From the IMG/VR virus record IMGVR_UViG_3300020222_002168, positions 35,529 through 99,528 of that record: a stretch of DNA of 64,000 bases. The stretch is one strand, 5' to 3'. Both the position numbers and the translations under genes were made by a program. This document shows positions 1-64,000 of this stretch, piece by piece. Under the pieces are notes generated by a model. The model saw nothing but the letters and a program-made list of their open reading frames with translations, was not told where the DNA came from and searched no databases. The stretch is from a virus. Each line of letters starts with the position of its first letter. The stretch's first letter is position 1.

Positions 1-362
1 TCCTTGCGATTACGGATCTTGTCTAACCGACCATTGATCACTGCGAGATCAGTCACAGGCTTGACCTGAGCCAGTTCTTCTAATTGAGACACACGTTTGT
101 CTACGAATGCGGCTGTGGCTAATTTCACGTCGATTTCGCTCTGCGAGTTGGCAGCACCTACTAGACCACGGATATTGTAAAGCGCCAGCAATAATTTCTG
201 TCGGCGAGCGTCATTGGCGAACAGAGAATTGTTGGCGGACTGCAACTCTGCAGTAACATCCTGGAATTCGTTGATATCGATATGGGTTTTGATCTCGATG
301 CCGCGGATAGTTTCTTGGATAGCGTTTTGTACGGCGTTGGCTTTGCGCAGTGTGATGTTCAT
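1..362 (-). CDS. conserved phage protein, 3' end outside window
   Basis: The reading frame starts with ATG at 362 and stays open to the window edge, so the C terminus is missing. The N terminus reads MNITLRKANAVQNAIQE and continues as a mainly helical, charged protein without recognisable motifs. Its start codon overlaps the stop codon of the upstream rpoZ-like gene (ATGA), so the two are probably translated together from the promoter at 589-617. It resembles small proteins seen in marine T4-like phages, but I cannot name a function. Confidence 0.75.
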   Translation of the reverse strand, partial: MNITLRKANAVQNAIQETIRGIEIKTHIDINEFQDVTAELQSANNSLFANDARRQKLLLALYNIRGLVGAANSQSEIDVKLATAAFVDKRVSQLEELAQVKPVTDLAVINGRLDKIRNRK

Positions 363-574
363 TTGTTTTTTCCTTTAAGAGATTTCATATAATCTTGTTT
401 GGTATAAAGACCTTGTTCTACTTCTTTCAGAGCGGTAACTACCGGACCGTTGTCGCAGACGATTTTGGGAGAGGAGCCTCTCCTGAGTTCTCGAGCCCGT
501 TGGCTAGCACCTAGTACCAGATCGAACAATCCACCATATACCTGTGCTGCTTTCTGCGAAGTAATCCTAGCCAT
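359..574 (-). CDS. rpoZ: RNA polymerase omega subunit (RpoZ-like)
   Basis: A 71-residue protein with the omega pattern: N-terminal MARIT, then FDLVLGASQRARELRRG at about residues 17-33 and VVTALKEVEQGLY at about 44-56, matching the bacterial FDLVL.A..RAR.L and V.AL.E...G blocks. Omega stabilises the beta-prime subunit and supports RNA polymerase assembly. It is the first gene after a consensus promoter (589-617) with an AGG ribosome site just upstream, and its stop overlaps the next start (ATGA). A phage-encoded omega would enter host RNA polymerase; whether it replaces host omega is inference. The family call rests on motif reading of a short protein. Confidence 0.75.
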   Translation of the reverse strand: MARITSQKAAQVYGGLFDLVLGASQRARELRRGSSPKIVCDNGPVVTALKEVEQGLYTKQDYMKSLKGKNK

Positions 575-588
575 CCTCTATCCTTTAT

Positions 589-617
589 ATTATAGTGACG
601 GATCGACGAAAGGTCAA
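589..617 (-). promoter_or_regulatory. sigma-70 promoter for rpoZ
   Basis: On the minus strand TTGACC (612-617) is followed by exactly 17 bases and TATAAT (589-594). Transcription would start about 8 bases before the ribosome site of the omega gene. This is a strong host-type promoter. Confidence 0.85.
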
Positions 618-639
618 GTAATAGACCGGACAATGTACA

Positions 640-871
640 AGCGGGATCTGTTAAGATTTCCCTAGACAAGCCACAATGCACAAAGCACAGAGGCCTGCTT
701 ATATCCGATCAGCAAATGACAGGTCTGTATAGGATCGGAGCACACGGGCACGGAGCGATTTCAAGTCGCTTTGCCAGTATTGTCGTCTCGGGCATGAAGC
801 CTGAAACTATTGTGTCTATCCTCATCTACCCTTCGCTTCACCGGTCCAGTATCGCTACTGGACAAAACTTA
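640..871. other. non-coding stretch with strong hairpins
   Basis: No convincing gene lies between the rpoZ promoter and the gene ending at 872. It holds an inverted repeat TCCGATC/GATCGGA (704-710, 733-739), a small stem GCGA/TCGC near 757-771, and a perfect 8-base hairpin GTCCAGTA/TACTGGAC (844-863) just after the stop of the upstream minus-strand gene. The last may be a terminator without a U tract. The rest could be an untranslated structured RNA. Confidence 0.4.
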
Positions 872-1084
872 TTATACAGTCTCTGAGACTGAGTCTGCAA
901 CCGGTTCTTGTGGTAATTTGAAACCCATTTTCTCCAAAGCACGGATCCTGTTTTGGATCCTACCCTTGTTCTTGGATCTGGTTTCTTTGGCTAACATTTC
1001 TGTCAATTGTCGGAGATTCAGAGGACCCAATCTAGTCTTGCCTGTTTTGGTCTTCATTGGATCTCTGTGTTGTACATTTGCCAT
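872..1084 (-). CDS. small basic conserved phage protein
   Basis: A 70-residue, lysine- and arginine-rich protein (MANVQHRDPMKTKTGKTRLG...) with a helical centre, LRQLTEMLAKETRSKNKG. It is preceded by AGGACG, and its ATG overlaps the TAA of the upstream gene (TAATG), indicating coupled translation. Its basic character would suit nucleic-acid or ribosome binding, but no family is recognised. Confidence 0.7.
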   Translation of the reverse strand: MANVQHRDPMKTKTGKTRLGPLNLRQLTEMLAKETRSKNKGRIQNRIRALEKMGFKLPQEPVADSVSETV

Positions 1085-1263
1085 TATTCTGCGTCCTTTT
1101 CATCTCTTTTAGTTTTTATTACTCTAGGTTGGATCAGGGATGCCAATTGTGCTTCGATCATCGAACGTTTATATTCTCCTCTCTTGTGAGGATCAAGATA
1201 GGTAGCCATGATCCTTTTTGACTGCTGATTTAATCGAAATGCTGCTGTGGGTTTTAGAAACAT
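1084..1263 (-). CDS. small conserved phage protein, 59 residues
   Basis: Reads MFLKPTAAFRLNQQSKRIMATYLDPHKRGEYKRS and so on to 59 residues. The ATG at 1263 has AGGA six bases upstream; a later in-frame ATG at 1209 is possible. HKRGEYKRSMIEAQL is basic and helical. The stop overlaps the next start. Function unknown. Confidence 0.65.
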   Translation of the reverse strand: MFLKPTAAFRLNQQSKRIMATYLDPHKRGEYKRSMIEAQLASLIQPRVIKTKRDEKDAE

Positions 1264-1284
1264 ATCAGTCCTTTGTAAAAATAT

Positions 1285-1372
1285 TGGTGGAGGGACGGGG
1301 ACTTGAACCCCGAAGCCGCTTGCGCAACCGACAGATTAGCAATCTGCTCCAATACCATTATGGGACCCCTCC
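1285..1372 (-). tRNA. tRNA-Ser(GCT)
   Basis: Complete cloverleaf with anticodon loop TTGCTAA, long variable arm (class II, as expected for Ser), T arm GGGG-TTCAAGT-CCCC, acceptor GGAGGGG/TCCCTCC and encoded CCA. Reads AGC and AGU. Confidence 0.93.
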
Positions 1373-1373
1373 A

Positions 1374-1532
1374 TTAATTTGGGACTACACGAGGCAGATA
1401 GGGAACTGATCTCGGCCCGTAGAGCTGCTGTAGCAGCCTGCGGGCTTCTTCGGCGCTTTCGGCACCTATCCGAACCTTGCGTTCTTCTGTGCCAGGCCCG
1501 GGTTCTCTGATCGTCGCTTCGTATAGTTTCAT
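1374..1532 (-). CDS. small phage protein between tRNA genes
   Basis: A 52-residue frame beginning MKLYEATIREPGPGTEERKV with a helical segment AESAEEARRLLQQLYG, typical of small conserved phage proteins. A longer frame runs upstream into the tRNA-Leu gene, so the internal ATG at 1532 is taken. Function unknown. Confidence 0.6.
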   Translation of the reverse strand: MKLYEATIREPGPGTEERKVRIGAESAEEARRLLQQLYGPRSVPYLPRVVPN

Positions 1533-1537
1533 ATCTT

Positions 1538-1620
1538 TGGTGCCCCAGGAGAGACTCGAACTCTCACGCACTAGGCAACGGCTTCTAAGACCGTCATGTC
1601 TACCATTCCACCACCGGGGC
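1538..1620 (-). tRNA. tRNA-Leu(TAG)
   Basis: Acceptor GCCCCGG paired with CTGGGGC, anticodon loop CTTAGAA, variable arm, T arm GAGAG-TTCGAGT-CTCTC, encoded CCA. Reads CUA. Confidence 0.92.
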
Positions 1621-1635
1621 ATTAATCTTAATAGT

Positions 1636-1664
1636 ATTATGTATTCTAAATCTTCAGTTGTCAA
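1636..1664 (-). promoter_or_regulatory. sigma-70 promoter inside tRNA array
   Basis: Minus-strand TTGACA (1659-1664), 17-base spacer, CATAAT (1636-1641), directly ahead of tRNA-Leu(TAG). It would drive the distal tRNA genes and perhaps the genes down to rpoZ. Confidence 0.7.
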
Positions 1665-1672
1665 CGGAAATA

Positions 1673-1748
1673 TGGTCCCAACTCTTGGAATCGAACCAAG
1701 CCCTTCTGTGCTTCAAACAGACGCTTCCACCAGGTTAGCTTAATCGGG
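1673..1748 (-). tRNA. tRNA-Phe(GAA)
   Basis: Anticodon stem TCTGT/ACAGA with loop TTGAAGC, T arm CTTGG-TTCGATT-CCAAG, acceptor CCCGATT/AGTTGGG (wobbles), encoded CCA. The C1-G72 first pair is unusual for Phe. Confidence 0.88.
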
Positions 1749-1750
1749 TT

Positions 1751-1826
1751 TGGGCAGGTGGACGGGAGTTGAACCCTATCTTACTGTTTCACAGACAGTT
1801 GTGCGCACCGGTACACTATCCCCTGC
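1751..1826 (-). tRNA. tRNA-His(GTG), divergent
   Basis: Anticodon stem ACTGT/ACAGT with loop CTGTGAA gives GTG. A G at -1 and discriminator C73 are the His identity features. The acceptor has mismatches at 5-68 and 7-66, and the T stem at 49-65 and 50-64, so it is either decaying or a hybrid. Confidence 0.75.
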
Positions 1827-1832
1827 ATTGTT

Positions 1833-1907
1833 TGGCACCGCCGCCACGAGTCGAACGTGAAACTAAACCTTCGCAAAGTTTCGTGATATCCCTTTCACCA
1901 CGGCGGT
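1833..1907 (-). tRNA. tRNA-Arg(GCG)
   Basis: Acceptor ACCGCCG/CGGCGGT perfect, anticodon loop TTGCGAA, T arm CACG-TTCGACT-CGTG, encoded CCA with G73. Its 5' half overlaps the 3' end of the protein gene at 1863-2066. Confidence 0.9.
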
Positions 1908-2066
1908 ATCTTTCTCCAGCGCATCTCTGCGCATCTTGAATGAGCGATGCTCGTCGGGACGATGGACTATGAGATATTCTACTCCGTCAATCTGCTCGAC
2001 GGCACGAGTATCTTCGCAGACGAATCGCTCACCATTCAATCGATTTCTAAATGTTACGGGTTTCAT
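1863..2066 (-). CDS. small conserved phage protein overlapping a tRNA
   Basis: A 67-residue protein (MKPVTFRNRLNGERFVCEDTR..., then YLIVHRPDEHRSFKMRRDALEK) that looks like a genuine small phage protein with an internal HRPDE block. The last 15 codons and stop lie inside the tRNA-Arg(GCG) gene, so the same DNA is used as tRNA 5' half and coding sequence. A ribosome site AGGAGA lies just upstream of the ATG. Function unknown. Confidence 0.7.
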   Translation of the reverse strand: MKPVTFRNRLNGERFVCEDTRAVEQIDGVEYLIVHRPDEHRSFKMRRDALEKDTAVVKGISRNFAKV

Positions 2067-2084
2067 ATCATTCTCCTTTATGTT

Positions 2085-2159
2085 TGGCCGGTCCGGAGAG
2101 ATTCGAACTCCCGACTGCTGGTTTCGAAGACCAGAACTCTTCCACTGAGCTACGGACCG
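2085..2159 (-). tRNA. tRNA-Arg(TCG)
   Basis: Acceptor CGGTCCG/CGGACCG, D arm TAGCTCAGTGGAAGAG, anticodon stem CTGGT/ACCAG with loop CTTCGAA, T arm GGGAG-TTCGAAT-CTCTC, encoded CCA. Confidence 0.93.
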
Positions 2160-2250
2160 ATGTTCCCGAGATGCTGCTTACCCGCGACAGCATAGTCTCT
2201 ACTAACCTTATAGGCACCCGGCTGGATTCACTGTACAAAGACTGGAACAT
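2160..2250 (-). ncRNA. stem-closed small RNA in tRNA array
   Basis: About 91 bases closed by ATGTTCC/GGAACAT (2160-2166, 2244-2250), with an inner hairpin built from GAGATGCTG (2169-2177) and CAGCATAGTCTC. No T arm or anticodon arm is visible, so it is not a normal tRNA. It lies between two tRNA genes and would be released by tRNA processing. T4 carries comparable stable RNAs in its tRNA cluster; the comparison is only positional. Confidence 0.5.
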
Positions 2251-2254
2251 AGTT

Positions 2255-2344
2255 TGGTGGAAGCGGTGAGATTCGAACTCACGGACCCTTTCGGATCGTC
2301 TGTTTTCAAGACAGGTGCATTCAGCCAGGCTCTGCCACACTTCC
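2255..2344 (-). tRNA. tRNA-Ser(TGA)
   Basis: Class II with long variable arm, acceptor GGAAGTG/CGCTTCC, anticodon loop CTTGAAA, T arm GTGAG-TTCGAAT-CTCAC, encoded CCA. Confidence 0.93.
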
Positions 2345-2351
2345 ATAATAC

Positions 2352-2432
2352 TGGTGCCCCTAATCGGATTCGAACCGATAGTTATGACACTCCTTTTGAG
2401 AGAGCCGCCTTTACCTATTTGGCCATAGGGGC
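2352..2432 (-). tRNA. tRNA-Leu(CAA), intact copy
   Basis: Acceptor GCCCCTA/TAGGGGC perfect, anticodon loop CTCAAAA, T arm ATCGG-TTCGAAT-CCGAT, encoded CCA. A second copy at 3042-3122 carries a foreign 3' half. Confidence 0.92.
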
Positions 2433-2436
2433 ATAC

Positions 2437-2514
2437 TGGAGTGAGGAGTCGGATTCGAACCGACGGCTTTAGAGTTTTGCAGACTCTTGCATTGGGCCTC
2501 TCTGCCACACTTCC
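2437..2514 (-). tRNA. tRNA-Cys(GCA), chimeric copy
   Basis: Anticodon loop CTGCAAA and discriminator U73 are Cys-like and the T arm is good. The 5' acceptor strand GGAAGTG does not pair with the 3' strand TCCTCAC; it equals that of tRNA-Ser(TGA). The 20 bases at 2500-2519 repeat 2330-2349 exactly, so the 5' end came from the Ser gene. Probably not functional. Confidence 0.75.
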
Positions 2515-2522
2515 ATAATCTT

Positions 2523-2594
2523 TGGTGCCCCCAATCGGATTCGAACCCTCATAACCTGGCTTAGAAGGCCTGGCACAGCTCCATCTGCAGAGGC
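2523..2594 (-). tRNA. Arg(TCT)-like 5' half joined to Leu 3' half
   Basis: The 5' part has an anticodon arm with loop CTTCTAA (TCT) and T-stem strand GAGGG, with a poor D arm. The 3' part (CCGAT, TGGGGGC, A, CCA) does not fit that T stem, but it pairs 7/7 (acceptor) and 5/5 (T stem) with the 5' half of the tRNA-Leu(CAA) copy at 3042-3122. It is the right boundary of the 519-base insertion. Confidence 0.75.
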
Positions 2595-2609
2595 ATTATA
2601 AATACTTGT

Positions 2610-2816
2610 ATGAAAAAAATTAATACATTCTTTAGTCTTGCTCCGGCACCTGTGTTTCTACTAGGAGCCGTGATAAGTTATTTGAATTCTCATCATGGTA
2701 TAGAAATGCCCATGATGTGGTTAGTAATGTGTCTGGCTCACATAAGTCCGTGGCTTATGTGGTGGCAACAAAGATCTTTTCAAAAATTCCAAACTCTGCC
2801 CGACAAGCAACAGTGA
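2610..2816 (+). CDS. small membrane protein in cassette 1
   Basis: A 68-residue protein with two hydrophobic segments (about residues 8-26 and 34-51) and a polar tail. It is one of the few plus-strand genes in the window. It converges with, and overlaps by 37 bases, the minus-strand gene at 2780-3028. Only a weak ribosome site is visible. The opposite orientation agrees with arrival as part of the inserted segment. Function unknown. Confidence 0.5.
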   Translation: MKKINTFFSLAPAPVFLLGAVISYLNSHHGIEMPMMWLVMCLAHISPWLMWWQQRSFQKFQTLPDKQQ

Positions 2817-3028
2817 TAGTGTCCTGCTAGTACAGCAAGTATATCCAGGTAAAGATCCCATAACCGATCTGGATACTGCTCATAGTACCCATCAGTGATA
2901 AAGCCTATGTCGTAGGCTCTGACCGTACCTTGAGGTCCACGGATATATAACCAAGTAACTGGTCCGTGATCACTGTCTCGGACTACTTCTTGAGCAAATT
3001 CAAGACTGTTAATTTTTATCCAGTTCAT
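2780..3028 (-). CDS. small unknown protein in cassette 1
   Basis: An 82-residue protein (MNWIKINSLEFAQEVVRD...) that begins 13 bases after the Leu/Arg hybrid tRNA end. It contains an YIRGPQGTVRAYDIGF stretch and aromatic residues but no known motif. Its 3' end overlaps the plus-strand membrane-protein gene. Function unknown. Confidence 0.5.
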   Translation of the reverse strand: MNWIKINSLEFAQEVVRDSDHGPVTWLYIRGPQGTVRAYDIGFITDGYYEQYPDRLWDLYLDILAVLAGHYHCCLSGRVWNF

Positions 3029-3041
3029 TGAATATTTAATA

Positions 3042-3122
3042 TGGCCTCCCCGGTAGGAATCGAACCGATAGTTATAACACTCCTTTTGAGAGAGCCGCCT
3101 TTACCATTTTGGCCATAGGGGC
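3042..3122 (-). tRNA. tRNA-Leu(CAA) 5' half joined to Arg(TCT)-like 3' half
   Basis: The 5' part (acceptor GCCCCTA, anticodon loop CTCAAAA, T strand ATCGG) matches the intact Leu copy at 2352-2432. The 3' part (CCTAC, CGGGGAG, G, CCA) pairs in only 4 of 7 acceptor positions. It differs in three bases from the 3' end of the Val hybrid at 5611. It forms the left boundary of cassette 1 and is unlikely to work as a continuous tRNA. Confidence 0.75.
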
Positions 3123-3126
3123 GTTC

Positions 3127-3204
3127 TGGAGCAACGGGTGAGATTCGAACTCACGGTTTTAGAGTTTTGCAGACTCTTGCATTGGGCCTCTCTGCCACCG
3201 TTGC
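3127..3204 (-). tRNA. tRNA-Cys(GCA), intact copy
   Basis: Acceptor GCAACGG/CCGTTGC perfect, anticodon loop CTGCAAA, U73, T arm GTGAG-TTCGAAT-CTCAC, encoded CCA. The anticodon and D arms are nearly identical to those of the chimeric copy at 2437-2514. Confidence 0.93.
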
Positions 3205-3250
3205 ATGCATTTGGTCTCGGTTTTTATTTAGAAGAGAACCGAGAAAAACT

Positions 3251-3859
3251 CTAATCTACGATAGGGCCATTACCGCTGCGGAAACCTATTTCGCCACCTT
3301 CCTCTTGGATACGCTTTATGACATCTTCGAATAAGATTGGTGCGAAATCGGGAGTTTGTTCTACACAGACACAATGGTATCTAGGATCGATCTCATCGCT
3401 GTACAAAACAGCACCCGTTCTGGCATCAACTCCGCGGGCTTTCTTTACACGGTTGGCGTGTAAGTGTCCGTGAATGTTGGTACCGAAGCGACCCAAACTG
3501 TCACTGTGTACAGGAATGTGTGACAAGATCATTCCATTCATCACATGGTAAGCACGTAACTCACGGAAGTATTCGCGGTATTCGTCATCACGAAAGATAT
3601 CGTGATTACCGCGGATCAAAACCTTATCACCGTTCAAACGAGCCAAGGTTTTCATAGCCTTACGATTGATCACCACATCACCGAGGTGGTAGACCTTGTC
3701 TGTGGGCTTAATCCTGTCGTTCCAGGCCTTGACCATGGCTTCGTCCATCTCATCTGGATCTGTCCAAGGTCTTAACTTCGTTACTCCGTCATTTCGAGTG
3801 AATCGGCACACGCCAGCGTGTCCGAAGTGCGTGTCCGATACTAAAAATACGCTAGGCAT
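3251..3859 (-). CDS. metallophosphoesterase (calcineurin-like)
   Basis: About 203 residues with the metal-binding blocks of the superfamily in order: SDTHFGH (D-x-H) near the N terminus, GDVV, GNHD (about residue 86), then SHIPVHSD and GHLH. These coordinate two metal ions in phosphodiesterases and phosphatases. The frame extends upstream through tRNA-Trp, so the start is taken at the second of two ATGs behind AGGAGGG. It lies between intact tRNA-Cys and tRNA-Trp genes. The substrate (nucleotide, cyclic nucleotide or protein phosphate) cannot be told. Confidence 0.85.
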   Translation of the reverse strand: MPSVFLVSDTHFGHAGVCRFTRNDGVTKLRPWTDPDEMDEAMVKAWNDRIKPTDKVYHLGDVVINRKAMKTLARLNGDKVLIRGNHDIFRDDEYREYFRELRAYHVMNGMILSHIPVHSDSLGRFGTNIHGHLHANRVKKARGVDARTGAVLYSDEIDPRYHCVCVEQTPDFAPILFEDVIKRIQEEGGEIGFRSGNGPIVD

Positions 3860-3880
3860 CATGCCCTCCTTTCTTGAATG

Positions 3881-3955
3881 TGGCGTACCGGGAAGGATTC
3901 GAACCCTCACTAGCAGTTTTGGAGACTGTCGTGCTGCCGTTGACACTACCGATAC
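3881..3955 (-). tRNA. tRNA-Trp(CCA)
   Basis: Acceptor GTATCGG/CCGGTAC, anticodon loop CTCCAAA, T arm GAGGG-TTCGAAT-CCTTC, encoded CCA with G73. The outer anticodon-stem pair is A-C. Confidence 0.9.
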
Positions 3956-3961
3956 ATAAAA

Positions 3962-4056
3962 TGGTACTCCCACTAGGATTCGAACCTAGATCATCCCCTC
4001 ATCTAGAGGCATCGCCCGGATATAAGCCGGGAGCTTTACCGTTAAGCTATGGGAGC
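3962..4056 (-). tRNA. tRNA with anticodon TAT and long variable arm
   Basis: A 95-base tRNA: acceptor GCTCCCA/TGGGAGT, D stem GCTT/AAGC, anticodon stem CCCGG/CCGGG around CTTATAT, T arm CTAGG-TTCGAAT-CCTAG, encoded CCA. TAT would read AUA (Ile), but the variable region of about 25 bases with a CCTC/GAGG stem is class II, which is normal for Leu, Ser and Tyr and not for Ile. The charging identity is therefore uncertain. Confidence 0.8.
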
Positions 4057-4062
4057 AAAACT

Positions 4063-4137
4063 TGGAGCGGGTAGTCGGATTCGAACCGACGGCATTTTCC
4101 TTGGCAAGGAAACATTCTACCCCTGAATTATACCCGC
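4063..4137 (-). tRNA. tRNA-Gly(GCC)
   Basis: Acceptor GCGGGTA/TACCCGC, anticodon loop TTGCCAA, T arm GTCGG-TTCGAAT-CCGAC, encoded CCA, U73. Confidence 0.94.
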
Positions 4138-4138
4138 A

Positions 4139-4783
4139 TCATAATTTACTGATTTTAAAACCATAGACATGACTCTTTACCGTTTCTGGTAAGAAATTCA
4201 TGCTCATCGACACCCTAGGCACAGCGACTTTCTGTTGATCGTACCCATGCATCAGTTCGCTGGGCCATATTAATAGATCCCCTTGGGACACAGGTATCAG
4301 ATGTTTGTGTTTACTGTGCTCAGTTTCCTTGCTGCCGTTAACGTCTAGATAAGGTTTGAACAGACTGCTAGGTGACCTAGGGTTATGAAACTCTAGACCG
4401 CTGTGTATCTCAGAATCAAACTGTATGTAGTATGTGGCGCTGAAGAGACTATTTCCGTGGTTATGGGGATGCTGGAAACCTCCTATGTTAGCATTGATCC
4501 ATACATTTAGATCTAGGAATTCTGTCTCTGTGATGCCAAAAAATTTCTCGCCGTAATCTTTCACACTGGATAAAATCCATCGATGTAGATCATGAAATTG
4601 TTCGTATTGCCGGAGATCAAGATCGCCATTTTGGAAAAAATGTATCAGCCCCGGCGTCTCACAGTAGGCTCGTTCTTTGGCATATTGGTCTAATATCGTT
4701 AGGAATTTGATCCTTAGATCTTCATTATCATCTCTGTGATATCTAGCGATAGGTACAGGAAAAAGGTCTACATAGTTCTTCAT
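4139..4783 (-). CDS. 2-oxoglutarate/Fe(II) oxygenase-like protein (copy 1)
   Basis: 214 residues beginning MKNYVDLFPVPIARY, the typical start of the phage 2OG-Fe(II) oxygenase group. HPHNHGNSLFSATYYIQ (about residues 105-121) supplies an H-x-H pair of metal ligands on a double-stranded beta-helix strand. HGYD... followed by RVSMSMNF (about 179-196) supplies the distal His and the Arg that binds 2-oxoglutarate. It lies between tRNA-Gly and tRNA-Glu. Two further members at 42406-43694 share the layout. Members hydroxylate proteins or small molecules; the substrate is unknown. Confidence 0.75.
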   Translation of the reverse strand: MKNYVDLFPVPIARYHRDDNEDLRIKFLTILDQYAKERAYCETPGLIHFFQNGDLDLRQYEQFHDLHRWILSSVKDYGEKFFGITETEFLDLNVWINANIGGFQHPHNHGNSLFSATYYIQFDSEIHSGLEFHNPRSPSSLFKPYLDVNGSKETEHSKHKHLIPVSQGDLLIWPSELMHGYDQQKVAVPRVSMSMNFLPETVKSHVYGFKISKL

Positions 4784-4804
4784 TATTATACTTATAGTTG
4801 ATAT

Positions 4805-4879
4805 TGGTACACGGTACGGGAGTCGAACCCGTCTCTACAGCGTGAAAGGCTGTTGACCTAACCGATAGTCGAACCGTGC
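4805..4879 (-). tRNA. tRNA-Glu(TTC)
   Basis: Acceptor GCACGGT/ACCGTGT, anticodon stem ACAGC/GCTGT with loop CTTTCAC, T arm ACGGG-TTCGACT-CCCGT, encoded CCA. Confidence 0.93.
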
Positions 4880-4886
4880 ATAACAC

Positions 4887-4959
4887 TGGTGCGTCGTGAA
4901 GGAATCGAACCCTCAGATAGCTGGCTTAGAAGACCTGCTCCCAATCTATTGGCAGAGGT
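4887..4959 (-). tRNA. Arg(TCT)-like 5' half joined to Val 3' half
   Basis: The 5' acceptor strand ACCTCTG has no complementarity to its own 3' strand ACGACGC. The latter pairs 7/7 with GCGTCGT, the 5' strand of tRNA-Val at 5684. The anticodon loop CTTCTAA gives TCT, with an A-A mismatch in the stem. The D arm is only CCAA/TTGG. It is the right boundary of cassette 2. Confidence 0.8.
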
Positions 4960-5635
4960 ATTAATTCTTTACTAACTGTTGAACAAAATTACGCAGCAGT
5001 AAATGATGTCTATATTCATGCCAGTGGGGTTTTAGATAACCTTTAGCATACCAATAGATATCACTTTCGGGATGAGGTCCTATTAGGCCTATGTTGTTTT
5101 GTATAATAGCAGCTGGATCTTTATTAGCATATCTAGCTACTATATTGTAATCACCACCTTGATCCTCAAAGGTGCATCCGTCATAGAAATACATAGATTC
5201 AGTTTCACCTAACCAATCTATTTCTGCAACTGTTCCAAAACTTCTTTTAATTTCAGATCTAGGTCTTTTTATGTATTGTACAGGTTCAACGCCTTGAAGT
5301 GCATTAAGATAATACGAGCCTGCCCAGTATGCACCCATACAAATACCAAGATACTTTTTGTTTCTTGCCAAAAAATTTAGCACAGTATCTTTGAAAGGTT
5401 CCATTATATTGTGCCAAGTATCACTATCTCCTAGTCCGCCCGGCACAGCTAAAACTTCATATTTTTTTAAAATAGAATCTCTCAGATGATGACGTTCTAT
5501 GCAATCTATTTCCCAGTCGTCGCTTAATGCTCTTATAATTCCGTGTGCGCTTTGCACACTACATTGAGGATGATTTAAAAAAACAGATAACTTTTTCATA
5601 ACCCTATTTATGGCACCCCCGGAAGGAATCGAACC
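4898..5635. mobile_element. gene cassette 2 in the T arm of tRNA-Val(TAC)
   Basis: The 14-base T-arm sequence GAAGGAATCGAACC occurs at 4898-4911 and 5622-5635, 724 bases apart in direct orientation. Removing one repeat unit rebuilds tRNA-Val perfectly (GCGTCGT with ACGACGC) and gives a circle whose junction is an Arg(TCT)-like tRNA (ACCTCTG with CGGGGGT). The segment carries one gene, for a BPL_N-type amidotransferase-like protein, and a late-promoter-like CATAAATA. No integrase is inside, so any recombinase must act from elsewhere. Confidence 0.7.
4961..5599 (-). CDS. BPL_N / class I glutamine amidotransferase-like protein
   Basis: 212 residues starting MKKLSVFLNHPQCSVQSAHG. VLAVPGGLGDSDTW (about residues 52-65) and YLGICMGAYWAGSYY (about 88-102) form the nucleophile-elbow region G-x-C-x-G-A of the biotin-protein-ligase N-terminal / class I amidotransferase fold. 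GPHPESDIYW (about 177-186) supplies the conserved late His. It stands alone as the only gene of cassette 2, behind CATAAATA at 5605-5612. Proteins of this fold are often of unknown substrate; a role in transferring or hydrolysing an amide is possible. The frame upstream of 5599 runs into tRNA-Val, so the ATG there is used. Confidence 0.7.
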   Translation of the reverse strand: MKKLSVFLNHPQCSVQSAHGIIRALSDDWEIDCIERHHLRDSILKKYEVLAVPGGLGDSDTWHNIMEPFKDTVLNFLARNKKYLGICMGAYWAGSYYLNALQGVEPVQYIKRPRSEIKRSFGTVAEIDWLGETESMYFYDGCTFEDQGGDYNIVARYANKDPAAIIQNNIGLIGPHPESDIYWYAKGYLKPHWHEYRHHLLLRNFVQQLVKN

Positions 5636-5684
5636 TCCGTCTGTGCCTTGTAAGGGCACGGCCCTACCATTAGACGAACGACGC
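5611..5684 (-). tRNA. tRNA-Val(TAC) 5' half joined to Arg(TCT)-like 3' half
   Basis: D arm, anticodon arm GTGCC-CTTACAA-GGCAC and T arm GGAGG-TTCGATT-CCTTC are good. The acceptor strands GCGTCGT and CGGGGGT do not pair. The 3' strand pairs 7/7 (two wobbles) with ACCTCTG of the tRNA at 4887-4959, the reciprocal of that gene's defect. Confidence 0.85.
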
Positions 5685-5688
5685 AAAA

Positions 5689-5767
5689 TGGTCCGAGTGG
5701 CAAGATTCGAACTTGCGACATCCTGCTCCCAAAGCAGGCGGAATGAACCAGGCTATCCTACACTCGG
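5689..5767 (-). tRNA. tRNA-Pro(TGG)
   Basis: Acceptor CCGAGTG/CACTCGG, anticodon stem CCTGC/GCAGG with loop TTTGGGA, T arm GCAAG-TTCGAAT-CTTGC, encoded CCA. Confidence 0.93.
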
Positions 5768-5775
5768 AAAAACTA

Positions 5776-5850
5776 TGGTGGAGATGGAGAGAATCGAACT
5801 CTCAATTCCTGCTTGCAAAACAGGTGTGTTCCCATTAGCACTACATCCCC
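5776..5850 (-). tRNA. tRNA-Ala(TGC)
   Basis: Acceptor GGGGATG/CATCTCC contains the G3-U70 wobble that identifies Ala tRNA. Anticodon loop TTTGCAA, T arm GAGAG-TTCGATT-CTCTC, encoded CCA. Confidence 0.94.
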
Positions 5851-5857
5851 ATTATAT

Positions 5858-5933
5858 TGGCTCCGGAGGCTGGGCACGATCCAGCGACATTTGGTTTAAC
5901 AGACCAACGCTCTACCAACTGAGCTACTCCGGA
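5858..5933 (-). tRNA. tRNA-Asn(GTT) with unusual T loop
   Basis: Acceptor TCCGGAG/CTCCGGA, D arm TAGCTCAGTTGGTAGAGC, anticodon loop CTGTTAA, encoded CCA. The T loop is ATCGTGC, not TTCGANT, so the usual T54-A58 pair is lost, although the stem GCTGG/CCAGC is intact. Confidence 0.88.
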
Positions 5934-5943
5934 ACGGAAAACT

Positions 5944-6017
5944 TGGAGCGGCGAAAGGGAATCGAACCCTTGTCGTGAGATTGGAAGTCTCTCATTCTAC
6001 CATTGAACTACCGCCGC
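5944..6017 (-). tRNA. tRNA-Gly(TCC)
   Basis: Acceptor GCGGCGG/TCGCCGC, anticodon loop CTTCCAA, T arm AAGGG-TTCGATT-CCCTT, encoded CCA, U73. The outer anticodon-stem pair is A-A. Confidence 0.9.
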
Positions 6018-6027
6018 ATCTAAAACT

Positions 6028-6102
<75 letters not shown>

Positions 6103-6125
6103 GTAAATCTACTTATCACAATCCT

Positions 6126-6200
6126 TGGCGGTCCCAACGGGAGTCGAACCCGTCCCTGCGCCGTGACAGGGCGCTATACTAACCGATATACTATGGAACC
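6126..6200 (-). tRNA. tRNA-Asp(GTC)
   Basis: Acceptor GGTTCCA/TGGGACC, anticodon stem GCGCC/GGCGC with loop CTGTCAC, T arm ACGGG-TTCGACT-CCCGT, encoded CCA, G73. Confidence 0.94.
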
Positions 6201-6339
6201 ATTAAGTGATAGCACGGTTTACTATCCTCTTGCTACCTGATGTTGGCAGATTATATCTGCCGTTTACCGGTATCACAGGCTTCCCGCTTCGGACAAGGTT
6301 GGGATTGATCGATCCCTACGAGCCATGCTATCACTTAAT
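6201..6339 (-). ncRNA. stem-closed RNA between tRNA-Asp and tRNA-Tyr
   Basis: ATTAAGTGATAGCA (6201-6214) is perfectly inverted at 6326-6339, closing a segment of about 139 bases that exactly fills the space between two tRNA genes. Inside are further hairpins, GGGAT/ATCCC and GGCAGAT/ATCTGCC. No reading frame of interest runs through it. RNase P and 3' tRNA processing would release it. Family unknown. Confidence 0.6.
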
Positions 6340-6424
6340 GGTGGATGCGGTAGGACTCGCACCTACGATGTTTCCCTGTCACGGTTTTACAGACCGCTGC
6401 CTTCGCTGCTCGGCACACGCATCC
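6339..6424 (-). tRNA. tRNA-Tyr(GTA)
   Basis: Class II with long variable arm, acceptor GGATGCG/CGCATCC, anticodon loop CTGTAAA, T arm GTAGG-TGCGAGT-CCTAC, encoded CCA. It is the first tRNA behind the array promoter. Confidence 0.92.
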
Positions 6425-6432
6425 AGTGAAAA

Positions 6433-6461
6433 ATTATAACACTCTCCCGCTATGCTGTCAA
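6433..6461 (-). promoter_or_regulatory. consensus sigma-70 promoter of the tRNA array
   Basis: TTGACA (6456-6461), 17-base spacer, TATAAT (6433-6438) on the minus strand, a few bases ahead of tRNA-Tyr. The spacer contains one arm of the inverted repeat ACACTCTCC/GGAGAGTGT (6439-6447, 6481-6489), a possible operator. Confidence 0.88.
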
Positions 6462-6560
6462 CCGCTGTGCAGGCGGAGGTGGAGAGTGTGTAGTAAAATG
6501 CTCTCCGCGACTATGTCGGGTGTCCTCCTTGTCAACGGGAGTAGGAAAACATTTTACTAC
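6439..6560. repeat. two adjoining inverted repeats upstream of tRNA promoter
   Basis: A 9-base repeat (6439-6447 with 6481-6489) is followed directly by an 11-base repeat GTAGTAAAATG/CATTTTACTAC (6490-6500, 6550-6560). The first straddles the promoter; the second encloses about 49 bases with an internal CTCC/GGAG stem. They could be operator sites or remnants of stem-closed RNAs. Confidence 0.5.
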
Positions 6561-6659
6561 TCTACCATTTTTTTATCCACACAAGGATAAGCCATCCGGT
6601 AGGCCGCCCGTTTATTTTTTAGAGTGCTGAAAGGACCTCGTTTCCACATGCACTGTGAT

Positions 6660-6690
6660 AAAAAAACCCCAGGTCTTTCGATCCTGGGGT
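6660..6690 (-). terminator. intrinsic terminator
   Basis: Stem CCCCAGG/CCTGGGG (6683-6689 with 6667-6673 on the minus strand) with a 9-base loop, followed by seven U residues. It ends the RNA that starts near 6828. Confidence 0.88.
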
Positions 6691-6828
6691 TCCGTGTAAT
6701 CTTGTATCGTCCTAGACTATGCGGAACCCCTTGTACGATCATTTCCTAGGCCAAAACAGGGCTCTGACCAATATGTTATGGCCATCTGTTTTGCACTGGT
6801 TCTAATCGAATGAAGTTGTTTCATCATA
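6660..6828 (-). ncRNA. promoter-to-terminator structured RNA
   Basis: A transcript of about 169 bases is bounded by a consensus promoter (6835-6863) and the terminator at 6660-6690, with no good reading frame. It contains an 8-base stem CAAAACAG/CTGTTTTG (6786-6793 with 6752-6759). Three helix pairs occur in interlaced order: CCTAG/CTAGG, ATCGT/ACGAT and GGGGTTCCG/CGGAACCCC. The last shares CCCC with the terminator stem, so it could act as an anti-terminator. This may be a small regulatory RNA or an attenuator leader for the tRNA array. Confidence 0.65.
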
Positions 6829-6834
6829 GTCCCT

Positions 6835-6863
6835 ATTATATAGACACTTTATTTAGTTGTCAA
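6835..6863 (-). promoter_or_regulatory. consensus sigma-70 promoter of structured RNA
   Basis: TTGACA (6858-6863), exactly 17 bases, TATAAT (6835-6840) on the minus strand. No gene starts downstream before the terminator. Confidence 0.88.
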
Positions 6864-6900
6864 CGATTTTTTCGTAGTGAAATGTGGCTTTTTTGTCCGT

Positions 6901-7137
6901 TTAGTCGATCTCACGCTGGATCAGTAAGTGCTTACCAACTTCGAACAGACCCACACCACCCACATGGTCTAGGCAGCTGGCATGTATCTTACATTCCCCA
7001 TTGCCTGTGGAACAGGCCACGAATTCTTCGATCTCCCCTGTTTCTACCATGCGTTTCATTTCGTCTAGGACTTCTAGCATCTCGGTCTTTCTCTTTTCGT
7101 CGATTTTGATCTTAGGATCGATAGATACCACTTTCAT
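6901..7137 (-). CDS. small conserved phage protein, 78 residues
   Basis: Begins MKVVSIDPKIKIDEKRKTEM, has a helical region and then ACSTGNGECKIHASC with three cysteines and a histidine that could bind a metal. It starts two bases after the clpP-like stop codon, so both are probably one operon. Function unknown. Confidence 0.7.
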   Translation of the reverse strand: MKVVSIDPKIKIDEKRKTEMLEVLDEMKRMVETGEIEEFVACSTGNGECKIHASCLDHVGGVGLFEVGKHLLIQREID

Positions 7138-7138
7138 G

Positions 7139-7714
7139 TCATCCCCTTTCTAATATCTGATCGGCAGCGCCGAACTCGATCATCTCTTCTGAGGTCATGT
7201 AGACATCGTGTGCAGGCAGAAGTCGGGTCTTGATGATGCGACCATCTAGTCCTGTGGTTTCTTTCAGGACATTGTACATGGCTTGATTAAGTCGATCTGT
7301 TTCTTTTCTCTGTGCTTTGATATCATGATACTTGCCCATCTCTTCTGTGGATGACATCTGATGGCACATGATACCGCAGTTTTTGGTAACATAACGTTCA
7401 CTCTTTGAACCGGAAGCCACGATGAGGAAAGCGGCACTCATCACAGATCCATATCCGATAGTCCGTATGGGAATCCGGCTGTTCCTCATCATGTCTATGA
7501 GTCCAAGTGCTTCGTAGAGATCTCCTCCTTGGCTATTGACATAAAGAGTCAGCACTCGATCTGGTCTAGGATCTATGTTCTCGTAGGCCAGCCATTTAAC
7601 AGTTTCGTTTACGCTTTCCTCATCTATCTCCCCGACGAGGAAATGTACTCCTGCATCTTGGAATTTAACATTCTGGCGGTCTTGGGCGTTGAAATCGTCC
7701 AATCTTTTTGACAC
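7139..7714 (-). CDS. clpP: ClpP-like serine protease subunit
   Basis: 191 residues with the ClpP fold landmarks: LTLYVNSQGGDLYEALGLIDMM (about residues 55-76), the nucleophile region GYGSVMSA (Ser about 93), IMCHQM with the catalytic His (about 118) and DVYMTSEEMIEFGAAD with the Asp (about 170). ClpP forms the barrel that degrades substrates fed by ClpX or ClpA. The window also encodes ClpS and a tmRNA whose tag ends in LAA, a ClpXP signal. The phage subunit may assemble alone or with host ClpP; ClpP-like folds also serve as capsid proteases in some phages. Confidence 0.85.
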   Translation of the reverse strand: MSKRLDDFNAQDRQNVKFQDAGVHFLVGEIDEESVNETVKWLAYENIDPRPDRVLTLYVNSQGGDLYEALGLIDMMRNSRIPIRTIGYGSVMSAAFLIVASGSKSERYVTKNCGIMCHQMSSTEEMGKYHDIKAQRKETDRLNQAMYNVLKETTGLDGRIIKTRLLPAHDVYMTSEEMIEFGAADQILERG

Positions 7715-7754
7715 GATATCTCCTTAACGTTCACTACTACTTATCACTGTGATA

Positions 7755-7763
7755 ATTATAGCA
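7755..7763 (-). promoter_or_regulatory. extended -10 promoter upstream of clpP
   Basis: Minus strand TGCTATAAT, an extended -10 element, lies about 40 bases before the clpP-like start. No good -35 is seen. Confidence 0.5.
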
Positions 7764-7768
7764 TAGTA

Positions 7769-7954
7769 TTATTCAACTACCGGGCGAAATCTAGCCAAAA
7801 AACTCTCTTCAAAACAGCTGAATTCGTTGGGCAAATGCGCTTCCGAAGTTTCCGATCTGTAGTAGACCCATCGTTTACCCTCTAGATCCACGGTGCCCAA
7901 AACTATAAAAATCTTTCCATCGCTGCTGGTCCATTTGCTGCCCATTTTGATCAT
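7769..7954 (-). CDS. small unknown protein, 61 residues
   Basis: Begins MIKMGSKWTSSDGKIFIVLGTV and looks like one small beta-rich domain with a C-terminal ARFRPVVE. AGGAG lies six bases before the start. Probably a phage accessory protein of unknown role. Confidence 0.65.
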   Translation of the reverse strand: MIKMGSKWTSSDGKIFIVLGTVDLEGKRWVYYRSETSEAHLPNEFSCFEESFLARFRPVVE

Positions 7955-7964
7955 AGTCCACTCC

Positions 7965-8369
7965 TTATGTCCTGAAAACCTCCGTGGCCTCTGTGTCCAC
8001 GTTTTCTACCATATGTAGCATAAATCTGTAGGCGGACCAAGCGTTCTTGACCGCTTCGTTTTCGCTGAGTTCCGTGGGGAACATGTCCACCCAAATGCTA
8101 TTTTCTGGCTGTGCGTGGCGATGTAGACCCTGTTTTCTGGGCTGTAGGATTCGATTCGAATCCCAGAGCTGCTCCGCCACAGCCAGGCATTGTTGATGGT
8201 CTAGTCCTTGGAGATACCTGGGTTCTGATCTGTACATCAGGATCACGTTGCCCAGTTGTTCTCTCTCCGAGATACTGGTAGCGGTGATGATGAAGGCCAC
8301 ATCGTCGATGCTGACTTCTCCGTTTACTATGTCTCTAACACAGCGACCTAGGCTAAATCCTATTTTCAT
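7965..8369 (-). CDS. small unknown phage protein
   Basis: About 134 residues from the ATG at 8369; a longer frame extends through the upstream gene. It contains FIITATSISEREQLGNVILMYRSEP and ends near EVFRT. It overlaps the preceding gene by 17 bases, the usual compact arrangement here. No motif recognised. Confidence 0.65.
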   Translation of the reverse strand: MKIGFSLGRCVRDIVNGEVSIDDVAFIITATSISEREQLGNVILMYRSEPRYLQGLDHQQCLAVAEQLWDSNRILQPRKQGLHRHAQPENSIWVDMFPTELSENEAVKNAWSAYRFMLHMVENVDTEATEVFRT

Positions 8370-8772
8370 ATCGTTCGTCTCTTTCTCGTCTATGGGTTTC
8401 ACAGAGCGTTTTGATCCAGCCCCCGTCGTTCTGTGTGCCCGGTGCTCCACATTCTTCGCAGGCCACCGCAGACCAGGATTCTGCCATACTGACCAGTCCA
8501 GAGATGTAGTCATCCCCGCCGTCATAGTAGAATCTCAGCGTTCCAAACTTTTCTTTGACCTGAGTGGCCACTACCTGAGCAATCTCATTGCCCATCTTTT
8601 CTTGCCAATCGATGTGATTCTGTATGTTGGCACAGAGGCTGTCGATGATATCGTACCATCCATCACCGTGTTCGAATCCCCAGCACATGGCCGTGGTCTT
8701 CATGTCAGCGTACCGGTTGGCAAATATCTTAGGATATTTTTCTACCAATCTTTGATCTAATCGTTCGTTCAT
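8353..8772 (-). CDS. conserved phage protein with Cys-rich C terminus
   Basis: 139 residues, with TTAMCWGFEHGDGWYDIIDSL (about 26-46), FGTLRFYYDGGDD (about 76-88) and a possible zinc-binding cluster CEECGAPG...CETH (about 106-128). This layout recurs in T4-like marine phages without known function. It follows the promoter at 8804-8832. Confidence 0.75.
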   Translation of the reverse strand: MNERLDQRLVEKYPKIFANRYADMKTTAMCWGFEHGDGWYDIIDSLCANIQNHIDWQEKMGNEIAQVVATQVKEKFGTLRFYYDGGDDYISGLVSMAESWSAVACEECGAPGTQNDGGWIKTLCETHRRERDERYENRI

Positions 8773-8803
8773 TCTTCAACTCCGAAATGTTCTTTGATGA
8801 TAT

Positions 8804-8832
8804 ATTATACTATCAAAACGATATCCAGTCAA
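8804..8832 (-). promoter_or_regulatory. sigma-70 promoter
   Basis: TTGACT (8827-8832), 17 bases, TATAAT (8804-8809) on the minus strand, ahead of the gene starting at 8772. Confidence 0.82.
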
Positions 8833-9017
8833 CTCCACCGTAGTCCAAAAAGCATATAACCATAGTCGTTCAATGCAGTGACAACCATGCCCTTACGCTG
8901 ACAGAAATTTTTCGCACACCACGCATCCAATTCCTGCTCATGCTCTGCCCAAAATTGAAAATCGGCGAGGAAGAATGTTTTGGTTTCGAGAATGGCTACG
9001 TATCGACGATCAGTCAC
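8829..9017 (-). CDS. tiny LRW-family protein
   Basis: 62 residues with GTG start behind GGAGG. Shows the family layout: an aromatic/Cys helix (HEQELDAWCAKNFC) and the C-terminal motif YMLFGLRWS. One of at least seven paralogs between 8.8 and 11.5 kb. Function unknown. Confidence 0.65.
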   Translation of the reverse strand: MTDRRYVAILETKTFFLADFQFWAEHEQELDAWCAKNFCQRKGMVVTALNDYGYMLFGLRWS

Positions 9018-9036
9018 CTATCCTCCAATGTAGACT

Positions 9037-9252
9037 TCAAGCCCATTTTAACCGAAACATCAATGCATCTCGTTCTTCACGGAATAGGTAAAGGGCGATG
9101 TTGTCATAGTAATAACTGACATCCGAAACATCTTGGACGTCGTGGCTGACATAACTCTCACAATGTTCTCGTGCCCAATGATCGGCATTATGGAAATGCC
9201 GTTCCGATTCATCGTAGTCCATACGAGCATCATTGAGATATACTTCGAACAT
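9037..9252 (-). CDS. tiny LRW-family protein
   Basis: 71 residues (MFEVYLNDARMDYDESERHF...), with ADHWAREHCESYV and the ending FREERDALMFRLKWA. Starts five bases after the upstream gene. Same family as its neighbours. Confidence 0.65.
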   Translation of the reverse strand: MFEVYLNDARMDYDESERHFHNADHWAREHCESYVSHDVQDVSDVSYYYDNIALYLFREERDALMFRLKWA

Positions 9253-9256
9253 CTGT

Positions 9257-9523
9257 CTATGCTCCCTCCCAACATTGATGGCCAGCCTGATGCTCGAATG
9301 TTAGAAGTCCCACACGCTGGCTGTGGACGTTGGCACAGACTCCCCAATCTGCATCTTCTAGGCCTGGTTCCAAATCGCTGGACAATCTGCGGAAGTGCCT
9401 GCATCCTGATGAGCAGTCGGGATAGTTTTCTGTGGGATCTGCCCAGCGTTCCACGCCCCCACCATAGTCCGTGTAGTCGGTGGGCAGGATCTGTACCACC
9501 TGCCAGAGATGATCGCGTATCAT
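9257..9523 (-). CDS. conserved Cys-containing small protein
   Basis: 88 residues. PDCSSGCRHFRRL, DWGVCANVHSQRVGLLTFEHQAGHQC (about 36-84) follow a pattern of spaced cysteines seen in a family of small bacterial proteins, likely a metal site. Its ATG overlaps the preceding stop. Function unknown. Confidence 0.7.
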   Translation of the reverse strand: MIRDHLWQVVQILPTDYTDYGGGVERWADPTENYPDCSSGCRHFRRLSSDLEPGLEDADWGVCANVHSQRVGLLTFEHQAGHQCWEGA

Positions 9524-9762
9524 TTTTTCCCTTTCTGTGCTAGATCATCAAACCAAAGTGCCGCGCAGACTATCTCTAAACGATCGCTGGCGGGATTGAC
9601 CTTTAGTGCTTCGTCGTGGCCCGTTTGGTAGGCCTTGGCCATATCTGCTCTAGAGTATCCACGATCCCAATATTGCGCCATCATTGGTAGGAATCCCACG
9701 AGGAATCCTGCCACTACCGCTATGATCAATCTCTTAGATTCTTCATTCATAAAATCCATCAT
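9520..9762 (-). CDS. small membrane-anchored protein
   Basis: About 80 residues from the ATG that overlaps the upstream stop (TGATG), which fixes the start at 9762. One transmembrane segment RLIIAVVAGFLVGFLPMMAQ lies near the N terminus. A polar domain follows. Function unknown. Confidence 0.65.
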   Translation of the reverse strand: MMDFMNEESKRLIIAVVAGFLVGFLPMMAQYWDRGYSRADMAKAYQTGHDEALKVNPASDRLEIVCAALWFDDLAQKGKK

Positions 9763-10058
9763 CACCCCCATCGTAATAAAAATACAGTCATTTCTTTCTT
9801 GCTTTTAAACTGGAATGTGTCGAAACTGGTCCTTCGTCCGCAATGGTGCTGTTCGCACCATTCGTGGACAGCATCCATTTCTGCCTGTGTTAAACCTACC
9901 TCCCATCCGAGAGGCTGTATTTCTGCACGAGCAGCCAAACGTAGTTTACCTTCACTCTGTATCCATTTGATCTTTTTATCTATGGCAGCCATCTCATCTA
10001 TCCATACGCTATGGAACTTACGTCCACCGTAGAGCGAACAGTGCTGCATCTTGTTCAT
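9762..10058 (-). CDS. LRW-family protein
   Basis: Up to 98 residues; the start could be any of several ATGs. Contains AVHEWCEQHHC and ends SKKEMTVFLLRWG. Tightly packed with both neighbours. Confidence 0.6.
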   Translation of the reverse strand: MNKMQHCSLYGGRKFHSVWIDEMAAIDKKIKWIQSEGKLRLAARAEIQPLGWEVGLTQAEMDAVHEWCEQHHCGRRTSFDTFQFKSKKEMTVFLLRWG

Positions 10059-10281
10059 TTTGGAAATACCATGCCCTTCCTCTCGTGTCGCTCAAATCTC
10101 GGAATTTACACTGGCAATGCTGCAAGCACCAGGTCAGTTTTTCAGAAAAGTCTTCATCGGGCAATCTTATCATGTGATACGATGCGAGCAGATCCATCAA
10201 CTTCTCGTCAACTTTGACATGCTCTTCTGCCCTCTGTGCCCGCATTATGCTCAGGGTGGGATTATCTTCTAGTGTGGCCAT
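10018..10281 (-). CDS. LRW-family protein
   Basis: 87 residues with KLTWCLQHCQCKFRDL and the ending FQNEQDAALFALRWT, the clearest form of the family signature. Overlaps the upstream gene by 20 bases. Confidence 0.65.
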   Translation of the reverse strand: MATLEDNPTLSIMRAQRAEEHVKVDEKLMDLLASYHMIRLPDEDFSEKLTWCLQHCQCKFRDLSDTRGRAWYFQNEQDAALFALRWT

Positions 10282-10618
10282 ATCTCAGCAACCATTCTGT
10301 CAGTGCAGGTCCCGTGAGTTTGGCGCGGATCTGATATTTGTAGCCCATCATGGCCACATCCGCCATCCTGTGCCACGAGGGAGTCTCTACGGCATTGTTC
10401 ATCACCCACTGCCCCTGTTCGCTTTTCTCCCACGTGATCAAAGGGTCGGCAGCGTAGAGATCTGGATCTTCTACATCGCCCATAGAGAACTCATGCACGA
10501 CGATATTTCTAACTTCTTCCACCCTATCTCCTACTCGCATATACTTGTATGTATGCTTGGTGGGAGCGGGACCTATATAACCGTGGCGATAAGCGGAGCC
10601 CGAATCAATCCCGGTCAT
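10262..10618 (-). CDS. unknown phage protein
   Basis: About 118 residues from ATG at 10618 (MTGIDSGSAYRHGYIG), overlapping the upstream stop by 14 bases. Basic with several aromatic residues and a C-terminal LTEWLLRYGH that may be a diverged LRW-like ending. Function unknown. Confidence 0.6.
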   Translation of the reverse strand: MTGIDSGSAYRHGYIGPAPTKHTYKYMRVGDRVEEVRNIVVHEFSMGDVEDPDLYAADPLITWEKSEQGQWVMNNAVETPSWHRMADVAMMGYKYQIRAKLTGPALTEWLLRYGHTRR

Positions 10619-11000
10619 ATAACTCCAGCATGATCTGCTCCAGATCTTTTTCAAACACGGCCCAACCCAATCTCACTCTAGGTAGATTCTTCCTTGGCTG
10701 TACGGTCATATATCCATCTTCATCGTAGCCGGGATTCCACCGCGAGTATCTGGTATTGTATAGGCTGTCTTGATTATACAGGAGATAGTCCTCGGGAATC
10801 AACCACGATCCGCCACGAGGCATCTGTTCACCCTTGAGACCTCGCATGATCATATCTCGTTCAATGTCTTCTCGGGTCAGGGGCCGCCATTCCGCACGAT
10901 CGTAGAGTACATCGACTCCTATAGGCATGAAAGCCCGATGCTTGACTTTAGCGAAATCCGTTTCGCGGATGATGACTTTTCGTTTCAATGTTCTCGTCAT
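10605..11000 (-). CDS. unknown phage protein
   Basis: 131 residues starting MTRTLKRKVIIRETDFAKV. The ATG overlaps the upstream stop (ATGA). Charged, with VRLGWAVFEKDLEQIMLELY at the end. No motif recognised. Confidence 0.65.
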   Translation of the reverse strand: MTRTLKRKVIIRETDFAKVKHRAFMPIGVDVLYDRAEWRPLTREDIERDMIMRGLKGEQMPRGGSWLIPEDYLLYNQDSLYNTRYSRWNPGYDEDGYMTVQPRKNLPRVRLGWAVFEKDLEQIMLELYDRD

Positions 11001-11221
11001 GATGTCCACTTCAAACTAAACAACAGCATATCTCGTTCGTCAGCGAAATGATATCTGTAGCCACCAAATCGTTCACGGCCTGTCCAGAAACAACACCACC
11101 TGCCATCCAGATTGCCTATGGCCGCCCACCTCGGTCCAAAATGCTTACGGCACCACGCTTCTGCTTCATAATGACGTGACTTATGTATGATCACTTCATA
11201 GGGGAACCGATCAGTGTTCAT
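10997..11221 (-). CDS. LRW-family protein
   Basis: 74 residues from the ATG overlapping the upstream stop (ATGA). Contains EAEAWCRKHFGPRWAAIG and ends FADERDMLLFSLKWTS, both parts of the family signature. Confidence 0.68.
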   Translation of the reverse strand: MNTDRFPYEVIIHKSRHYEAEAWCRKHFGPRWAAIGNLDGRWCCFWTGRERFGGYRYHFADERDMLLFSLKWTS

Positions 11222-11319
11222 GACCACCTCAACAGAAACATGATATATGCTTTTTCATCAGGAAAATTTACCAGTCTGGTGGCCAAGATCTCATGGATGT
11301 CAGCAGTCTTCACCGCCAT
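11218..11319 (-). CDS. 33-residue LRW-family protein
   Basis: A very short frame, MAVKTADIHEILATRLVNF then PDEKAYIMFLLRWS. It overlaps the upstream stop by 10 bases and the downstream start by 4 (ATGA). Coupling on both sides and the family ending argue it is real. It is essentially the C-terminal module alone. Confidence 0.6.
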   Translation of the reverse strand: MAVKTADIHEILATRLVNFPDEKAYIMFLLRWS

Positions 11320-11525
11320 CGTAGTGTGAACAAGGTAGCATCCGAATCTCTGCGGAATCGTAGAAATGTGTTACCAAAGATCTGATTGATGCTCCACTGG
11401 ATGTCTCGATCCTCGCGAAACTCTGACCTAGTGGCCCAATCACCCGCACCGACATTATCTCGGCACCACCGTTCAATATCTCGGATATGGTGATAGTATT
11501 CGCGGCCCAGTTTTATTTCAGTCAT
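11310..11525 (-). CDS. LRW-family protein
   Basis: 71 residues, starting MTEIKLGREYYHHI at the ATG overlapping the upstream stop. DIERWCRDNVGAGDWATR and the ending RDSDATLFTLRWR give the family signature. Confidence 0.68.
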   Translation of the reverse strand: MTEIKLGREYYHHIRDIERWCRDNVGAGDWATRSEFREDRDIQWSINQIFGNTFLRFRRDSDATLFTLRWR

Positions 11526-12346
11526 TGTGTGCCAAACATTCTTTCTATGATTTTCTGCCACATAGATATTTCTTTCTGCTCTAAGACCTTGGTGTATTCT
11601 ATGTCTGCGAAATGCCGGATTATCATAGATCTAGCTAGGTTGTATCTTTCTACCTTGTCGCGGGCACCTAGGACAATGACCACGAATCTCTGTCCATTAC
11701 GTTCTAAGATCATGGCCACGTTCCAACCTGCGGCTCCAGTGAATCCAGTCTTTGAAAACTTGATCTCGTTGAAGTCCGCGATCAGCATCTTGTTGGTGTT
11801 ATCCAGCAGGACTTTGTACTTCTTGTTCTTGACCTCCACCTGAGGCAACACTGAAGTATCTGCGATGATGGGCTGTAGTGCGGCAAACTTGACTAAGGTA
11901 GCCATCTCTCCGATCTTGGCCATGTTATTCGCACCCAGTCCCGAAGGATCTACGAACTTGGTGAAATCCATGCCTAGAGATCTAGCCTTGCGATTCATGG
12001 CAGCGATGAATGCTTTTCTCCCTCCGGGATAATCCTGGGCCAGTATCTCCGCAGCCTGATTATCGCTGCGCACCAGCAGGGCCGCGAAAAGATCTCCGCG
12101 AGTAGTGATGCCAGGCGGGATCTTGGAACCTGTTCCTATCCGCACTGGTTTTGAGAGATTGCTGTCATACTCTAGAGCGATTATCGCGGTCATCACTTTG
12201 GTGAGGCTAGCGATGGGTCTAGGTATGTTGCACTCTCGGCATTCTATGATCTCGTCCTTGTTCTGGTCGAAGATCAGTGTGCTGGGCGGTTTGGCCCATA
12301 CAGACATAGACGCCGCTAATAAAATCACAGATATCCCAATTTTCAT
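11522..12346 (-). CDS. D-alanyl-D-alanine carboxypeptidase/endopeptidase (S11)
   Basis: 274 residues with a signal peptide (MKIGISVILLAASMSVWA) and the three active-site motifs of penicillin-binding serine peptidases: SLTK (about residue 47), SDN (about 94) and KTG (about 198). These enzymes cleave D-Ala peptides of peptidoglycan in the periplasm. The start at 12346 overlaps the upstream stop by 4 bases. Within a phage it may remodel the wall during infection or prepare lysis. It ends in a helical tail. Confidence 0.88.
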   Translation of the reverse strand: MKIGISVILLAASMSVWAKPPSTLIFDQNKDEIIECRECNIPRPIASLTKVMTAIIALEYDSNLSKPVRIGTGSKIPPGITTRGDLFAALLVRSDNQAAEILAQDYPGGRKAFIAAMNRKARSLGMDFTKFVDPSGLGANNMAKIGEMATLVKFAALQPIIADTSVLPQVEVKNKKYKVLLDNTNKMLIADFNEIKFSKTGFTGAAGWNVAMILERNGQRFVVIVLGARDKVERYNLARSMIIRHFADIEYTKVLEQKEISMWQKIIERMFGTQ

Positions 12347-12663
12347 GACCAAGTCCTGTGTGCCTCCGCTACCCATTCTGCACCATCGTATTCCTGTATC
12401 AACCATTCAATATCCCCGGGTATCTCTACGATCTTGAGATTGCTGTGTCGACCGTTGGCAGCCATGCCCATTTCTTTGATCACTTTGACCAGATAGGGAT
12501 CGTCTCTGGGTATATCGCGATCATAGAATTCTGGGTCAGTGATGCCTGCCAGTTTCTTGTATTCTGTGAGAGCGCGATCTGAAAGGCCGAATCCGCCATA
12601 GCAGTCGTTGATGACTACACGGCGCAGGCCTTTCAGGGCTTCAAACATACGCTCCTTATTCAC
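12343..12663 (-). CDS. conserved phage protein (VVINDCYGGFGLS family)
   Basis: 106 residues with the N-terminal block RRVVINDCYGGFGLSDRA, RDDPYLVKVIKEMG and the ending VEIPGDIEWLIQEYDGAEWVAEAHRTW. This strongly patterned small protein recurs in many phages of diverse bacteria. Function unknown. Confidence 0.8.
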   Translation of the reverse strand: MNKERMFEALKGLRRVVINDCYGGFGLSDRALTEYKKLAGITDPEFYDRDIPRDDPYLVKVIKEMGMAANGRHSNLKIVEIPGDIEWLIQEYDGAEWVAEAHRTWS

Positions 12664-12666
12664 GAT

Positions 12667-13374
12667 TTATCCTTTCTGCTTTTTCTTTTTCTTGGCTTTC
12701 ATCTTGGCTGCTGGTTTAAAATCTTGAAGATCACTGGGCATTTCGTCCCCGTCATCATCCCAGCGATCTTCTGCGATCTCATCCCAACCGTCTTCGTCTC
12801 GCCAATAGCCATCACCGTCAGGATATTGGCTGTCTAAGACTTCTTCTCTATCAAACGATTTTCTTTTGGATTCTTCGGCACGGATGGCTTCCCATAGGAC
12901 CTGTTCTACCAACTGGTTCAGCGTGATGTCCTGTTCGTGCGCCCGTTTCATCAATTCAAAAAGTACGTCGTCGGGCACGGTCAACGGAACATTTACACGG
13001 GTGTCATATTCTATGCCGTCACGTATGGCCTCTGCTTTTTCACAGAAGTCCTCGTCATCTTCCAGATCTACATATTTAACATCGTCCCAGGCTTCTTTGG
13101 CATTGACACCACCATCACGTGCTTCTTCATCGTGCGCCTGCTTGAAATCGGGATTAATCATGCGGTAAGCACGGTCACGAGCATAGTCGCAGACTTCCAC
13201 GGTGTAGACGGTCTGTGTTTGGGTGTCAAACACCATGTTCATGCTCCAACCTTTATGATCGCCGTTCCATGCGCTGAGGCTGAATGCATTGTCGCCAAAA
13301 CACCGCCACAGATAACTGTCACCTTCAGTGATACGATACTCTACCAACTCCATCCATTCTTTAACTGTAATCAT
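12667..13374 (-). CDS. acidic protein with possible ribbon-helix-helix segment
   Basis: About 235 residues from ATG at 13374. The first half is globular and aromatic. PLTVPDDVLFELMKRAHEQDITLNQLVEQVLWEAI (about 129-163) has the beta-helix-helix look of toxin-antitoxin or HicB-type DNA-binding domains. The tail is very acidic, then ends in a lysine run. Role unknown; DNA binding is inference. Confidence 0.65.
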   Translation of the reverse strand: MITVKEWMELVEYRITEGDSYLWRCFGDNAFSLSAWNGDHKGWSMNMVFDTQTQTVYTVEVCDYARDRAYRMINPDFKQAHDEEARDGGVNAKEAWDDVKYVDLEDDEDFCEKAEAIRDGIEYDTRVNVPLTVPDDVLFELMKRAHEQDITLNQLVEQVLWEAIRAEESKRKSFDREEVLDSQYPDGDGYWRDEDGWDEIAEDRWDDDGDEMPSDLQDFKPAAKMKAKKKKKQKG

Positions 13375-13378
13375 CGCT

Positions 13379-13594
13379 TCATCCTTTCTTAGTTGCGATA
13401 CCATGTTGAAACTGCGGAGGCTGATCCTTGACCTCCCAAGAACGCCAATAGAACTGCTCGCCTAGGCTGTCGATCTCCGACTGTGGATAGCCCTGCTCTA
13501 CTAACCACGCCAAGATGTCTCCATCTTTGCTGCCATCGTGGATCTTAGGGAATCCATAACGCCAACCACTGGGAGGATCGATATATGTTTTCAT
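13379..13594 (-). CDS. small conserved phage protein
   Basis: 71 residues (MKTYIDPPSGWRYGFPKIHD...) with SGWRYGFPK and YPQSEIDSLGEQFYWRSW, a recurrent phage pattern. Overlaps the upstream stop by 4 bases. Function unknown. Confidence 0.7.
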   Translation of the reverse strand: MKTYIDPPSGWRYGFPKIHDGSKDGDILAWLVEQGYPQSEIDSLGEQFYWRSWEVKDQPPQFQHGIATKKG

Positions 13595-13824
13595 TTGTCG
13601 TCTTTCTTATCAGTCTTTTGTTTTTCCAACGAGTGCTTTAATTCTTCTATGACCTTGTGGTCTACGACAGTTATATCATGAGGATCAAAAATCTGCCATT
13701 TGATAGATTTCCAATATCTGCTGAATAGATTATTTAAAGCCAAAATTGCTAATCCAATGACGATCAGTGATACTGAAAATAATACCGATCCTACTAAAAA
13801 ATTTACTGCTGATTGAATATCCAT
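13591..13824 (-). CDS. small single-pass membrane protein
   Basis: 77 residues from ATG at 13824. Hydrophobic FLVGSVLFSVSLIVIGLAIL (about residues 9-28), then a charged cytoplasmic-type tail. Function unknown. Confidence 0.65.
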   Translation of the reverse strand: MDIQSAVNFLVGSVLFSVSLIVIGLAILALNNLFSRYWKSIKWQIFDPHDITVVDHKVIEELKHSLEKQKTDKKDDK

Positions 13825-13826
13825 TT

Positions 13827-14075
13827 TTATCCCCGATTTAACTCGGCCCAAGTTAGAAACTGTTTAAAAGCATTATACACGGTTTCTGCTTCTTTGTCAT
13901 CCACAGGAACCTTGATACCTCGAACATAGAACCCATCTGGCGCCACACGCATCATTTCGCATCCGCCTGCGATCATAGTGAGGCTATTTTGGTGCTGCTC
14001 ATATTCTGGATCAATACCGATGTTAACATTGGTACTAGCAATAGGATAGTTTGGTTGATAATTAAAATTATTCAC
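13827..14075 (-). CDS. small conserved phage protein
   Basis: 82 residues with MMRVAPDGFYVRGIKVPVDDKEAETVYNAFKQFL, a form common in phages. Overlaps the upstream gene by 8 bases. Function unknown. Confidence 0.65.
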   Translation of the reverse strand: MNNFNYQPNYPIASTNVNIGIDPEYEQHQNSLTMIAGGCEMMRVAPDGFYVRGIKVPVDDKEAETVYNAFKQFLTWAELNRG

Positions 14076-14298
14076 TGCTCAGTCCTCCAAACAGCAGTTC
14101 TCGTTCCGTCATGTATGCCACAGGTTTCAGCCAACCGTTGTTGATACATTCCTGTAGAACTACCTTGTATTCTGCGGGACAGCGATCTGAGATCTCAAAT
14201 CCTGCTCTGGTAGCCATAAAAAACTCATCCTGGATTTGGAATCTGGGATCATCTTGGCGGATGGTCCGGATCTGGCTTTTACGAGTTTTGATATTCAT
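14068..14298 (-). CDS. small conserved phage protein
   Basis: 76 residues. FMATRAGFEISDRCPAEYK and WLKPVAYMTERELLFGGL suggest a compact fold. Overlaps its neighbours at both ends. Function unknown. Confidence 0.65.
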   Translation of the reverse strand: MNIKTRKSQIRTIRQDDPRFQIQDEFFMATRAGFEISDRCPAEYKVVLQECINNGWLKPVAYMTERELLFGGLSSE

Positions 14299-14746
14299 TT
14301 TCTTTCGCCAATTTGCACATCAGTTGAAAATGTTCGTAGGCACGACGCACAGATTCATGCGCCATGAGTTTATCTGCTTCAGCCATCATAGCCTTGACAC
14401 CTGCTTCCGCTACATCACGCATGGCGGGTCTGCGTAGGCTACGGGCTTCGTCGCCCCATACAGCGATGAGATTGTTCCAGGCATCTCGCTCTGCTTCAGT
14501 CATCGCACGACGGGTCGGCTGTATCTCGTCCGCCTTGACCATGGCGGTACAGACCGCATCTTCCGCCACACGACCTGCGGCGATCATTGCCGCATAGGCA
14601 GGATCAATGTTGAAGCGACGGCTGGAACCACCGGGGTACGACATGACCAGATGTGTACCTTTAGGGAAACTGTCTAGCCAATCGTTGTCATACTCTGCCA
14701 CGGGAACGTATCTTCGTCCCTGCTTTTCGTAGTAAGTTTTTTTCAT
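14279..14746 (-). CDS. conserved phage protein, 155 residues
   Basis: Begins MKKTYYEKQGRRYVPVAEY, then LVMSYPGGSSRRFNIDP and a long alanine-rich helical region. Seen as a recurring phage accessory type. Overlaps the phosphoesterase stop by 4 bases (ATGA). Function unknown. Confidence 0.65.
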   Translation of the reverse strand: MKKTYYEKQGRRYVPVAEYDNDWLDSFPKGTHLVMSYPGGSSRRFNIDPAYAAMIAAGRVAEDAVCTAMVKADEIQPTRRAMTEAERDAWNNLIAVWGDEARSLRRPAMRDVAEAGVKAMMAEADKLMAHESVRRAYEHFQLMCKLAKENEYQNS

Positions 14747-15546
14747 AGTTCAATGACTTTCTCCGGATCCCATCCGGTATCTTCGCTCCAACCATTGGTC
14801 TGATGGTAACCACGAGGATTACACACAACACGACAATCACCCACCATATAGTCAAAACAATGATGCGTATGTCCATGCGTCCAAAGTTTGATCTGAGGAT
14901 GATCTAACATGATGTCGGTAAGATCGCTGTGGTAAGCACCGTTCATGATATGATCGTTGCCGTACATCTCGTGACAACTTAGATGGCTAGGGGTATGATG
15001 ACCAACTACCACTACTCGCTTATCTTGATTTTCTTTAGCGATCAGTTCGATATATTGACGAGTCTCGAGGTGACGATCAGCGGTACGAGACGGTTTCAAT
15101 TTAGTATAACCTAATCCATCATCGGTAATAGCACGAAAATCGTTCATCATATCACGGACCGCGTGTAGAGTCAAGGGATCGCCACGGTTCATATCCGTCC
15201 AAAGCGTGCCTCCTATGAACACCACATCATCTATGATTTTGGTTTCACGCTCGAGGAAGTAGATGTTATCGTGGACCGAACAGGCCGCACGTAGATTGTC
15301 TATGCTCTTTGACCAGTAGCCACCATAGAACTCGTGGTTGCCAGCGATGTAGATCACGTGGGGGAATTGGAAACTGCATCGCTTGAGGAAATCTCTGAAA
15401 CGGACGCCTAGTTCGCTTTCGGGCTTTAAAACTTTCTCAGCCAGCATGATATCACCTCCGAGGATCAACACATCCGCATTTTGGGTGTTTTTGATGTTGA
15501 TGTCGGAGAATTCTAGATGTAGATCAGATACTAATTGTATTTTCAT
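14743..15546 (-). CDS. metallophosphoesterase (calcineurin-like)
   Basis: 267 residues with the full set of metal motifs: SDLHLEF (residues 6-12), GGDI (about 30), GNHEFYGG (about 70), VVGHHTPS (about 175) and THGHTHH (about 223). First gene after a consensus promoter at 15556-15584. A second, smaller phosphoesterase lies at 3251-3859. The substrate is unknown; family members act on cyclic nucleotides, nucleic acids or phosphoproteins. Confidence 0.87.
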   Translation of the reverse strand: MKIQLVSDLHLEFSDINIKNTQNADVLILGGDIMLAEKVLKPESELGVRFRDFLKRCSFQFPHVIYIAGNHEFYGGYWSKSIDNLRAACSVHDNIYFLERETKIIDDVVFIGGTLWTDMNRGDPLTLHAVRDMMNDFRAITDDGLGYTKLKPSRTADRHLETRQYIELIAKENQDKRVVVVGHHTPSHLSCHEMYGNDHIMNGAYHSDLTDIMLDHPQIKLWTHGHTHHCFDYMVGDCRVVCNPRGYHQTNGWSEDTGWDPEKVIEL

Positions 15547-15555
15547 ACTAATATT

Positions 15556-15584
15556 ATTATACTATCAGTATGTTAGATTGTCAA
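15556..15584 (-). promoter_or_regulatory. perfect consensus sigma-70 promoter
   Basis: TTGACA (15579-15584), 17 bases, TATAAT (15556-15561) on the minus strand, just ahead of the phosphoesterase gene at 15546. It probably drives the whole small-gene block to about 6.9 kb. Confidence 0.92.
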
Positions 15585-15673
15585 CTAAAGAGATCCGATG
15601 ATTCTGTAAGGAAGATACCAAAATTCCAAAGAAAAACGCACCCAATTATCGAACCAAATTTCCCAGGGAGTCA

Positions 15674-15997
15674 TCATTGTCCGCTTAGTGGACGAAAACC
15701 TTCACCTACGGCTACGACGCAATACATATCTTTGGTAAATCGTTCAACGATAGTCCAAGACTGTGTTTTTGGGTTGACGAATATGACTAGGTTGTTTTTT
15801 ACCAAACCTACTCCAGGCAGGTCTCTCATCGAAACTCCGCCAGCGAAACTCAGTTCTTCGAACTCTGTAATGGTCTGGGTGATACCTCGTTTATCTACGC
15901 ACATCAGGCTGGTAGGAAACTGAGTTATCTCACTGGCTGTTGAAGGGTGGATTATGCCCGCAGTCAAGGCTATTAGTGTTAAGATTTTTTTCAACAT
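15674..15997 (-). CDS. small secreted protein
   Basis: 107 residues with signal peptide (MLKKILTLIALTAGIIHPSTAS). The mature part has two cysteines (LMCVDKRG, MYCVVAVGEG) that could form a disulphide. AGGAG lies upstream. Function unknown; periplasmic location is predicted. Confidence 0.7.
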   Translation of the reverse strand: MLKKILTLIALTAGIIHPSTASEITQFPTSLMCVDKRGITQTITEFEELSFAGGVSMRDLPGVGLVKNNLVIFVNPKTQSWTIVERFTKDMYCVVAVGEGFRPLSGQ

Positions 15998-16034
15998 CAC
16001 TGCGCTCCTTTTTCAAACCACAGTATTATTTAAC

Positions 16035-16060
16035 AAAAAAGCCCGGATAATCCGGGCTTT
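16035..16060 (-). terminator. intrinsic terminator
   Basis: GCCCGGA/TCCGGGC stem with a 3-base loop (16041-16057) followed on the minus strand by six U residues. It separates the coiled-coil gene from the secreted-protein gene. Confidence 0.88.
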
Positions 16061-16083
16061 TCATGATCGACTATTATCTGCTT

Positions 16084-16596
16084 TTATTTTCCCGCCAGCG
16101 GATTATCCACAGCTTCTTTGATCTTCTTTTCGAGATCTGCTTTTTGATTACGCATCTCGCGATCTACTTCTTTGCGTGTATCACGGAGCTCGTTCCGCAT
16201 GTCTTTGACATCTGCCAGTGTTTCTCTCTGTAGTTGTTTTGAGCTACGCTCTACTGATTCTACTACACCTTCTAGCCTGCGGATATCCTGTTTTAAATCA
16301 TTTTTGATTTCGTTGGTAAATTGCATAGTCTTTTCGGTGTTTTGTACAGCCAACTCTATCTTCTTGTTGAGTTCGGATAGATCTGGAGCCACATAGGTCT
16401 GTATGGCTTCTTTCATTGACATGTAGTCTTTGTACACTTCGAAGGCACCCCAAAGACCACCTAGCACCGATGATAGGATACCGCCTGCTATCATTAGTTT
16501 AGCAGGAGTGAAATTGTATCCTCCTATCGAGATCACTGTGTTAGGGTCGACTGCGGCTTCTAGTTTGTCTACTTGTTCGTCGATGTTTTTTGACAT
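16084..16596 (-). CDS. membrane-anchored coiled-coil protein
   Basis: 170 residues. A hydrophobic segment LMIAGGILSSVLGGLWGAFEVY (about 33-54) precedes a long charged helical region with many heptad-like L/I/V positions to the end. Start at 16596 overlaps the upstream stop (TAATG). May tether a virion or membrane structure; unknown. Confidence 0.7.
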   Translation of the reverse strand: MSKNIDEQVDKLEAAVDPNTVISIGGYNFTPAKLMIAGGILSSVLGGLWGAFEVYKDYMSMKEAIQTYVAPDLSELNKKIELAVQNTEKTMQFTNEIKNDLKQDIRRLEGVVESVERSSKQLQRETLADVKDMRNELRDTRKEVDREMRNQKADLEKKIKEAVDNPLAGK

Positions 16597-16733
16597 TATT
16601 TCTCTCCTTTCCAAAACCCCCACGGGTCATGTATTTTCTTTTCTACTTGTTTAGGTTCTCGATAGTACCATACAGCCACCGATGTCAGCACTAAAATTTC
16701 TAACAGATAAAAAACCATAAACGCCTCAAACAT
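16596..16733 (-). CDS. 45-residue membrane protein
   Basis: MFEAFMVFYLLEILVLTSVA then a polar tail VWYYREPKQVEK. One transmembrane segment. It begins one base after the upstream stop and its own TAA overlaps the next ATG, so it is probably translated. Function unknown. Confidence 0.6.
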   Translation of the reverse strand: MFEAFMVFYLLEILVLTSVAVWYYREPKQVEKKIHDPWGFWKGEK

Positions 16734-16734
16734 A

Positions 16735-19092
16735 TCACTGTCCTATGTTATACTGCTGATCGACCATGCGCTGATGTAATCTATCAGAGCCTAGCCCTCT
16801 GAGAGCGGCAGCGTTATCCACGTTTCTCTGCCCTCTGTAAATCTCTCTGCTGGTATAGAACTGGCTGTCTTTCAACTGTGAATTTAGATAGGTATTGAAA
16901 TCTGCTGGTGCTGCTGCCAGTGTGCTCATATCTGCTCCGCCTTCCATACCTTCTACAGCACCGCCTCGTCGAACACTAGGTCCGGTTGGTGGCTGTGATC
17001 CCGGCACTTCATTGGTTTTGGTATTATTGTTGGCCTGTAGATTTAGATTATTCTGCGAAGAGGATCTTTCAGATGTTCTAGATTCTTCTGAAGAATCTTG
17101 ACTCACACCTATAGGACGGAATCCCTGTAGGGTGATGCCAGTGCCCAAACCTGCCGCTTCGCTCACAGACTGATCCAACTGTGAAATTTCAACTGCTTCT
17201 TGCGCACGAGACTCTGCTAGTCTAGTAGCAGCAGCGGCTGCCGATCTAGCCACGGCCACGGCCCTAGGATTAGACTGTTTTTTCTCTTCTTCCTTTTTGG
17301 TTTCTTGTTTTTCAGCATCCTTGGCTGCTTCTTTGATAGATTCTTTGGCTGATCCAGTCTGACCGGTTGGGGCAGATATTTCTCCAGTAGTCGATAGTTC
17401 TACTCCGCCAGCATCTACCACTACTGTAGATTCATTCCTAGTTGGATCTGCTACGATCAGAGAACTGGTCGTCGAAGGCTGTTCTACGACCGCGATCTTG
17501 GATTCTACGGCGGTAGAGGGAGAATTCTGGAGTACGAAGGCAGCGGCATATCCCGGACATTGGCTGTTGTAAAGAGCATTTAGTTGGCATTGTTGATCGA
17601 AGTATGCCTGTGCATATCCCGGACAACTTTCATTGTATAGAGGATTCAGACTGCACTGTTGATTGAAATAAGCCTGTGCATATCCCGGACAACTTTCATT
17701 GTATAGAGAATTCAGGCTGCACTGTTGATTGAAATAAGCCTGCTGATATCCTGGACACGAAGCGCTGTACAGAGTGTTTATAGAACACTGTTGAGTTAAG
17801 TATGCTGCGGCATATCCGGGACAGCCGCTGTCGTACAGAGCACTCGTGCTACATTGTTGGTCGTAATAGGCCTGTGCATATCCGGGACAGGTCTGATCAT
17901 ATAACGGATTAGCAGAACATTGTTGTTGAAAGAAAGCTTCTGCATAACCAGTACAGCTAACACTAAACAAAGGATTCATCACGCATTGATCTGGAGTATA
18001 TCTAGCATTGACATAGATATTTTGTATTTCTGCATTGTCCCAAGTTTGACCTTGTATTGAAAAATTTCCTAAACTTAAACTATTTGTACTGTTGGGTAAA
18101 TTGTATGAATATGATTTACTTTGATAGCTATTGATATCATTGTAATCTCTGGTAACAGAATAAATGCTTTGACCCGCACTATCCGTAATATTAACAGTTG
18201 TTCTGGCCAAAGGATCTCTTTTATCTAAACATAATATCAACCAAACAGCACAATACGGATCATTGCTTTTTACATCGTAGCCCCAATTAAATCCATGTAC
18301 TTTTACTCCCAAGCCACCATGTTGTAGTGCTGTGCTTATGGCTATGATTTCATTGAAAGACTGCCCCCAGCTTATCGATGGATTACTGCCCATCAAATTG
18401 CCTGATGTAACTATGTCATTGAATCCCGGACAACTGCTAGAATACAACGGATTGGCTACACAAGGATCTACAGAGTATTTTAATCTTACATCTACGTCTT
18501 TGATCTGCGGACCGTAATATCCTGCCCACCAACGATCATCTTTACCGGTTAAACTGAGATTTAAACTACCTAGAGACAAGGGATTATATTGAACTCCAAA
18601 ATTCTGTACACCACTGACATTGGTCCAACCGGCGGTTGTCTGAGGCATGTTGTAATTATAACTGTGTAGTACAGCGCCTGTGTTACTTCTTATATTGATG
18701 TTGGCAGATAATGTACCTCTACTGAAGTCTTGATTGAGGTAATTCCAACTGTAGGTATATCCATCAACTAATACGCCAGAACCTGCGTTAGCAAAGGCAA
18801 CAGGTATTGACGTAGAATAAGATACAGTACCTTGATTATAGCCAAACATCCATGTGCCAGTAGCGGGATTAAATCCTGGTACATTGCCACCAGAAGTTCC
18901 GCCACCGTTTGAATTAGTACCGACAAATGATCCAGACCAGGATGCACCCTGAGCGGCATATCCACCAGGCGGCGGATTAGCATCAGTATAGATTAGATTA
19001 CCTGTGGTGGGATCTATCTGCTGTGCGTTAGAATATTGCGAAAAGCAAAGCACCAAGCAAAGCGCCGAAGCCAGTTTTCTTATAGAAGTCAT
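16735..19092 (-). CDS. large secreted Cys-repeat protein
   Basis: 785 residues with signal peptide ending about SNAQQ. The first half is rich in Gly, Ser, Asn and Tyr and has two related beta-rich blocks. At residues about 370-550 run seven to eight repeats of about 22 residues, each with LY..SCPGYA.AY and QQC, giving two cysteines per repeat. The C-terminal third is low-complexity and charged. Its 5' end overlaps the upstream gene by about 65 bases in another frame. It could be a surface adhesin or part of a secreted complex; function unknown. Confidence 0.75.
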   Translation of the reverse strand: MTSIRKLASALCLVLCFSQYSNAQQIDPTTGNLIYTDANPPPGGYAAQGASWSGSFVGTNSNGGGTSGGNVPGFNPATGTWMFGYNQGTVSYSTSIPVAFANAGSGVLVDGYTYSWNYLNQDFSRGTLSANINIRSNTGAVLHSYNYNMPQTTAGWTNVSGVQNFGVQYNPLSLGSLNLSLTGKDDRWWAGYYGPQIKDVDVRLKYSVDPCVANPLYSSSCPGFNDIVTSGNLMGSNPSISWGQSFNEIIAISTALQHGGLGVKVHGFNWGYDVKSNDPYCAVWLILCLDKRDPLARTTVNITDSAGQSIYSVTRDYNDINSYQSKSYSYNLPNSTNSLSLGNFSIQGQTWDNAEIQNIYVNARYTPDQCVMNPLFSVSCTGYAEAFFQQQCSANPLYDQTCPGYAQAYYDQQCSTSALYDSGCPGYAAAYLTQQCSINTLYSASCPGYQQAYFNQQCSLNSLYNESCPGYAQAYFNQQCSLNPLYNESCPGYAQAYFDQQCQLNALYNSQCPGYAAAFVLQNSPSTAVESKIAVVEQPSTTSSLIVADPTRNESTVVVDAGGVELSTTGEISAPTGQTGSAKESIKEAAKDAEKQETKKEEEKKQSNPRAVAVARSAAAAATRLAESRAQEAVEISQLDQSVSEAAGLGTGITLQGFRPIGVSQDSSEESRTSERSSSQNNLNLQANNNTKTNEVPGSQPPTGPSVRRGGAVEGMEGGADMSTLAAAPADFNTYLNSQLKDSQFYTSREIYRGQRNVDNAAALRGLGSDRLHQRMVDQQYNIGQ

Positions 19093-19822
19093 CACCCTTT
19101 ATCACCTCAGGTTTTGGAACTTTGTCGGGATTGTTGGTCCAGGCAACTTTGGCCTTATCTCCGATCATGCCTTCGTAAGGACAAGGCGTGCCAGCGTTCC
19201 ACATGGCATCAAACACTCTGCGGTCTTGACATAAGGTTGCCACAGCGGCCACTTTCATGCCCATGTCATATAGAGTCTTGGCGTTTTTCAATCTTTCGCA
19301 GTTCATATCACGGACCGTGCCGCCTGAACTGACTCCAAGGATCTGTGTCTGTACAGCACCGCTGGTGCCAACTGTACATAGATCGTTGTTGCCTCCGCTC
19401 ATCATAGCAGGTGCTATAGCAGTCGGGGGAGGTTGTTCTATCTTTTGATTTATGGTCGAATCGTTGATATTACGATTAGTCATATCTCCAGAATTGATAT
19501 TACGATTGGTATTATCGCTGGTGCTGGTGTTGTTATTATTGTTAGTATTCGTGTTAGCGCTGGTCGTATGACCAGTATTGACATTGTTGTTGGTATTAGT
19601 ACTGGTACTAGTGCTGACGTTGTTATTGTTGTTTGTATTGGTACTAACACTGTTAACGGTAGTTTCGTTAATATTGGTGTTTGTATTGGTGCTGGTGCTG
19701 TTAACTGTGCTCGTTGATGTGCTGTTATTATTGGTGTTAACAGTGGTCGCATCTTGGGCCACAGCAATGCTAGGGATAGAAAACAATCCCGCAACAATGC
19801 TCGTTATTATAACTTTTTTCAT
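19028..19822 (-). CDS. secreted Asn/Thr-rich repeat protein with Cys domain
   Basis: 264 residues: signal peptide (to about SIAVA), about 100 residues of Asn/Thr/Ser repeats such as NTNNNNNVSTST, then a conserved C-terminal domain (DLCTVGTSGAVQTQ..., MNCERLKNAKTLYDMGMKVAAVATLCQD, GTPCPYEG) with four cysteines, and a final hydrophobic segment. The last domain recurs in phages of aquatic bacteria. The low-complexity DNA shows strand-wise repeats. It overlaps the Cys-repeat gene, and the two may function together. Confidence 0.75.
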   Translation of the reverse strand: MKKVIITSIVAGLFSIPSIAVAQDATTVNTNNNSTSTSTVNSTSTNTNTNINETTVNSVSTNTNNNNNVSTSTSTNTNNNVNTGHTTSANTNTNNNNNTSTSDNTNRNINSGDMTNRNINDSTINQKIEQPPPTAIAPAMMSGGNNDLCTVGTSGAVQTQILGVSSGGTVRDMNCERLKNAKTLYDMGMKVAAVATLCQDRRVFDAMWNAGTPCPYEGMIGDKAKVAWTNNPDKVPKPEVIKGDDFYKKTGFGALLGALLFAIF

Positions 19823-19888
19823 TCTATTCGCTCCCGGGTTGGGTTGTATATTATTTAACGGAGCGAACTAAAGAATTATCAGCTGTGA

Positions 19889-21271
19889 TTATGAAGGATC
19901 AAATGCGAATGTGTAACGACCATTAGTACCGGTTGAATAGTAAACCTTGCTGGCATCTAGAGATATCTTGCCTTTAAAGTTAGGAGGATATAATGCATCA
20001 AAACCTGTGACAGCGACATCATTACCTTGTTTGGCAGTTTGAGTATAGATTTGCACGATAGGAGACGAGTTGACTAATTTAATACAGGTGTCTCCAAACC
20101 CCTTAATTTTGTTTACTTCTGATGCCATATCCTCAGCGATGACCGATAATACTTGATAACCTATATTATATCTAGGATTCTTTTTGTCTGCTTTTTTCCT
20201 ACTGGCATAGGATTCTAGAACAGATTGATATTGAGGATAGGCGTTGAAGTCCGGTGGGTTTTTAGCGATCAGATCTTTGATGATCGGCTGAAGAGCAACG
20301 ACGTCCGGTTTTTTTAATTCTTCGGCAATAGCGAACGGTCCATTAACAGACGACGCTTCCGCGACTATTTTGATTATGGCTATAGCTTCTGGGTTGTTTG
20401 TTATTAAAGATTGGTCTTGCTGCTTTTCTATGACTTTGATTCCGTCATAGATGTTTTTTATACTAGCTTTTGCTCCGTCCTTACCTTTGCTGGATATTCC
20501 TAGTGTTATTCCTGTTGGCAATTCTATTTCACTATCGACCAATCCGCTGGTTTTCTGATTCGAAAACTTGATAGTTCCAGACCAAGGCGCATTGTTGTTT
20601 AAAGTTTCCCTCGCTTCTTCGGAACCTGGTGTTTTAATTGAGCCGACCAACAATGCTATAGGAGCGAGTACTTCACCAAAATCATCTCTGATTGCAGTTT
20701 CTTTTTCAGCCATACCTTTGAACATCGGTAATTGACCTCGTAATATTACAGCGGCATCGGCTGCCAATGGTTGTCCGTTTGGTGATGCAGATAGTTCTTT
20801 GATCAGTGCCTGTGGTGTTGCAAATTCCGAACCAGGTGCGAAAATATCTAATGGTTTCATTTTATAACTAGATTTAAGGCTAGAAGCCTTTTGCAATTGA
20901 TAATTACCAGGAAGACCGTCGTTCTTCCATTGTCCTGTCATGTCATTGGTAATTTGTTTGAAATATCTAGCAAAATATACCATCTTGTTGGTCTTGGTAT
21001 CTTTGAACTCTAGAACAGCCACTGCCCGCATAGAATTATCTTGATTGTTTACAAACACTACATTCGGATAGTTTTTCTTTAGTTGCTCGACCCCCGCATC
21101 TAATTCTTCTTTGGTCTTATAGGCACCAGGTTGGCTTGGTATATAAGCGACCTGTTGGAATTCGATTTCCTGCCCTTGCGGATTGACAAACTTGTCACCT
21201 CTATCTCTGTACAAGAGACCTCGGGCTTTTTCTAAAAGTATTGATTCAGATAAAAATTCAAATGCTCGCAT
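19889..21271 (-). CDS. putative internal virion protein with targeting peptide
   Basis: 460 residues starting MRAFEFLSESILLEKARG. The first nine residues resemble the T4 capsid-targeting leader (MKTYQEF-type with a cleavable xLxE), and the same kind of start occurs at 56311. The remainder is a mixed alpha/beta protein without known domain. The sequence GATAAATA (21276-21283) lies just before the ATG. A capsid-internal or structural role is inference. Confidence 0.6.
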   Translation of the reverse strand: MRAFEFLSESILLEKARGLLYRDRGDKFVNPQGQEIEFQQVAYIPSQPGAYKTKEELDAGVEQLKKNYPNVVFVNNQDNSMRAVAVLEFKDTKTNKMVYFARYFKQITNDMTGQWKNDGLPGNYQLQKASSLKSSYKMKPLDIFAPGSEFATPQALIKELSASPNGQPLAADAAVILRGQLPMFKGMAEKETAIRDDFGEVLAPIALLVGSIKTPGSEEARETLNNNAPWSGTIKFSNQKTSGLVDSEIELPTGITLGISSKGKDGAKASIKNIYDGIKVIEKQQDQSLITNNPEAIAIIKIVAEASSVNGPFAIAEELKKPDVVALQPIIKDLIAKNPPDFNAYPQYQSVLESYASRKKADKKNPRYNIGYQVLSVIAEDMASEVNKIKGFGDTCIKLVNSSPIVQIYTQTAKQGNDVAVTGFDALYPPNFKGKISLDASKVYYSTGTNGRYTFAFDPS

Positions 21272-21279
21272 TAGAGTAT

Positions 21280-21966
21280 TTATCGTATTTCTGGGAACAG
21301 ACAATCCTGGATAAACACACGGACATCTTTTTCTGACAGACCCAGGCTGACCATGACTCTAGGTGTGTGCGGATTCTGCTTTTGGTTCTGTGCGTAATAG
21401 TTTTGTTCGAATGTATTGTCTGTGATGGTCCATGCAGTGTCCATAACTGTGGCAGTATAGTTATATACGCACTTTTCTGCTAGCTCTCGGATCTGTGCCA
21501 GTTCGGTTTCGTCCTGTACATTGCCCGCGGCCACCATCGAGGGACTGAATATGCGCTGAGCCCAATCTGGCAGAGCACGTTCTTTTCGCCACTCTAGGCT
21601 AGCTACTTCTTCTGCGAACCATTCGCACATAGGATGTTCACGATCTGAGGTAGGTGAATAATCTACGAAACAGCCCGTGATCTTGTTTTTACCTGCGATG
21701 ACATCAAATCCGAATATAGGAGCAGGATTGTTTGTGTGTGGAAATACGCAACAGTGCATCATCCACAGTCCCTTGGTTTCTCGGGCGTCGACTACGTCTA
21801 CGTGTGCCCTTCGATAGAATGTTCCAGTCCACACTCTATTGACCCAACCGGGCTGATTGAATCTGTCCATACCCGGTTCGAATATTTCTAATCCTGTCCG
21901 AGAAAAATGATTTATGAATAGATCTTGTATCTCAATCAGCGTCTGCCAGACATTACTGTTTGACAT
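21280..21966 (-). CDS. ferredoxin-dependent bilin reductase (PcyA/PebS/PcyX type)
   Basis: 228 residues with FGFDVIAGKNKITGCFVDYSPTS (about 87-109), the bilin-binding signature region of ferredoxin-dependent bilin reductases, plus a matching length and C-terminal YYAQNQKQNPHTPRVMVSLG. These enzymes reduce biliverdin to phycobilins with electrons from ferredoxin. It overlaps by 14 bases the heme oxygenase gene, whose product is its substrate. Cyanophages carry pebS, and a related pcyX with a heme oxygenase is known from marine virus-like metagenomic DNA. Which bilin is made cannot be told from sequence reading alone. Confidence 0.82.
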   Translation of the reverse strand: MSNSNVWQTLIEIQDLFINHFSRTGLEIFEPGMDRFNQPGWVNRVWTGTFYRRAHVDVVDARETKGLWMMHCCVFPHTNNPAPIFGFDVIAGKNKITGCFVDYSPTSDREHPMCEWFAEEVASLEWRKERALPDWAQRIFSPSMVAAGNVQDETELAQIRELAEKCVYNYTATVMDTAWTITDNTFEQNYYAQNQKQNPHTPRVMVSLGLSEKDVRVFIQDCLFPEIR

Positions 21967-22492
21967 ACTGCATCATCTCTTCAAAAAATCTAGCAGCGTA
22001 TCCGAAACATAATTTTGCTTCGTCAGCCATCGAGTCGTCGACTTTGGCACGTATCTTTGTTTTTAAATCATCGACGTTCTCGAATTGATAATATTTTCCG
22101 CTGCCTGGGATTCTTTTAGCGATCATCTGACCGCCAGCTAGATCTCCCATATGTCTGACATAGATATGGGACATTAGTTTTCTAACATCATCTTTGATAC
22201 TGATGATATATTTTGTATAATCTTTAACTACTGGACACAGTGCTGGTGCAACTTCACCTTTCCATAGTTCTTCGAAATCTGTTCGGATCGCTTTGCTACG
22301 TAAAATTCCCGGAACATCGTTTAAAATTCCGTGAGGCATAGTACAGACCTCTAATATTTCATACATAGGAAATTGATTATATAGATACGTCGCGTATAAT
22401 TGAGGATCGATATCACCTTTAAACAAAATTTTAACAAATGGTCTTGTTTCGGCGAATTTGTGTTCTTCGTAAGTAAGTTCTTTTAGGCTCAT
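21953..22492 (-). CDS. ho1: heme oxygenase
   Basis: 179 residues with the proximal-histidine region TYEEHKFAETRPFVK near the N terminus and HIYVRHMGDLAGGQMIAKRI (about 109-128), the distal-helix signature of HO-1 type enzymes. It opens heme to biliverdin, iron and CO. It pairs with the bilin reductase directly downstream, so heme would be turned into a bilin pigment or signal. Confidence 0.9.
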   Translation of the reverse strand: MSLKELTYEEHKFAETRPFVKILFKGDIDPQLYATYLYNQFPMYEILEVCTMPHGILNDVPGILRSKAIRTDFEELWKGEVAPALCPVVKDYTKYIISIKDDVRKLMSHIYVRHMGDLAGGQMIAKRIPGSGKYYQFENVDDLKTKIRAKVDDSMADEAKLCFGYAARFFEEMMQYVKQ

Positions 22493-22503
22493 AATATATG
22501 TAT

Positions 22504-22764
22504 TTAATCTTTAAGCCTTAACAACAAAAATAATAAATCTTTTTCGTCATTTAATTTCAGAATATATTCTCGATCAGTCCTTTGATAATTCCATTTTTTT
22601 CCCAGTGGTCCTAGGCTTTCTTCAAAAAATTGCAACATCTTTTTTCGACCTCGGGTACCATTAGATTCAGATACTGGACGCCTGTCTCTAAAATGCACCC
22701 AAAATCCGAATCTACGGGCTCCGGTTGATTTATATTTTAATAATTTAACATCATCGAATGTCAT
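22504..22764 (-). CDS. small unknown protein, distant LRW-like ending
   Basis: 86 residues, basic (MTFDDVKLLKYKSTGARRFGF...), ending REYILKLNDEKDLLFLLLRL, which resembles the 'DE.D..LF.LRW' ending of the family at 8.8-11.5 kb. Overlaps the clpS stop by 4 bases. Function unknown. Confidence 0.6.
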   Translation of the reverse strand: MTFDDVKLLKYKSTGARRFGFWVHFRDRRPVSESNGTRGRKKMLQFFEESLGPLGKKWNYQRTDREYILKLNDEKDLLFLLLRLKD

Positions 22765-23063
22765 TGTTCCATTTCTAAAGTAATTTGCAAAGGAAAACCA
22801 TGACTGCGAGCTAATGTGGTAGATTCGATTCCTTTTGTTTCTGCTATCTCGTGCGTATAAACACCTACTACCGCGCTGCCTGTTTGATGTATTTCTAAAG
22901 TTAAATTTTTAGCAGTGGTTTCGTCGTGTCTAAAAATCTGAGTTAACAGATCGATAACGAACTCCATCGGCGTTTTATCATCGTTCAAAAATATAACTTT
23001 CCACATTTTCGGAGGTTGTAGACTAGTTGTTATTTTTTCGTCGATTTGTGCATCTATAGACAT
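22761..23063 (-). CDS. clpS: ClpS, N-end-rule protease adaptor
   Basis: 100 residues with MWKVIFLNDDKTPMEFVIDLL (about 20-40) holding the NDD/M residues that bind N-terminal hydrophobic residues, and IHQTGSAVVGVYTHEIAETK (about 58-77). ClpS delivers N-degron substrates to ClpA for ClpAP proteolysis in the cytoplasm. It sits in the chaperone block and complements the ClpP-like protein at 7139-7714. Confidence 0.9.
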   Translation of the reverse strand: MSIDAQIDEKITTSLQPPKMWKVIFLNDDKTPMEFVIDLLTQIFRHDETTAKNLTLEIHQTGSAVVGVYTHEIAETKGIESTTLARSHGFPLQITLEMEQ

Positions 23064-23115
23064 CTTTTCTCCCGAGTTGAGTTCGGAGTCTCCCCCGAAC
23101 TCTGTGACTAATACT

Positions 23116-23553
23116 TTATTTGATTTCGACGATATCGATTACTCGAGGTTTCATTTCTTCTGGAATTTCTCGCTCGATTCTGATCTGTAGAATACCGTTT
23201 TTAATAGTTGCGCTGACGATTTTCATATGTTCAGCGAGAGTAAACTTACGCTCGAAATCTCTAAGAGCCAACCCTCTATGTAAAAACTCTACTGTAACAT
23301 CATCGTTCTTATCTCTTTCGCCAATGATGGTAAGTTCGTTTTGTTCTACAGTGACCTTGATTTCGTCTTTTTCGAAGCCAGTGACAGCCATCTCGATCTC
23401 GTAGAGATTTTCCTGTAGTTTGGCTACATTGTATGGAGGATAATTATTGCTGATCTGGTTGGAGAATCGACGCTCCATGTCATCGAAAATCCTATCAAAG
23501 CCAACTAATGCTCTGTTTAATGCCTGTGTGTCAAAACGTTGTAATTGTGTCAT
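23116..23553 (-). CDS. small heat-shock protein (Hsp20/IbpA)
   Basis: 145 residues: FDRIFDDMERRF start, alpha-crystallin domain with NLYEIEMAVTGFEKDEIKV and LHRGLALRDFERKFTLAEHMKIVSATIKNGILQI (A-x-x-x-N-G-I/L-L signature, about 112-124). Binds unfolding proteins and hands them to DnaK and GroEL. Preceded by a promoter (23638-23666), a late-type TATAAATA and the leader shared with groES and dnaK. Phage Hsp20 proteins are common in cyanophages. Confidence 0.9.
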   Translation of the reverse strand: MTQLQRFDTQALNRALVGFDRIFDDMERRFSNQISNNYPPYNVAKLQENLYEIEMAVTGFEKDEIKVTVEQNELTIIGERDKNDDVTVEFLHRGLALRDFERKFTLAEHMKIVSATIKNGILQIRIEREIPEEMKPRVIDIVEIK

Positions 23554-23561
23554 TTTAAAAT

Positions 23562-23579
23562 CTCCTTAAAAAGTAAGAT
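23562..23579 (-). promoter_or_regulatory. shared chaperone leader element (hsp20)
   Basis: ATCTTACTTTTTAAGGAG on the minus strand, including the ribosome site. It differs in one base from the identical copies ahead of groES (25625-25642) and dnaK (27571-27588). Confidence 0.6.
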
Positions 23580-23631
23580 AAGTTTGGGCCCTATGCCCTT
23601 GTGCTGAACCCATATAGGTGTCCTGCAACAT

Positions 23632-23666
23632 ATTTATATTTTACTGTCTCTGTCTGTGCGAGTCAA
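23632..23666 (-). promoter_or_regulatory. promoter of hsp20: sigma-70 and late-type elements
   Basis: TTGACT (23661-23666), 17 bases, TAAAAT (23638-23643), directly followed by TATAAATA (23633-23640 read on the minus strand), the T4 late-promoter sequence. The gene may be expressed both early and late. Confidence 0.65.
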
Positions 23667-23691
23667 TGGGGGACTGGCCCCCATTGGATCA

Positions 23692-25615
<1,924 letters not shown>

Positions 25616-25624
25616 TCGTATTTT

Positions 25625-25669
25625 CTCCTTATAAAGTAAGATTAACGAGGGACCCGATGGTGTCCCTAT
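25625..25669 (-). promoter_or_regulatory. groES leader: shared element plus hairpin
   Basis: ATCTTACTTTATAAGGAG (25625-25642) is identical to the dnaK leader. Just upstream, AGGGAC/GTCCCT forms a 6-base hairpin (25650-25669) between dnaK and groES. It may mark an RNA processing point or a weak terminator. Confidence 0.55.
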
Positions 25670-25671
25670 TA

Positions 25672-27564
25672 TTAATTCTTGGTTTCTGTGTATGTAGCAT
25701 CGACTACATTATCATCCTGTGATTCCGGATTGGGTTTTTCTGCTTGTTCTTTAGCAGTACGTTTTTCCAAAAGAATCTTCATCGCAGGATAAACTTTTTC
25801 TAGTTCAGATTTAATCTTATCTGTGTCATCCCCTTTGACTGCTTGTTCAACTGAGGCAACAGCAGATTCGATTTCTGATTTTTCTGAGTCTGTGAGTGTG
25901 TCTTTAAATTCCTCTACGTCACGTTTTACTTCATATACAGTAGATTCTGCTTGATTCCGTGCTTCTATTAATTCTCTGGCTTTTTTGTCTGCATCAGCAT
26001 TGGCTTCGGCTTCTTTGATCATTTTTTCGATTTCTTCTTTGCTAAGACCAGAGTCAGACTTAATCGTGATCTTATTTTCTTTTCCTGTGCCTTTGTCTTT
26101 GGCAGAGATGTGCATGATGCCATTAGCATCGATGTCGAAAGTAACTTCGATCTGTGGCATACCTCTACGTGCCGGTGCGATTCCTTCGAGGTTGAATTCG
26201 CCTAGCATTTTGTTATGTTGAACTAACTCTCTTTCTCCCTGGAATACCTTGATAGTTACAGCAGGTTGATTGTCTTCTGCGGTGGAAAATGTCTGCTGCC
26301 CCTTAGTAGGAATAGTGGTATTTTTTTGGATGATCTTGGCCATCACACCGCCCAATGTCTCGATACCGAGGCTCAGCGGAGTGACATCTAGCAGAAGAAC
26401 ATCTGTTCGATCACCGCCTAGCACAGCACCTTGTACTGCGGCACCAACTGCTACCGCTTCGTCGGGGTTAACGTCTTTACGAGGAGCCTTGCCGAACAAT
26501 TTCTCGACTTCTTCCTGGACCTTAGGCATACGGGTCTGACCGCCAACGAGGATGACTTCATCGATGTCTGCAGCCGTAACAGCAGCATCCTTCATAGCGA
26601 TGCGGCAGGGTTCTAGGCTGCGTTGGATAAGATCCTCAACTAGGCTTTCTAGTTTAGACCTAGAAATCTTAACTACTAGATGTTTCGGACCAGACGCATC
26701 TGCGGTTACATAAGGTAAGTTAACTTCTGTCTGAGCGCTGTTCGACAGTTCGATCTTGGCTTTTTCTGCAGCATCTTTAAGACGTTGCAATGCTAGGACG
26801 TCGTTCTTGAGATCTACACCGTTTTCTTTCTTAAACTCATCGACCAAGAAATCCATGATACGTTGATCAAAGTCTTCGCCTCCCAGGAATGTATCACCAT
26901 TAGTCGACAACACTTCGATCTGCTTGTCACCGTCGACATTTGCGATTTCAATGATCGAAACGTCAAATGTACCGCCTCCTAGATCATACACGGCGATTTT
27001 TCGATCTTTCTTATCAGTTTTATCAACACCATAAGCCAGCGCGGCCGCTGTAGGTTCGTTGATGATACGCAGAACTTCTAGACCAGCGATCTGTCCAGCA
27101 TCTTTGGTTGCCTGTCTTTGACTGTCATTGAAGTAAGCAGGAACTGTGATAACTGCTTTGGTAACAGTTTCGCCTAGATAATCTTCTGCGGTCTTCTTCA
27201 TCTTGCGAAGGACTTCAGCAGAGATTTGGGGCGGTGCTAGTTCTTTGCCCTGTGCTCGAACCCATGCATCTCCGTTTTTAGATTCCATAATTTCGTATGG
27301 CATTAAATCGATATCTTTTTGTACAGCCTGTTCTTTGAACTTGCGACCGATCAACCGTTTGGCTGCATAAATGGTGTTTTTGGGATTAGTTACGGCCTGT
27401 CTTTTAGCGCTGGCTCCGACCAGGATTTCGTTTTCTGTGTAGGCAACGATGCTAGGTGTAGTGCGAGCACCTTCTGAATTTTCGATTACTTTGGATTTTC
27501 CTGCCTCGATGATGGCCACGCACGAATTGGTGGTTCCGAGGTCAATACCGATGATCTTAGACAT
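25672..27564 (-). CDS. dnaK: DnaK (Hsp70) chaperone
   Basis: 630 residues with the Hsp70 signatures [13 protein letters not shown] (residues 4-16), [13 protein letters not shown] (about 193-205) and the [17 protein letters not shown] block (about 339), then a substrate-binding domain and lid ending in an acidic tail. ATP-driven folding chaperone. No dnaJ or grpE lies in the window, so host co-chaperones may serve it. Behind a late-type promoter at 27647. Confidence 0.97.
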
Positions 27565-27570
27565 ACATAT

Positions 27571-27588
27571 CTCCTTATAAAGTAAGAT
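27571..27588 (-). promoter_or_regulatory. shared chaperone leader element (dnaK)
   Basis: ATCTTACTTTATAAGGAG on the minus strand, the same 18 bases as ahead of groES; AAGGAG is the ribosome site. Confidence 0.6.
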
Positions 27589-27646
27589 CTATTTTTTAGG
27601 CTCTATGCCCTGAAAATTGCCCTAATAGTGGTACAATTTACGATTT

Positions 27647-27654
27647 TATTTATC
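27647..27654 (-). promoter_or_regulatory. T4-type late promoter (GATAAATA)
   Basis: GATAAATA, one base from the T4 late consensus TATAAATA, about 85 bases before dnaK. The same variant precedes other genes of the window (for example 50563-50570). Confidence 0.5.
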
Positions 27655-27669
27655 TCTGAGATTATACAG

Positions 27670-27936
27670 CTAGATAAAAATATTTACGATACCTACGATG
27701 TAGATCACAGTGATCACAGCCTGGACGATGAATAGGCTATGTTTCCGCCAAATTACAGCCTGCATGACCCAGCTGACGATCTCTGTCAGCGTATTCTCGA
27801 TCTCGGTTGGCTCTCCACCATTCAAGATACAGATTCCAATCGCCGCCAAACTTTTCACGCTTGACAATTTCTGTGATTTCGATGCAGGGCATGATTTCGG
27901 TATTGGGCAGCAGGGCTCTTGATGCTGCCCAATCAC
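27670..27936 (-). pseudogene. C-terminal remnant of a duplicated membrane protein
   Basis: The last 35 residues of this frame (WVMQAVIWRKHSLFIVQAVITVIY...) match the C terminus of the protein at 27989-28231 (WAIQAIMWRKWSLLTVQTVITVIY...). The N-terminal part does not match and overlaps another frame (27737-27973). It looks like a partial tandem duplication that has lost its start. Confidence 0.5.
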
Positions 27937-27973
27937 AATGCCAAAAAATTACTAGAACAGCAGCCAAATTCAT
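27737..27973 (-). CDS. unknown small protein
   Basis: 78 residues starting MNLAAVLVIFWHCDWAAS, with AAGGA upstream, then REKFGGDWNLYLEWWRANRDREYADRDRQLG. The EYADRDRQL coding stretch also occurs in the 31.3 kb intergenic region. It shares DNA with the remnant at 27670-27936. Function unknown. Confidence 0.5.
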   Translation of the reverse strand: MNLAAVLVIFWHCDWAASRALLPNTEIMPCIEITEIVKREKFGGDWNLYLEWWRANRDREYADRDRQLGHAGCNLAET

Positions 27974-27988
27974 GACTGTTAATATCCT

Positions 27989-28231
27989 TCATGTTAATAT
28001 ACTCTTGATCAAGGGCGGCAAATAGATCACTGTGATCACTGTCTGTACAGTGAGAAGACTCCACTTGCGCCACATGATGGCCTGTATGGCCCAACCTAGA
28101 TTGGAAACAAACAGGAACCATATATTTAGTGGATAGATATTCATAGAAGTCAAAACCGCACCTACTATTAGGATTGCGGTTATTGACCACTCAAACCAGA
28201 ATTGCCAGGGTTTTCTAATCCATTCGATCAC
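27989..28231 (-). CDS. small membrane protein
   Basis: 80 residues with two or three hydrophobic segments (FWFEWSITAILIVGAVLTSM, IWFLFVSNLGWAIQAIMW, LLTVQTVITVIYL). Overlaps the transporter stop by 4 bases. A partial copy lies directly downstream. Function unknown. Confidence 0.65.
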   Translation of the reverse strand: MIEWIRKPWQFWFEWSITAILIVGAVLTSMNIYPLNIWFLFVSNLGWAIQAIMWRKWSLLTVQTVITVIYLPPLIKSILT

Positions 28232-28929
28232 TTCATGGCCCTAGCTTCTTCACGCCATGGTGCAAGACTGACCAAAGGTGTCAGTGCCAAGATCACTCCT
28301 AGTTTGAACAGGGTGCTGCCGCTCACGATCCTAGCGATGGCCTTGTTGAGATCCATGGCATCACCACCCAACAGCGGAGGAATAAACACAAAGGCAAACA
28401 GTACAAATAAAACAGCATCCACTGGCAAGCTGACTAGGTTGCTGACAAATGTTCTTGCCCACGAACCCCAGTCACGTTCCCACAGCACTTGATACACCCA
28501 GGTGTTGACCCACTGGCTGACCACTGTGGCGATTTCTGAACCGATCACTATGCCCAGGCTCATCTTCCACACAGCATCAAAGTTCACACTGGGTCTAAAT
28601 GCCGGAGCAGGAATAAAGGTCATGGCATACATGAATGCTGCCACAGCAAGATTCAAGACCACACCTATTAGAATCACTCGTTGCACCACAGCAGCACCGG
28701 CCAGTTTGTGCAACATGTCTCTGACCACAAACACCACAGCAAATAGCATGGCGCCGGCAGGTGTCACTACCCAACCAAAATCCAGGAACTTGGCAGCAGC
28801 AAAGTCTGCCACGGTCATGGCCATGATTAGAGTGGCACTCAAACCAATGATCCAGTACAGTGTTCGGTTGTCCAGTTCGATCAAAGGTCGATCAAAGAAC
28901 TTATCGTTCAAGTTAGTTACTACACTCAT
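28228..28929 (-). CDS. VUT-family queuosine-precursor transporter (YhhQ-like)
   Basis: 233 residues with about six membrane segments. ADFAAAKFLDFGWVVTPAGAMLFAVVFVVRDMLHK (about 42-76) has the family's membrane-embedded acidic and RD-L pattern, and IGSEIATVVSQWVNTWVYQ follows. Family members import preQ0/preQ1 or queuine, precursors of the tRNA (and, in some phages, DNA) base queuosine. Next to endonuclease III in a metabolic block. Substrate assignment is by family only. Confidence 0.82.
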   Translation of the reverse strand: MSVVTNLNDKFFDRPLIELDNRTLYWIIGLSATLIMAMTVADFAAAKFLDFGWVVTPAGAMLFAVVFVVRDMLHKLAGAAVVQRVILIGVVLNLAVAAFMYAMTFIPAPAFRPSVNFDAVWKMSLGIVIGSEIATVVSQWVNTWVYQVLWERDWGSWARTFVSNLVSLPVDAVLFVLFAFVFIPPLLGGDAMDLNKAIARIVSGSTLFKLGVILALTPLVSLAPWREEARAMK

Positions 28930-28950
28930 TTCAGTCTCCTCTTTAAAAAA

Positions 28951-29604
28951 TTAAAATTTTGCATGATCACTCTGTCTTTCTTGGTAGTGATCACAGATGT
29001 CTGTGAACATGCATTGATCGCATTTGGGTGATCTAGCACGACAGATATACTTGCCGTGATCTATCAACCATTCATGAGCACCCCAGCGATACTGATCAGG
29101 GGTATTCTGCTCTAATGTTTCTGCGGTCTTGTGTTCTGCTTTTGTATTTGCTATGCCCAGTCTGTTGCTGATACGATGCACATGGGTGTCCACGGCGATA
29201 GCAGGTTCATTGAACACAAAACGCATCATGATGTCTGTGCTTTTGCGACCCACGCCTGCCAACTGCATCAACTGCTTTCTATCATTGGGCACTGTGCCGG
29301 CATGACGATCCAACAGTTGCTGACTCATCAACTTCAGATTCTTGGCCTTGTTGTTGTACATACCAGCAGGCCGTATTAATTGTTTTAATTTGTCTATGTC
29401 CAGGGATAGGATTTCTTCCGGAGTTTCAGCATGAGCGAATAAGTTAGCGCAGGCTTCAGCGGTGCGTTCATCTTTAGTCTGGGCACTCAGTGTCACACCC
29501 ACCAGACTCTTGAACGCATTGTTGTAGATTTTTTCCCGCGGCGGATTATTTGGCACAGGATTTTGTGCGTGAAATCGTTCGTAGACTGTGACTATTTTAG
29601 ACAT
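28951..29604 (-). CDS. nth: endonuclease III (DNA glycosylase/AP lyase)
   Basis: 217 residues with the helix-hairpin-helix LAGVGRKSTDIMMRFVF containing the catalytic Lys (about 116-132), the catalytic Asp in VDTHVHRISNRLG (about 138) and a C-terminal iron-sulphur cluster motif C-x6-C-x2-C-x5-C (CRARSPKCDQCMFTDIC). Removes oxidised pyrimidines from DNA. Overlaps the DoxX-like gene by 8 bases. Confidence 0.93.
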   Translation of the reverse strand: MSKIVTVYERFHAQNPVPNNPPREKIYNNAFKSLVGVTLSAQTKDERTAEACANLFAHAETPEEILSLDIDKLKQLIRPAGMYNNKAKNLKLMSQQLLDRHAGTVPNDRKQLMQLAGVGRKSTDIMMRFVFNEPAIAVDTHVHRISNRLGIANTKAEHKTAETLEQNTPDQYRWGAHEWLIDHGKYICRARSPKCDQCMFTDICDHYQERQSDHAKF

Positions 29605-30070
29605 TGGCCGCTTGTAGTTTCTTTTTATTGGCTACTGCCCAGTTGCCTCTCAGTGCAAAATAAAGTCCACCAATCCATAGGCTGAAGTGCAAGTAGTCAG
29701 AGAGAATAAAAGCCCATAGACTTTCAGGCTTGAGCACTACCCAGATCACTCCGGTCATCACGCAACACATGACCAGGCCGCAGAATCTAGTGAGTGCATC
29801 TCCCAGTTCGGCAACATAGGGCAAGTCCCGAATCTTAGCCACAGTGGCTAATCCTCCCGCCAGTAGACCAACACCGGCTAGTATTTCACCAAAGACCACG
29901 AACCACCATACCAAGGCCGGCAGACCAAATGCTGCTCCACCCGCAGGATCAAATGGCATCTTGGCCAAGCCCTGTGTGATAAACACCACGGCCAAAGGTA
30001 TTCGCAACAGCAGGTTGCTCCAGTCAAAGTCTGGCAATGTGTGCCAATAATTTTTTAGAACCAGTTTCAT
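29597..30070 (-). CDS. DoxX-family membrane protein
   Basis: 157 residues from ATG at 30070 with four hydrophobic segments (LLRIPLAVVFITQGLAKM, LVWWFVVFGEILAGVGLLAGGLA, LTRFCGLVMCCVMTGVIWVV, HFSLWIGGLYFAL). The G-x-K-P/GE pattern is that of DoxX/DoxD-like proteins linked to quinone and redox balance. In a row with coq7 and cytochrome c, suggesting a respiratory role. Confidence 0.8.
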   Translation of the reverse strand: MKLVLKNYWHTLPDFDWSNLLLRIPLAVVFITQGLAKMPFDPAGGAAFGLPALVWWFVVFGEILAGVGLLAGGLATVAKIRDLPYVAELGDALTRFCGLVMCCVMTGVIWVVLKPESLWAFILSDYLHFSLWIGGLYFALRGNWAVANKKKLQAANV

Positions 30071-30083
30071 AATATGTTTCCTT

Positions 30084-30608
30084 TCAAATGCGACGGCAAA
30101 TAGAGACCGCACCGCGCGATCCCAGGTCAATCAACTTTACCCATAATTTCAATGCAGGGTTGATGGATCTAACACGCGACCCAGCATCATGCTTGTGATG
30201 CACTTCGTCGGCCTGGCATTTTTTAAGTACGACTACCAGATCGTTGTGTTCGGGATAGGAAGATAACTGATCAATCTGTTGTTGATAATGATGGTCCACA
30301 AAAGTTTCCACAGCTTGTATGGTAGCATACACTGTATTGCGTCCAAATAGAGCTGGCACAGCACCAGTGAGCCAACCTGCTATTCGCCAAGGAATCTGCA
30401 GACGACTTTGCTGTGACACATGTACCAGGGACTCCATCATTCTTAAATGCTGTCGTTCCACAGCTCCATGTGCATCAGCAAACTCCAACAATTCGGGGTC
30501 TTCCCGCCACAGGGCCACTGCTTTTATACCCCGATAGATTTCTACCGCTCCAACTTCACCTGCATGATCAGAGCGTAATTCCTGATTGATGTAGTTACTG
30601 ATTGACAC
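30084..30608 (-). CDS. coq7: COQ7-type demethoxyubiquinone hydroxylase
   Basis: 174 residues with the four-helix di-iron ligands: DHAGEVGAVEIYRG (E about 18), HGAVERQHLRMM (E, H about 51-54), AVETFVDHHY (E about 99) and ADEVHHKHDA (E, H about 137). It hydroxylates the ubiquinone precursor in the last steps of ubiquinone synthesis. Stop lies 13 bases before the DoxX start. A phage-borne quinone-synthesis enzyme is rare. Confidence 0.9.
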   Translation of the reverse strand: MSISNYINQELRSDHAGEVGAVEIYRGIKAVALWREDPELLEFADAHGAVERQHLRMMESLVHVSQQSRLQIPWRIAGWLTGAVPALFGRNTVYATIQAVETFVDHHYQQQIDQLSSYPEHNDLVVVLKKCQADEVHHKHDAGSRVRSINPALKLWVKLIDLGSRGAVSICRRI

Positions 30609-30609
30609 T

Positions 30610-30906
30610 TTACTTCAGTGTAGCAGTATAGGCCGCGATGTTTTTAATATCGGCTGGAGATAGTTGTGCAGCAAAGCCCCACATCAACTGACTCTGTGCG
30701 CCAATCTGTTGCTTGTTTTTGTAGGCAGTGAGTTTCCTCTCAATGTCTGCCGCTGGCTGGCCGGCCAACTTGGGACCTGCACCACCTTGACCTTGTGCGC
30801 CGTGACAGGCCACACAGGTAGCGTACTTGACTTTGCCTTGGGCCGCATCTTGTGCCATGGCTGGTACGCTTAACGCGACCAAACTTGCAAAAATAAATGA
30901 TTTCAT
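30610..30906 (-). CDS. c-type cytochrome, class I
   Basis: 98 residues: signal peptide (MKSFIFASLVALSVPAMAQ), heme motif CVACH (about 32-36), GPKLAGQ and the distal Met in SQLMWGFA (about 73). A periplasmic electron carrier resembling small cytochromes c of proteobacteria. Start taken at MKSF behind AAGGAAAC. Needs host cytochrome c maturation. Confidence 0.92.
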   Translation of the reverse strand: MKSFIFASLVALSVPAMAQDAAQGKVKYATCVACHGAQGQGGAGPKLAGQPAADIERKLTAYKNKQQIGAQSQLMWGFAAQLSPADIKNIAAYTATLK

Positions 30907-30916
30907 TTTGTTTCCT

Positions 30917-31090
30917 TTAAACAATTAAATTTACTAACATTAATAATGATAACACAAACACTAGAGTTATTACAAGCCCCGCAACAACCAATACCACAGG
31001 ATTAAGTTGTTCAGCGTCCTGTTCATATTCGGATCTTTTTCTGATGCCCAGAAAAGACCACATCACTGCCCGAATTGTTCTTAACCACAT
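30917..31090 (-). CDS. DUF2970-like small membrane protein
   Basis: 57 residues: MWLRTIRAVMWSFLGIRKRS then a transmembrane segment VVLVVAGLVITLVFVLSLLML. WSF.GIRK.S matches the DUF2970 family, found beside respiratory genes in proteobacteria. It sits just upstream of the cytochrome c gene. Confidence 0.65.
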   Translation of the reverse strand: MWLRTIRAVMWSFLGIRKRSEYEQDAEQLNPVVLVVAGLVITLVFVLSLLMLVNLIV

Positions 31091-31097
31091 ATTGGAA

Positions 31098-31274
31098 TCA
31101 CTGCTCGCCCCAACTGACTCTCAACCAAACACGTTCATGCACATAAAAGATTATGGTATGTATGATGGCCAGAGCTATGGCCCCTTGCCAGCCTGCAAAA
31201 GGTATGGTTATTAACATGGCGATCAGTCTCCAACTGACTGCTCTAGCCCAGGTGCGTGTTTTGGTTTCTGTCAT
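31098..31274 (-). CDS. DUF2061-like small membrane protein
   Basis: 58 residues with WARAVSWRLIAML, a hydrophobic centre and the C-terminal FYVHERVWLRVSWG; the HER-W ending is the DUF2061 signature. Its stop lies 7 bases before the next start. Function unknown. Confidence 0.7.
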   Translation of the reverse strand: MTETKTRTWARAVSWRLIAMLITIPFAGWQGAIALAIIHTIIFYVHERVWLRVSWGEQ

Positions 31275-31336
31275 TTGCTTTTGTTTTCAAACTGTGTAGC
31301 TGACGATCTCTGTCAGCGTATTCTGGATCACAGTAT
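31275..31336. repeat. 27-base repeat shared with 27.8 kb
   Basis: AGCTGACGATCTCTGTCAGC and the seven following bases (31297-31323) are the same as at 27771-27797, where they encode part of a small protein. CTGAC/GTCAG within it can form a short hairpin. Here it is non-coding. Confidence 0.5.
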
Positions 31337-31699
31337 TTAGATACTCGCTGCCTTCTCGGCTCGTTCTTCATCACTCATCTCAGAATCTCTCTGGGCACGA
31401 TCCGATTGTCGCAGTTGATCATATTTTGGTCGATCGGGATACTGTTTCTGCACAGTCTTGATCACCAACCAAGTTATGAACGCCATGCTGACGATGGCCA
31501 TGTGTCCAAACACATTGTATCCCAGATACCACATCTCGCCCGCATATAATGAAAACGCCAGGGCCCAAAAACAGGCCAGCATGATGCTGGCGATGTATTT
31601 GATCTGCATGGGAGCATTTCTCATACCATTGAAGTTGGGATCCAGCAATTGATAGAAAGTCCTAAACAGTAATCGCAAAAATTTGTATAGTCCGTACAT
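31337..31699 (-). CDS. membrane protein, copy A of duplicated pair
   Basis: 120 residues with two membrane segments (YIASIMLACFWALAFSLYAG and HMAIVSMAFITWLVI) and a charged tail RPKYDQLRQSDRAQRDSEMSDEERAEK. Nearly identical to the protein at 59513-59875, including the DNA around it. Function unknown. Confidence 0.8.
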   Translation of the reverse strand: MYGLYKFLRLLFRTFYQLLDPNFNGMRNAPMQIKYIASIMLACFWALAFSLYAGEMWYLGYNVFGHMAIVSMAFITWLVIKTVQKQYPDRPKYDQLRQSDRAQRDSEMSDEERAEKAASI

Positions 31700-31709
31700 G
31701 ATTATCCTC

Positions 31710-31844
31710 TCATTGACACACAGAATCGTAATACTTGCAGAAGAAAAAATGCCATGCGAGATGTTGGTCCCTCACAGACCATAGGCCTGCTGTGATCAGG
31801 GCAACGATGCCACATATTGCGGCGAATATTATGTAAACCTTCAT
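31710..31844 (-). CDS. 44-residue membrane protein, copy A
   Basis: MKVYIIFAAICGIVALITAG, then LWSVRDQHLAWHFFFCKYYD. A near copy lies at 59886-60020 in the same position relative to the 120-residue protein. Its start overlaps the upstream stop (ATGA). Function unknown. Confidence 0.65.
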   Translation of the reverse strand: MKVYIIFAAICGIVALITAGLWSVRDQHLAWHFFFCKYYDSVCQ

Positions 31845-32899
31845 TTTATCTCCTCTAGAGTGAACTTCTCCTTCAATATCTGACAGGCACGATTCAATGC
31901 GTGAACACGATCACTTCTGCTTTCCTTCGTGATGATTACATCAGCCGCGCAATGACAAATGTTTTTATTACAAATTATCTTTTCTTTAGGCCAGTCAAAT
32001 CCTGTAACTATATTTCCTAGATGACCGCCAACTTCACAATTTGCACGTTGCACTCTTCCGTCATGTAAAACAAATAAACTTTCTAATCCTATAGAGCATT
32101 CCCATCCGAAAAAATTATTTGATTTAGTTTTTTCTAGATCCGATTGTATGTTTAAAGAAAAAAATTCTTGAGATCCATCATCATATAACACATTTGATTT
32201 TGTTTTGTTCATTCGATGATTAGTTAATTTTTTTAGTTTCGGATCTCCGAAGACTATAGGCGTGTTTTTTAAAAAATCTAATTGTTCGTCAGTGTAAGAT
32301 GCATCAAAATAATTAATTCCCGTACCAAAGTCAGGTAATATTCTTACCACTTCGATAGTAAAAGGTTCAGATGCTAACAAAGCCTTTTCATACATTCTAA
32401 CGCATCTATCCCAATTTCTGGGATGCATCATTATTCTTAATGTAACATAGGATTTGTGAGATAATTTTGATAACTTATCAATAAATTCGTCCTCTTCCTC
32501 TTCTGATATTACAAATTCTGAATGATAGCTTACGCTTATAGAACAAAATTTATAAGCTATATCTTTCCAATAATCCCAAGAACGTACAAGATTTGTAGTC
32601 ACATGCACAGTTCCGCCTTTATCATAAATGGTGTCAACTAAATCTTTAAAAAAAGGACTTACTGTAGGTTCTCCGCCTGAAAGACTGCAGTGGACATAAG
32701 AGAATTTTTCAAAGCACCGATCTAAAAAAGGCTTTACATGTTTCCAATCGTAGTGATGATTTTTGCCGCCATGCACAATTTCAGGACAATAACTACAATG
32801 ATAGGTACAAATATTATTTAAAAGCCAGGTAAGAAAAAGTCCAGGAGAAGTTTTTTCTATCTTTATTATTTTTTTACCGTTATAGATTATTGGATTCAT
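31841..32899 (-). CDS. radical SAM enzyme with SPASM-like C terminus
   Basis: 352 residues. CTYHCSYC (about 32-39) is the CxxxCxxC cluster motif; LSGGEPTVSP (about 73-82) binds S-adenosylmethionine. The C-terminal third has cysteines in WECSIG, RANCEVGG and CNKNICHC, which suggests auxiliary iron-sulphur clusters. Substrate unknown; such enzymes modify peptides, nucleosides or cofactors. The last residues KFTLEEIK are identical to the end of the DnaE-like protein at 60017, and the downstream DNA is duplicated there too. Confidence 0.85.
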   Translation of the reverse strand: MNPIIYNGKKIIKIEKTSPGLFLTWLLNNICTYHCSYCPEIVHGGKNHHYDWKHVKPFLDRCFEKFSYVHCSLSGGEPTVSPFFKDLVDTIYDKGGTVHVTTNLVRSWDYWKDIAYKFCSISVSYHSEFVISEEEEDEFIDKLSKLSHKSYVTLRIMMHPRNWDRCVRMYEKALLASEPFTIEVVRILPDFGTGINYFDASYTDEQLDFLKNTPIVFGDPKLKKLTNHRMNKTKSNVLYDDGSQEFFSLNIQSDLEKTKSNNFFGWECSIGLESLFVLHDGRVQRANCEVGGHLGNIVTGFDWPKEKIICNKNICHCAADVIITKESRSDRVHALNRACQILKEKFTLEEIK

Positions 32900-32945
32900 A
32901 ATTTAACCTAATATAATCTAGTTCTTGAATTCGTTCGTTCACGGT
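32890..32945 (-). pseudogene. remnant of a MNERIQEL protein start
   Basis: The minus strand reads GTG then NERIQEL as in the gene at 59056-59280, after which the match is lost and a stop follows within 20 codons. It is a second trace of the duplication linking the 32 and 59 kb loci. Confidence 0.45.
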
Positions 32946-32991
32946 TGTTTTCCTTTCTTTTATTTTAAAAATACATCGTTGATTGCTTAAT

Positions 32992-33579
32992 TTATCTCTG
33001 TTTTGCCAGTGGTGTGAACAATTTTCCATCCATGCTGCTTGCAGATCTCAATTTCTTAAACACATTTTGTACACCCACTGCCTGATTCCAAGCATCTTCT
33101 AGCGCATGATGTTTCAGCACAGGTGGCCGCTGCGGATCTATACCGAGATCGAACAATGTGCGTGTATCCCTGACTTCCCAAAAACTCCAAGGGATGGCTT
33201 TCCCGATCTTGCGGAAAAGGTGTTCGCAGATTATGACATCAAATCCTGCCCCATGGCTCCAAACCCGTTTCGCTCCCCAGCAGAATTTGTATAGTTGATT
33301 CATAGCATCAACGATATTGATTCTGCCTTCAGGATCGAATGCTTCTTCCTGTGCTGCCTTACTTTGATTTGCCCACCAGTCTAGGGTAGATTGGCTTACG
33401 GTGCAACCTATGCGATCACAACTATCTAAGTCTACTTTAACATAAAACTTTTCACAAGATGGTTCAGATATATCGTCACCGAATGGATCAAATTTGACTG
33501 CGCCAATCGTTAAAATAGTTGCTGTGGGGAGAACATCTAAGGTCTCCATGTCGATCATGATATCAGTAAGTGCGGTCAT
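32992..33579 (-). CDS. DnaQ-like 3'-5' exonuclease (DexA/Rv2179c-like)
   Basis: 195 residues with exonuclease motif I DIMIDMETLDVLPTA (D-x-E, residues 6-20), motif II around WSHGAGFDV (about 108-116) and motif III HHALEDAWNQA (H-x4-D, about 162-172). Resembles the group that includes T4 exonuclease DexA. Acts on single-stranded DNA or RNA ends. Confidence 0.82.
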   Translation of the reverse strand: MTALTDIMIDMETLDVLPTATILTIGAVKFDPFGDDISEPSCEKFYVKVDLDSCDRIGCTVSQSTLDWWANQSKAAQEEAFDPEGRINIVDAMNQLYKFCWGAKRVWSHGAGFDVIICEHLFRKIGKAIPWSFWEVRDTRTLFDLGIDPQRPPVLKHHALEDAWNQAVGVQNVFKKLRSASSMDGKLFTPLAKQR

Positions 33580-33610
33580 GCTGCTATTATACTTTCTATT
33601 ATCGTTTAAG

Positions 33611-34639
33611 TCAAATATTATTTTTTACAAATACATCATTGATTTGTCGATTGACCCGGATAAATGTAGTGCATTTCGATAGCTGTTTTAGGGTCGGGGC
33701 GCCTACATAAGTACAGGCACTGCGGAGTCCCCCCAGCAGATCTAGCACTGTGTTTTTTACTAGACCTTTGTATTTTACTTCTACTGTGCGTCCTTCTGAA
33801 CTTCTATATTCAGCAACGCCGCCGCTATGCTTATTCATTGCTGTGTCCGAACTCATGCCGTAAAAGGTAACTAGGCCGTCCTTGACTTCGCCACCGCCTT
33901 CGTCGTGGCCGGCTAACATCCCACCCAGCATGACGAAGTCTGCGCCTGCGCCAAATGCCTTAGCCACATCGCCTGGGCAAGTGCAGCCACCATCAGCAAC
34001 GATATGGGCGCCGAGCCCATGGGCCGCATCACTGCACTCAATGATCGCAGAAAGTTGCGGGTAGCCAACTCCAGTCTGTATCCTAGTCGTGCATACCGAT
34101 CCCGGTCCGATTCCAACTTTGACGATGTCGGCTCCCCGTAAAATAAGTTCTTGGGTCATATCAGCAGTGACCACATTACCGGCGATGATGGTTTTGTCTG
34201 GCCAGGCGTCACGGACGTCTGCGACATAATCACCGAATGTTTCGCTGTAGCCGTTGGCTACGTCGATGCAGACGAAACGGATCTCTGGATAGGCATTGAT
34301 TATTCGGCTCAGTCTTTGGAAATCTCGTTCGCCAGTGCCGGTGCTGACAGCGAAACAATTGCCGCTGTACTCAGTGGCTAAGTCAAACAGGTCCTCTTCG
34401 TCGTAAGACTTTACCAAACAGGTAAACATACTATGCCCGGAAAGAGTCTTAGCCATTTCGATCGTACCTACTCCATCCATGTTGGCAGCCATTATGGGAA
34501 CGCCCGTCCATTCTTGACTGCTGTGACGGAATTTATAAGTTCTGGAAAGTTCTACTTCTTTTCGGCTGCTTAAAGTAGAACGTTTGGGACGGATCAACAC
34601 ATCACGAAAGTCTAATTTGACTTCGTCTTCGATACGCAT
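33611..34639 (-). CDS. guaC: GMP reductase / IMP dehydrogenase family enzyme
   Basis: 342 residues, the length of GMP reductase without CBS domains. [18 protein letters not shown] start, [33 protein letters not shown] (phosphate binding, about 208-240) and the catalytic-Cys loop [12 protein letters not shown] (about 174-185). GMP reductase turns GMP to IMP with NADPH and so balances purine pools. Good fit with nrdAB in supplying nucleotides for phage DNA. Confidence 0.88.
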
Positions 34640-34651
34640 TTGATACCTTTC

Positions 34652-34891
34652 TTAGAAAAGTTTTGCCGGAAGTTGTTGTTCTCTTAATTTTTTACGCCAT
34701 CTTGCTTTGGCAGCAGATTTTTTCCGTTTACGAATACTGGTTGGTTTTTCGTAAAATTCATGTTTTCTAAGATCATCTAAAATATTAGAATCTTCGATTT
34801 TTTTCTTGAAACGCCTGAGGGCCTGGTTAATGTTTTCGTTTTCTTTGAAAACAACCGTCCTTCCCTGTAATTGATTGTTAAATTGTTTCAT
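34652..34891 (-). CDS. rpsU: ribosomal protein bS21
   Basis: 79 residues: NENINQALRRFKKKIEDSNIL, DDLRKHEFYEKPTSIRKRKKSAAKARWRKKLRE gives the bS21 pattern of a helix pair and a long basic tail. bS21 sits near the anti-Shine-Dalgarno end of 16S rRNA in the 30S subunit. Phage copies are known in aquatic phages and are thought to bias initiation. Overlaps the upstream gene by 14 bases. Confidence 0.9.
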   Translation of the reverse strand: MKQFNNQLQGRTVVFKENENINQALRRFKKKIEDSNILDDLRKHEFYEKPTSIRKRKKSAAKARWRKKLREQQLPAKLF

Positions 34892-35267
34892 TATTTTCCA
34901 TTCTAAAAGTAAGCAATTCTACAACATCTTCGACTGAGTATATAGCAGATTTGTTAATTTTATTCAATTTTTTTAATGTGCCAAAGTAATAAGAATTTCG
35001 TTGGGCAGCAAAATATCCTACCATGGTATCATCGAGAGAGTCTGCATTAAAGATTATAAAGTCGCTTTTGAGTTTTTTGTCTAATATCCAATCTATTGAA
35101 TCGGTAGGTCTAGCGGAATACACTACTATGTTTCCCACTTTGTTGAGACGGAGTAAACTTTCTGAAATTATTTGGGTTTGATTTTCTGTAAGATCATAGA
35201 TTAAAAATCTAAAACTATCTGGTAAAAAATCATCCGGAACAGTGACTATGATTACATGGTCAGACAT
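34878..35267 (-). CDS. unknown conserved phage protein
   Basis: 129 residues (MSDHVIIVTVPDDFLPDSFRF...). Alternating beta strands and helices, e.g. NIVVYSARPTDSIDW, look like a Rossmann-type or nucleotide-binding fold, but no motif is diagnostic. Directly upstream of the bS21 gene and probably co-translated. Confidence 0.65.
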   Translation of the reverse strand: MSDHVIIVTVPDDFLPDSFRFLIYDLTENQTQIISESLLRLNKVGNIVVYSARPTDSIDWILDKKLKSDFIIFNADSLDDTMVGYFAAQRNSYYFGTLKKLNKINKSAIYSVEDVVELLTFRMENNETI

Positions 35268-35269
35268 CT

Positions 35270-36787
35270 TTAACCTTTTTTGATCCTTTGCCAGATAGTA
35301 TTGTCATTTTGTTCGGCATTTTGAATATAATCGGTCATTCTTCCTTGCTTCGTACTATCTGCTGCATTCCCTCTTTCTCCATCCATCTCGTTATCTTTTT
35401 TTTTAGATTCTGACTCTACTAGATGATCTCCTGGGCGTTCGTTGGATTTTTGAAGTTGTTCTTGGGCCCATTTAGCTGCCTCCAACGCCGCTTCATCGTC
35501 ACCGAAATCGGCTATAGGTTTAAGATAATCTTCCCAGGGCAATTTATCGATGATCCCTCTTTCTAGCAACATTCTTTGATGCTTGACGCTGTTCTTGATA
35601 CCTTCGGATTTCCAGATTCTCATCGCTATTTTTTCTGTTTCTGCTGCCTGCTCTATAAGTTCTTCTTCTTTTTCTTCGTCGACGGCTCGTTCTGCCTCGG
35701 CGATCATTTCGTTCCATTCTTCTAACGGATCCTTTTTAGATTCTTCAGAAACTTTAGATTTGACTGGATCGGTTTCTATCTCCGCTATTTTTCTGTTGGC
35801 TTCTTCTGCAACATCATCTCCAGTCTGTGTTTCTGGATCTGTTTGTGGTTGTCCGCCACTTCCTTCATCAACTGATCCGATCGCGGACTGCTGTGATGGG
35901 GATGTTTCTTCTCTGTCGACTTCCGATGGGGTGTCCTCTTGAACCAACTCATTTTTTCGCTCCTCTTCTTGTTGTCTGAACCATTGGAAACTGTATTGGC
36001 TAGACAATAGTAATACCACTGCCAGGGGATCGAACACCAACACGATGGTTATAATCACCCAGGTTACTGCTCTTTCTAACATGTTCTGATCGGTCTGATC
36101 GCCATAGATCAGTTTGGCGATATATTTGATTGGACCCACTTCGGCCTCGACCTTGCGCATCTCTGCCCGAACAGGTGCGATTTCTTCCTGTAGTTTTACG
36201 ATTCGAGATTGCGCTTCTTCGATCTGCTTGGTCAATGTTTCTCGATCTCGAGATTGGCTACGGCGGATCTGCAGGCTGCGTTCTGCGGCACTGCGCACCT
36301 GTGTCGTACCATCTTTGAGTTTGATTTCTTGATCACCTGTGGCGATGACCCCAGTAACGGCTGCATCCATCTGTTTGATAACTGCCTGAGCGTTGGCTAT
36401 GTTCTCACGCTCGATCTTGATCTTTTCATCTGCCAGAGATATCTTGGCCTGTACATCACCGCTGACGATATTTTGATCCAGATGCGCCTTTGACAGATAC
36501 CCGAATATGCCCAAAGACGTTATGATCATCAATATGGCGATAGCGGCTATGAGATATATCTTGATCAGACTAGGTGCCCGGTGCCAGTTCCATTTCAACC
36601 ATACAGTGGCTACCAGTTTGCTGACTTCTAAGGCCACTCCCATTATGATGATGGACACGGCACTAGCGGCAAAAATAGAAACTAGGCCTGCCACCGAATA
36701 CCACACTGCCACAGCAGAAATTATCAATCCACTGAGCAATGTTAGATATGCTATTATCTTGTCAGATGTGCCATACGTATATTTCAT
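35270..36787 (-). CDS. multi-pass membrane protein with coiled coil
   Basis: 505 residues. Three N-terminal membrane segments (about residues 10-105), a coiled coil of about 110 residues (KIKIERENIANAQAVIKQ...), a fourth segment WVIITIVLVFDPLAVVLLLS (about 243-262) and a long acidic, disordered tail. Similar layouts occur in T4-like marine phages. AATAAATA lies just before the start. Possible sensor or membrane scaffold; unknown. Confidence 0.75.
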   Translation of the reverse strand: MKYTYGTSDKIIAYLTLLSGLIISAVAVWYSVAGLVSIFAASAVSIIIMGVALEVSKLVATVWLKWNWHRAPSLIKIYLIAAIAILMIITSLGIFGYLSKAHLDQNIVSGDVQAKISLADEKIKIERENIANAQAVIKQMDAAVTGVIATGDQEIKLKDGTTQVRSAAERSLQIRRSQSRDRETLTKQIEEAQSRIVKLQEEIAPVRAEMRKVEAEVGPIKYIAKLIYGDQTDQNMLERAVTWVIITIVLVFDPLAVVLLLSSQYSFQWFRQQEEERKNELVQEDTPSEVDREETSPSQQSAIGSVDEGSGGQPQTDPETQTGDDVAEEANRKIAEIETDPVKSKVSEESKKDPLEEWNEMIAEAERAVDEEKEEELIEQAAETEKIAMRIWKSEGIKNSVKHQRMLLERGIIDKLPWEDYLKPIADFGDDEAALEAAKWAQEQLQKSNERPGDHLVESESKKKDNEMDGERGNAADSTKQGRMTDYIQNAEQNDNTIWQRIKKG

Positions 36788-36797
36788 GAACTATTAT

Positions 36798-37229
36798 TTA
36801 TTGCTTCAACCATCGCCAATTTGTGTGCGCATTATCAAAGCAGGCAGTCTGTGACAGGGTTTTTTCTACTCCGTAGGCGATCGCCTGAACATGCATCCTT
36901 CTGCAATAACCGGAACCAGTCGGCCAGGTCAACACCGGCCTAGCATAGCCGCTGGCATCGCCTCTATACCACTCAACCGTTTGACCGTTTTCAGCAAACA
37001 TAACTGCATGCGTCAAGGCCTGATGATAAGCGGATTTTTGATCATCATCTAGTGTCTTGAAAAATCCAAAAGATACAGTTATAGCCTCATTGATAAATGA
37101 TTCGCTTCGATATTCAAAGAATCTTGGATTGTTAATATCGTTGGCCTGAACAGTGCTAGCGACCAATAACATCGACAACTTCCCAACTACCATCAGGCTT
37201 TTGACAACTGATACCTTTGCGTTGGACAT
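36798..37229 (-). CDS. secreted protein with C-terminal Cys pair
   Basis: About 143 residues, signal peptide near SMLLVASTVQA. The C-terminal half WPTGSGYCRRMHVQAIAYGVEKTLSQTACFDNAHTNWRW resembles the bacterial outer-membrane surface-antigen type domain. Overlaps the upstream lipoprotein gene, so the exact start is uncertain (37229, 37193 or 37172). Confidence 0.65.
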   Translation of the reverse strand: MSNAKVSVVKSLMVVGKLSMLLVASTVQANDINNPRFFEYRSESFINEAITVSFGFFKTLDDDQKSAYHQALTHAVMFAENGQTVEWYRGDASGYARPVLTWPTGSGYCRRMHVQAIAYGVEKTLSQTACFDNAHTNWRWLKQ

Positions 37230-37476
37230 CATTTCCTCCAATCCTCATCCAATAAGTAAACTCACCGCAATACGGACTAAATCCGGCCCTTGATGCTGTT
37301 AATCTTTTGATCTGATCATCCGTGCATTCTACCTGAGTTTTACTGTTAACACGTTCTCCATTTTGGGTTTCAATAGTTTGGCTAGTATGACAATACTGTG
37401 GCTTTTTCGCTGAAACCTTAGGTGCTGAAGAACACCCGACTAATAATAGGCCGGCTAATATGATAGCGATCTTCAT
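37156..37476 (-). CDS. small lipoprotein
   Basis: 106 residues with a lipobox (LLLVGCSS, Cys about 15). Several further cysteines (QYCHT, VECTDD, PYCGEF, GISCQ) may form disulphides. Its ATG sits next to the previous stop. Predicted membrane-anchored in the periplasm; function unknown. Confidence 0.7.
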   Translation of the reverse strand: MKIAIILAGLLLVGCSSAPKVSAKKPQYCHTSQTIETQNGERVNSKTQVECTDDQIKRLTASRAGFSPYCGEFTYWMRIGGNDVQRKGISCQKPDGSWEVVDVIGR

Positions 37477-37964
37477 TACTGTGCCTTCGCAGACTTGGCT
37501 TCTTGCATCAATCTCTCAAAAGTTTCCAGAGGCATCTTGATCCGTACATAGGTATGCACACGGCTAGTAGCAGCCAATTGATAAGAATGCTTCTTGACTT
37601 CAAGATGCTCTCGGATCACGGTATCTACCACTTTGTGCTCGACAAAAGTTCGAGTGTTGCGCTTGTCATTGGTGATGTCAATAGTGGTAGACGAGTTGAC
37701 CGAACCGTTGATGCGTTCGGCGAAACCCTTGACAGCGAATGCATAGGCCTGTGCTTCTGCGGCCTGCTCATAGATGCTTTCTCCCATTCCGCAGGCATAG
37801 GCAAATTTGTCACGATTCCAGAACTTCCACCCTTCGGAGCCGATCTGTTCGCAATCAACATACCAATTAGGATGCGCTTTGGTATCACGGACTTCGATGG
37901 TTTTCATAGAAGAGCAGCCAGTGACTGCCGCAGCCATAATGCCGATTATAATTGCCTTTTTCAT
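37476..37964 (-). CDS. LPP20-like lipoprotein
   Basis: 162 residues with lipobox AAAVTGCSS (Cys about 16) and a domain AYACGMGESIYEQAAEAQAYAFAVKGFAERINGSV, like the LPP20/LPP-related periplasmic domain with alanine-rich helix and beta sheet. First gene after the promoter at 38000-38028. May alter the host surface or exclude other phages; inference. Confidence 0.7.
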   Translation of the reverse strand: MKKAIIIGIMAAAVTGCSSMKTIEVRDTKAHPNWYVDCEQIGSEGWKFWNRDKFAYACGMGESIYEQAAEAQAYAFAVKGFAERINGSVNSSTTIDITNDKRNTRTFVEHKVVDTVIREHLEVKKHSYQLAATSRVHTYVRIKMPLETFERLMQEAKSAKAQ

Positions 37965-37999
37965 AATTACCTTTCTGTGTGTGAGTTACGACATTAATA

Positions 38000-38028
38000 A
38001 TTATAGCATCGCAGCCAACCAAAGTCAA
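38000..38028 (-). promoter_or_regulatory. sigma-70 promoter of lipoprotein operon
   Basis: TTGACT (38023-38028), 17 bases, TATAAT (38000-38005) on the minus strand. Confidence 0.85.
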
Positions 38029-38045
38029 CTACGGTGATTACCAAT

Positions 38046-38351
38046 CTACTTGAAGAAGATCAATGCCATCATCACGGCCTGGAGCATGAATCCAAAACCC
38101 AGGGTGACGATATTGAACATGTCTCGTTTGGCAGCGGCTTTGGCGAACAGCAGGGCCAGTCCAAACCAAACCATCAAAACCAAATCCACCGCAGGCATCT
38201 TGTCAGTGATGCCTGCCATCACTGCTAAGAAACTAGGTATAGTGGCCGAGTGTAAGACCAAAATGGCCACCCATTCTAGGCTCTCCGGGCTCAGCCGACT
38301 GAAATATCTTTTGAGACCGTCGCGGACCTTTTCTATGTCAAATGTTTTCAT
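38046..38351 (-). CDS. small membrane protein
   Basis: 101 residues from ATG at 38351 with three hydrophobic segments (LEWVAILVLHSATIPSFLAVM, AVDLVLMVWFGLALLFA, MFNIVTLGFGFMLQAVMMALIF). Overlaps the wall-hydrolase stop by 14 bases. Could help lysis, but no holin-specific feature is visible. Confidence 0.65.
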   Translation of the reverse strand: MKTFDIEKVRDGLKRYFSRLSPESLEWVAILVLHSATIPSFLAVMAGITDKMPAVDLVLMVWFGLALLFAKAAAKRDMFNIVTLGFGFMLQAVMMALIFFK

Positions 38352-38883
38352 TTGGTTTCCTGTAGAAGATGTGGGCTCCAATTTTAATTATCCTTTCTAG
38401 TTTCCAGTTAGGGCTGACGTAATCAGCATGATAATACAATGCTTTATTTAAGCTGTCAAGACGGAATCCTTCCAGGTAGACTTTTTTAGCCACTGCATAA
38501 CTATCGGCATAGGCCTTATCGTTGATCTTGCGATTTCTATGGTTAGCATCGCAGTACCAAGAGAACTGGCAGATAACCGTGGAAAAGATCACGGTCTTTT
38601 CGTAGACTACTCCGCATACCGTTTTTGGAAATCTCGGATCCTTCACCCTGTTTAGTGTGACCTGAGCGACAGCTACTTTACCTTCGAACGGTTCGTATCC
38701 CGCTTCGCGATAGATGTTCAGAGCAAGACATTCTAGATCTTTTTCTATGCTCTCCGCAGATACAAATTGATATCCTTCTTGTCCGCTTAACTTTTGAAAT
38801 TTCCATCCGGTTATCGAACTTACTACAAACATCACCAACAACAGCGATACTGCTATACTACCCAATCTAAGAGATTGAAACAT
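38338..38883 (-). CDS. SleB/CwlJ-like cell-wall hydrolase
   Basis: 181 residues: N-terminal membrane anchor (LGSIAVSLLLVMFVVSSI), then LECLALNIYREAGYEPFEGKVAVAQVTLNRVKDPRFPKTVCGVVYE, the hydrolase_2 signature with its catalytic Glu (about 62). Cleaves peptidoglycan glycan strands. Start taken at MFQS behind AAAGGAGG. Likely the phage endolysin or a virion-independent wall enzyme; signal-anchor release would suit lysis. Confidence 0.85.
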   Translation of the reverse strand: MFQSLRLGSIAVSLLLVMFVVSSITGWKFQKLSGQEGYQFVSAESIEKDLECLALNIYREAGYEPFEGKVAVAQVTLNRVKDPRFPKTVCGVVYEKTVIFSTVICQFSWYCDANHRNRKINDKAYADSYAVAKKVYLEGFRLDSLNKALYYHADYVSPNWKLERIIKIGAHIFYRKPNENI

Positions 38884-38929
38884 TGTGTTCCTCCTTTCAT
38901 TTGGTGTCACGATCTTCTGTGACATTACA

Positions 38930-39129
38930 CTACAGGGAGTTAACTTCACGAGGCTCTATAAGAGAACCCTTGGTTCGTGTAGTCGTCTCCATCAGTTACG
39001 ACACGCTGCCTTGCTGTTTACAAGACTGCGCTTTCACCTTTGGCGAGCATGGCTTCCCGAATCTCACGGGTTTCTCATTGGCCAAGACTCGCGGGTCTGG
39101 ACATTAAACTGGTTCGCTCCGTCCGGACC
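38930..39129 (-). ncRNA. structured RNA candidate of unknown family
   Basis: A 200-base stretch without reading frame folds into successive hairpins: GGTC-CGGAC/GTCC-AGACC (39121-39129 with 39094-39102); a nested stem GCGAG, GGC, CCCG (39088-39092 to 39043-39047); CGC/CTTG with CAAG/GCG near 39004-39030; GTCGT/ACGAC (38982-39002); and CTACA-CGA-GGTTCT closed by AGAGCC-TCG-TGTAG (38982-38930). The segment fills the space between the HNH nuclease and the wall hydrolase. GACGACTACACG near 38975-38988 recalls a group I intron core, but no splice sites are visible. Confidence 0.55.
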
Positions 39130-39200
39130 AACTATCTCAGTTTCTTGCGAAACGTTTAATATATATCGCATTTTACTGTCAGAGTGTAAAAAATACACGA

Positions 39201-39617
39201 TTATCGACGATTTTTGACAATATTTACAACGAAATCTTCAAAAACTTTTTCCGGCCAGGTACTCTTTGCGTTATTAACCCAATGAGTGGTAAATCTCACA
39301 TTGCCTTTTACATAGCCTTTATTGTTGTTGATTCTATCCAAACTCGCTCGATATGGGTTTTTGTCTTCTCTAGTTCCAGATTTTGTCTGCATTTTAATGC
39401 CGCTTACAGCACACAATCCGTTTTGTCGATGCCACAGTTTAACGAGATAATCTCGATCGAGATCAAAATCCCATCCGTTGTTTTTAGCCCGTTTAGCGCT
39501 GTCTTTTAAAATAGTCATTGATAACCAAGGACCGATATCATTATCGGCATTTTGAAATACTTTCTTTATGTACCGTTCTCTTTTATTGTCAATCAAAAAT
39601 AGGGTGTTAAATGTCAT
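39201..39617 (-). CDS. HNH endonuclease (homing-type)
   Basis: 138 residues with HRQNGLCAVSGIKMQ (about 68-82), SLDRINNNKGYVKGNVRFTTHWVNNAKST (about 92-120), the HNH beta-beta-alpha fold with D-R-I-N and N-x-H-type residues as in phage free-standing homing nucleases. It lies beside a structured RNA. Cuts DNA at specific sites and may spread with flanking DNA. Confidence 0.85.
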   Translation of the reverse strand: MTFNTLFLIDNKRERYIKKVFQNADNDIGPWLSMTILKDSAKRAKNNGWDFDLDRDYLVKLWHRQNGLCAVSGIKMQTKSGTREDKNPYRASLDRINNNKGYVKGNVRFTTHWVNNAKSTWPEKVFEDFVVNIVKNRR

Positions 39618-39618
39618 T

Positions 39619-40008
39619 CTATCGCCTCATTTTAGAAATTTCAACTGCCTCTTCATCAGAAAAAATCGGCACAGCATTACTCTTGTGCATGGTACCAATG
39701 CCTTTGATCTTAGTGCCTGTATAGACTTTCTGTTCGGGCTTGGTGCAGGGACCAGCGGTAAATGGAAGGCTTTCGATCTTAGGTTGGTCGCTGCCTCGAT
39801 AAGATCTAGGTGCAGGTTTCCAGGTATCCGCAGTCATGGCTCTGCGGCGCTTCTTTTCTTCTGATTCGATACCCCATTTTTTCTGTAGGGCCTTCCAAGA
39901 TTCTTCCAATTCGCGAGCCTTGCGGGCTTCGTCGGAATTGCGGAACTGGCGTTTGCCCTTGCGTTTGCCTGTGGTGGATAACCAAGGGCCTTCTAGATGC
40001 ATGCTCAA
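39619..40008 (-). CDS. conserved phage protein, basic
   Basis: 129 residues starting with TTG behind AGGAGG. HLEGPWLSTTGKRKGKRQFRNSDEARKARELEESWKALQKKWG is a block common to many phages. Highly charged. Driven by the promoter at 40041-40069. Function unknown. Confidence 0.75.
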   Translation of the reverse strand: MSMHLEGPWLSTTGKRKGKRQFRNSDEARKARELEESWKALQKKWGIESEEKKRRRAMTADTWKPAPRSYRGSDQPKIESLPFTAGPCTKPEQKVYTGTKIKGIGTMHKSNAVPIFSDEEAVEISKMRR

Positions 40009-40032
40009 AAGATCCTCCTATACAGTTAGATA

Positions 40033-40069
40033 ATGCTAGTATTCTAGCATCTCTCCTAGAAGTTGTCAA
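40033..40069 (-). promoter_or_regulatory. promoter with palindromic operator
   Basis: TTGACA (40064-40069), 17 bases, TAGAAT (40041-40046). The -10 lies within a perfect palindrome ATGCTAG-tatt-CTAGCAT (40033-40050), a likely repressor-binding site. Confidence 0.7.
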
Positions 40070-40485
40070 TCAAAATCTTTTTTGAGCGTTTCTGCCGTTT
40101 CGGGATCCAATTGAATCTCTTTTGGGGTATCGCCGAGATAGTAGCCAAAGTACACAGGAAATCCTGCTTGCCACAGTCTCCTTTCGTGTTGAGGCAATCT
40201 CCAGCACACATAGTCATCTGGTTTGACGATCGGTTCTTTAGGAGGCTCGTTGTAGGGGCGATTGAGTTCAGGTTCCGATCCTGCCCAGCCGCTGCTTCCT
40301 GGAAAGGCATAATTATATGGCCCGGTATCTACTCTAAAGTATAATTTTTTTGCTGCTTCTGGCAGCGATCCGAGCGACTTGTCATATTCTAATATTTTTG
40401 CCTCTAACACGATACCGTTACCATAGAAACATTCATTGAATTCAAGTTTAAACAGGTCGCTCAATTCTAATTTTGTAGTAAGCAT
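40066..40485 (-). CDS. unknown phage protein
   Basis: 139 residues (MLTTKLELSDLFKLEFNECFYGNGIV...). VDTGPYNYAFPGSSGW and KPDDYVCWRLPQHERRLWQAGFPVYFG are unrecognised. Its stop lies within the downstream promoter. Function unknown. Confidence 0.65.
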   Translation of the reverse strand: MLTTKLELSDLFKLEFNECFYGNGIVLEAKILEYDKSLGSLPEAAKKLYFRVDTGPYNYAFPGSSGWAGSEPELNRPYNEPPKEPIVKPDDYVCWRLPQHERRLWQAGFPVYFGYYLGDTPKEIQLDPETAETLKKDFD

Positions 40486-40518
40486 ATAATCCTCTCTGAC
40501 AAATATTAGTTATCTCTC

Positions 40519-40547
40519 TAAAAAAGAGAGCCCGGATAAACCGGGCT
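40519..40547 (-). terminator. intrinsic terminator of ahpCD
   Basis: AGCCCGG/CCGGGCT stem (40529-40547), then CTCTTTTTT on the minus strand, 22 bases after the ahpD-like stop. Confidence 0.88.
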
Positions 40548-40568
40548 AGAATACAACTATGTTTAAAA

Positions 40569-41084
40569 TTAATTTTGTAAAACTCTTGATACTGCGGTAA
40601 TCACTGAGGCAATGCGGCCGATGTCACGAAGTTGTTCTACTGTATAGCCTTCCTTCTTTAGTGTTTCATAGTGTGCTTTGACGCAGAAATGACACTTACC
40701 TACGATCGAAGCCGATAATGCGTATGCTTCGAATCTGGCCTTAGTAGTTCCGCCATGTGTAGCGATGGCATTCATACGTAACTGTGCCGGCAATCCGCTG
40801 AGTGATTCATCCTCGGCCATTTCTACGTAAGGATACCAAACATTGTTCATGGCCATTAAACTGGCTGCGGTAATTGCGGCTTCGGATTCTCGTTGATCTG
40901 CGATCTGACTCTGCATCCAAGTCCATAGTTTTGAATTACCTGTGGCAAAAGCCGCCGCGAGAGCAACCGCTTCTGCTTCTTCCTGTGGCAGAGTAGAACG
41001 CTTGACTACGGCATCGATATTGAGTCGTGTGTCCTTAGCGTAGTCAGGAATAGTATCCTTGATTTGATCTACCCATGCAGTCAT
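40569..41084 (-). CDS. ahpD: AhpD-like alkylhydroperoxidase
   Basis: 171 residues with the AhpD active-site motif KCHFCVKAHYETL (C-x2-C-x3-H, about 131-143). Carboxymuconolactone-decarboxylase fold. AhpD regenerates AhpC, and here it follows ahpC with no gap. Defends against peroxides. Confidence 0.92.
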   Translation of the reverse strand: MTAWVDQIKDTIPDYAKDTRLNIDAVVKRSTLPQEEAEAVALAAAFATGNSKLWTWMQSQIADQRESEAAITAASLMAMNNVWYPYVEMAEDESLSGLPAQLRMNAIATHGGTTKARFEAYALSASIVGKCHFCVKAHYETLKKEGYTVEQLRDIGRIASVITAVSRVLQN

Positions 41085-41642
41085 TTAAGCCACCTTTAGT
41101 TTTTTGGTTTCTAATGTATCTGCACCTACTTGACGGTTACACTCACAGAGTTCGCCAGTTTGTAGTGCATCAAGAATACGCAGAGTTTCTTCTGCGTTAC
41201 GGCCAACGTTCAAGTTATTCACAGTAACATGCTGGATGACATTGTCTGGATCAACGATGAATGTTGCGCGAAGGGCCGCACCCGCCGGAACAAAGAACAC
41301 GCCCAGTTGCTCAACAAGACTCAGTTCACCGCGCTGTGTGTCAGCGAACTGAACGTGCTTGATCTTAGCAAGGTCGCTGTGTGCTTTCTGCCAGCCTAGT
41401 TTGCAGAACTCATTGTCTGTGCTTCCAGTCAGCAATACTGCATCACGGTCTGCGAAATCTTGTTGTAATTTATCATAGGCAACGATTTCTGTGGGGCAAA
41501 CGAAAGTAAAGTCTTTTGGATAGCATACGATAACTTTCCATTTACCTTCAAAAGACTTTTCAGTGATGTCAAAAAACTTATCACTACCTGGATTGATACC
41601 GGTCACTACAAATGCTTCTAATCTATCACCAATTGTTTTCAT
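41085..41642 (-). CDS. ahpC: AhpC peroxiredoxin
   Basis: 185 residues, 2-Cys peroxiredoxin: DFTFVCPTEIVAY with the peroxidatic Cys (about 49) and a C-terminal ELCECNRQVGADT with the resolving Cys (about 168). Reduces peroxides. Transcribed from the promoter at 41793-41822 together with ahpD. Confidence 0.93.
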   Translation of the reverse strand: MKTIGDRLEAFVVTGINPGSDKFFDITEKSFEGKWKVIVCYPKDFTFVCPTEIVAYDKLQQDFADRDAVLLTGSTDNEFCKLGWQKAHSDLAKIKHVQFADTQRGELSLVEQLGVFFVPAGAALRATFIVDPDNVIQHVTVNNLNVGRNAEETLRILDALQTGELCECNRQVGADTLETKKLKVA

Positions 41643-41696
41643 GTGTTTCTCCTTGTGTGTGTTGAAAACTTAGAACTATTTTACAATTTATTTAAC

Positions 41697-41753
41697 CTAT
41701 AGATCAAGAGATTTTAATAGGTTTTTGTTATTATTTTCCTATGGAGTTCATAG
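41697..41753. promoter_or_regulatory. possible OxyR-like site ahead of ahpC
   Basis: The ahpC leader holds CTAT (41697), ATAG (41717), CTAT (41739) and ATAG (41750), spaced by 20, 22 and 11 bases, similar to the helical spacing of OxyR ATAG/CTAT quadruplets. It lies downstream of the -10, so it would act inside the leader, which weakens the case. Confidence 0.3.
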
Positions 41754-41792
41754 GTAAAAACAATATTGTGCGTACAAAATATGCACTGGACA

Positions 41793-41822
41793 AGTATATA
41801 ACCAACGGTCAGTAGGGGTCAA
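41793..41822 (-). promoter_or_regulatory. sigma-70 promoter of ahpCD
   Basis: TTGACC (41817-41822), 18 bases, TATACT (41793-41798) on the minus strand, just after the tmRNA terminator. Confidence 0.75.
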
Positions 41823-41825
41823 GAA

Positions 41826-41849
41826 AAAAGTGGCCCGAAGGCCACTTTT
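41826..41849 (-). terminator. terminator after tmRNA gene
   Basis: AAAAGTGGCC/GGCCACTTTT, a perfect 10-base stem with CGAA loop, bidirectional, U-rich on the far side. Confidence 0.9.
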
Positions 41850-42144
41850 GGTATTTTGGGAAACAAGGCATACCAACCCCGTGGAGACTACGCCGCTAGG
41901 CGAGTTTCTCCAAAAAATGCGTCGTTTGCATTTATAGTTTTGCTTGATTTACAGTCATCGCCTACTGTGTTGCCGTCTCCGTTATCTCACCCTGTCGAAA
42001 CCGGTCGGACCCCTCAGAAACACACTGTACAGATATTAGCAATGGCCTCTGTGGGACGATCAGTGTGCTTTTGGTGGATCCGGGGGGAATCGAACCCCCG
42101 TCCAGAATGCCTTCACATCGAAGGATGTACAACAATACTGTTAT
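41850..42144 (-). ncRNA. ssrA: circularly permuted (two-piece) tmRNA
   Basis: On the minus strand the acceptor piece comes first: T arm GGGGG-TTCGATT-CCCCC, acceptor strand CGGATCC, A and CCA ending at 42072. About 59 bases later the coding piece starts at 42012 with GGGTCCG, which pairs 7/7 with CGGATCC including the G3-U70 alanine wobble, followed by the tmRNA-typical GGTTTCGACAGGG. The tag frame (41929-41888) reads GCA AAC GAC ... TAG = ANDAFFGETRLAA. The order 3' part before 5' part is that of two-piece tmRNAs of alpha- and some betaproteobacteria and cyanobacteria. It rescues stalled ribosomes and tags products for ClpXP. Outer ends are approximate. Confidence 0.92.
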
Positions 42145-42402
42145 TTAACTATCTCTTGACTCTAATGTCAATACTTTTAGATTTAGTAACATGTTTTCTA
42201 CTGTTAGTTTGGTTATAGTACTTAGTAGAATGACTTTGTCATCGAACGTGTATTCGGGCTTGTCAAACATTTCTAATATGCTAGTCGCCACCATCTTATA
42301 GGCCTGTTCTTTGCCTACGGCCAATCTATCCCAAGGTATGGAATCCTGTCCTTCTACCTCTTGTGCTATATCTACTAGGAGATCTAGATCTACTTTATGC
42401 AT
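42145..42402 (-). CDS. small conserved phage protein
   Basis: 85 residues, all helical (MHKVDLDLLVDIAQEVEGQD...), with PWDRLAVGKEQAYKMVATSILEMF. Common in T4-like phages. Function unknown. Confidence 0.7.
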   Translation of the reverse strand: MHKVDLDLLVDIAQEVEGQDSIPWDRLAVGKEQAYKMVATSILEMFDKPEYTFDDKVILLSTITKLTVENMLLNLKVLTLESRDS

Positions 42403-42405
42403 AAA

Positions 42406-43050
42406 TTATTTGATTTCTAATTGGTCTATGCTGGTACCAAATACGCCTTTGGGGAAAACGTTAAATGCTAGGCTATATCTGGTTTTGTCTGATAGATTTT
42501 CTGTGACAGAATGATATAAAAGGCTAGGAAATAATATCAAATCGCCGACTTGAGGATATATTCCCCAGGCATCGGCGTTGAATACATTTAATCGATCTTG
42601 ATCACCGTGTTGTTGATAATTGAATCCAATCTCAACCGTATCAGTCCAAAGGTTATAATAACTTTTATCTTTTTGGAACACTATGGCACCGCTTTGATCA
42701 TAGACTTCGAGATAATAGATTCCGCTTATGATGCTGTTAGAATGTCGATGAGAGCCTGCAAAATCATTCCTGTCGTGCCTATTGACCCAACTATTCTGTA
42801 TCTCAAAGTTCAATCGATCATCACAGTCTAATATCTGGTGGAGGAAATAATCAATGTGAGCCTGTATTTTTCCTCGAAGACCGACTAGTTCTGCCGAATC
42901 TAATATGCGTTTGTTTTCAGTGTAACTGCCATTTTCTGCAGGCATGCGAGAAAAGACCTGTGATTTTATAAAATTTAAATCATCGCTATCACGTTCTATA
43001 TTAGACTGATACAAGGGAATAGGAAACAACGGAGTAAGATTATGATTCAT
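42406..43050 (-). CDS. 2-oxoglutarate/Fe(II) oxygenase-like protein (copy 2)
   Basis: 214 residues starting MNHNLTPLFPIPLYQSN. GSHRHSNSIISGIYYLEV (about 98-115, H-x-H) and YHSVTEN...RYSLAFNVFPKGVFG (about 180-204) supply metal and 2-oxoglutarate ligands. It lies head-to-tail with copy 3 and shares its ending. Substrate unknown. Confidence 0.75.
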   Translation of the reverse strand: MNHNLTPLFPIPLYQSNIERDSDDLNFIKSQVFSRMPAENGSYTENKRILDSAELVGLRGKIQAHIDYFLHQILDCDDRLNFEIQNSWVNRHDRNDFAGSHRHSNSIISGIYYLEVYDQSGAIVFQKDKSYYNLWTDTVEIGFNYQQHGDQDRLNVFNADAWGIYPQVGDLILFPSLLYHSVTENLSDKTRYSLAFNVFPKGVFGTSIDQLEIK

Positions 43051-43694
43051 AGCGTAAGTTCGCTATTGCCTCCGCGACCAAAGACGCCTTTAGGAAACAC
43101 GTTGAATGCTAGACTATATCTTATTATATCAGATTCATTGATCAAAACGCTATGTGCCAACGTGCTGGGGAAAATCAATATGTCGTTGTGTGCGGGAATA
43201 AACACGCTGGCATCGGTGGTGAAATCGGTGGTTTCGTCGAAATCTATTCTGATAGTATCGTGCCACAAGGGTTTATATGATGGTTCTTTGTGGAAGGCTA
43301 TACCCCCTGACCGTTCATCTACATTGAGATACATTACTCCGCTAATAAGACTATTGGCGTGTGTATGCATTGAACTGTAACCGCCTTTGACCACTTCATT
43401 GACCCACGATGTGGTTATCTGCCATGCTATGTCTTTTTGGCACTCTAAAATATTGAAGGCGAATGTGTCTACGTGATCCTGTACTTGCTTTTTCAGTCCA
43501 GAAAATTGTGGCAGGTCAAGGATATGCCGTTCTTTGGTTTCTTTATGCGTGATAAACTCGAGCATATACCTGTCATTGGTTTCCCATTCAAATCCGTTGG
43601 TTAATTTGTGATAGGTTAAAGTATCTACTCTGATCTTACTTCTATACACAGGAACAGGAAATAACTTGTGTACGGTATAATTTATCTGATCCAT
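43047..43694 (-). CDS. 2-oxoglutarate/Fe(II) oxygenase-like protein (copy 3)
   Basis: 215 residues starting MDQINYTVHKLFPVPVYRSKI. SSMHTHANSLISGVMYLNV (H-x-H, about 107-125) and AHSVLINESDIIRYSLAFNVFPKGVFG (about 180-206). Stop overlaps the start of copy 2. Tandem duplication followed by divergence. Confidence 0.75.
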   Translation of the reverse strand: MDQINYTVHKLFPVPVYRSKIRVDTLTYHKLTNGFEWETNDRYMLEFITHKETKERHILDLPQFSGLKKQVQDHVDTFAFNILECQKDIAWQITTSWVNEVVKGGYSSMHTHANSLISGVMYLNVDERSGGIAFHKEPSYKPLWHDTIRIDFDETTDFTTDASVFIPAHNDILIFPSTLAHSVLINESDIIRYSLAFNVFPKGVFGRGGNSELTL

Positions 43695-44092
43695 CCTATC
43701 TTCTTTCCTGTGCTTTTTCGTTGATCGTATTCTGCAACACTACCTGGAAAACGCCAAGCCCATACAGCAACCAATGCCATAAACACAGCAGTGCTTAAAA
43801 TACCAATAGGTTTGACACCGCCTGCCCACATCAACACAAGGCTCAGCGACATCATACCAATCATAAAGAATTTCATCTTTGTAGGGAACACACGTTTTTC
43901 GTTCCAGTTGGTGAGGAATGGTCCAAACAGTCGATGATTATACAACCAACGATGCATGCGCTCGCTGCCTTTTGAAAAACAGTAGGCAGCGGCCACCACC
44001 CAGATGCTGTAAGGAAATCCCGGAGTCACCACGCCTACATAGGCTAAACCTAGGCAGAAGAATCCTAGGACGTTCCAAAATATTTTTTTCAT
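43682..44092 (-). CDS. DUF454/YbaN-like membrane protein
   Basis: 136 residues. NVLGFFCLGLAYVGVVTPGFPYSIWVVAAAYCFSKGSERMHRWLYNHRLFGPFLTNW is the DUF454 pattern: two membrane segments, then a conserved amphipathic stretch. Two more segments follow. Overlaps oxygenase copy 3 by 13 bases. Function unknown. Confidence 0.82.
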   Translation of the reverse strand: MKKIFWNVLGFFCLGLAYVGVVTPGFPYSIWVVAAAYCFSKGSERMHRWLYNHRLFGPFLTNWNEKRVFPTKMKFFMIGMMSLSLVLMWAGGVKPIGILSTAVFMALVAVWAWRFPGSVAEYDQRKSTGKKIGWIR

Positions 44093-44093
44093 A

Positions 44094-44357
44094 TCAATTT
44101 ACGTTTACATTACCGCTGCCGGATGTCGCATGGCCGCAAGTGGCTATATCACCTGCTTTACATACGGGAATTCCGTTGGCAAACACATTGGCGCTGGCAG
44201 TGACCATCACTGGTGCTGCATGAGGTCCTTTTCCATGGGGAATAACAGGAGCACCCAAAACCGTGACTGGAACCCCATTAGCAAACACTGTGGGAGCAAG
44301 GGCACCTACGATCGTGCCTCCTGCTTTGTCAACTCCTACTCTACTGATTCCAGGCAT
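44094..44357 (-). CDS. PAAR-domain spike-tip protein
   Basis: 87 residues with repeated short beta strands, TVFANGVPVTVLG, NVFANGIPVCKAGDIATCGH, and the PAAR-type Cys/His ligands at the end. PAAR proteins cap the trimeric spike of contractile phage tails or type VI secretion systems. Supports a myovirus. Confidence 0.85.
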   Translation of the reverse strand: MPGISRVGVDKAGGTIVGALAPTVFANGVPVTVLGAPVIPHGKGPHAAPVMVTASANVFANGIPVCKAGDIATCGHATSGSGNVNVN

Positions 44358-44359
44358 GA

Positions 44360-44653
44360 TTATCCCGCTATGGCTATGCCAGTGGTGCCTTGCGTATACT
44401 GGTTCGCGAATTCCTGTTCAGTGTTCACTATGACCATTACCGCAGATTTATCGATAGTAAGATCTTTTTCATGATCTACGGTAAACAAAAAAGGTACCAT
44501 GCCCAATCCCTTAGGCCCAGCACTCAATGTCAATGGTTTTGAGATTTTATATCCGGTAGCAGTCGTTTCTACCAATTTGGCCAATATCTCTTCTCCGTTC
44601 ACTAATTTTATCGTAACGACTGATCCTTCGGTCAATCCTTTGTCAATTAACAT
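44360..44653 (-). CDS. Sm-like (LSm) fold phage protein
   Basis: 97 residues: EGSVVTIKLVNGEEILAKLVETTATGYKISKPLTL (about 10-44) has the Sm1 beta-strand and turn pattern of LSm/Hfq proteins. Such small proteins recur in marine T4-like phages. RNA binding is possible but not shown. Overlaps glutaredoxin by 11 bases. Confidence 0.6.
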   Translation of the reverse strand: MLIDKGLTEGSVVTIKLVNGEEILAKLVETTATGYKISKPLTLSAGPKGLGMVPFLFTVDHEKDLTIDKSAVMVIVNTEQEFANQYTQGTTGIAIAG

Positions 44654-44882
44654 GTTTTTCCTTTGCGAAGTATGCTTTTAATTCTGTAAATCCACCTATC
44701 AATTTTTCATCTAAGAAAATCTGCGGTAAGGTTCTTGCATTAGGTACTGCTTCGAGAAGTTCTTCGCGTGTGTAGCCATCACCGATTTTTCTTTCTTCAA
44801 ATGCGATATCTTTCTGTGTCAGCAATGATTTGGCTTGATCACAGAACGTACAATTATATTTGCTCCAAACTACTGCTTTCAT
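44643..44882 (-). CDS. grx: glutaredoxin
   Basis: 79 residues with the redox motif SKYNCTFCDQAKSLL (C-x2-C, about 10-13) and RTLPQIFLDEKLIGG (cis-Pro, about 54-68). Likely the electron donor of the NrdA-NrdB reductase encoded upstream. Confidence 0.92.
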   Translation of the reverse strand: MKAVVWSKYNCTFCDQAKSLLTQKDIAFEERKIGDGYTREELLEAVPNARTLPQIFLDEKLIGGFTELKAYFAKEKHVN

Positions 44883-44893
44883 CGTTTTCCTTT

Positions 44894-45064
44894 CTATGCC
44901 GAATAAACTGTTTTACCTTTGCTATCAACTACTCGTACCAATAATGCACCTGCACGTTTTTTTCTTAATGCTTCTGCGATGGCTGCGGATTCGTTGCTGA
45001 AAGAACTGGCATTCTTCCAAGAATCAAATGGGCTACGCATCTTATATTGTGCTTTGTAGTTCAT
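44894..45064 (-). CDS. small unknown protein between grx and nrdB
   Basis: 56 residues (MNYKAQYKMRSPFDSWKNASS...) with SNESAAIAEALRKKRAGALLVRVVDSKGK. It starts three bases after the nrdB stop. Basic; function unknown. Confidence 0.6.
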   Translation of the reverse strand: MNYKAQYKMRSPFDSWKNASSFSNESAAIAEALRKKRAGALLVRVVDSKGKTVYSA

Positions 45065-45066
45065 AA

Positions 45067-46167
45067 TTATATAGCCGGTAGCGACTCATAGTCAATATTT
45101 TCACTCATCACACCAATCACATAATTGGTACTTTCGTTTTCTTGTAGAGCAGTTTGCTTCTTGCTGGTATCACTGTGTTTGTTGAACCAGGGAATAGGTG
45201 TAGTTCTTGGTGCTGCCTGCTGATATTTAATCCCAATTTCTTTTAGTGCGGTCAGGGCGGTATAATCTACGAAATCTTTGAGGATAGCAGCATTAAGTCC
45301 AATCACTGGACCTTTCTTGAACAGATAGTCGGCCCACTGTTTTTCCTCGACGATTACATCTGTGTACATTTTGTAGACTTCACTTTCGCACTCTTGTTTG
45401 GCTTCAACGAACCGCTCATCTTCTTTGACCACCTGATTGATCAGATAAGCAGTCCACCCCTTGTGCAACAGTTCGTCTTGTAGGATCAGCCCGATGATAT
45501 TGCCGTTACCGATGAAGATCTTGTTCTCTACCATAGCGAGGCTAGTAGCGAAACTTACCATGAAGCGGAAGGCTTCTAGGGCGTATGAAGCGTTCAGTGC
45601 GAGCCAGATGGCCCGGATGTGTTCTTTTTCCGTGATCGTTTCACCCATCTCCTTGCGGCAGTTAACAAGGTGTAGGTCGTCGTAATATTTCCCCACACTT
45701 GAAGCCATATCCACGATTTCTTTAGTATCATGGATGGTATTAAAAACATCTTTAGGAACATTATAGATATTACGGATGATATGGCTATAACTGCGGCTAT
45801 GGATATTCGTTTCAAAAAAGGTCCAATTGTAAACAAGGGCTTCTAACTCCGGTAATGAAACAACAGGGGTGAAGATTTGGCTAGGTCCTCTACCCTGTAG
45901 GCTATCCAATGCGGTCTGCCTTAATAGATTAGATGTGAAGATATGTTTGACAGCATCAGATGCATCCTTGAAATCCTGCGCATCTTTGGTGAGGCTGATC
46001 TCTTCAGGCTGCCAAAAAAACCCTCTGGCGGTTGTTTCGAAATCTGAGATCTTTTTATATTTGACTTCTTCGAATCTCTGTATGGTCACGGGACCGGCAG
46101 GATCGAGAAACATTTTTCGATTTAGATAATCTGTGGTGTGTGTTAAATCATATTGTGCTAAACTCAT
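45067..46167 (-). CDS. nrdB: ribonucleotide reductase class Ia, small subunit
   Basis: 366 residues. Di-iron ligands appear in ELEALVYNWTFFETNIHSRSY (E, E, H about 103-122), LEAFRFMVSFATSL and DELLHKGWTAYL (E, H about 228). Provides the tyrosyl radical for NrdA. Overlaps the nrdA stop by 4 bases. The C-terminal peptide ends ESLPAI. Confidence 0.95.
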   Translation of the reverse strand: MSLAQYDLTHTTDYLNRKMFLDPAGPVTIQRFEEVKYKKISDFETTARGFFWQPEEISLTKDAQDFKDASDAVKHIFTSNLLRQTALDSLQGRGPSQIFTPVVSLPELEALVYNWTFFETNIHSRSYSHIIRNIYNVPKDVFNTIHDTKEIVDMASSVGKYYDDLHLVNCRKEMGETITEKEHIRAIWLALNASYALEAFRFMVSFATSLAMVENKIFIGNGNIIGLILQDELLHKGWTAYLINQVVKEDERFVEAKQECESEVYKMYTDVIVEEKQWADYLFKKGPVIGLNAAILKDFVDYTALTALKEIGIKYQQAAPRTTPIPWFNKHSDTSKKQTALQENESTNYVIGVMSENIDYESLPAI

Positions 46168-48503
46168 AATTTGCAGGCCTCGCAGTCTTCTTCTAATAAT
46201 TCATTTGGTTCTATATGATACCCATTGATCTTTTCATGATATCCATTGATGCTCGGAATGTCTTCTTGTTTGGCACCAGATTTATTGATTAGACTGTAAT
46301 AGAATGTTTTCAGTCCCCATTTATGAGCCAACATTAAATTTTTAACGATCAATGTTGTTGGGACTTTTCGATCCGAAAAATGTGCTGGATTATAAAATGT
46401 ATTGGTTGAAATGCTCTGATCAACGTATGCTGACAATACTGCTGCAGTTTTGATATAGTGAACGCAATCTGATTGTTCCCACATCAATTGATATTTGTTT
46501 TTTAATTTATGATAGTCCGGGACTACCTGGGTGAAAGAACCTGCTTTTGATTCTTTGGTGGAGATCAAACTCATAGGCATCTCAATTCCGTTAGTGCTGT
46601 TAATGACCACCGAACTAGATTCTACGGGTGCGATGGCCATCAATGTGGCATTACGAACGCCATGCTGTTTCATTTCTTTACGCAACGATTCCCAGTCTAA
46701 TTCAGGCGTAAAATTAGTCAATTCATCGACACCTTTGCTTCTTAGTTCCCAAGGGAAAATACCTTGACCATAGCGAGTTTTATCGCTGTCTAAACAGCGG
46801 CCTCTTTCTTTGGCTAATTCTACAGTTGCCTCAGTTAGATAGTAGGCCTGATGCTCGATCCAACTTTTCACTTCTGCCAGAGCATCTTTCTCACCGTATT
46901 GTAACCCACGTTTAGCATGCCAGTAGGCGAGGTTGGTAACACCAATGCCTAGAGGCTGTATCTCATCGTTCGAGAGTTTGCTCTGTATCGACAAGAAGTC
47001 CTGGTAGTCAAGAATGTTACACAGGCTACGCTGTAGGATACGACAGGCCCTACGCATGTCCTCTGGATTCCGGAACGATCCCCAGTTGATAGATCCCAGT
47101 GTACATAACGCTATGCGACCATCTTCGTCGTCTAATCGCTTAAATGGACGTGTGGGTAATAGGATCTCACAGCACAGGTTACTTTGATAAATCGTATGGT
47201 ATTCGGGATCAAATGGCCCCTGATTCATGACATTATCAATGAATACGAGATATATTCGACCTGTGTCTGTGCGTTCTTTCAGTATACCACCCTTGAAAAC
47301 ATCTTCAGCATTCATGACCTTTTTGCGCAGATCCCGACGCTTCTCATATTTCACATACAGTTCTTCGAATAAGTTCGAATCTTTGTAGAAGGCTTCATAC
47401 AGGTCAGGAACTTCGTTGGGGTCAAAGAATGTTATATTTTCTCGGTTCTTGAATCTACGCCAAAAGAACGCTGACAATACGACACCGTAGTCCATGTGTC
47501 GGACACGAGTTTCTTCTGTACCTTGGTTGTTCTTGAGTACGATTAAATCATCAAATTGGTGATGCCATATAGGATAGAATACGGTGGCTGAAGCGTTTCT
47601 GATGCCGCCTTGTGAGCACGAACGTAGGTCGCCAAACCACTTCTTAAGAAATGGGATCATTCCGGTGTGCATGATCTCCCCACCTCTGATGGGACTACCC
47701 AGGGGGCGGAGGCGACCAATCTCCAAACCGATGCCAGCTCGCTTGCTGGCATACTTGGCCATCATTTCACCACTAGCGAATATGCTATCAAGGTCATCAT
47801 CGCTGCGAATAAGCACACAAGAACTAAATTGTTTGGTAGGAGTACCAAGCCCAGCAAGCACAGGGGTAGCCAAAGTAAAAAGACCATCACTAGCAGCATT
47901 ATAATATTCCTTGATATAGCGCATACGAGCCGAATTTGGTTCTTCTTTATGGAACACTGTGGCTGCAGCGATCATGTAACGCACCTGTGGTGTTTCATAG
48001 ATTTCTTTAGTGGCACGATTGCGCACAAGATATTTTTCGATCAACTGTTCGATGGCTGCGTAACTATATTCTTCATCTTTACTATGATCAATAATCTCTT
48101 CCATCTTGTCCCATTCTTCTTCCGAATACCATTCAAGCAGTTCTGGAGTATACAGTCCTGTTTCGACATTACGTTTTACTATGTCATAGAGGCGGGGAGG
48201 TGTGTAGTCTCCATATACGTCCTTGCGCAACATGCTTAATCTCTGTTTGCCTGCTACAAATTGGTAGTTGGTATGGCCAACATCTGGATTATTTTCTACA
48301 TCGATAAGGTCTACGATAGCCCTGAGAGTTATTCCGTCGACTTCTCTAGTAGTGATGCCATCATAAAAATGTAACTGAGCCTTGATTTCTATCATCGATT
48401 GGCTAACATCTGCGATGCCTTTACAAATTTTTGCCACCTGGGCCTGCCATTTCTCGATCATTAATGGCTCTTTTTTCCCATCTCTCTTAATCACTGTGAT
48501 CAT
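46164..48503 (-). CDS. nrdA: ribonucleotide reductase class Ia, large subunit
   Basis: 779 residues with ATP-cone N terminus, active-site loop FSSCVLI (about 216) and NLCCEI (about 441), GIGVTNLAYWHAKRG and the C-terminal redox pair CEACKL. Makes deoxynucleotides; with nrdB and glutaredoxin it forms a complete set. CATAAATA lies upstream. Confidence 0.97.
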   Translation of the reverse strand: MITVIKRDGKKEPLMIEKWQAQVAKICKGIADVSQSMIEIKAQLHFYDGITTREVDGITLRAIVDLIDVENNPDVGHTNYQFVAGKQRLSMLRKDVYGDYTPPRLYDIVKRNVETGLYTPELLEWYSEEEWDKMEEIIDHSKDEEYSYAAIEQLIEKYLVRNRATKEIYETPQVRYMIAAATVFHKEEPNSARMRYIKEYYNAASDGLFTLATPVLAGLGTPTKQFSSCVLIRSDDDLDSIFASGEMMAKYASKRAGIGLEIGRLRPLGSPIRGGEIMHTGMIPFLKKWFGDLRSCSQGGIRNASATVFYPIWHHQFDDLIVLKNNQGTEETRVRHMDYGVVLSAFFWRRFKNRENITFFDPNEVPDLYEAFYKDSNLFEELYVKYEKRRDLRKKVMNAEDVFKGGILKERTDTGRIYLVFIDNVMNQGPFDPEYHTIYQSNLCCEILLPTRPFKRLDDEDGRIALCTLGSINWGSFRNPEDMRRACRILQRSLCNILDYQDFLSIQSKLSNDEIQPLGIGVTNLAYWHAKRGLQYGEKDALAEVKSWIEHQAYYLTEATVELAKERGRCLDSDKTRYGQGIFPWELRSKGVDELTNFTPELDWESLRKEMKQHGVRNATLMAIAPVESSSVVINSTNGIEMPMSLISTKESKAGSFTQVVPDYHKLKNKYQLMWEQSDCVHYIKTAAVLSAYVDQSISTNTFYNPAHFSDRKVPTTLIVKNLMLAHKWGLKTFYYSLINKSGAKQEDIPSINGYHEKINGYHIEPNELLEEDCEACKL

Positions 48504-48526
48504 CTATGTCTCTCGAAGTCTGATAT

Positions 48527-48952
48527 TTATGGCAATTCGTGTCCGGCCCAAATTTTGTCTGTGCGGATTTGATCAAATGATTTTCTATCATCAACACTGC
48601 GTGGAGTGAGATTTAGAACATGATTGTGATCTACTACTAGAAAAAATCTTTTATTATGTTTCTCTGGAAGCATAGACATATGTATCTCGCATTTGGTATC
48701 CATAAACCGCTGTGTTAATTTCAAAGTATACAACATTCCTAGACAGATAGCAAGATCATCTAATTTGAGATCTAGAATCAGATGCCACGGATCAGGCCAA
48801 TCGGCAGGATTTTTTGGATCGAGATATGGATTAACGAACGGAGCACGGCTCCAGAGATCTGCAACACGGACCAAGGGTTCTTGATCCAATTCCAAACTAT
48901 CTCTAAATCTTTTCCATTCGTTTAATCTATCTACGCCGTGTAGATCAAACAC
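48527..48952 (-). CDS. conserved phage protein
   Basis: 141 residues. ADWPDPWHLILDLKLDDLAICLGMLYTLKLTQRFMDTKCEIHMSM (about 50-94) is a strongly patterned block of T4-like phages. Overlaps the tail-fibre gene stop by 8 bases. Function unknown. Confidence 0.72.
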   Translation of the reverse strand: MFDLHGVDRLNEWKRFRDSLELDQEPLVRVADLWSRAPFVNPYLDPKNPADWPDPWHLILDLKLDDLAICLGMLYTLKLTQRFMDTKCEIHMSMLPEKHNKRFFLVVDHNHVLNLTPRSVDDRKSFDQIRTDKIWAGHELP

Positions 48953-50537
48953 CGTAGGTGATAGAGTACGAAATAGTTCCTGTCGTGCCAGTTGACAAAG
49001 GATTCGTATATGACAACAGGATAGTTTCTAAACCGCTATCCCCGTTATTATCTCTTAATTCTACATTAAATTGAAAATTTGTCATAAGAATTCCCCCTGG
49101 ATCTGTTATAAACGGAGTTGAATATGCGTAATTATCTGCGAAAGATATCGATCCTTGGTCGTCGGGAGTCATGATGATGATCTGCCCTGCCCTAGAATGA
49201 ACGCCCAGATTCAATACATAATCTATATAGGTATATCTATTGTAACCACTGAATACTGCCAACGGTCTAAAACTATCAGAAAGATAGATATCTGCATAAT
49301 TCATATCAATCAGACTAGTTTTGCTTGAATTTAAGACTTCAACTTCGGCGCCTTTGGTAGCCACATTGGTAAATCCGCCTTGTTGATGTCTGTTGATCGA
49401 GCAGTCAACGACGATATTTGCATTGGATTGCCCGAATGATATTATATCTGTGATAGGAGTCGCTGCAGTATTGATTTCATTACCACAATTAATAAAAGAA
49501 GATCTTTGTATTTTAGTTCCAATACCATAGTTAGATACAAAACCTCTTGCAAATATTTCTTCAAATTTACAGCCGTTGATATTCCAGCGATTTCCCTGAT
49601 TAGTTATCCCGTTGATTAATATCCCTGTGTGTCCTACTGAGAACTGACAGTTCTCAAAATCTATGCGTGTGTCGTATATGGGCGGATTACTAGGATCCAC
49701 AGTAATTTGATCTGATCTCACTGACAAAAGATTTGATTCCCAAATACAGTCACGAAAGGTTATATCTGTTACTTTGGTTCCGGGCAAACTATTCTCCCAC
49801 TTGACTGCAGCAGTCTGTGAAGATATAGATCCAGTGAATGCGTCCCCTAATTCATATTCTGAAACCCATTTAACATTTTCAAAGGTAGAATCGTATACTC
49901 CTGTAATGTCAGTTTGACCAACGCTTCGACTGATTGTTAAATCTTTTATTTTTACATTTTGAGGACGATTGCTGCTGGTAAATTCCGCAACTTCTTCGCC
50001 GTTGCTGCCAACGAACAATATGTTATTAGCGTTAAATTCTAATCTCGCTCCGTCTCTGGTTTCACCTTGTAATATAGCAGTACTGGGAATTCTAAGGTTT
50101 CCGGCGAATATGTAAACACCGTTAGGTATATAGAGTATTTTTTTAAATCTACTATCGAGATTTCTAAATAACTCATTCATGGCATTCTCAAAAGCACTAG
50201 AATTGTCAGTGCTACCATCCGGTACTGCTCCGAAATCTAATACGCTGACATATTCGTCTAGTTTCGTTTGCAGAGATCTCGGAATGCTGAGAGAAATAGA
50301 AGGTTCCGGTTCTGCGAATTGATAACTAGATGCTAATTCTAAGATATTATCGTGCTCTGTGAGGATTTTCGTATTACCCACATAAGGGGCACCTTCAGCA
50401 ATTGAACCATTGCCTATAAATAATTCTTGGCTGTCCACTGCCCATGCGAATTCTGCCGAACTTAATTGAGGGACACCTATTCCTGAATTTTTTTGGCCAC
50501 GTCTGACCTGGATTTTTGAGATTTGCACAACGGCCAC
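48945..50537 (-). CDS. tail fibre / spike with pectate-lyase-like domain
   Basis: 530 residues, GTG start. N terminus QISKIQVRRGQKNS..LSSAEFAWAVDSQELFIGNG (residues 5-44) is the tail-attachment domain found in tropism-determinant fibres; VSVLDFGAVPDGSTDNSSAFENAMNEL (about 97-123) starts a right-handed parallel beta helix, followed by many short strands (ITFRDCIWE, IDFENCQFS). Binds or degrades host surface glycans. Behind a late promoter at 50563. Confidence 0.88.
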   Translation of the reverse strand: MAVVQISKIQVRRGQKNSGIGVPQLSSAEFAWAVDSQELFIGNGSIAEGAPYVGNTKILTEHDNILELASSYQFAEPEPSISLSIPRSLQTKLDEYVSVLDFGAVPDGSTDNSSAFENAMNELFRNLDSRFKKILYIPNGVYIFAGNLRIPSTAILQGETRDGARLEFNANNILFVGSNGEEVAEFTSSNRPQNVKIKDLTISRSVGQTDITGVYDSTFENVKWVSEYELGDAFTGSISSQTAAVKWENSLPGTKVTDITFRDCIWESNLLSVRSDQITVDPSNPPIYDTRIDFENCQFSVGHTGILINGITNQGNRWNINGCKFEEIFARGFVSNYGIGTKIQRSSFINCGNEINTAATPITDIISFGQSNANIVVDCSINRHQQGGFTNVATKGAEVEVLNSSKTSLIDMNYADIYLSDSFRPLAVFSGYNRYTYIDYVLNLGVHSRAGQIIIMTPDDQGSISFADNYAYSTPFITDPGGILMTNFQFNVELRDNNGDSGLETILLSYTNPLSTGTTGTISYSITYGV

Positions 50538-50562
50538 GATTGTATCCTCTAACTTTATAGAG

Positions 50563-50570
50563 TATTTATC
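50563..50570 (-). promoter_or_regulatory. T4-type late promoter (GATAAATA)
   Basis: GATAAATA about 26 bases before the tail-fibre start, at the end of the exonuclease gene. Confidence 0.6.
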
Positions 50571-51267
50571 TTAGGCTAGTGTAGTATTCCTCTACCTTGT
50601 TAAGCCACAGATCTTGGTACTTGTTGAAGTCCGAGGGCCATAGATCAAACTGCTGGTATTCGCAGTTACGAGAGCACATAAACACATGTCCTTCGCGGAT
50701 GTCTGTGCCGTAAACTTCATTATGTGCTAGTATATAGGCTATCAGTTGTATTTTATAATCTTCCACCCACTCTTCTTTCTTGGGCTTGTTGGTCTGTTTA
50801 TAATCTGCGATGCAGGGATTATCCTCGTACACGGCTACTAGGTCAGTGGTCCCAGAATAGAGTCCTGGAAAGTAAAGGCTCTGCTCCATGGCCCATACTT
50901 CATTGATTTTAGACAGACCATTAGAAATAATCACGTCCGCCATAGCATTAGCCTGGATATGAACAGGATTGTTGCCAGGTTGGCGTTGTATACCTGCAAT
51001 GAATCTTTCTAGATTGCTGTGCATGGCTGTGCCTACTCCCGCGGCTTCTGTGGTAATCTGCCTAGCTTTCTCTTCTCCTATGCGTTTCTTCCATTCGTTT
51101 AACGCTGTCATATCTTTGGTGGCGCCGAGGATAGTCGTAACACTAGGAAGATGTTCTCCGTCGGGGGTTAGATAAACACGCTTGCGAGTCACAGGATCAT
51201 TGATCTGCTGACAAGGCTTATATTGGATTTTTTCGACGAACGGAGGCGGAGTGTGTTGTATTTGCAT
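50566..51267 (-). CDS. PD-(D/E)XK exonuclease (RecB/Cas4-like)
   Basis: 233 residues: LPSVTTILGATK (about 40-51), GVGTAMHSNLERFI (H, E about 80-88), GLYSGTTDLVAV (D about 139) and NPCIADYKQTNKP (D-x-K about 151-153), the catalytic layout of RecB-type nucleases. Possibly packaging- or recombination-linked. Confidence 0.85.
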   Translation of the reverse strand: MQIQHTPPPFVEKIQYKPCQQINDPVTRKRVYLTPDGEHLPSVTTILGATKDMTALNEWKKRIGEEKARQITTEAAGVGTAMHSNLERFIAGIQRQPGNNPVHIQANAMADVIISNGLSKINEVWAMEQSLYFPGLYSGTTDLVAVYEDNPCIADYKQTNKPKKEEWVEDYKIQLIAYILAHNEVYGTDIREGHVFMCSRNCEYQQFDLWPSDFNKYQDLWLNKVEEYYTSLR

Positions 51268-51299
51268 CCTATATATATTACAGGATTATTTCGGAATTG

Positions 51300-51686
51300 T
51301 CAAATCTGAGGTGTCGTTTGGCTCTGTGATAATTGTCCCGCGGCCGCTGATGCCGCAGTTTTGTCTACGACATCCTGGCTGGTTTCTCCGCCTTGAGTAG
51401 GTTCTTGTTCTGCTGCATCTTTGGGCGCTCCGGGAACATTTAATTCCACACCTTTGTCGTTGAAATTCTTAACCAAATTTTGTATCGCAGGGCTGGCATC
51501 ATACATGGCTTTGAATGTTTCATAATCTGCAGAGACTTCAAAGCCATTGCTGCGTAAGACCTGTTGTAACCCGTTCCAGTTTAATTTAGCAGGTGCTTTT
51601 TTAGAAGCAGCGCGACCTATATAGTTACGAAGAACCATAACGAACTTGTCCACACCTTGGTCACCTGCGAATTCAAAAAATCTCAT
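51300..51686 (-). CDS. virion-region protein, unknown
   Basis: 128 residues starting MRFFEFAGDQGVDKFVMVLRN. LNWNGLQQVLRSNGFEVSADYETFKAMYDASPAI is conserved-looking; the rest is Ala/Gln-rich and disordered. Overlaps the next upstream gene by 4 bases (ATGA). Confidence 0.68.
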   Translation of the reverse strand: MRFFEFAGDQGVDKFVMVLRNYIGRAASKKAPAKLNWNGLQQVLRSNGFEVSADYETFKAMYDASPAIQNLVKNFNDKGVELNVPGAPKDAAEQEPTQGGETSQDVVDKTAASAAAGQLSQSQTTPQI

Positions 51687-51970
51687 CCTAGGCTCGCCAA
51701 TTGTTTTCGAGTATCGGCCAACTGCTGTTCGAGTTGCTTGATCTGATCTTGCAGTTGTTTTTTTTGATCTTGCTGTTGTTTTGCTGCCAATGCTGCTTGT
51801 TTTGGATCTAAGCCACCGGGAGGTTGTCCGCTCTGCGGTGGGGTTTGACCTGGAGTGGGTCGTCCCGGTGCGGCCTGGCCTGGTGGGCTTCCGGGCGTTG
51901 GGGCGGGAGTTGGTGCCAGTTCTTTGACCTGTAAGAAATCGCCGACACTGATGATATCAGAAAATCTCAT
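51683..51970 (-). CDS. Pro/Gln-rich coiled-coil protein
   Basis: 95 residues: MRFSDIISVGDFLQVKE, a proline-rich middle (PTPGQTPPQSGQPP) and a glutamine-rich coiled coil (DQIKQLEQQLADTRKQL). Probably a virion assembly component; unknown. Confidence 0.65.
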   Translation of the reverse strand: MRFSDIISVGDFLQVKELAPTPAPTPGSPPGQAAPGRPTPGQTPPQSGQPPGGLDPKQAALAAKQQQDQKKQLQDQIKQLEQQLADTRKQLASLG

Positions 51971-53232
51971 TAGCCTGCTAATACTTTTAGTAAACGACTT
52001 TGATAGTTGATGCTTTCTCGCTGTTCGCGACCTGCGGCTTCAACTCCTCCTGCGGCTGGTTCTGCCGCGGCAAATTCATCGGCGGCTGGTTCTTCGGCTG
52101 GCATATTCATTTCATCTGGTGGTGCCGCGGCCATGTCGCCTTCGGCACCCGGTTCAGCACCTAGCATGCCTGCGGCTTGTTCTTCTCCTGTGAGTGCGCG
52201 AACGCCGGTTGATAGTGTTTCTCTCGCACTTTTTAAATTTTCGAGTGCTTGCTGGATGGCAGGTGCCACTGTAGAAATAAAATTCTTAGCCTGCTCTTGT
52301 CCCATCTCGTCACGGATCGAATCACCTAGCTGGAGCAAGGTATCATTCTCCATGCCAGAAAGTTCTTCAATCCAGCGGCCTACTCTGTCTACCATTGTCT
52401 TGGCTGTAACGATCGCACTGGCCTGTTGGATCTCGCCTTCTGTTACCTTAGTCATTTCATCTCCTTGATTGACTGATTCATTTTTTTCTTTGTTGTGTTG
52501 CTTCCATGCTGTCGCATAGGCGATCGAACGTTCTTTATCTGTTAGTTTTCCATCATCGGCATAGCCTTTCTTGATGTGCTTGACCATACGCTCGGCCTTG
52601 GCTCCTGGAGGCGCTTTTTCGATCTGGATACTTTCATAATCCTCGTCTGAACCGTGACCTGCTGACGCTAGAGCATAGCCGTCATCGGTCTCTCCACCTT
52701 CGTCTTCAGAATCATTGCCACCGTGCTCATCAACTATCTTGTCCCACAGTATCTCGATCATCTTGTCGTAATCGTTGATGACATCGTTCATGCCTTTTGA
52801 GGCCAGCTCGTCTTTGACTTCATCCATCATGTTTTGTAGAACATCCGCCACATTTGGGCCCATTTCGCCTTCTAGTGCAGCGACAAGATCTTCTTCATCT
52901 CCTCTGTCTGCTAATGTCTGTAGATCTATATCGATCTCGCTCATACCTTCATCTACATCTGCTTCGATGATGTGTTCATCGCGTTCTGCGATCTCAGAGT
53001 TGATAGCATCCAGCATCCATTGAGCCTGATGATAAGCATCATTTTCTAGATTTTCGTTAAACCCGCTCTGTCCACGGATCTGGCTTACCTGTGTGCGTAG
53101 TTTGTTGCGAGCATCATGCAGTTGTGCTAGATCAAAATTTTCTAGGTTGACGGTTTTTCCGAAAACTTTGAGTATGCTTTCGTTTAATCGCTTGCTTGAT
53201 CTATTAATTTTAAAAAGGTCTGTGGTTTTCAT
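51970..53232 (-). CDS. acidic virion assembly / scaffold-like protein
   Basis: 420 residues from MKTTDLFKINRSSKRLNES. N-terminal helical domain (LRTQVSQIRGQSGFN...), long acidic region, helical middle and a Glu/Ala/Pro-rich C terminus. Composition suits a prohead scaffold or core protein of T4-like phages. AATAAATA lies upstream. Confidence 0.6.
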   Translation of the reverse strand: MKTTDLFKINRSSKRLNESILKVFGKTVNLENFDLAQLHDARNKLRTQVSQIRGQSGFNENLENDAYHQAQWMLDAINSEIAERDEHIIEADVDEGMSEIDIDLQTLADRGDEEDLVAALEGEMGPNVADVLQNMMDEVKDELASKGMNDVINDYDKMIEILWDKIVDEHGGNDSEDEGGETDDGYALASAGHGSDEDYESIQIEKAPPGAKAERMVKHIKKGYADDGKLTDKERSIAYATAWKQHNKEKNESVNQGDEMTKVTEGEIQQASAIVTAKTMVDRVGRWIEELSGMENDTLLQLGDSIRDEMGQEQAKNFISTVAPAIQQALENLKSARETLSTGVRALTGEEQAAGMLGAEPGAEGDMAAAPPDEMNMPAEEPAADEFAAAEPAAGGVEAAGREQRESINYQSRLLKVLAG

Positions 53233-53263
53233 ATTGTCCAATCCAGGATTATGTATTATTTAT

Positions 53264-53704
53264 TCAATCGTCTGCCAAAGTCTTAGCGATATTTTTAGAT
53301 TTTTCTGCTCTATCTCTGCTTTCTATGTACCGAGAATACAGCATGTCAGCACGATCGTAATCTGGTTTTTCTAAGGCTTTTCTGTGCTGTGTGCGCAGTA
53401 TCTGACTGTCGACGAACCATTTTCCATATTCCTGATCTGCGGCATATATTTTTTGTATCTGGATAGAACTAGGATTCCTATAACATAGATTAGCTAATTT
53501 TATAGCCACTGCATTGAGGTAGACATTGACAAACAGCATTTGATCTCTTTTTTTGATGTGTTTTAAATTTCCTTCGCTGATTATCAAAACATCTCCGACT
53601 AATATTCCTTCATCAGTTTTTATGGGAAGGATTTGATCTGCCTGTATCAGTTTCTTCTGTGCAGAATTTATGAATCTATCTAGACGTTTAGAAATATCAG
53701 TCAT
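53264..53704 (-). CDS. unknown protein of virion region
   Basis: 146 residues, lysine-rich. IKTDEGILVGDVLIISEGNLKHIKKRDQMLFVNVYLNAVAIKLAN (about 25-70) is typical of marine T4-like phages. Function unknown. Confidence 0.68.
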   Translation of the reverse strand: MTDISKRLDRFINSAQKKLIQADQILPIKTDEGILVGDVLIISEGNLKHIKKRDQMLFVNVYLNAVAIKLANLCYRNPSSIQIQKIYAADQEYGKWFVDSQILRTQHRKALEKPDYDRADMLYSRYIESRDRAEKSKNIAKTLADD

Positions 53705-53728
53705 AAAAAAAAGGACCTATGGTCCTTA
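53705..53728 (-). terminator. intrinsic terminator
   Basis: AAGGACC/GGTCCTT with a 3-base loop (53711-53727) followed by eight U residues on the minus strand, between two virion-region genes. Confidence 0.88.
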
Positions 53729-53745
53729 TTTAAGTGGGAAGATCT

Positions 53746-54111
53746 TTAAAATCCAAACATCTGGACGATAGCTGCTAAATCTACATGGGCCGCCCATCCC
53801 AGGGCAGCGATAGCACCTAGTCCTAGATACATCCATCTATTTTTAAAATGCTCTATTTCTTCTATTTTCGCTGCCAACGCCGCGTGTGTTTTGCGATCCT
53901 CTTCGTGCAGAGAATTAGCATGCTCGTAAAATCTATCTCTATTTGTACGGTATTCGGTAAGCATTTCTTCCATTTTACCGTCTAACAGATCTCTAGTACG
54001 ATCGAGACAATCATGCATGTCTTTGACATCGATTTTGAGATCGTCAATCTTTTCATCTATGTGCTGTACTTTGGTTTCCAGCACGCTCACTCGTTCTGCT
54101 ACTACGGCCAT
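53746..54111 (-). CDS. coiled-coil protein with C-terminal membrane segment
   Basis: 121 residues: coiled coil (VLETKVQHIDEKIDDLKIDVKDM), basic-acidic helix and hydrophobic WMYLGLGAIAALGWAAHV near the end. Tail-anchored topology. Could be a spanin-like or holin-associated protein; unknown. Confidence 0.65.
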   Translation of the reverse strand: MAVVAERVSVLETKVQHIDEKIDDLKIDVKDMHDCLDRTRDLLDGKMEEMLTEYRTNRDRFYEHANSLHEEDRKTHAALAAKIEEIEHFKNRWMYLGLGAIAALGWAAHVDLAAIVQMFGF

Positions 54112-54208
54112 TCCGGCTCTCCTTAGGTTAAGTCAAGTGCTCGCTCCGAGCCATGTGCCTAAATTAAAGTCGCCTTAAATTTGCCTTTATAAAGTATATT
54201 TATCATGA
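54112..54208. other. short leader, no gene
   Basis: Contains GATAAATA (54191-54198) on the minus strand, a late-type promoter for the gene starting at 54111, and GGAGAGCCGG just before that ATG. Confidence 0.4.
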
Positions 54209-54604
54209 TCACCGTGATTCACGTATCCAAATATTGATTTTAGAACCTCTAGTTTGGAACGCCGCAGGATCGATGATCGCTGTGTTATTTAGTCCGTCAA
54301 CGACAGGCACACCATGGAGATCTGTTTTCAATAATCCCACTGGATCATCTGCTGTGGCATAGACTAGATCTCGTTCAGTTTCGAATTCCCATATCCAATA
54401 GGCAGCATGACCCTCGGCTGGGTCAGGCAATCTACCGGTCTCCATACAAGGATCTTTGGTCCAATCTATATTGGCACGTATACCGAGGGCTTGGAGGAGG
54501 CTGTTGAAATTAGCCTGTTGTCCTAGTTTGATCTTATCCGTCTCTGATCGTGAGGCCCGGCTTCTGGTGATATCTACTAGGGTTATGATTCGGTAGCGTT
54601 CCAT
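54209..54604 (-). CDS. unknown protein of virion region
   Basis: 131 residues (MERYRIITLVDITRSRASRSE...). ITRSRASRSETDKIKLGQQANFNSLLQALGIRANI and AYWIWEFETERDLVY are conserved-looking blocks. Function unknown; location suggests a virion or late role. Confidence 0.7.
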   Translation of the reverse strand: MERYRIITLVDITRSRASRSETDKIKLGQQANFNSLLQALGIRANIDWTKDPCMETGRLPDPAEGHAAYWIWEFETERDLVYATADDPVGLLKTDLHGVPVVDGLNNTAIIDPAAFQTRGSKINIWIRESR

Positions 54605-54629
54605 AATATGCTACTATTTACAGAGATAA

Positions 54630-54656
54630 AAAAAGAGCGGAATAAATCCGCTCTTC
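54630..54656 (-). terminator. intrinsic terminator
   Basis: AGAGCGG/CCGCTCT stem (54634-54654) with seven U residues on the minus strand, 25 bases after the structural gene at 54680. Confidence 0.88.
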
Positions 54657-54679
54657 CCTTCCCATCCCGAGGAATCTAA

Positions 54680-55090
54680 TTACTGTGCGTTAGCAAACAG
54701 AGGATAGCCTGTGGCTCTTGTTACTGTAGCACTACCTAAGTTCACAGAATTGACTGTACCAAGACCTTGCACTTCGTCTTCTAAGTGTGCAGCCAATGTT
54801 TCTGAGTTGGTACCGTCATAGGTGTCAGTTCCGAACTCGCCCTCGATCATCACGTCGAACATACGGCCTGCGCCAGAACCATTTGTTCTTAGTGCGCTTA
54901 CGCCTACGATTGTTGTGATTCTAGACATTGCAGAAATGATTGCTTGAAACGCACCGCCTGGACCCATGTTGGCTGATGATAGGTCTACTGCTGCTACAAT
55001 GTCAACAGTGTACTTGTCAATGGTTTTACCTAAAAACGCACGACCACGTGTTGAGTCAATTGTTGGATTTACTTTTGTTACGACTGCCAT
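54680..55090 (-). CDS. probable abundant virion protein
   Basis: 136 residues (MAVVTKVNPTIDSTRGRAFLG...), mostly beta with a TIVGVSALRTNGSGAGRMFDVMIEGEF centre, Gly- and Ala-rich. It is a single-gene unit between a perfect late promoter with two leader hairpins and a strong terminator, as expected for a highly expressed structural protein. Tail tube or capsid decoration are possible; not resolved. Confidence 0.65.
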   Translation of the reverse strand: MAVVTKVNPTIDSTRGRAFLGKTIDKYTVDIVAAVDLSSANMGPGGAFQAIISAMSRITTIVGVSALRTNGSGAGRMFDVMIEGEFGTDTYDGTNSETLAAHLEDEVQGLGTVNSVNLGSATVTRATGYPLFANAQ

Positions 55091-55117
55091 GATATTTTCT
55101 CCTTATCTCTAATATCT

Positions 55118-55175
55118 CAGTCCCGCTCCGGGACCGGCAATTATGAGAATCGCCCGATTCTCATTAGTATTTATA
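55118..55175 (-). promoter_or_regulatory. late promoter with two leader hairpins
   Basis: Perfect TATAAATA (55168-55175, minus strand). The RNA would begin about 55161 with a stem GAGAATCG/CGATTCTC (55144-55161), then GTCCCG/CGGGAC (55121-55135), before the ribosome site. Such 5' hairpins stabilise abundant mRNAs. Confidence 0.75.
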
Positions 55176-55195
55176 GATTTTGGAAAAAAACGTGC

Positions 55196-56311
55196 TCAAT
55201 CGGCTCTATATGGAGTCCAACGATCTCTAGGCACTAATTTTACAGCATCATCGGTGCTCATGTAACCCTCACCCCCGGGCTTACCTCCTGTGTGAGCCAC
55301 GATATCACCTTCAGCCTGGTCCAGTTCTCGTATAACTTCGTCTTTGGCTTTCATTAATTCTACTACCAGAGAAAACATTCCGTCCATCACGCCTGGATTG
55401 GTTTTGTCGAGGTCGGCGATTTTTGCCTGCTTGCCGGTGCTTACTTTGCTGTTCTGCAGCCACTGGAAAAAACTAGCCGAATCGATTTTATCTAAGGCCT
55501 TGGCCTTAGATTGATTGTTGACGAAGGTATAAATGATAGTCTGTAGATCTCCTAGTCCAGAGACCGGAGCCAATAGTTTGTCTACTTTAGGACCGATCTG
55601 ATTAGCCAACTTTTCGATAACGCTGAGATTGTCGGCATTGACCGCAGGTTTCGTGGTCATATATGTTTGTCCAAACACCACCAGTTCTGGATTACCTGCG
55701 AATATTTCTGGCTCTGCGAAATCTTCACCTGATTTATCGCCGAAATATTCAAACACTTTATGTGCTGCCACTGCTACTTTAGCACCAGCGATGCGTCTTC
55801 CTATTTCACTCTGTCCCTTGACAGAATAGGTAGTCTGATTAGGAGTGAAACTCATCTTTCCATCAGCGCCATCGTAGGGTTTTCCGGGATGGAATAATAT
55901 ATCCCCGTACACATAGCCGCGGAAATCTGCGGGGGTAGCCTTTTCGAACACGGGCCACATCGCAGCCATATCACCAGCGAACTTCTCGCGCCAATCTTCG
56001 CCCTTGCCTCTGCTCATGATGAAAGATTTAAGATCGTCTGGACTAGATGATTTACCTTCTTCACGACCCCAGTTGTTCTTGCCCACCATGCGGAATGTGC
56101 CGTCGTCATCACGACCCCAATACACAGTGGGATTGCCATCCCACTTAATAGATATCTTTTTCTCTGGTTGGCTTAACCCTTTAAGAACTTCTACGGCACG
56201 TCGAGCGCCGTTGGGTTCCGTGAACACTAGATCTTCGAGATGATTGAACTCGCGGCCTACTTTCTTAGGAGCAGGCGCTTCGTTTTCTAATAGTAGTTCC
56301 CAGGCTCTCAT
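55196..56311 (-). CDS. DNA/RNA ligase-like nucleotidyltransferase-fold protein
   Basis: 371 residues from MRAWELLLENEAPAPK. EKKISIKWDGNPTVYWGRDDDGTFRMVGK (about 47-75) contains K-W-D-G, the K-x-D-G nucleotidyl-lysine motif of ligases; YVYGDILFHPG (about 137) fits motif III. The function as a ligase is uncertain because later motifs are weak. The N-terminal nine residues resemble those at 21271, suggesting a packaging or targeting peptide. Start overlaps the upstream stop. Confidence 0.65.
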   Translation of the reverse strand: MRAWELLLENEAPAPKKVGREFNHLEDLVFTEPNGARRAVEVLKGLSQPEKKISIKWDGNPTVYWGRDDDGTFRMVGKNNWGREEGKSSSPDDLKSFIMSRGKGEDWREKFAGDMAAMWPVFEKATPADFRGYVYGDILFHPGKPYDGADGKMSFTPNQTTYSVKGQSEIGRRIAGAKVAVAAHKVFEYFGDKSGEDFAEPEIFAGNPELVVFGQTYMTTKPAVNADNLSVIEKLANQIGPKVDKLLAPVSGLGDLQTIIYTFVNNQSKAKALDKIDSASFFQWLQNSKVSTGKQAKIADLDKTNPGVMDGMFSLVVELMKAKDEVIRELDQAEGDIVAHTGGKPGGEGYMSTDDAVKLVPRDRWTPYRAD

Positions 56312-57096
56312 TTTACGATATCTATGATTCTGCGCATCCAACCTATAGTGCCCGGTTGATAATTTTCTACCATTTCATTCTTGGGAAGTTCGATTCCCGA
56401 ACGTCCTAGAGTTTCTCGGGCAGCCGCGACTAATTCTTCATAGTTGGGTAATTTTTTTATGTACGCGATGATATTTTCTACAGAACGTATATCTTTAACC
56501 GTGGCGGTCTTGCCTAGCAGGGTTTTTGCTATGGTATTCCAATCATCCCCTCCTGGAACTGTTTCGTCAGTTTCTACATTCATGAGACCAAATTTGGGGG
56601 AATATTTCATTCCTCTTGCCCTGGCAATGCTACTTAATAGTATATGACGATGTTCTCCGCGGAAAGGGCTATCTGGTCCGCTGCCTAGCATGCTACCTTG
56701 TTGGAATTTAGGATTGGCTGAAAACATGAAGTCTGTCTGCGCAAACCCGTTTGCAGGATCTCCGTTGATAGGAGTTTTTAAGTGTACATTATCTCCGCTC
56801 AATTTCACAGACTCTTTTCCGAATATAGTTCTCAGTTTGTCTGCGAATTCTGTCTTGTTGATTTCGTTGGCATCTACTGAAAGATCGAGGTCTCCGCTGT
56901 CGGCTTTGCGTCCCGTGGTACCTAACCATTTGATAGGTACTCCTTCTTCATCCTTGTCAGTTGAAAAATCGACTGCTGTTTCCTTTTCTAGATAGGCGAT
57001 AGTGGTAGGGATTTCTGATCTAGTGATCCTGCGGGTCAGAGGCTGTTTATCCGCATCTTTAAATATGTTTCCTCCTTCGAATACATTATTCTTCAT
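56308..57096 (-). CDS. polymerase-beta-type nucleotidyltransferase
   Basis: 262 residues. KWLGTTGRKADSGDLDLSVDANE (about 55-77) has G-x-x..D-x-D of the NTase fold, and QTDFMFSAN (about 121) the third acid. It forms a gene pair with the ligase-like protein downstream. Substrate (tRNA end, DNA end or small molecule) unknown. Confidence 0.72.
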   Translation of the reverse strand: MKNNVFEGGNIFKDADKQPLTRRITRSEIPTTIAYLEKETAVDFSTDKDEEGVPIKWLGTTGRKADSGDLDLSVDANEINKTEFADKLRTIFGKESVKLSGDNVHLKTPINGDPANGFAQTDFMFSANPKFQQGSMLGSGPDSPFRGEHRHILLSSIARARGMKYSPKFGLMNVETDETVPGGDDWNTIAKTLLGKTATVKDIRSVENIIAYIKKLPNYEELVAAARETLGRSGIELPKNEMVENYQPGTIGWMRRIIDIVK

Positions 57097-57373
57097 TTTT
57101 GGATTCTTCTAATTTTCGTTTCTGTCTGCGATCTTCTGCGATCCTTCGCACTCCTCGCACGAATTTGCTGGGATCTTGACCCTTGACAGCATTTATCAAT
57201 CTACGCTCTAGTTCGTGGGCCTGATCTGGTTCATAATGTTTATGGATGCTTTCTAATAGGTTGATAGCAGAGTTGATGATATTAGTGGCTCTGCTTTCGA
57301 TTAAAGCGTCAGTGCTGCGCACTTCGGCTATGCTGTTTAATTCCTGTAGAATGCTTCTGGTTTTAAGTTTCAT
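57086..57373 (-). CDS. small conserved virion-region protein
   Basis: 95 residues: MKLKTRSILQELNSIAEVR, ESRATNIINSAINLLESIHKHYEPDQAHELERRLINAV. Frequent in T4-like marine phages at the end of structural blocks. Helical; function unknown. First gene of the leftward late operon. Confidence 0.75.
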   Translation of the reverse strand: MKLKTRSILQELNSIAEVRSTDALIESRATNIINSAINLLESIHKHYEPDQAHELERRLINAVKGQDPSKFVRGVRRIAEDRRQKRKLEESKNEE

Positions 57374-57508
57374 ATAAGTCTCGACTATACGATGTATTTA
57401 ACTGATTTGATATCAATATTACAACATGTTTAATCTAATGTCAAATCTCAGTATTTTGTGCGGTCGCACATGTCTCAGTATAAATACTGATACACAGGAG
57501 ATACACAG
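57374..57508. promoter_or_regulatory. divergent intergenic region with late promoter
   Basis: Separates leftward and rightward genes. TATAAATA (57479-57486, plus strand) lies in a palindrome TCAGTAT-AA-ATACTGA (57475-57490), preceded by GTGCG/CGCAC. AGGAG precedes the rightward gene. Confidence 0.65.
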
Positions 57509-57631
57509 ATGATCAAAAACTTTTTCAAATCTTTCATAGATTTTATCACAGACGCACAAATGCGTAGAGCAGAGCAAGTCCTTGCCTACTACAAGAAAAA
57601 TGGAACGCTAGGGGCTAGGGTATGGCGATGA
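57509..57631 (+). CDS. 40-residue phage protein
   Basis: MIKNFFKSFIDFITDAQMRR, then AEQVLAYYKKNGTLGARVWR. Basic amphipathic helix. AGGAG nine bases upstream; its stop overlaps the next start (ATGA). Common small phage protein of unknown role. Confidence 0.7.
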   Translation: MIKNFFKSFIDFITDAQMRRAEQVLAYYKKNGTLGARVWR

Positions 57632-57747
57632 AATGGATGATAGCTCTTTTTGATTCTATAATGCTGGCTAGAGAAGCAGTCACACTGACCCGACAGAACA
57701 AGTATGAAGAAGTGAGGAAACTGATGCTAGGCGAGAAGCGTGTTTGA
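57628..57747 (+). CDS. 39-residue phage protein
   Basis: MKWMIALFDSIMLAREAVTL followed by TRQNKYEEVRKLMLGEKRV. Coupled by overlap on both sides. Function unknown. Confidence 0.62.
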   Translation: MKWMIALFDSIMLAREAVTLTRQNKYEEVRKLMLGEKRV

Positions 57748-57862
57748 ACGTTATCTAGCACTTTGGGATCCTTGGGTAGAATACTATTGCAAAGTAAGAT
57801 TCGGTCCGAGTTGGCGTTGGTATTACCTCAATTGGGAAAATAACAGAGAATTTTTACCATAA
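57740..57862 (+). CDS. 40-residue aromatic-rich phage protein
   Basis: GTG start; MFERYLALWDPWVEYYCKVR then FGPSWRWYYLNWENNREFLP. Very rich in Trp and Tyr. Overlaps the previous gene by 8 bases. Function unknown. Confidence 0.6.
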   Translation: MFERYLALWDPWVEYYCKVRFGPSWRWYYLNWENNREFLP

Positions 57863-57868
57863 ATAATC

Positions 57869-57896
57869 TTGTTTTACGAAAATAAAGATATATAAT
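57869..57896 (+). promoter_or_regulatory. possible sigma-70 promoter
   Basis: TTGTTT, about 16 bases, TATAAT on the plus strand just ahead of the gene at 57921. Confidence 0.5.
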
Positions 57897-57920
57897 AGTA
57901 AGACACACACGGAGATCATA

Positions 57921-58163
57921 ATGTTCACCCCAGAGTTTTTTATAGACATCATACAGAACACCAAACGCTCTGTATCCAGACGCATCATTCAAGACGAACA
58001 ACTACAACGAATAGCAGATCGTTATCTAGATGCACAGACAGATTTCGCCAAGATGATAGTGCTCAATGCCATCGATCTGGCTAAGTATTCTTTGGATCAA
58101 TGCGGTCCTAAGAAGGAGCAGGCTTCACGGGCTCCCTACAAAGTAGAAAAAGAAGCCAACTAA
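57921..58163 (+). CDS. small conserved phage protein
   Basis: 80 residues, helical: MFTPEFFIDIIQNTKRSVSR, DAQTDFAKMIVLNAIDLAKYSLDQ. Phasin-like helix pattern seen in cyanophages and relatives. Plus strand, preceded by GGAG. Confidence 0.7.
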   Translation: MFTPEFFIDIIQNTKRSVSRRIIQDEQLQRIADRYLDAQTDFAKMIVLNAIDLAKYSLDQCGPKKEQASRAPYKVEKEAN

Positions 58164-58188
58164 GACATACACACACAAGGAGAAAATT

Positions 58189-58467
58189 ATGTCAAATACA
58201 TTTATTGTACCAGAAGTAAAAGCACCCGAAGTCAAGTTCAACAAGAACGGCTATGAGATCCGTACAGAGATCCTCAAAGAAGCCAAAGACATCGTTGCAC
58301 AAGAGTTCACCTACAAATGGCAGGGTTGGGAAATGTCAGCCCAGCGCGATGACAAAACTGGTCAGATCGTTACCACAGTAGGTATGCCTGAATTTCCAGG
58401 TCTAGACAAAGTTCTAGAAACTGCTGAAAAGATGTATGCTTTCGTTAATCAAGGTGTCAAGAAATAA
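58189..58467 (+). CDS. small conserved phage protein
   Basis: 92 residues with NKNGYEIRTEILKEAKDIVAQEFTYKWQGWEMSAQR (about 19-54) and a final helix. Often follows the previous gene type in marine T4-like phages. AAGGAG before ATG; terminator follows. Function unknown. Confidence 0.72.
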   Translation: MSNTFIVPEVKAPEVKFNKNGYEIRTEILKEAKDIVAQEFTYKWQGWEMSAQRDDKTGQIVTTVGMPEFPGLDKVLETAEKMYAFVNQGVKK

Positions 58468-58497
58468 TATCGTCTGCGTAGCAGAATTATAGAATAG

Positions 58498-58521
58498 AAA
58501 CCTCCTTCGGGAGGTTTCGTC
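58498..58521 (+). terminator. intrinsic terminator
   Basis: AACCTCC-TTCG-GGAGGTT followed by TCGTCTT on the plus strand; it separates convergent genes. Confidence 0.82.
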
Positions 58522-58818
58522 TTATTCAGCAGTAGACTTAAAATCGTTGTAAATCTTAACGATATCTAAAGTCGACGGATCGCTGTTTTTTTCTTTAGGC
58601 AATGGTAGATTTTGCCATTCGTCTTCTGTGATATCAGTGACGATCATTAGTTTGTATGGATGGCCGTCCGACCCGTATAGTGTGATAGTTTCTAAGCCTA
58701 CTGCACCATCTGCGGCCTGTTCTAGTTTCTTTGCTAAGGCTCTAAGTCCTCTGCGTTCTGCTACGATATAGCCTGTGCCGTTAGGCTCTTTGTGTGGATA
58801 TAGATGTACTCTGCTCAT
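58522..58818 (-). CDS. small conserved phage protein
   Basis: 98 residues: MSRVHLYPHKEPNGTGYIVAE RRGLRALAKKLEQAA, TITLYGSDGHPYKLMIVTDITEDEWQNLPLP. Frequent in phages; function unknown. Start taken at MSRV. Confidence 0.75.
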   Translation of the reverse strand: MSRVHLYPHKEPNGTGYIVAERRGLRALAKKLEQAADGAVGLETITLYGSDGHPYKLMIVTDITEDEWQNLPLPKEKNSDPSTLDIVKIYNDFKSTAE

Positions 58819-58831
58819 TGTTCTCATTTTA

Positions 58832-58897
58832 CATGTCTCACTTGATCTAGATTGAATTTCTTATGTTTATATACTGTAACATATTTTTATCCTTTTG
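58832..58897 (-). pseudogene. decayed copy of DnaE-like 3' end
   Basis: Read in frame on the minus strand this stretch gives YVTVYKHKKFNLDQVR then a stop, close to YVTVYKHKKFTLEEIK at the end of the polymerase gene (60017). No start or rest of the gene is present. Confidence 0.55.
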
Positions 58898-59056
58898 TTA
58901 GTAACGAAACGCACTGTCAGATCTATATTCGCATTTTGCTTTGACGATCCTAGTATCTTTAGCCACCACTGCCAGATCCGCTCGGCATTGAGCCTCCAAT
59001 GCGTAAGCAGCGATCCTAGATTCGGTAGGGGCATTGAAAGCCCAGACAACATACAT
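58898..59056 (-). CDS. small unknown protein, 52 residues
   Basis: MYVVWAFNAPTESRIAAYAL, EAQCRADLAVVAKDTRIVKA, KCEYRSDSAFRY. Its ATG overlaps the upstream TAA (TAATG), which supports this frame over a longer alternative in another frame. Function unknown. Confidence 0.55.
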   Translation of the reverse strand: MYVVWAFNAPTESRIAAYALEAQCRADLAVVAKDTRIVKAKCEYRSDSAFRY

Positions 59057-59280
59057 TATCCACATTCTCCAACTCCGAAATGTTCTTTAATCAAACTTGC
59101 CGCAAGGTCTTCATCAAAAGGAAAAGGTTCACCTTTCCATTTCTGTAAAACTTCGGCACATTCCCGCACAATCAACTCAGCGAACTTATGAGTATCAAAG
59201 TGTAATTGTCCGTCTACTAGAGCACCCTCTACACGATGGCTCCAGCATTGTTTTTCTAGTTCTTGAATTCGTTCGTTCAT
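59056..59280 (-). CDS. small conserved phage protein (NERIQEL type)
   Basis: 74 residues: MNERIQELEKQCW, FDTHKFAELIVRECAEVLQKW, LIKEHFGV. A recurrent phage type. Its start region is repeated as a fragment at about 32.9 kb. Overlaps its upstream neighbour by 4 bases. Confidence 0.72.
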   Translation of the reverse strand: MNERIQELEKQCWSHRVEGALVDGQLHFDTHKFAELIVRECAEVLQKWKGEPFPFDEDLAASLIKEHFGVGECG

Positions 59281-59513
59281 GCGCTACTCCAGTCATTATT
59301 GGTAGTCTTTGGTTTGTTTTCTTCTTTTACTTGATCGATAAGTTTCTGTATAGGAAGTTCATGTGCAGGTTTGGGTTGTTTTCGATGTTGTATTTTTTTG
59401 TATATCTCTACAGGCACAGTCCATATGAGTATATAAATCAATAGACCCGTGCCTACAATCGGTCCCCAGACAAACATAAAAATCCATTTGAATATGTCAA
59501 TTGCTTTGTCCAT
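59277..59513 (-). CDS. small membrane protein
   Basis: 78 residues with a hydrophobic half (FKWIFMFVWGPIVGTGLLIYILIW) and a basic tail. Tightly linked to the duplicated pair upstream. Function unknown. Confidence 0.65.
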   Translation of the reverse strand: MDKAIDIFKWIFMFVWGPIVGTGLLIYILIWTVPVEIYKKIQHRKQPKPAHELPIQKLIDQVKEENKPKTTNNDWSSA

Positions 59514-59875
59514 CAGATATTCTTAGCCAGTTTTTGTCGCTGTTCATCACTCATCTCGAAATCTCTTTGAGCACGATCCGGTTGACGCAGTTGATCATAT
59601 TTTGGCCGTTCTGGATACTGTTTCTGCACAGTCTTGATCACCAACCAAGTTATGAACGCCATGCTGACGATGGCCATGTGTCCAAACACATTGTAGCCTA
59701 GATACCACATTTCACCAGCATACAAGGTAAATGCCAGGGCCCAAAAACATGCTAGCATGATGCTGGCGATGTATTTGATCTGCATGGGAGCATTTTTCAA
59801 ACCATTGAAGTTGGGATCCAACAGTTGCCAAAAGGTCCTAAACAGTAAGCGTAAAAATTTGTATAATCCGTACAT
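59513..59875 (-). CDS. membrane protein, copy B of duplicated pair
   Basis: 120 residues almost identical to the protein at 31337-31699: MYGLYKFLRLLFRTF..., same two membrane segments, same tail except the last residues (MSDEQRQKLAKNI). DNA similarity continues on both sides. Confidence 0.8.
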   Translation of the reverse strand: MYGLYKFLRLLFRTFWQLLDPNFNGLKNAPMQIKYIASIMLACFWALAFTLYAGEMWYLGYNVFGHMAIVSMAFITWLVIKTVQKQYPERPKYDQLRQPDRAQRDFEMSDEQRQKLAKNI

Positions 59876-59885
59876 GATTATCCTT

Positions 59886-60020
59886 TCAGTGACATTCGGA
59901 ATCGTAATACTGGCAGAACCAAAAATGCCATGCGAGATGTTGGTCCCTCACGGACCACAGTCCTGCTATGATAAGTGCAGTGATGCCGCATATGATGGCG
60001 GCGGCTATATAACCCCTCAT
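59886..60020 (-). CDS. 44-residue membrane protein, copy B
   Basis: MRGYIAAAIICGITALIIAG then LWSVRDQHLAWHFWFCQYYD. Counterpart of 31710-31844, with the same ATGA overlap to the upstream gene. Confidence 0.65.
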   Translation of the reverse strand: MRGYIAAAIICGITALIIAGLWSVRDQHLAWHFWFCQYYDSECH

Positions 60021-61684
60021 TTAATCTCCTCTAGAGTGAACTTCTTGTGCTTGTATACTGTAACATATTCCGAATTGTTTTTGTAGCCCAATCTGCCCGA
60101 TCCCCATAAGATTGGATGATCGTGGAATGAAATGGCATGAGGAACCACTACATCTAGATAACGACCGTTGCCCGTGCCCAGTGTGACGAATGTGATGTAC
60201 TCTCGAGGTTTGGATTTGAACACGCGATAGTTAGCGACCAATCCACAGAACTCTACAGATCCTGGTTTTCTTATCTCTTGGCACACAGGTATGAATCTCT
60301 CTGATCGCCAGCGGCCAGTCTTCATGAGATCGTCTACCTCACCGCCTTCACCTATGGCAGGCACAGCGCCCGCCAGTTTGGCTTCTTGATGATAGACCCA
60401 GCGAGCATATGATCCTTGGCAGTGTTTCAGTGCTGCCTGCCAGAACCGTTCCGGATTATGTGCCTTCTGATAGGCCAAGGCCCAGATCAATCTACCTAGA
60501 TTTATCGCATGGGCACGACATAGGCCAAAATGGCTTAACTCTCGCAGGGCGGCAAACACATCGTCCTTGCGGGGATGATTACCTACCAACTGCATGAACT
60601 CAAACATCTTTTCTTCGTTCTTCTTGGCGAATGCTCTGCGCCACATGTCTGCGGTGTATTGGTCGCAGCCTAGGATCTCCGATATTAGTTCTATGGCATC
60701 ATCCTCGAACACGATAGTTTCATCGAAGTTGTCTTTGGACCAGTCCTGGAAGAACGATGCTTTCCGGCGGCCCATGGTAGCCACAGGGCGTATCAGTGCT
60801 GTGCCTAGTACACAGTCGGCACGACTCTTAGGACGGATAGCACGGAACAGTCTCTTCATCGCCGGCGACTCTGCCTGTGTAACTCCTAGAACATCTCCAC
60901 GGCTCAGCAATTCGGCAGTGGCTTCATCCTCTTCTGGATAGTCTAATAAGTCACGCTGTTCTATTTCCCACAGTTGGCTCAGTCCGCGATTGGCCAGTAT
61001 ATCTATCTTAAAATGCTCTAGGTCTTCTATCTCATATTTGTCTAGCAGGATTTGATTATCGCCGTTGATTAGACTCTTAGGTACTGAACGATCAAATATC
61101 AGTATGCCGCCACAGTGTTTTGATATGCAGCGTTTCTTGCCTAAAAGTTTATTGGCCAGACGCTGTGCTTCCTCTACGAAACTCTTGTCAATGACGTTTT
61201 CTAGTTTGAAGTTGCGTTTCAGCGTGCCTTTGGCACCATAGCGTTTGGCTGCTTCTCTCAGTGCAGATTTTTCTTTATAGGTCACATAGTTTGACACACG
61301 AGCACTCTGTCCTGGCCAGTGTTTGAATATGCGATTCATCACTGTTTCCTGCTGCCAATGTGGGAAATCTAAGTCGATGTCGGGTAGGTCATCGCGCTTG
61401 GGATTCATGAAGCGTGATAAGGGTATATGTTCTTTAATTGGATCTACATCAGATATATCTAACAGCCAACAGATCAAACTGCTGCCTGCAGATCCTCTGG
61501 TTATGTGGGGGATATCTCTAGTGAGATTCAGTATCTCTACTACTCGTAGAAAGTGTTTGGCGAAACCCAATCGTGCTATGATTTCTAGTTCTTCTGCTAG
61601 CCTATCTGCGTATGCTTGGCCTTGGGGTACGTCTCTGACAAACTTGCCTACCAGTGTTTCTAGTTCTTTGTATCTTGCTTCCAT
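60017..61684 (-). CDS. DnaE/PolIII-alpha-like DNA polymerase without PHP domain
   Basis: 555 residues. HITRGSAGSSLICWLLDISDVDPI (about 59-82) and PLSRFMNPKRDDLPDIDLDFP (about 87-107) are the palm motifs of C-family polymerases with the catalytic aspartates. KHCGGILIFD, DILANRGLSQL and a C-terminal OB-like region follow. The usual N-terminal PHP domain is missing, so the protein is half normal length. A 9-base hairpin overlaps its start codon, suggesting translational control. It may be an accessory or repair polymerase. Confidence 0.85.
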   Translation of the reverse strand: MEARYKELETLVGKFVRDVPQGQAYADRLAEELEIIARLGFAKHFLRVVEILNLTRDIPHITRGSAGSSLICWLLDISDVDPIKEHIPLSRFMNPKRDDLPDIDLDFPHWQQETVMNRIFKHWPGQSARVSNYVTYKEKSALREAAKRYGAKGTLKRNFKLENVIDKSFVEEAQRLANKLLGKKRCISKHCGGILIFDRSVPKSLINGDNQILLDKYEIEDLEHFKIDILANRGLSQLWEIEQRDLLDYPEEDEATAELLSRGDVLGVTQAESPAMKRLFRAIRPKSRADCVLGTALIRPVATMGRRKASFFQDWSKDNFDETIVFEDDAIELISEILGCDQYTADMWRRAFAKKNEEKMFEFMQLVGNHPRKDDVFAALRELSHFGLCRAHAINLGRLIWALAYQKAHNPERFWQAALKHCQGSYARWVYHQEAKLAGAVPAIGEGGEVDDLMKTGRWRSERFIPVCQEIRKPGSVEFCGLVANYRVFKSKPREYITFVTLGTGNGRYLDVVVPHAISFHDHPILWGSGRLGYKNNSEYVTVYKHKKFTLEEIK

Positions 61685-61718
61685 ATCTGCCTCTCGTTGC
61701 CTTAGGCAGATATTTATT
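61683..61718 (-). promoter_or_regulatory. start-codon hairpin and late-type promoter of polymerase
   Basis: ATATCTGCC/GGCAGATAT (61705-61713 with 61683-61691) forms a stem that includes the ATG and covers the GAGAGG ribosome site in its loop. AATAAATA (61711-61718) overlaps the outer arm. Confidence 0.6.
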
Positions 61719-61726
61719 GTGAAAGA

Positions 61727-62437
61727 TCAGTTGGTTTTTCTTATTTTGGCTAGATTGAAAAACTCTAAGATTAGTATATAGATCCATCCTATGTCTATTT
61801 CATACCAGCGTTGTTTGAACTTAGCAGAGGCACCATCTGCGTGATGATTATTATGTAGTTCTTCACCACCTATCCATACAGCCCAAGGCCAAAGATTACG
61901 GCTAGTATCTTTGGTGTCTGTGTTGCGATATCCCCACCAATGGCTCAGTCCGTTGATAACTCCTGCTGCCCAGAAAGGTATCCACAGCATTTGAACACCC
62001 CAGACCACGAATCCCACAGGACCAAAAAGAGCAAGATCTATGATCAACATTATGAGAATCCCTAGGCGACTGTGTGGGGTGTATAAGTTTTCTTCTATCC
62101 AGTCGTTGGGCGTACCTGTGCCCAGTTCCTGTAGAAGTATTTTATTTTTTGCTGCTTTGACATAGAGCAAGGCACCACCAAACAGCACACGCCAGATACC
62201 ACATATCTGAGGTGAGTGCGGATCTCCTTCTTGGTCGCTGCGTTGATGATGTTTACGATGTATGGCCACCCATTCTTTTGTGACCATGCCTGTGGTTAGC
62301 CATAACCAAAAACGCATAAAGTGTGCTACCGCAGGATGGAACTGCACTGCTCTGTGTGCCTGGCTACGATGTAGATACAGAGTAACACAGGCTATGGTGA
62401 TTTGTACCATCACCAAGGTATATATGATTGTTAACAT
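61727..62437 (-). CDS. fatty-acid desaturase (acyl-CoA/acyl-lipid type)
   Basis: 236 residues with the three histidine boxes HRSQAH (about 23-28), HRKHHQ (about 60-65) and HNNHH (about 198-202) and membrane segments between them. Introduces double bonds in fatty acids, so it could alter host membrane fluidity. Shorter than stearoyl desaturases but with all boxes. Start overlaps the aldolase stop. Confidence 0.9.
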   Translation of the reverse strand: MLTIIYTLVMVQITIACVTLYLHRSQAHRAVQFHPAVAHFMRFWLWLTTGMVTKEWVAIHRKHHQRSDQEGDPHSPQICGIWRVLFGGALLYVKAAKNKILLQELGTGTPNDWIEENLYTPHSRLGILIMLIIDLALFGPVGFVVWGVQMLWIPFWAAGVINGLSHWWGYRNTDTKDTSRNLWPWAVWIGGEELHNNHHADGASAKFKQRWYEIDIGWIYILILEFFNLAKIRKTN

Positions 62438-63063
62438 TAGTAGTTACCTGAGGCTAAAACTATTTTACAGATATGTTCCAGTCGCTCGATATGTTCGAAG
62501 GATCTCCATGGAGATTGATCTATGGCTACAACCCCGTGACCTTTGATACCTACGATATCGTACTTAATCTCACCTGTAGTTTCATTTAAACCCAAGTTTT
62601 TGTGACACTGATCTCCTAGTTCCTGTGATATAGGAGGAACATCACCTACGTTCGTTGCTACCCTTGTATATCGACTAAGTTCTGGAAAATCTTTTACTAG
62701 TTCACTTAATTCTATACCGGCATGCATAGCGGCCACACAATAAGTCGGATGAAGGTGTGTTACAACTCTAACTTCATCTTTATGAATAGATTTTTGTAGT
62801 CCAAAATGTAAAGGCATTTCTCCTGTGGGCTTTAGTCCCTGTGAGATATCGCTGTAGGGCATCTCTTGCCATAATGTAACAGGACCTTTTAAAATTTTTA
62901 TCTTCTTAAATTGGTCTGGTTGTAGTGTCTGTTTGCGAACACCACTGGGTGTGACATAAAAATGATCGCGGTCGTGATGACGGATACTGATATTACCATC
63001 ACGACTCGTAATCCAATTACGCTTATATGCCTCTACTAGAATATCACAGATAGTTTCTAACAT
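62437..63063 (-). CDS. class II aldolase/adducin-family protein
   Basis: 208 residues: GNISIRHHDRDHFYVTPSGV (about 24-43), VTHLHPTYCVAAMHAGIELSE (H-x-H metal ligands, about 98-118) and IKGHGVVAIDQSPWRSFEHIERLEHI (about 173-198). Zinc-dependent sugar-phosphate aldolase or dehydratase fold (fuculose-phosphate aldolase, MtnB). Substrate unresolved. Directly downstream of isocitrate lyase. Confidence 0.85.
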   Translation of the reverse strand: MLETICDILVEAYKRNWITSRDGNISIRHHDRDHFYVTPSGVRKQTLQPDQFKKIKILKGPVTLWQEMPYSDISQGLKPTGEMPLHFGLQKSIHKDEVRVVTHLHPTYCVAAMHAGIELSELVKDFPELSRYTRVATNVGDVPPISQELGDQCHKNLGLNETTGEIKYDIVGIKGHGVVAIDQSPWRSFEHIERLEHICKIVLASGNY

Positions 63064-64000
63064 TAATGAAACTGTTCCTCTTCTGTGCTGCCTTTCAATG
63101 CCTGTGTTGAAGCATTTTTTTCTATAGTAGTAGTCACTCTATCGAAATATCCCGTACCTACTTCTCGCTGATGCTTGACTGCTTCAAATCCTCTGTCAGC
63201 GGCAGCGAACTCTTTCTCTTGTAGTTCCACAAATGCTGGCATGCCATCACGAGCATAGCCATAAGCCATATCAAACATATGGTAGTTAAGATTATGAAAC
63301 CCAGCGAGTGTAATGAACTGGAACTTATAACCCATTGCTCCAAGCTCGCGCTGGAAACGGCTAATTGCGTCTGCATCTAGATTCTTCCTCCAATTAAATG
63401 ATGGTGAACAGTTGTAGGCCAACATCTTGCCGGGATAGTGTCGGTGGATCTCTTCGGCAAACCTGCGTGCGAAATCAAGATCGGGTTTCCCTGTTTCACA
63501 CCATACGAGATCTGCATAGGGGCAGTAGGCCAGTGCTCTGCTGACTGCTTGGTCGAATCCTGCTCGGGTTCTAAAGAAACCTTCCACAGTTCTTTCACCA
63601 GTAAGAAAAGGAACGTCGTTAGGATCAACATCGCTAGTGATAAGGTCACCAGCTTCGGCATCAGTACGAGCGATAACGAGAGTAGGCACGCCCAAGACAT
63701 CAGCAGCGAGACGAGCGGCAACAAGTTTATTGACTGCTTCTCTGGTTGGTACAAGGACTTTTCCTCCCATATGTCCGCATTTCTTGACTGATGCTAACTG
63801 ATCTTCGAAGTGTACTCCTGCAGCACCTGCTCGGATCATGGCTTTCATCAGTTCAAAAGCATTTAACACACCACCAAAGCCTGCTTCAGCATCAGCGACT
63901 ATGGGTGCGAAGAAATCTCTATCTCCCGTCTGTTCCATCCACTGTATCTGATCTGCTCTGCGGAATGTGTTGTTTATTCTATTTACTACCGCAGGCACTG
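63063..64000 (-). CDS. aceA: isocitrate lyase, N terminus outside window
   Basis: About 312 residues of the C-terminal part; the frame stays open to the window edge, and enzymes of this family have about 430 residues. [37 protein letters not shown], the active-site signature KKCGHMGGK (about 73-81), NCSPSFNW and TGYFDRV..., GSTEEEQF are all present. Splits isocitrate into succinate and glyoxylate in the glyoxylate shunt. Very unusual in a phage genome. Confidence 0.95.

Follow-up and report, generated by a model that had tools for sequence, protein, structure and literature searches.

Phage tmRNAs have usually been noted and then passed over, or taken as relics of their hosts. The window considered here, a stretch of 64,000 nucleotides (bases 35529-99528 of a 99,528-base IMG/VR virus record), carries a circularly permuted tmRNA gene, and it raises the question of whether such a gene is an ordinary host ssrA acquired recently or a working gene of the phage itself. 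We consider it very probable that the phage encodes a functional tmRNA in circularly permuted form, and that the gene came from a recombining phage pool and not from a recent host copy.

Permuted tmRNAs in phages are not new in themselves. Among the 133 unique phage tmRNA structures of Buchholz et al. in 2022, 53 were two-piece, and 50 of those came from marine or aquatic phages (PMC9004378). As a single pattern scan also returned at least 120 IMG/VR stretches with the permuted order, the window gene is a member of a common class. Two-piece tmRNAs appear to form a large pool that belongs to phages, with at least 170 unique examples seen here; a 2025 tmRNA database lists 79 unique ones from bacteriophages, all forms included (PMC11915505). 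What is added here are tags that appear to be restricted to viruses, and tag and intervening segment (IVS) parts that appear to have been swapped independently.

Anatomy of the tmRNA gene

An earlier note, made from the letters alone, had proposed a permuted two-piece tmRNA at this site, and the gene was recognized by both ARAGORN and Rfam. ARAGORN places a permuted tmRNA (tmRNA*) with the tag ANDAFFGETRLAA at 41797-42164 (-). The Rfam model RF01850 (beta_tmRNA) aligns with 42185-41825 along its full length, positions 1-331 (171.5 bits, E 2.4e-53, gathering 84), so that the entire coding piece, pseudoknot regions included, is covered, and RF04321 (tmRNA_permuted) matches 42134-41888 (139.8 bits, gathering 47). 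The encoded order, which is acceptor piece, IVS and then coding piece, was obtained alike from ARAGORN, from Rfam and from reading the sequence. The positions given in the earlier note were exact: G1 is 42012, the CCA ends at 42072, and 59 bases lie between them. The features of the gene, in the direction of transcription, are as follows.

42166-42171 (-), -35-like hexamer TTGACA, read from the sequence; it aligns with the 5' part of the beta_tmRNA model, which bears the promoter
42148-42143 (-), TTAAAT, at a 17-nt spacer from TTGACA
42141-42148 (-), TTAAATAA, candidate -10 or T4-late-like element, also present 5' of AhpC (41695-41688)
42072-42134 (-), amino-acid acceptor piece, encoded first (RF04321, ARAGORN; 5' end approximate)
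42099-42095/42087-42083 (-), T-stem within the acceptor piece, with the loop TTCGATT
42082-42076 (-), 3' acceptor strand, followed by discriminator A73 at 42075 and CCA at 42074-42072
42013-42071 (-), IVS of 59 nt, with arms GCACACTG/CAGTGTGT that lengthen the acceptor stem and a conserved internal cap
41888-42012 (-), coding piece from G1 (42012) to the tag stop, with the GGTTTCGAC D-region and first pseudoknot region (RF01850, RF04321)
41888-41929 (-), tag reading frame GCA..TAG, ANDAFFGETRLAA and stop (ARAGORN)
41850-41887 (-), 3' part of the coding piece, with the second pseudoknot region of the beta model (RF01850 alignment)
41826-41849 (-), intrinsic terminator, AAAAGTGGCCTTCGGGCCACTTTT and then a T run, read from the sequence as an inverted repeat

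The gene has all the parts of a permuted tmRNA: A73, CCA, a T-arm, a resume codon, a stop-terminated tag frame and pseudoknot regions. The acceptor strands GGGTCCG (42012-42006) and CGGATCC (42082-42076) pair 7/7, including G3-U70 (42010/42078), as the earlier note had stated, and 23 distinct acceptor stems among 170 unique phage relatives show that pairs 4-6 covary across the IVS with G3-U70 held constant. Covariation is also seen in the first coding-piece hairpin, which is 87.5% paired in 10 distinct stems (1000 shuffles: mean 65.5%, maximum 80%). An integration-site relic was considered and ruled out, since the gene is complete with promoter and terminator; a match in Pseudomonas MR13 adjoins an integrase, with no tmRNA call there. 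The element TTAAATAA occurs eight times in the window and always on the coding strand, compared to 3.4 occurrences expected across both strands. It is a candidate phage promoter element, with sites (-) at 13730, 16026, 19851, 32814, 38444, 41688, 42141 and 53726.

Mosaicism and the IVS hairpin

To compare the parts of these genes, 196 ARAGORN-called permuted viral genes (170 unique, on viral contigs that are fragments) were split at ARAGORN boundaries into T-arm/3' acceptor, IVS, 5' acceptor/D-region, pseudoknot 1, tag and 3' part. Over the 170 unique genes, similarity of the IVS is uncorrelated with similarity of the pseudoknot, tag and 3' part (r of -0.04, 0.04 and 0.04; Mantel p of 0.81, 0.18 and 0.12). 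Other parts are correlated, namely the T-arm with the 5' acceptor (0.67) and the tag with the 3' part (0.47), and in a small set of 13 host genes IVS similarity does track the T-arm, 5' acceptor, pseudoknot and 3' part (r ~0.5). At 85% identity the phage IVSs fall into 25 families, 17 of which occur with more than one acceptor stem, and 152 of 231 pairs with similar IVSs are discordant in other parts.

The window gene illustrates this pattern. Its IVS is 95-97% identical in three relatives (L195, L141 and L015) and belongs to the same family as those of L331 and L332, and the six genes of this family have three acceptor stems and five tags. Between the window and L015 the IVS is 97% identical, the flanking genes are 72-77% identical in nucleotides, and the tag is different; between the window and L187 the tag is 95% identical and the IVS is unrelated (37%). 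In one locus, L122, a double-crossover recombinant can be read base by base: both flanks, the tag and the 3' part are those of L074 (99-100%), and the central T-arm/IVS/5' acceptor tract is identical to that of L035. Phage permuted tmRNAs are thus mosaics, in which the histories of the tag, the IVS and the acceptor/T-arm block differ. Since the families recur in independent metagenomes, assembly chimeras are an improbable general explanation; an apparently precise IVS swap may have arisen by ordinary recombination plus later compensatory change in the acceptor stem. We found no prior report of tmRNA mosaics in the openly licensed literature.

The IVS and the acceptor strands fold jointly into a single long hairpin (z -3.6 against shuffles for the window, and -4.5 to -7.9 for five other IVS families). 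Members of a family differ in the outer helix by compensatory changes but hardly at all in the tip. In a 68-nt family the helix has double changes in 10 of 12 pairs, and 0 of 500 shuffles did as well; the tip of this family was fixed by the search pattern, and it is nearly constant in a separate family sample too. Nearly invariant tips on compensating stems would also be expected if module exchange were only apparent, the product of convergence and selection acting on a constrained, vertically inherited tip and on fast-changing stems and tags. We judge this unlikely, as L187 and L223, close relatives of the window at the same locus, have unrelated IVSs, whereas the more distant L015 and L331 share that of the window; the recombinant L122 argues against it as well, and so do the copies of the tips that sit behind tRNA genes.

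These copies emerged when the tips were searched for alone. The 12 copies of the window tip that were examined are all inside phage tmRNA genes, and of 31 copies of the tip of a 67-nt family 30 are inside tmRNA genes and one is cut by a contig end; a model of the latter family finds a relative in the spacer just 5' of the L048 tmRNA as well. The tip of the 68-nt family is distributed more widely, with 18/28 copies in tmRNA IVSs, 8/28 in hairpins adjoining tRNA genes and 2/28 capping stem III of hammerhead-like ribozymes (L348:11650-11770 and L361:1400-1510). The candidate ribozyme of L348 matches the RF00008 core (CUGAUGA..GAAA) at 30.3 bits (E 1e-4), below the gathering score of 48.5, and its stems I and III were read by eye. 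An 87-nt family has 20 tips inside tmRNA genes, one at a contig-end cut and four in tRNA arrays. Of 366 phage tRNAs, 36 have a long helix with such a tip directly 3', and many of these helices start at the CCA of the tRNA (CCATAT...ATATGG). A trailer scan located one in the window.

6199-6341 (-), capped hairpin from the tRNA-Tyr CCA to the first base of tRNA-Asp, with 18 net pairs and a 101-nt tip

This spacer, which is also present in L388, extends from a CCA to the first base of the next gene, as the tmRNA IVS does. The tRNA array of the window also contains the pair tRNA-Leu(CAA)/tRNA-Cys(GCA) twice, at 2352-2510 and 3042-3204 (-).

Apart from the tmRNA models, no known RNA family matched the IVS tips at the Rfam threshold in the window and 12 representative loci, nor was there an HDV-like match at that threshold in the loci scanned. 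The theta ribozymes, structured RNAs directly 3' of phage tRNAs, have been proposed to act in 3' processing (PMC10879173); the capped hairpins likewise lie directly behind phage tRNAs, but in them the CCA is inside the long capped helix. Our reading is that one architecture with exchangeable tips would serve the precursors of both tRNA and tmRNA, and the simplest guess at the role of the tip is that it keeps both ends together for processing. A broader proposal, tentative though quite possible, is that the IVS, far from being a spacer that could be dispensed with, is one of several exchangeable structured caps that spread among the stable-RNA hairpins of phages (tmRNA IVSs, spacers 3' of tRNAs, and hammerheads in their stem III). 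Such a cap would either act in cis in maturation or, once released, work as a small RNA on a target of its own; exchange of cap and tag would then retune ribosome rescue. That the phage gene may reprogram ribosome rescue, as the earlier note proposed, is possible.

Proposed working of the phage tmRNA

Expression, the processing enzymes, charging, tagging and a benefit to the phage are proposed here by analogy, with maturation, alanylation, delivery by SmpB and EF-Tu, tagging and recognition by ClpXP following established tmRNA biology (PMC3985003). The gene would be transcribed as a single precursor, in which the IVS is predicted to form a capped hairpin as an extension of the acceptor stem, keeping the two acceptor strands together. 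Excision of the IVS at G1 (42012), expected of RNase P, and after the CCA (42072), expected of tRNase Z or exonucleases, would yield a two-piece tmRNA. The host AlaRS would charge it via G3-U70, and host SmpB and EF-Tu would bring the charged RNA to stalled ribosomes. The released protein would gain ANDAFFGETRLAA, the LAA end of which should be read by ClpX. No SmpB was found in the 99.5-kb record, and the gene would therefore depend on that of the host.

A phage that brings no SmpB could also use its tmRNA as a decoy, tying up SmpB or AlaRS and blocking trans-translation in the host. There is precedent for an inhibitory tmRNA-like RNA of a phage in the TLD-only tmRNA of mycobacteriophage DS6A (PMC4131195, PMC11915505). 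The DS6A RNA has no tag coding sequence, in contrast to the window gene, and relatives of the latter keep a complete tag frame with its stop, the resume context and the pseudoknots, none of which a decoy needs; synonymous variation in the tag, equally unneeded, makes this explanation very improbable. A phage pool with virus-only tags and swapped parts makes it testable why phages keep a rescue RNA of their own, whether the tag alters which protease destroys the product, and what the tip does.

Other genes of the window may be related to protein quality control. One at 7139-7714 (-), adjoining the tRNA array, encodes a ClpP-type peptidase (PF00574, 6e-30) with Ser, His and Asp as expected from alignment to ClpP2, and its best PHROG families are head maturation proteases. 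A chaperone cluster at 23116-27564 (-) encodes Hsp20/IbpA-like, GroEL, GroES and DnaK proteins, all bacterial-like. A link of the tmRNA to protein quality control through the peptidase and chaperones is attractive, but the ClpP equally resembles the head maturation proteases.

Tag family, host and T-loop variants

The tag of the window is intact and ends in LAA before the stop TAG, as had been claimed, and its reading frame is kept in related phages. A degenerate pattern for ANDA[FY][FY]G[ED]x[RS]LAA* was used to search IMG/VR, where the family ANDA[FY][FY]G[ED]xRLAA occurs in 118 stretches, with the resume context preceding the tag in those inspected. The scan fixed most residues, and tag conservation is partly ascertained, so that conservation of the fixed residues is unusable as evidence; synonymous codings are usable. 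Relatives encode ANDAFFGETRLAA in three ways, all differences being synonymous, and the tag ANDAFYGEDRLAA in 13. A comparison with host genes, which the earlier note had suggested, gave no counterpart: there were 0 matches in 84,980 bacterial and archaeal genomes to a pattern that required one extra codon, GCN, and 0 in 399 Burkholderiales genomes to a looser 13-aa RLAA pattern. The tag type of the window appears to be virus-only in the collections searched. In a sample not chosen by tag, comprising 109 unique phage tmRNAs, there are 71 different tags, nine of the genes have an RLAA-type tag, and 101 end in [LIVM]AA.

The tmRNA lies in a run of genes for nrdA, nrdB, glutaredoxin, a PAAR protein, a DUF454 protein, two 2OG-Fe(II) oxygenases, an 85-aa protein, the tmRNA, AhpC and AhpD. 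The locus nrdA-nrdB-glutaredoxin-DUF454-tmRNA-AhpC-AhpD is kept in several related phages with differing tags, including the AhpC and AhpD genes directly 3' of the tmRNA (40569-41642, -). The commonest protein near the tmRNA, at 38338-38949, was tried as a functional partner; its product is an endolysin, and it therefore likely reflects a shared locus rather than a partnership. Permuted order is also seen in Stenotrophomonas phage Moby and Xanthomonas phages X1, XacN1 and Rb1, and in Moby and X1 the tmRNA gene is within ~4 kb of nrdA; unlike the window, these phages have the tags VAANDDSYTVRIAA, VAANDADYSVARYA, ANANTFDYALAA and ANDDNFRPALRLAA and other IVSs. Methylophilales phage Melnitz resembles the window in being an aquatic-type phage with tRNAs and a permuted tmRNA, but its tmRNA was reported as alphaproteobacterial-related with a glnA riboswitch (PMC9004378), while that of the window is of the beta type and has no glnA riboswitch match nearby at E <= 1.

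The two-piece tmRNA of betaproteobacteria is the "third lineage" of Sharkady and Williams (2004), as cited in PMC9004378. The window gene shares with the RF01850 tmRNAs the gene order, a tRNA-like domain with G3-U70, the coding-piece pseudoknots and the promoter/terminator layout. To this extent the host match drawn in the earlier note holds, as to gene order and betaproteobacterial model type, but not as to the IVS, which is 59 nt and capped compared to 30-42 nt in 13 Alcaligenaceae-type host genes. Those hosts have 10-aa tags, ANDESYALAA in 12/13 and ANDENFALAA in the other, compared to 13 aa in the window. Virus record, absent tag type and longer IVS all set the gene apart from betaproteobacterial host genes.

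A betaproteobacterial host is plausible, because the AhpC of the window is closest to those of Burkholderiales (65-69% identity). The permuted tmRNA, which the earlier note had offered as a host clue, is a weak one, since isolated phages of gammaproteobacteria (Stenotrophomonas, Xanthomonas) and of an acidobacterium (Tunturiibacter) carry permuted tmRNAs. Stenotrophomonas and Xanthomonas themselves are expected to use one-piece tmRNA. Most sampled Burkholderiales were also without the permuted gene, in a comparison whose sample is small: an exact pattern, which recovered known positives, found it in 5/30 genomes with the nearest AhpC and in 13/151 genomes from the family of one of these, and a loose RF01850 look scored part of the candidates. 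Three other sampled host genomes have a one-piece tmRNA with the tag ANDERFALAA or ANDETFALAA, and neither the IVS pattern N{50,80}, run on 399 Burkholderiales genomes, nor N{25,55}, run on 50, had a match. That the gene is an ordinary ssrA recently acquired from a betaproteobacterial host, with nothing phage-specific about it, is a view to which its score on the beta model (171.5 bits, compared to 161-169 for bacterial members) and the AhpC lend some color, but it is largely refuted and hardly credible given a tag type in no bacterial genome, an IVS unlike those of hosts in length and sequence, related phages that share the locus position with varying tags, and the few sampled Burkholderiales with a permuted gene. 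In viral metagenomics, permuted tmRNA should be regarded as an unreliable host marker.

The genome of Caldimonas mangrovi (L321, G008) has a permuted tmRNA with the odd tag ANDSIYLKRA, possibly on a prophage or other mobile element. The virus record carries, outside the window, genes for a TctA tricarboxylate transporter and ThyX (L330:12670-14157 and L329:1278-1970 (-)), with several radical-SAM proteins nearby. The window also encodes a ferredoxin-dependent bilin reductase at 21280-21966 (-) (PF05996, 1e-14; PcyA-like in NCBIfam below the cut-off); the AhpC of the same phage points to Burkholderiales and not to cyanobacteria.

The survey also exposed T-loop/D-loop variants, most of which escape ARAGORN. 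ARAGORN called 87 viral loci of the tag family, all but one with a tag of the family type. Some of the uncalled loci are cut by contig ends, and 11/11 that were scanned with Rfam match the permuted model; the idea that the uncalled relatives are split or one-piece copies was dropped, as they are permuted genes with non-canonical T-loops or contig-end cuts. In the tag family the T-loop is UUCRA in 80 parsed members, and the D-region, readable in 76, is GG in 76/76. Members with the T-loop GGCRG have AG in 14/14, several of these being near-identical, so that they amount to about five independent sequences. In L150 only position 55 is changed (UGCGA), and the D-region is again AG. In tRNA numbering, both partners of the 18-55 contact are altered together and 19-56 is retained, and an A18-G55 contact is proposed for these variants. 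Carriers of the GGCRG or UGCGA T-loop include L127, L150, L151, L172, L176 and L218, and most GGCRG tmRNAs were missed by ARAGORN. An 8-nt T-loop, UAUCGUAU, occurs with the D-region GG in L154, L181, L194 and L206, and L194 also carries a GOLLD RNA (RF02032, 175.8 bits).
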